NCBI GenBank assembly: GCA_021846695.1
Contig: JAJZWN010000051.1
Location: 1 to 9,523, forward strand
Reading direction: 5' to 3'
Length of the DNA stretch: 9,523 nt
From: Thermoplasmata archaeon
GTDB lineage: Archaea > Thermoplasmatota > Thermoplasmata > Thermoplasmatales > Thermoplasmataceae
A model generated the notes under the pieces. It did no database searches and was not told where the DNA came from. It worked only from the letters and a program-made list of their open reading frames with translations. Below are positions 1 to 9,523 of the stretch, one piece after another; the stretch's first letter is position 1, and each line of letters starts with the position of its first letter. Both the position numbers and the translations under genes were made by a program.

Positions 1-1255
1 CTCCGGCACCGAGTAGTATGAGTCCTTTCTTATATGCATTTTCTACGGTTTTATCTCTTAGCCCACGGAAGTGTGCCTTTGTCTTCCTGTTTTTGACAAA
101 ATCTATTGCCTGCATTAATCCGAGTCCTCTCACATCACCTATATTATCATATTTATCTTGCAATTCATGTAACCTCTTATTCAGGTAACCTCCAGCACTT
201 CTGGCATTGCCAATCATATCCTTCTTTTTAATTTCCTCTATTGTTGCACGGCTTGAAACAGCAGCGAGAAGATTCCCACCAAATGTGTTTGAGTGCAAAC
301 CTGATTTCTCAAAATTGTACCGGCTTTTGACAACTGATGCACCCATGGGTATCCCAGAGGCTATTGATTTTGCCACAGACATAATATCTGGATCAACATC
401 GAAATATTCAGACGCAAAGAAATAACCGGTTCTGCCAAAGCCAGTTTGCACCTCATCCATTATATACAGTATTTCATTGTCGTGGGCAACTTCCATGAGT
501 TTTTTATGGAAATCCCTTGGCGGTACTATGTATCCACCTTCACCCTGTATTGGTTCAACAAGTATAGCTGCAACATTATTTGACGGCAGAAACTTTCCAA
601 ACACATAATCTTCAAGATAATCTATGGTTGCATTTGTCAGATCCTCAGGATTCTCATAACCATCTATATTGAATGGATTTCTGTATGGGTCAGGAAATGG
701 AATATGTGTTACACCACCCATCTCAGGGAAAAATCCCTCATGATGCACAGGTTGAGATGCTGTAAATGCAAGGGCTCCCATGGTTCTTCCATGGAATCCG
801 CCGATGAACCCTACGAACTGTGGCCGCTTTGTATAACTTCTGGCCAGTTTCAACGAGGCCTCATTGCTCTCAGCACCACTGTTGGTATAAAAGACCTTTT
901 TATCATGACTTCCTGGAGAAACCCCAATTAATGCCTTTGCTGATTCAACCTGTTCACCATAATAAAAATCCGTGCCTGCGAAATGCCATAGTTTATGCAA
1001 CTGATCCTGAACCTTTGAAATAACGTATTCATTGCCATAGCCTATGTTTGTCGTGCTTATACCGCTTGAGAAATCAAGAAAAACATTGTTATCAACATCC
1101 TCAATATAGCACCCCTGACCCCTATAGGCAACTACCTGCAAAGCTTTTGTGGACGTAGCCAGATATTTTTCATCCTCTTCTATAATTTTCTTTGCATTCG
1201 GTCCTGGCAGGTCTGTTAATATCTTGACACCGTTTAGCAACGCATTATTTTCCAT
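1..1255 (-). CDS. Class III PLP-dependent aminotransferase (4-aminobutyrate/ornithine/broad-specificity type), C-terminus cut by window edge
   Basis: Reading the minus strand from the ATG at 1255-1253 gives 418 uninterrupted codons to the left edge. The product moves amino groups between amino acids and 2-oxo acids using pyridoxal phosphate, in the cytoplasm. Motifs of fold-type I class III enzymes appear in order: NSGAESNEA (about 125-133) in the phosphate-binding region, GGFHGRT (152-158), EPIQGEGG (234-241), DEVQTGFGRTG (267-277, D267 binds the PLP pyridine nitrogen), the Schiff-base lysine K296 in VAKSIASG, and NTFGGN (323-328). Family members usually have about 430-455 residues, so roughly the last 20-35 are outside the window. 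The start is supported by a TATA box centred 24-25 bases upstream, which implies a leaderless mRNA. Substrate cannot be fixed: 4-aminobutyrate, ornithine, acetylornithine or several amino acids are possible, and related archaeal enzymes include racemases. Next to a large secreted protease, a role in amino-acid catabolism is a reasonable inference. Confidence 0.92.
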   Translation of the reverse strand, partial: MENNALLNGVKILTDLPGPNAKKIIEEDEKYLATSTKALQVVAYRGQGCYIEDVDNNVFLDFSSGISTTNIGYGNEYVISKVQDQLHKLWHFAGTDFYYGEQVESAKALIGVSPGSHDKKVFYTNSGAESNEASLKLARSYTKRPQFVGFIGGFHGRTMGALAFTASQPVHHEGFFPEMGGVTHIPFPDPYRNPFNIDGYENPEDLTNATIDYLEDYVFGKFLPSNNVAAILVEPIQGEGGYIVPPRDFHKKLMEVAHDNEILYIMDEVQTGFGRTGYFFASEYFDVDPDIMSVAKSIASGIPMGASVVKSRYNFEKSGLHSNTFGGNLLAAVSSRATIEEIKKKDMIGNARSAGGYLNKRLHELQDKYDNIGDVRGLGLMQAIDFVKNRKTKAHFRGLRDKTVENAYKKGLILLGAG

Positions 1256-1274
1256 AAAATTATAATGCTAAAAC

Positions 1275-1284
1275 AGTTATATAG
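1275..1284 (-). promoter_or_regulatory. Archaeal TATA box for the aminotransferase gene
   Basis: On the minus strand this reads CTATATAACT. Its centre lies about 24-25 bases before the ATG at 1255, so transcription should begin at or within a few bases of the start codon (leaderless). There is no Shine-Dalgarno-like sequence in between. Confidence 0.6.
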
Positions 1285-1454
1285 TTTGTTATGTGTACAT
1301 TTTCATTTAAAATTTAGTTATCAATCACTATTTAACCAATACAAATTATCATAATATTAGAGTCATTGTAAATAACCATCCAACATAATTCCGGCAATAT
1401 TAAAATTGCACTAAATAGATGTAAAACGCGACATTATTATAAAATATTATAATT

Positions 1455-1461
1455 AAAAAAA
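1455..1461 (-). terminator. T-run, probable archaeal terminator of the S53 peptidase gene
   Basis: Seven consecutive T on the minus strand begin 12 bases after the peptidase stop codon (1474-1476) within a very AT-rich stretch. Archaeal RNA polymerase terminates at such T-runs without needing a hairpin, and no convincing hairpin precedes it. The rest of 1285-1454 shows nothing recognisable. Confidence 0.4.
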
Positions 1462-1473
1462 TAGAAATAATGT

Positions 1474-4400
1474 TTATTTTTTAAGCCTTCTGATTGCAAG
1501 CAGATATCCTGCAAGTCCTATTCCAATTGAACCTGCTGCCACGCCTCCATATGCTATATCATAGACAATGCCATTGCTTTTAGATAACTTCGATACTGTA
1601 TGGCCAAGGTTAGAAATCTGATTATCTGTAGTTAATGTTGTACTGTTTTGGGATATTATTCCATCCTTTTGTATTACCTGCACTGTTACAGGATATGATC
1701 CATCTTTAAGCCCCGTTGTATTAAATGAGTAATGTATCAAACCTGTATTTGTCGTATTATACACGTCCTTACCTGCTATGAACAATTCTACATTTGATAT
1801 ATCATTTCCGACCACATTTAGCTTGATATTCACTGTTCCATTGTACGAATCGTTCTGTACTGGGGATATTATATTTATGTGTGCCTGTCCAGGAGTAATT
1901 TTATTTACGGTGGAGTTTTCGTTTATGATTCTAGACATATTCAGATTTAATGTATTTAGGCTACTGGAAACCATTGTTATAGTGCTATTTGTAGCTACTA
2001 TATTCAAACCGTATACATCGAATAAATGTATATTGCTGTTATTTACATATAAAGTACCGTTTATGCTAGAATAGTATATATTTAGATTAGAATTATTAAC
2101 TGTATTCATTGCTAATAAAACACTACCTGTAAGATTGCCAGTAAAATGGTCCATAGTAACATTATTTAAGGCTAGTCCATAATTCTGCACCAAAGAATTT
2201 TCAATGGTATTGGTGATGTAGTCATATGGCTCTATTGTTATCTCTTTTTGTGCATTTGAATTTGTGGTTGTCGGCACACCGTTGGAAGAGATACCTGATA
2301 CATAGATATAATATTGCCCAACAGGCAACTCAGCTGCGGTTAAGGATAAACCGTAATAATCTTTTCCATAACTGCCTGAGTTATATGGAGATGGTAGAAC
2401 CATAGTACCCTCCCATCTGTTTATAGTGGAATTATAATATAGTGGTATTTGCGTAAGTTCTGTTTCAATAGAATACTCCGAGCTCAATATTTTTGGGTAT
2501 AGTGTTGCTGAGTACATTCCATATTTGACCTCAGTTCCATTTTTAAATTGTATATTTGCCATTATATGTGTTGTTTCTCCCTCGTAAAGTGATGAATTTA
2601 CACTAATTTTTGGGATATTATACTGGGATGAAACATATATCTGCCCATAGAACGACCCGTTAATGTAATCATTGTAGTTTACGGATTTGTATGTTGTATT
2701 GATTAATATTGTGTATAACCCCGAGGTGGCATTTAAAGGTACAGGTAGTTGGTCAGCCACAGCCACACCAGTAATAAGTTCTAAATCTACAGGTTTTGTG
2801 GTAATTTTGCTCACAACCTGATTGTTTGGATTAATCAATGAAAATGTTATATTTGAGCAATAGGAACCCAGACCTGTTAATTCGTTAGTAGGTGGCATTA
2901 CAGTACCACGAACTAATATATTCTGGCCAGCGCCAACAGTTCCAGGCTCACCAATGACAGGCCCAAAGATCTCAGTACCTTGAAGATACGCTCCATTCAT
3001 GAAAGGAATATATGCATATGCATTTATACCTTTCAATAATGCAACCGTATCAGGATAGTTTCCCAGTATAAGCCCACTCAATGTTCCATTAGTATCAACC
3101 AGGGTCAAATTGAGATCATTTGTATATTCATTTGACATTATGGAATAAGTATACAGTGACATTGTAACATTATATGGTTTTAAATGAAATTGTGTATTAT
3201 TTACCACTGTCCCATTTAACCATTCTAATTCTCCACTAACTGGTATGCCACATTCTGTTGATATTGGTTCTGTTGCTGATGGGTTAAATATATGAACATA
3301 ATATCCGCTGAATATGTTGTCAACATTATTTCCGTAGGTTGTTCCATTGTGCCCAGAGACATCTATATAAGAAGGACCTGTGGCATTTGATGGCATGATA
3401 AATGAGGATTCCCATACATTTTTTGATGCGAGTTTAGACAATGAACTATTATAAGACAATTTGGTAGACAATACCGTTCCATTCAATGTTACTAATGATG
3501 CATTATAATAGCCTGTGGTTACATTGGATAATTTCCCTGTAACATTTTCTTGGATTTCTGCCAACACATATACAGTCATACCCGGGGTATATTCCTGCAA
3601 GGCAGTAGCATTATTCATGCCCAGGGCAATATCTGTTAAATTTTCATTTGTAGTTTTTATTATAATATTAAGTTTAGGTTTAACATTGTAATTAAGCAAT
3701 TTATATTCCTTTGCAAACGCTCCTATATTCAATGAACCCCATCCATTGACCAGGTTGTATCCATAATGGTCGGTGAAGGGTATATTATATCCAAAAGTCA
3801 CAGGATTAAAGACCTTGCTATAATTATGTTCACCCATATAATATATGTCTGGATTTATCATTCCTGCCTTTGTATGGTCAGCATCATCCATTAATGCCAT
3901 TAATCCAGAAAATAGGGGGCTCGCCTCACTGGTTCCACCTGATAATCCCGTAACATTTCCTGGCATAACATAGAAGAATCCCGGATATAAAGTAGCTTCA
4001 AATGACAAATCAGGGACCATCCTACCATTCGGGTAACTTTTAGGTGTCTTCAACGAGTCCTGATAAAATGGTTTAGGTTGTATATAACTTATTCCACCAG
4101 TTGATCCACCATAATTCACTTCTTGAGGAACAAAACCGTAATTGGACCATGCGGTTTGGTTAAATGATACTACCTGCGTTCCGTTTATATCAAGGTATGT
4201 GCTTGTTCCACCCACAGCTGTTACATATGGTGATGTTGCAGGATATCCCACCGTTCCTAGTGGACCAGTGCTGAAACCGCTTGCTCCAACATCTCCAGAA
4301 GATGCACTGAATGTTATGCCCTCCAATGACCCCATAGCATATAATTCATTCGTGGTCTGTATACATGCCTCATATCCGCTCGCAGTACTGGAAAGATCCG

Positions 4401-5499
4401 ATTCAGGTATGGAGAAGCTCTGCGATAGTGTATTGACCTTATCCTGCGAATCTATAGTGGCTATTAAGGGTGCAAGGGCACAATTAAGATTCCCTATATA
4501 CAGTGTTATATTCGCTCCTGGGGCCATGGTATGTGAGGATTCAACATCAAGGCTTATTTCTCCTGCCCACCCAGATGTAACACCACATAGAGGTTGATAA
4601 GGGCCTACTGGCACTATTGTAAAATTGGGGGAATTAGATATATTGAATTCATGGTCAAAATAACTTAATTGCTCTTTTATATACGGATCACCACCAAAAT
4701 CAAGTATTCCAATAGTTTTACCAGAACCATTGTATCCTTCTTTATACAATGATGTAGCGTTATAAACCTGCTCAAGATATTTAGGTGAATATCCTTCTAA
4801 GGGTGCGGTTTGATTTTCACTTTTATATGTATGCTGAAATTCCTTTTGTGTTACCAAAGTGGAAGGATGCGATAAATATAAACCTGTAATATTTGTGACT
4901 AGGACATTAACATTATTCAATGAAGGGGTGCCGTATCCATAATAATAACTCGAAATTCCATTTGAATAACAACTTATATTTAATCCCAACTCATTTGATA
5001 TATACCCTGCAGATTGTGATGCGACTATTATAGGGTCTGAAGATGAAGAATCTACATGAAAGCCTTTACTTTTTAAGATCGTAATTTCATGATTATATCG
5101 ATTAACGGGCAAAAACATGTTTTTTATTTCCTTATTAGTCATAAATTTATGATATAACGGAGATCCAGGAGTATTAACTTCATTGGCATATGAATTTAAA
5201 AGTGATACATTATTTAAAGGAACATCTACTGTAAATCGTATATTTTTGTTTGTAGGAGTTTGGTGTATATATTTATATCCTTTCAATATGGTGTTATTTA
5301 CAGGAATCGGATGATTGTTAACATCCATACTATTTAGACCGGGATGCAATGTATTAACGTTTGCGTTAATATCGCCAACATAATTTCCATTTCCTGTTTG
5401 GGAAATCGCCGCAAAGGCAGAACCAACCATGATTATAGCTGTAAAAACTATTAAAAACATTTTAGTATTATTAATATGAGATTTTCTAATAACACTCAT
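1474..5499 (-). CDS. Secreted, membrane-anchored S53 (sedolisin/kumamolisin-type) acid peptidase with pro-domain and long beta-rich stalk
   Basis: This 1341-residue protein should act outside the cell, cutting proteins at acid pH. A basic N-terminus and hydrophobic stretch (about 14-30, ending SAFA) form a signal peptide. Residues about 75-235 match the pro-kumamolisin activation domain (SPLYHKFMT near 113-121). The catalytic domain spans about 245-600: E314 and D318 in EISLDVE, oxyanion aspartate D403 in SGDVGASG, and nucleophile S524 in SGGTSEASP. The calcium-site motifs near 563-591 are unusual: FNPVTFGYN and GYNLVNGWGSLN carry Pro and Asn where Asp ligands are normal. Residues about 610-1200 are Asn/Ser/Thr-rich beta repeats, then an Ig-like module (about 1200-1280), a transmembrane helix (about 1315-1336) and the basic tail RRLKK. 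About 49 N-x-S/T sequons suggest heavy surface glycosylation. Typical S53 enzymes are far shorter (pro plus catalytic domain, about 550-650 residues). A TATA box about 25 bases before the ATG supports this start; Met14 would lose the basic signal N-region. Confidence 0.93.
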   Translation of the reverse strand: MSVIRKSHINNTKMFLIVFTAIIMVGSAFAAISQTGNGNYVGDINANVNTLHPGLNSMDVNNHPIPVNNTILKGYKYIHQTPTNKNIRFTVDVPLNNVSLLNSYANEVNTPGSPLYHKFMTNKEIKNMFLPVNRYNHEITILKSKGFHVDSSSSDPIIVASQSAGYISNELGLNISCYSNGISSYYYGYGTPSLNNVNVLVTNITGLYLSHPSTLVTQKEFQHTYKSENQTAPLEGYSPKYLEQVYNATSLYKEGYNGSGKTIGILDFGGDPYIKEQLSYFDHEFNISNSPNFTIVPVGPYQPLCGVTSGWAGEISLDVESSHTMAPGANITLYIGNLNCALAPLIATIDSQDKVNTLSQSFSIPESDLSSTASGYEACIQTTNELYAMGSLEGITFSASSGDVGASGFSTGPLGTVGYPATSPYVTAVGGTSTYLDINGTQVVSFNQTAWSNYGFVPQEVNYGGSTGGISYIQPKPFYQDSLKTPKSYPNGRMVPDLSFEATLYPGFFYVMPGNVTGLSGGTSEASPLFSGLMALMDDADHTKAGMINPDIYYMGEHNYSKVFNPVTFGYNIPFTDHYGYNLVNGWGSLNIGAFAKEYKLLNYNVKPKLNIIIKTTNENLTDIALGMNNATALQEYTPGMTVYVLAEIQENVTGKLSNVTTGYYNASLVTLNGTVLSTKLSYNSSLSKLASKNVWESSFIMPSNATGPSYIDVSGHNGTTYGNNVDNIFSGYYVHIFNPSATEPISTECGIPVSGELEWLNGTVVNNTQFHLKPYNVTMSLYTYSIMSNEYTNDLNLTLVDTNGTLSGLILGNYPDTVALLKGINAYAYIPFMNGAYLQGTEIFGPVIGEPGTVGAGQNILVRGTVMPPTNELTGLGSYCSNITFSLINPNNQVVSKITTKPVDLELITGVAVADQLPVPLNATSGLYTILINTTYKSVNYNDYINGSFYGQIYVSSQYNIPKISVNSSLYEGETTHIMANIQFKNGTEVKYGMYSATLYPKILSSEYSIETELTQIPLYYNSTINRWEGTMVLPSPYNSGSYGKDYYGLSLTAAELPVGQYYIYVSGISSNGVPTTTNSNAQKEITIEPYDYITNTIENSLVQNYGLALNNVTMDHFTGNLTGSVLLAMNTVNNSNLNIYYSSINGTLYVNNSNIHLFDVYGLNIVATNSTITMVSSSLNTLNLNMSRIINENSTVNKITPGQAHINIISPVQNDSYNGTVNIKLNVVGNDISNVELFIAGKDVYNTTNTGLIHYSFNTTGLKDGSYPVTVQVIQKDGIISQNSTTLTTDNQISNLGHTVSKLSKSNGIVYDIAYGGVAAGSIGIGLAGYLLAIRRLKK

Positions 5500-5520
5500 A
5501 TTTGTGGTATAATATTCATA

Positions 5521-5528
5521 TATATAAA
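5521..5528 (-). promoter_or_regulatory. Archaeal TATA box for the S53 peptidase gene
   Basis: On the minus strand this reads TTTATATA, centred about 25 bases before the start codon at 5499. The spacing predicts a leaderless transcript. Confidence 0.6.
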
Positions 5529-6017
5529 TTTATTTGTTATTCAAACGTCATCTTTACATTGTATTATATAAACTTATTCAAACCAGTTATTCTGTTTAAT
5601 TCCCTTTATATTATAATTTCCGTCAGTTATTATTTTTATAATTACCTATAATGTTTTATTACGTTCTCGATCCTCCATATGCATGCATTTTGCCATAATT
5701 GCTTATTGTCTCATATAGCCAGAATCAGCCATAGAATCTTTGATATTACTGAAAATGCTAAAGGGCTACAGTCTGCTTGGAAAAATGTCCATCAACGAGA
5801 TTATCTTTGAACTGTCAAAGATGGAGAGGATAGTAGAAAAGATTATTGGTGTGTTCAAGGACATGATACCTATGGGTTAAAATAGGCGAGTTCAGATTCT
5901 TATAATTATCTTGGTTCTTTTTTGTTCATGGTATCTACTTCGTAAGTCATAAACTTCCTTTCTGACATAATCATCTGTAAAAAATTTCATAGGTTTACCG
6001 AAAATCTCAAAAGGACT
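5529..6017. other. Long AT-rich intergenic region between divergent genes
   Basis: The peptidase gene runs leftward and the ferritin-VIT gene rightward from this spacer. Apart from their promoters at its two ends, it holds a transposase C-terminal relic at 5719-5880 and a short minus-strand open stretch (5892-5990) that I do not accept as a gene. In 5529-5716 I see only low-complexity AT-rich sequence with no RNA gene or clear repeat. Its length, compared with the other gaps in this window, fits an old insertion site now decaying. Confidence 0.5.
5719..5880 (+). pseudogene. Decayed C-terminal relic of a DDE transposase (IS1634/IS4-like)
   Basis: After an in-frame stop at 5716-5718 there are 53 sense codons ending in TAA at 5878-5880; the only ATG-initiated form is 41 residues from 5755. 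The peptide contains the string SINEIIFELSKMERIVEK. This resembles, from memory, the extreme C-terminus of IS1634-type transposases, where a hydrophobic helix is followed by a FELSK-like segment and a basic end. The DDE catalytic core is absent, no terminal inverted repeats were found, and there is no promoter of its own. I regard it as the tail of a lost insertion sequence. It could instead be a small unknown protein. Confidence 0.42.
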
Positions 6018-6025
6018 TTTATATG
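6018..6025 (+). promoter_or_regulatory. Archaeal TATA box for the ferritin-VIT gene
   Basis: TTTATATG is centred about 24 bases before the ATG at 6045, predicting a leaderless mRNA. Directly upstream, 6009-6020 reads AAAAG-GA-CTTTT, a small dyad over the BRE/TATA junction that could bind a regulator, though such short AT dyads are common in this DNA. Confidence 0.55.
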
Positions 6026-6044
6026 ATTTAATTATAAAGTTTAC

Positions 6045-7034
6045 ATGGTTGCCGATTCCAACCCAAAGTATCAGGTAAAATTTCTTCGTGATGAATTGAC
6101 TGATATGATATTCTATACTTATCTATTTAGGAAAACAGAAGACCCAGAGCTAAAGGAAAATTTCCGGAAACTGGCTACTACAGAAAGTGAGCATGCTAAT
6201 TTCTGGGGTCAGGCATTGAAATCCTCCAATGTGGACGTTAATAAAATAACATACAGGAAATTCAAATATTTTTTCATGAAACTATTAAGGAACATACTTG
6301 GAAAAAGCCTTATTATTAATCTTCTTGAACATGGTGAATACCAGTCGATTAAAAAATATAAAGCATACCTTGACAGTTATAAACAGGACGATGACTATAA
6401 GAAAAAGGTAAACGATTTGATAATCTCTGAAATGGAGCACGAAGAAATATTTGCAAACAAAATCTCTATGAGTGCAAAGAATATACAAAAAAGCCGGGAT
6501 TTTTTATACGGAATGAGTGATGGACTTGTGGAAGTCTTAGCTACCCTAGTGGGCCTTTCTGCAATAATAACAAGCCATATAGACATAGCATTAAGTGGTG
6601 TGGTTGTGGGCATAAGTGGAACATTCAGCATGACCCTGGGAGCATATCTTGCACAAAAATCAGAATCTGAATATAAAATTGCCATGCTCAACCGAAAGAA
6701 TATATTCTCTAAAAGCAAGGGAGTGGAAAATATGATTCAGCAATATTCTTCGGAGGCTACAAATTCCGCATTAAACACTGCAATTTCCTATGTACTTGGC
6801 GCTGTAATTCCCATACTGCCCTTTATTTTCTTTTATAAATATACTGCAGTAATACTTTCAGTGACACTTGTGTTCATAGCACAGGGAATCTCAAACTCAA
6901 TTGTGGCATTATCTCTTAATACACCCATATTTAAATCTGGACTCAGGTCAGCATTACTGGCACTGGGAGCTGCTGCAGTAACTTTTACAGTAGGAGAAAT
7001 ATTCCACCTGATATTCCACATTTCATTGTTTTGA
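6045..7034 (+). CDS. Ferritin-like domain fused to VIT1/CCC1 membrane domain (MbfA-like iron/manganese transporter)
   Basis: The 329-residue protein has two parts. Residues about 8-145 form a four-helix rubrerythrin/ferritin-like domain with likely di-iron ligands: E17, then E47 and H50 in ESEH, E98 in HGEY, and E129 and H132 in EMEH; the two ExxH motifs are diagnostic. Residues about 152-329 form a VIT1/CCC1-type membrane domain with about five helices (roughly 153-176, 180-203, 247-265, 267-288, 302-326). It includes the family motif around DGLVEVLATLVG (159-170) and GTFSMTLGAYLAQKSESE (192-209). Characterised relatives with this architecture (bacterial MbfA) export iron, and CCC1/VIT1 proteins move Fe(II) or Mn(II) against a proton gradient. 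Exporting excess Fe(II) would suit an acidophile in iron-rich water, which is inference. The ATG is set by the TATA box 24 bases upstream. The gene appears monocistronic, with 89 bases and a separate promoter before the next gene. Confidence 0.88.
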   Translation: MVADSNPKYQVKFLRDELTDMIFYTYLFRKTEDPELKENFRKLATTESEHANFWGQALKSSNVDVNKITYRKFKYFFMKLLRNILGKSLIINLLEHGEYQSIKKYKAYLDSYKQDDDYKKKVNDLIISEMEHEEIFANKISMSAKNIQKSRDFLYGMSDGLVEVLATLVGLSAIITSHIDIALSGVVVGISGTFSMTLGAYLAQKSESEYKIAMLNRKNIFSKSKGVENMIQQYSSEATNSALNTAISYVLGAVIPILPFIFFYKYTAVILSVTLVFIAQGISNSIVALSLNTPIFKSGLRSALLALGAAAVTFTVGEIFHLIFHISLF

Positions 7035-7077
7035 ATGTAACAATATATAAAATCTTCCAGTATTAAGCTTGACTGCC

Positions 7078-7123
7078 ATCAACAAAAATATTTATAATAG
7101 GTATAACTCTTTATATTGTTGAT
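7078..7123 (+). repeat. Perfect 8-bp inverted repeat flanking the ABC operon TATA box, candidate operator
   Basis: ATCAACAA at 7078-7085 is the exact reverse complement of TTGTTGAT at 7116-7123, which ends at the start codon. The centres of the half-sites are 38 bp apart and the TATA box (7091-7098) lies between them. A dimeric or looping repressor could block TBP/TFB or RNA polymerase from such sites. No regulator gene is in the window, so function is inference. Confidence 0.4.
7091..7098 (+). promoter_or_regulatory. Archaeal TATA box for the ABC transporter operon
   Basis: TTTATAAT is centred about 29 bases before the ATG at 7124, so the transcript would be leaderless or have a leader of a few bases. 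Confidence 0.55.
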
Positions 7124-7918
7124 ATGGTGTTGAATATTATTGAAATAAACAATCTGTACAAGCGTTATGGTAATACTATAGCCCTTAATGGCATAAATTT
7201 ATCCATAGCAGGTGGACAGATATACGGCATTCTTGGTCCTAATGGTTCCGGCAAAACAACTTTACTAAAAATAATTGCTGGCATATTGCCTGCCTCTTCA
7301 GGTGACATAATGGTTGATGAAATATCAGTTTCAAGAAATGCAGACAATATAAAATCCATGATCGGATATATACCTGAAACACCTGCATTATACGAATCAC
7401 TTACACCCATAGAATATTTCAATTTCCTCGCATCGGTATTCAAAATAGATGACAATATATTGAGAGACAGGGTAAACGCATTTTCCAATGCACTTGAAAT
7501 AGGGAAATATCTTGATGAATTTATAGGGTCCTTATCATTCGGGACAAAGCAGAAGGTTGCAATAATAGGATCATTAATACATGATCCCAAAATAATTGTT
7601 ATGGATGAGGGAATGAATGGACTCGATCCAAAATCATCTAAGATAATCAAGGAACTATTGAAAGACATGACAAAAAAGGGAAAAACGGTAATATTTTCCA
7701 CGCATATTATGGAAATAGCAGAGAATGTGTGTGATACCATATCTATACTATACAATGGCAATATAGCGGGCACTGGGAATCTTGACCAGTTAAAAAATGA
7801 GGCAGGATCCAGCAATAATGACCTTGAGGGTATATTCCTAAAGCTTACTGGCGATGAAGATCTTGATAACCTGCTTGATTCTTTGAGGGAATCCATAAAG
7901 TCAACCACTCCTCCCTGA
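7124..7918 (+). CDS. ABC transporter ATP-binding protein (ABC-2/exporter type)
   Basis: A 264-residue cytoplasmic ATPase subunit that drives an ABC transporter. Walker A is GPNGSGKTT (38-46). The Q-loop position carries Glu (GYIPE, 81-85), as is common in CcmA/NatA-like ATPases. The signature is LSFGTKQ (137-143), Walker B is IIVMDE (157-162) followed by an unusual Gly where Pro is normal (DEGMNGLD), and the switch histidine is H194 in STHIME. Length and the DLEGIFLKLTG segment near 233-243 fit exporters paired with a separate permease. That partner is probably the gene starting at 9403. An IscB element lies between them. The last residues before the TGA at 7916-7918, about STTPP (260-264), probably come from the element's left end, and the native gene likely ended within a few codons after ESIK through an ATGA overlap with the next gene. 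Function is probably intact because only the extreme tail is changed. The substrate is unknown. Confidence 0.93.
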   Translation: MVLNIIEINNLYKRYGNTIALNGINLSIAGGQIYGILGPNGSGKTTLLKIIAGILPASSGDIMVDEISVSRNADNIKSMIGYIPETPALYESLTPIEYFNFLASVFKIDDNILRDRVNAFSNALEIGKYLDEFIGSLSFGTKQKVAIIGSLIHDPKIIVMDEGMNGLDPKSSKIIKELLKDMTKKGKTVIFSTHIMEIAENVCDTISILYNGNIAGTGNLDQLKNEAGSSNNDLEGIFLKLTGDEDLDNLLDSLRESIKSTTPP

Positions 7919-8160
7919 CGGAAGGGCTTGTTCCGTGAGGAACAGCGTAAGAGTTGATTAGGGGACTTTAAAAACATGGTGAAACATATGAAAGAAAGGC
8001 AGAAGTTAGACCGGAGAAATACATACACACCTACAGATGCTCCACAAGTCCGTGGCAACTGTGATCATGCATTAAATAGAGAGGAAACTCTCAGTGTGCA
8101 TGGTTTAAAAACCCCTTCTAACAACCCCGATGTGGACCTACAGTCAGGCATGACTGGGCA
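7887..8160 (+). ncRNA. Predicted IscB omega RNA (HEARO-type), with guide segment at its 5' end
   Basis: IscB omega RNAs lie directly 5' of iscB and carry the guide at their 5' end, copied from DNA outside the element. Here the region has perfect helices separated by few bases: TTGTTCC/GGAACAG (7928-7934 with 7939-7945, one G-U pair) capped by GTGA; CCAC/GTGG (8042-8045 with 8052-8055); an outer CATGCA/TGCATG (8066-8071 with 8097-8102) enclosing GAGAG/CTCTC (8079-8083 with 8088-8092) capped by GAAA; and CAGTCA/TGACTG (8141-8146 with 8151-8156). GGACTT (7963-7968) is complementary to AAGTCC (8046-8051), the loop of the CCAC hairpin, giving a possible pseudoknot. TCAAC/GTTGA (7901-7905 with 7953-7957) could close the first domain. 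The guide would be about 7887-7902, the ATPase gene's end. The exact ends are uncertain by about 10 bases on the left and about 30 on the right. Confidence 0.78.
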
Positions 8161-9402
8161 GGACCTGAGGGTTCCTGTTATAAACATGCGCAACGAACCA
8201 TTAATGCCAACAACACCAGGAAAGGCACGAACACTATTGAAATCTGGAAAAGCAAGGGTGATCAGTTCAAATCCATTCACTATACAACTTCTATATGCAA
8301 CTGGAGAGACAAAACAACCAGTAACATTGGGTATAGATGCTGGATACAAGCACATTGGATTCTCTGTGGTAACAGAAAAAAGAGAATTGATCTCGGGAGA
8401 AGCTGTCATGAGAACTGACATGCCAAAACTGAACGTGGAGAAATCCATGTATCGCAGAGGCAGGAGAAACAGGCTGTGGTACAGGCAATCACGGTTCATG
8501 AACCGGGGGAACAACAGGGAGGGATGGTTTGCACCTAGCATAGAGCATAAGCTCCAGACACATATCAGCCTTATTGAGAAGCTGAAGAGGATCCTTCCGG
8601 TAACTAAAACCGTCATAGAAGTCGCATCCTTTGATACCCAGAAGATGCAGGATCCCGGGATATCAGGGATAGAATACCAGCAGGGAGAACTTCAGGGATA
8701 TGAGATCAGGGAATACCTCCTTGAGAAATTCCATCTTACCTGTGTGTATTGCAGCAATACAAACATACCACTAGAGATAGAACATCTCACACCTAAATCC
8801 AGAGGCGGTTCCAATACAGTAGACAATCTTGCCATCTCATGCCATGACTGTAATCAGAAGAAGAATAACCTCACTGCAGAAGAGTTTGGACATCCTGAAG
8901 TGAGAAAAACGGCATCGATGCCATTGAGAGTTGCAGCATTCATGAACACCGTAAGGTGGAAACTCACCCAGCTCACAGGATCAGCATATACATTCGGGTA
9001 CATAACAAAGAAGAACCGCATTTCTCTTGGACTGGATAAGAGTCATGCCAACGATGCATTTGTGATTGCTGGAGGAACCACGCAGGCAAGATCCACTGTT
9101 TTCAATGCAACACAGAGAAGAAGAAATAACCGTTCCTTTCAAATTAACAGAAAGTGGTTCATGCCATCAATAAGAAGGAGAAGATATCCCTTACAACCCG
9201 GTGATGTAGTGGAATTCGGGGAGAGCAGATACGGCGTTGTTGGGGTTCATAGTTATGGAAATTATGTAATAATAAGGAATGGTAAAAAGAAGATGGATGT
9301 TAACGTAAAGAAGGTAAAGTTGGTAAGATACTGTAAGTCCATACAGTTCTGGGTCCCAATTCCCCCCACGCTAACGCACGGGATCTCCTGGGGGGGAGTT
9401 AG
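7903..9402 (+). mobile_element. ISC/IS200-IS605-like element carrying iscB and omega RNA, no tnpA
   Basis: The element consists of a structured left end (omega RNA), iscB, and a G/C-run hairpin at the right end (9358-9400) typical of IS200/IS605-type subterminal hairpins. It has no terminal inverted repeats and no visible target duplication, as expected for this group. The right boundary is placed before ATGA (9403-9406), which is the start of the downstream gene and fits the reported IscB/HEARO flank. The left boundary is uncertain, somewhere in about 7899-7911: it should fall after the second base of an ATPase codon if the old stop was the TGA of ATGA. No Y1 transposase is encoded, so movement would need TnpA from elsewhere. 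The element is visibly richer in G+C than its neighbours, suggesting recent transfer. Confidence 0.8.
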
Positions 9403-9406
9403 ATGA
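8150..9406 (+). CDS. iscB: IscB RNA-guided nuclease (RuvC + HNH, Cas9 ancestor family)
   Basis: IscB uses an omega RNA to find and cut double-stranded DNA, HNH cutting the guide-paired strand and RuvC the other. Numbered from the ATG at 8150 (418 residues): an N-terminal PLMP domain with P17-P20 and the following AR-LL-GKARV and PFTIQL pattern; RuvC-I D63 in GIDAGYKHIGF; an arginine-rich bridge helix (about 101-120, YRRGRRNRLWYR); RuvC-II E157 in IEVASFD; an HNH domain with zinc pairs C198/C201 and C231/C234 and catalytic H212 (IEH) and N226 (DNL); RuvC-III H299 and D302 in SHANDAF. A basic C-terminal domain (about 317-402) should read the target-adjacent motif. The frame is open back to an ATG at 7976, giving 476 residues, but those 58 extra codons have no IscB homology that I recognise and overlap the RNA structure, so 8150 is preferred. 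The last 16 residues are read from the right-end hairpin. The TGA stop lies in the ATGA that starts the next gene. Confidence 0.93.
   Translation: MTGQDLRVPVINMRNEPLMPTTPGKARTLLKSGKARVISSNPFTIQLLYATGETKQPVTLGIDAGYKHIGFSVVTEKRELISGEAVMRTDMPKLNVEKSMYRRGRRNRLWYRQSRFMNRGNNREGWFAPSIEHKLQTHISLIEKLKRILPVTKTVIEVASFDTQKMQDPGISGIEYQQGELQGYEIREYLLEKFHLTCVYCSNTNIPLEIEHLTPKSRGGSNTVDNLAISCHDCNQKKNNLTAEEFGHPEVRKTASMPLRVAAFMNTVRWKLTQLTGSAYTFGYITKKNRISLGLDKSHANDAFVIAGGTTQARSTVFNATQRRRNNRSFQINRKWFMPSIRRRRYPLQPGDVVEFGESRYGVVGVHSYGNYVIIRNGKKKMDVNVKKVKLVRYCKSIQFWVPIPPTLTHGISWGGVR
9358..9400 (+). repeat. Right-end hairpin of the IscB element
   Basis: AATTCCCCCC (9358-9367) pairs with GGGGGGAGTT (9391-9400), ten pairs with one G-T wobble, around a 23-base loop. 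Subterminal hairpins like this are recognised by the Y1 transposase TnpA in IS200/IS605 elements. It ends three bases before the TGA stop of iscB, within the coding frame. Confidence 0.7.
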
Positions 9407-9523
9407 AAAATCAGACTTTGTTTTTGAGCAAATTGATAATGGTTGAACAGCGGTACCTGGCCCTAAAGGATACGCCGAAATTTCAAAGAACTATAAATTC
9501 AGGCAATAAAAAGTCATATTTTA
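9403..9523 (+). CDS. Start of the next operon gene, probably the ABC transporter permease (cut by right edge)
   Basis: The ATG at 9403 overlaps the iscB stop in ATGA, and 40 codons stay open to the window end. The visible peptide (MKNQTLFLSKLIMVEQRYLA and on) is mostly polar, with no transmembrane segment yet, so the family cannot be read from it directly. The assignment rests on position: ABC-2 type ATPase genes are normally followed at once by their permease, often with an ATGA overlap, and the ATPase at 7124 would have this neighbour if the IscB element were removed. Such permeases often begin with a short cytoplasmic stretch like this one. It may be translated by coupling to iscB, or from the operon mRNA. 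An unrelated gene is not excluded. Confidence 0.6.
   Translation, partial: MKNQTLFLSKLIMVEQRYLALKDTPKFQRTINSGNKKSYF

Follow-up and report, generated by a model that had tools for sequence, protein, structure and literature searches.

The 9,523-nucleotide stretch of archaeal DNA analysed here (the window) carries on its forward strand an open reading frame of 476 amino acids, which opens mechanically at ATG 7976, ends at 9406 and encodes an IscB protein. The ORF scored 357.5 bits with the NCBIfam model NF040563 (IscB; cut-off 175), and its scores were far under the cut-offs of the two Cas9 models listed beside that model. The Pfam domain RRXRR was matched at 205.3 bits (8.5e-61), HNH was matched as well, and the sequence also matched IscB chains from solved structures. 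We tested for the PLMP domain, the RuvC acidic residues, the RRXRR bridge helix and HNH, and all were present. The core that comprises PLMP, the split RuvC, the RRXRR bridge helix and HNH occupies 8198–9067 on the forward strand, with PLMP at residue 75, the RuvC acidic residues at D121/E215/D360, and the HNH residues E269-H270 accompanied by the zinc pairs C256xxC259 and C289xxC292. In a 31-sequence alignment of IscB relatives, hand-picked from the matches of a protein search, the catalytic, zinc and PLMP residues were invariant, with the exception of the last P of PLMP, which was nearly so. The AlphaFold2 model of the ORF had a mean pLDDT of 61.4 overall, and the core was better folded than residues 1–60. 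Hence, all the protein parts listed by an earlier sequence-only reading of this DNA (PLMP, split RuvC with D/E/D, bridge helix, and HNH with two CxxC pairs) were located with their motifs intact. Acid adaptation and activity of the protein, which the same reading had raised, are its suggestions only.

A HEARO-type omegaRNA was found at the 5' side of the IscB gene, on the forward strand at 7900–8141 (Rfam RF02033, 101.6 bits against a cut-off of 83, E 1.4e-20), in a match that spans the full model from 1 to 211. The searches with an IscB profile and the Rfam HEARO model, which had been proposed as a check, therefore both gave matches above cut-off. Folded on its own, the omegaRNA reached a minimum energy only mildly better than those of shuffled sequences (z -1.72); we take the Rfam match as the evidence for the RNA. 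The structured RNA had been described as lying directly upstream of the gene; the RNA itself was recovered, but its position was not, as it overlaps the first ~55 codons of the ORF. Judged by its sequence, the stretch from 7900 to 9402 is an intact IscB-omegaRNA (HEARO) element.

The ends of the element were placed with the help of an ORF for an ABC-2 type transporter ATPase (7124–7918, forward strand; ABC_tran match), which is interrupted at its stop codon, so that five residues encoded by the element, STTPP, now follow before the frame stops again. Joining 7899 to 9403 gives an ATPase that ends in ..RESIK followed by a TGA stop. Two further cuts, 7900|9400 and 7900|9404, likewise yield ..RESIK, and all three are compatible, judged from the occupied site alone, with insertion without target-site duplication. 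Among the 14 ATPase relatives whose ends were read (of 120 listed), 10 ended in ..SIK, one (P0121) in ..SIKSTTPP and three in other residues. The join 7900|9399 was rejected, as the ATPase would be 15 residues longer than those of its relatives. We preferred 7899|9403 because G 7900 opens the HEARO model and a GTCAA start recurs in relatives (shared by L001, L035, L038, L114, L042 and L039, absent from L037, L040 and L041). The inferred mobile element is then 1503 bp long (7900–9402, forward strand, GTCAAC...GAGTTAG) and reads as an insertion whose removal would restore the ATPase end. This simplest extent is shorter than the 7887–9406 given by the sequence-only reading, and the stop codon of the IscB ORF (TGA, 9404–9406) is already host DNA immediately outside the element. 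The empty site implied by the preferred join is predicted to read ..ATAAA and then ATGAAAAATC. The window's repeat list contained neither an inverted repeat spanning the element from end to end nor a duplication flanking it. A possible, weak right-end hairpin (CCCCCC.../...GGGGGG, 9361–9397, forward strand) was rejected as a real signal, as its DNA fold (-8.9 kcal/mol, z -0.61) was no better than those of shuffled sequences.

From its position relative to the HEARO start, the host DNA left of the element and 5' of the scaffold (7884–7899, forward strand) is predicted to supply a 16-nt guide; a location 5' of the omegaRNA scaffold and a length of ~16 nt are given for guides in the sections of PMC9640706 consulted. 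On the right flank, ATGAAA (9403–9408, forward strand) is the predicted target-adjacent motif (TAM), and its ATGA fits NNRR, the TAM that the same sections report for OgeuIscB. Among the 52 closest IscB proteins, the C-terminal residue was R in 32, S in 14 and another residue in 3, while 3 were excluded as not comparable. A single right end, GAGTTAG, can account for both the R and the S endings when translated in two frames, and the R ending needs TRR in the flank. Read as GTT AG|N TRR, these C-termini, which come from proteins with the window as the only DNA, hint at an NTRR flank.

The nearest named IscB proteins were those of Ferroplasma sp. Type II and Thermoplasmataceae, and the interrupted ATPase shared 86% identity with its Ferroplasma acidarmanus counterpart. 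The host is a Ferroplasma-like archaeon, in agreement with the Thermoplasmatales-like genome that had been proposed for it. The accompanying idea that archaeal IscB copies are few did not survive: many copies were found and IscB has already been published for archaea, for which reason rarity was dropped as the main point, and neither the family nor its archaeal host is new. Six distinct IscB entries are labelled Ferroplasma sp. Type II (P0005, P0007, P0008, P0013, P0020 and P0049), as expected of a mobile family. The Pfam scan of five window ORFs detected no transposase, Y1 included, and the 41-aa ORF at 5755–5877 had no Pfam match. The 9523 bases contained no CRISPR array; their sole repeat is a two-copy repeat of 23 nt. 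According to the sections of PMC9755519 consulted, only a small number of HEARO nucleases are accompanied by TnpA, and PMC12350378 lists 'IS200/IS6' elements in Ferroplasma genomes, which might supply a transposase in trans. Y1 transposases were present in both WOR-3-phylum genomes (G001 and G139), which is uninformative on the window.

The element could also be a decayed or immobile remnant, that is, an inactive copy passed on by vertical inheritance. This would fit the transposase result for the five ORFs as well as P0121, an ATPase that is 98% identical to the window's, has the same element-made ending and represents 22 member sequences on 4 contigs. However, the IscB ORF is full-length with all catalytic residues present, the omegaRNA scores above its cut-off and there are six different Ferroplasma sp. 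Type II entries, and we regard a remnant as improbable.

The preferred start codon of the IscB ORF is ATG 7988–7990 (forward strand), which lies within the omegaRNA, is preceded by GGTGA at 7978–7982 (a 5-nt match to the Shine-Dalgarno consensus) and coincides with the point at which several relatives begin with MKExQKL. From this ATG, the ORF and the omegaRNA overlap by 154 nt. The window carries in addition an alternative ATG of the conventional type just past the omegaRNA (8150–8152, forward strand), where the best near-core Shine-Dalgarno match is 3 nt; this downstream ATG is a possible start for the window's own protein.

We surveyed the position of the start in related loci. The DNA consisted of loci from viral_contigs found by protein-core patterns (the best 80 of 165 and the best 80 of 205, ranked with queries that include the N-terminal extension) and further loci, with the window as the only archaeal DNA. 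The core was alignable in 181 loci, of which 136 were distinct. In 38 of the 136, the core frame extended upstream for 57 codons or more without a stop; the remaining 98 served as the conventional comparison set, in which an ATG lay within 9 codons of the core in 83 loci and a start codon of some kind in 97. From the 38 open-frame loci we kept 30 with an ATG 57–66 codons upstream, namely the window, L001 from a WOR-3 genome, L114 from the same phylum and 27 loci of virus-labelled contigs. L007, L110, L085, L167, L195 and L220 had no ATG at this distance, and L192 and L003 were removed by hand, having the upstream ATG but also a conventional one. The near-copies L161/L185 and L172/L173 are each counted twice among the 30, and L160 and L166 share one contig. 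Since the open frame and the upstream ATG were the criteria of choice for the set, neither can count as a test, and the ratio of 30 to 98 is no frequency because the two viral lists were cut at their best 80 entries (of 165 and 205, respectively).

The upstream ATG fell on one common alignment column in 26 of the 30 loci, including L001 in a shifted frame. The HEARO cut-off was passed by 27 loci, and in all 27 the ATG lay inside the HEARO match, 145–169 nt from its 3' end. Below the cut-off were L155, with 77.0 bits, and L157 and L162, both without a match at the cut-off. (HEARO scans were done under earlier locus numbers: L143 = L039, L161 = L040, L171 = L036, L175 = L038 and L186 = L037.) On a tree of the core with 156 rows, the in-RNA-start label, placed on 50 rows including 20 database proteins without DNA, was clustered: it needed 6 changes, compared to a shuffled mean of 42.6. 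The well-supported branches force 3 changes, and the label may have arisen more than once. Exceptions were L167, with an open frame and no in-RNA ATG; L169, with an in-RNA ATG and a broken frame; L001, which reads part of the overlap stretch in a shifted frame; and L174 and L176, which are conventional yet placed among the in-RNA group. In the named collections, a query with L041 gave 21 phage and 83 plasmid records, and the 20 rows listed begin at residues 54–68, near or past the conventional start. The window query gave 86 plasmid records, and H5, H6, H7, H13 and H16 among the 20 listed begin at residues 18–42.

Shine-Dalgarno matches offered a test independent of how the 30 loci were chosen. 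A match of at least 4 nt stood ahead of the in-RNA ATG in 20 of the 30 loci, whereas composition-shuffled sequences averaged 12.0 and never reached 20 in 2000 shuffles. At near-core starts, by comparison, matches of this length were found in 80 of the 98 conventional loci and in 3 of the 30 in-RNA-start loci, these being related loci and not independent. With a threshold of at least 5 nt, the near-core counts were 64/98 for the conventional set and 2/30 for the in-RNA set, and the in-RNA ATG had 9/30. An ATG near the core was present in only 3 of the 30 in-RNA-start loci, in contrast to 83 of the 98 conventional ones, and five of the 30 (two of them near-copies) had no ATG, GTG or TTG within -3 to 15 codons of the core. 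In this group, both the start codon and the Shine-Dalgarno match thus appear to have shifted into the omegaRNA.

The same loci might instead start conventionally after the omegaRNA, at ATG 8150 in the window and at GTG or TTG elsewhere, with the open frame as a by-product of a stop-free conserved RNA. The downstream ATG of the window, and the M that it and many Ferroplasma copies retain near the usual start, are consistent with this, as are the lack of codon-level constraint in the overlap and the predicted disorder of the N-terminal extension (both below); in the sections consulted, PMC13180657 trimmed such N-terminal insertions where a downstream start existed. The scarcity of Shine-Dalgarno matches at near-core starts, their presence before the in-RNA ATG and the five loci without a near-core start codon argue the other way. 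So does the absence of stop codons from the overlap, with 0 in 1242 codons of this frame, in a set selected to be so, versus 104 and 77 per 1134 codons each in the other two frames. A conventional start for the group is therefore unlikely in our judgement.

The overlap was then considered at the level of the RNA. A pseudoknot of the HEARO alignment joins GGGG at 7961–7964, upstream of the in-RNA start, to CCCC at 8125–8128, within ORF codons (both forward strand), and its arms covary between loci. With four of its pairs scored in each of 30 loci, 119 of the 120 cells were paired, and the best of 5000 shuffles reached 110. For this count L162, whose 5' arm was missed by the pattern, was absent and L167 was added; the lone unpaired cell belongs to L114, where the pattern apparently picked the wrong 3' arm. 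The second and third pairs vary among GC, AT and TA types across loci. The Rfam model has a fifth pair, which was formed in only 4 of the 30. In L001 and L037, the purine-rich pseudoknot arm ahead of the in-RNA start is AGGAGG. This covariation shows that the omegaRNA is still under constraint in in-RNA-start loci.

At the level of codons, the differences in the overlap at positions 1, 2 and 3 were 0.338, 0.358 and 0.288, respectively, with no third-position excess (p 0.94). This test covered 46 gap-free codons in 27 of the 30 loci, with L001 omitted as frame-shifted and L173 and L185 as near-copies. In comparison, 14 codons at the start of the core gave 0.42, 0.32 and 0.56. Synonymous changes in the overlap amounted to 0.235 versus 0.223 expected, hardly any excess. 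As neither a third-position excess nor a clear synonymous one was present, the RNA rather than the peptide is what is conserved, and with codon-level constraint absent there is no sign that the peptide is produced or has any role. Residues 1–60 of the AlphaFold2 model had a pLDDT of 30–33, so the extra ~60 N-terminal residues are predicted to be disordered. The amino acids of the extension are well conserved over the Ferroplasma copies, as they would be if it were a functional part of the protein whose own sequence is conserved, such as a tail that binds RNA or DNA. However, the RNA accounts for this conservation, codon periodicity is absent, and the pseudoknot codon varies in the amino acid it encodes (P, L, S, I, H) with the pairing kept. 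On the codon test and the disordered model together we rejected the extension as a selected protein domain, and we consider a functional tail very unlikely.

The best reading, to which we assign a probability of about 0.78, is that the nuclease is an ordinary IscB serving retention, with a start codon that has shifted into its own guide RNA. A Ferroplasma-type archaeon would carry here a non-autonomous, IS200/IS605-like element with the omegaRNA and IscB as its sole cargo. Transcription would enter from the ABC operon, and the RNA would take its guide from the left flank. IscB and the omegaRNA would cut the empty donor site (the guide, then ATGA) where the element had left or was missing, and cutting followed by repair would retain and spread the element. 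In this IscB branch, the translation start would have been relocated from behind the omegaRNA to within it, so that one transcript would be both the guide scaffold and the first ~50–60 IscB codons, and the added N-terminal peptide would be tolerated rather than used. Because the pseudoknot arm before the start pairs with later codons, folding of the scaffold should impede initiation, and a translating ribosome should open the fold. More tentatively, and with considerable doubt on our side, guide RNA and nuclease mRNA may be one stretch whose two uses compete throughout the IscB branch of Ferroplasma-type archaea, WOR-3 bacteria and many virus-labelled contigs: the IscB-bound fold would stop IscB synthesis by hiding the ribosome-binding region in the pseudoknot, and translation would ruin the scaffold.

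The element shares with known IscB-omegaRNA systems (OgeuIscB and others), in the sections of PMC9640706 and PMC9755519 consulted, the PLMP, RuvC, bridge helix, HNH and zinc pairs of the protein, a HEARO RNA with a pseudoknot, the 5' guide and an NNRR-fitting flank. It differs from them in the frame that opens inside the omegaRNA, with an overlap of 145–169 nt in the 27 loci measured, in the Ferroplasma-like host and in the disordered N-terminal ~60 residues. Two other nucleases can be compared, IsrB, which is not known to carry HNH, and TnpB of IS200/IS605, whose omegaRNA overlaps the 3' end of the ORF. Unlike with TnpB, the overlap in the window is at the 5' end of the ORF and the nuclease belongs to the Cas9-side family. 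As in the TnpB-omegaRNA system, the role would be retention, and the guide RNA would derive from the nuclease's own mRNA, as PMC10278001 describes for TnpB. For IsrB, the part of PMC9581776 consulted places the Shine-Dalgarno sequence within the terminal omegaRNA hairpin and suggests a regulatory role; the coding region there follows the RNA, whereas in the window the start and some 50 codons lie within the scaffold, which goes beyond the IsrB arrangement as given in that part. The literature searched held no description of an IscB start inside the omegaRNA; the founding papers (Weinberg 2009, Kapitonov 2016, Altae-Tran 2021) were outside its scope and may have it. Such a start could go unseen where N-terminal insertions are removed by trimming of the kind in PMC13180657, as far as its consulted sections describe it.

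The element is a small system from an acidophile-related archaeon, for which guide, TAM and target are all predicted. The in-RNA-start architecture can be concealed by pipelines in which N-terminal 'insertions' are trimmed, and in this branch the RNA scaffold could not be recoded or moved without altering the IscB gene. A start within the omegaRNA would couple the production of IscB and of guide RNA, and its occurrence across a divergent group offers a testable idea of self-limitation by a transposon nuclease. If the competition between folding and translation were true, it would amount to a built-in feedback switch that sets the guide:nuclease ratio in a transposon.

Other open reading frames accompany the IscB element in the window. 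On the forward strand, domain matches at 6045-7034 identified a rubrerythrin-like domain fused to a VIT1-type iron transporter domain, a combination fitting an iron-rich habitat. The reverse strand carries a Class III aminotransferase (2-1255), which scores 559.9 bits with the model NF004426 (cut-off 552) and is incomplete at the window's end, and a 1341-aa protein (1474-5499) with a kumamolisin-type pro-domain and an Ig-like domain at the C-terminus. No peptidase domain was matched in the latter by the domain search; it is perhaps a large, secreted S53-type protease. A 41-aa intergenic open stretch on the forward strand (5755-5877) gave no match in a Pfam scan and looks like a gene remnant.

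Among the comparison loci, a virus-labelled contig (L042) contained two HEARO RNAs (3703-3951 and 4885-5145) spaced by about 1.2 kb, with a tRNA at 4628-4701 ahead of the second. In a WOR-3 genome (G001; loci L001/L031 and L032), an IscB with its predicted start inside the omegaRNA occurred together with a conventional IscB, the latter with its own HEARO RNA.

Alignment of related database proteins showed that P0020, P0034, P0039 and P0044 have the omegaRNA-encoded N-terminus of the window IscB and a different PLMP segment (ILNDDGKPLMPC type). This combination suggests a swapping of modules between the copies.
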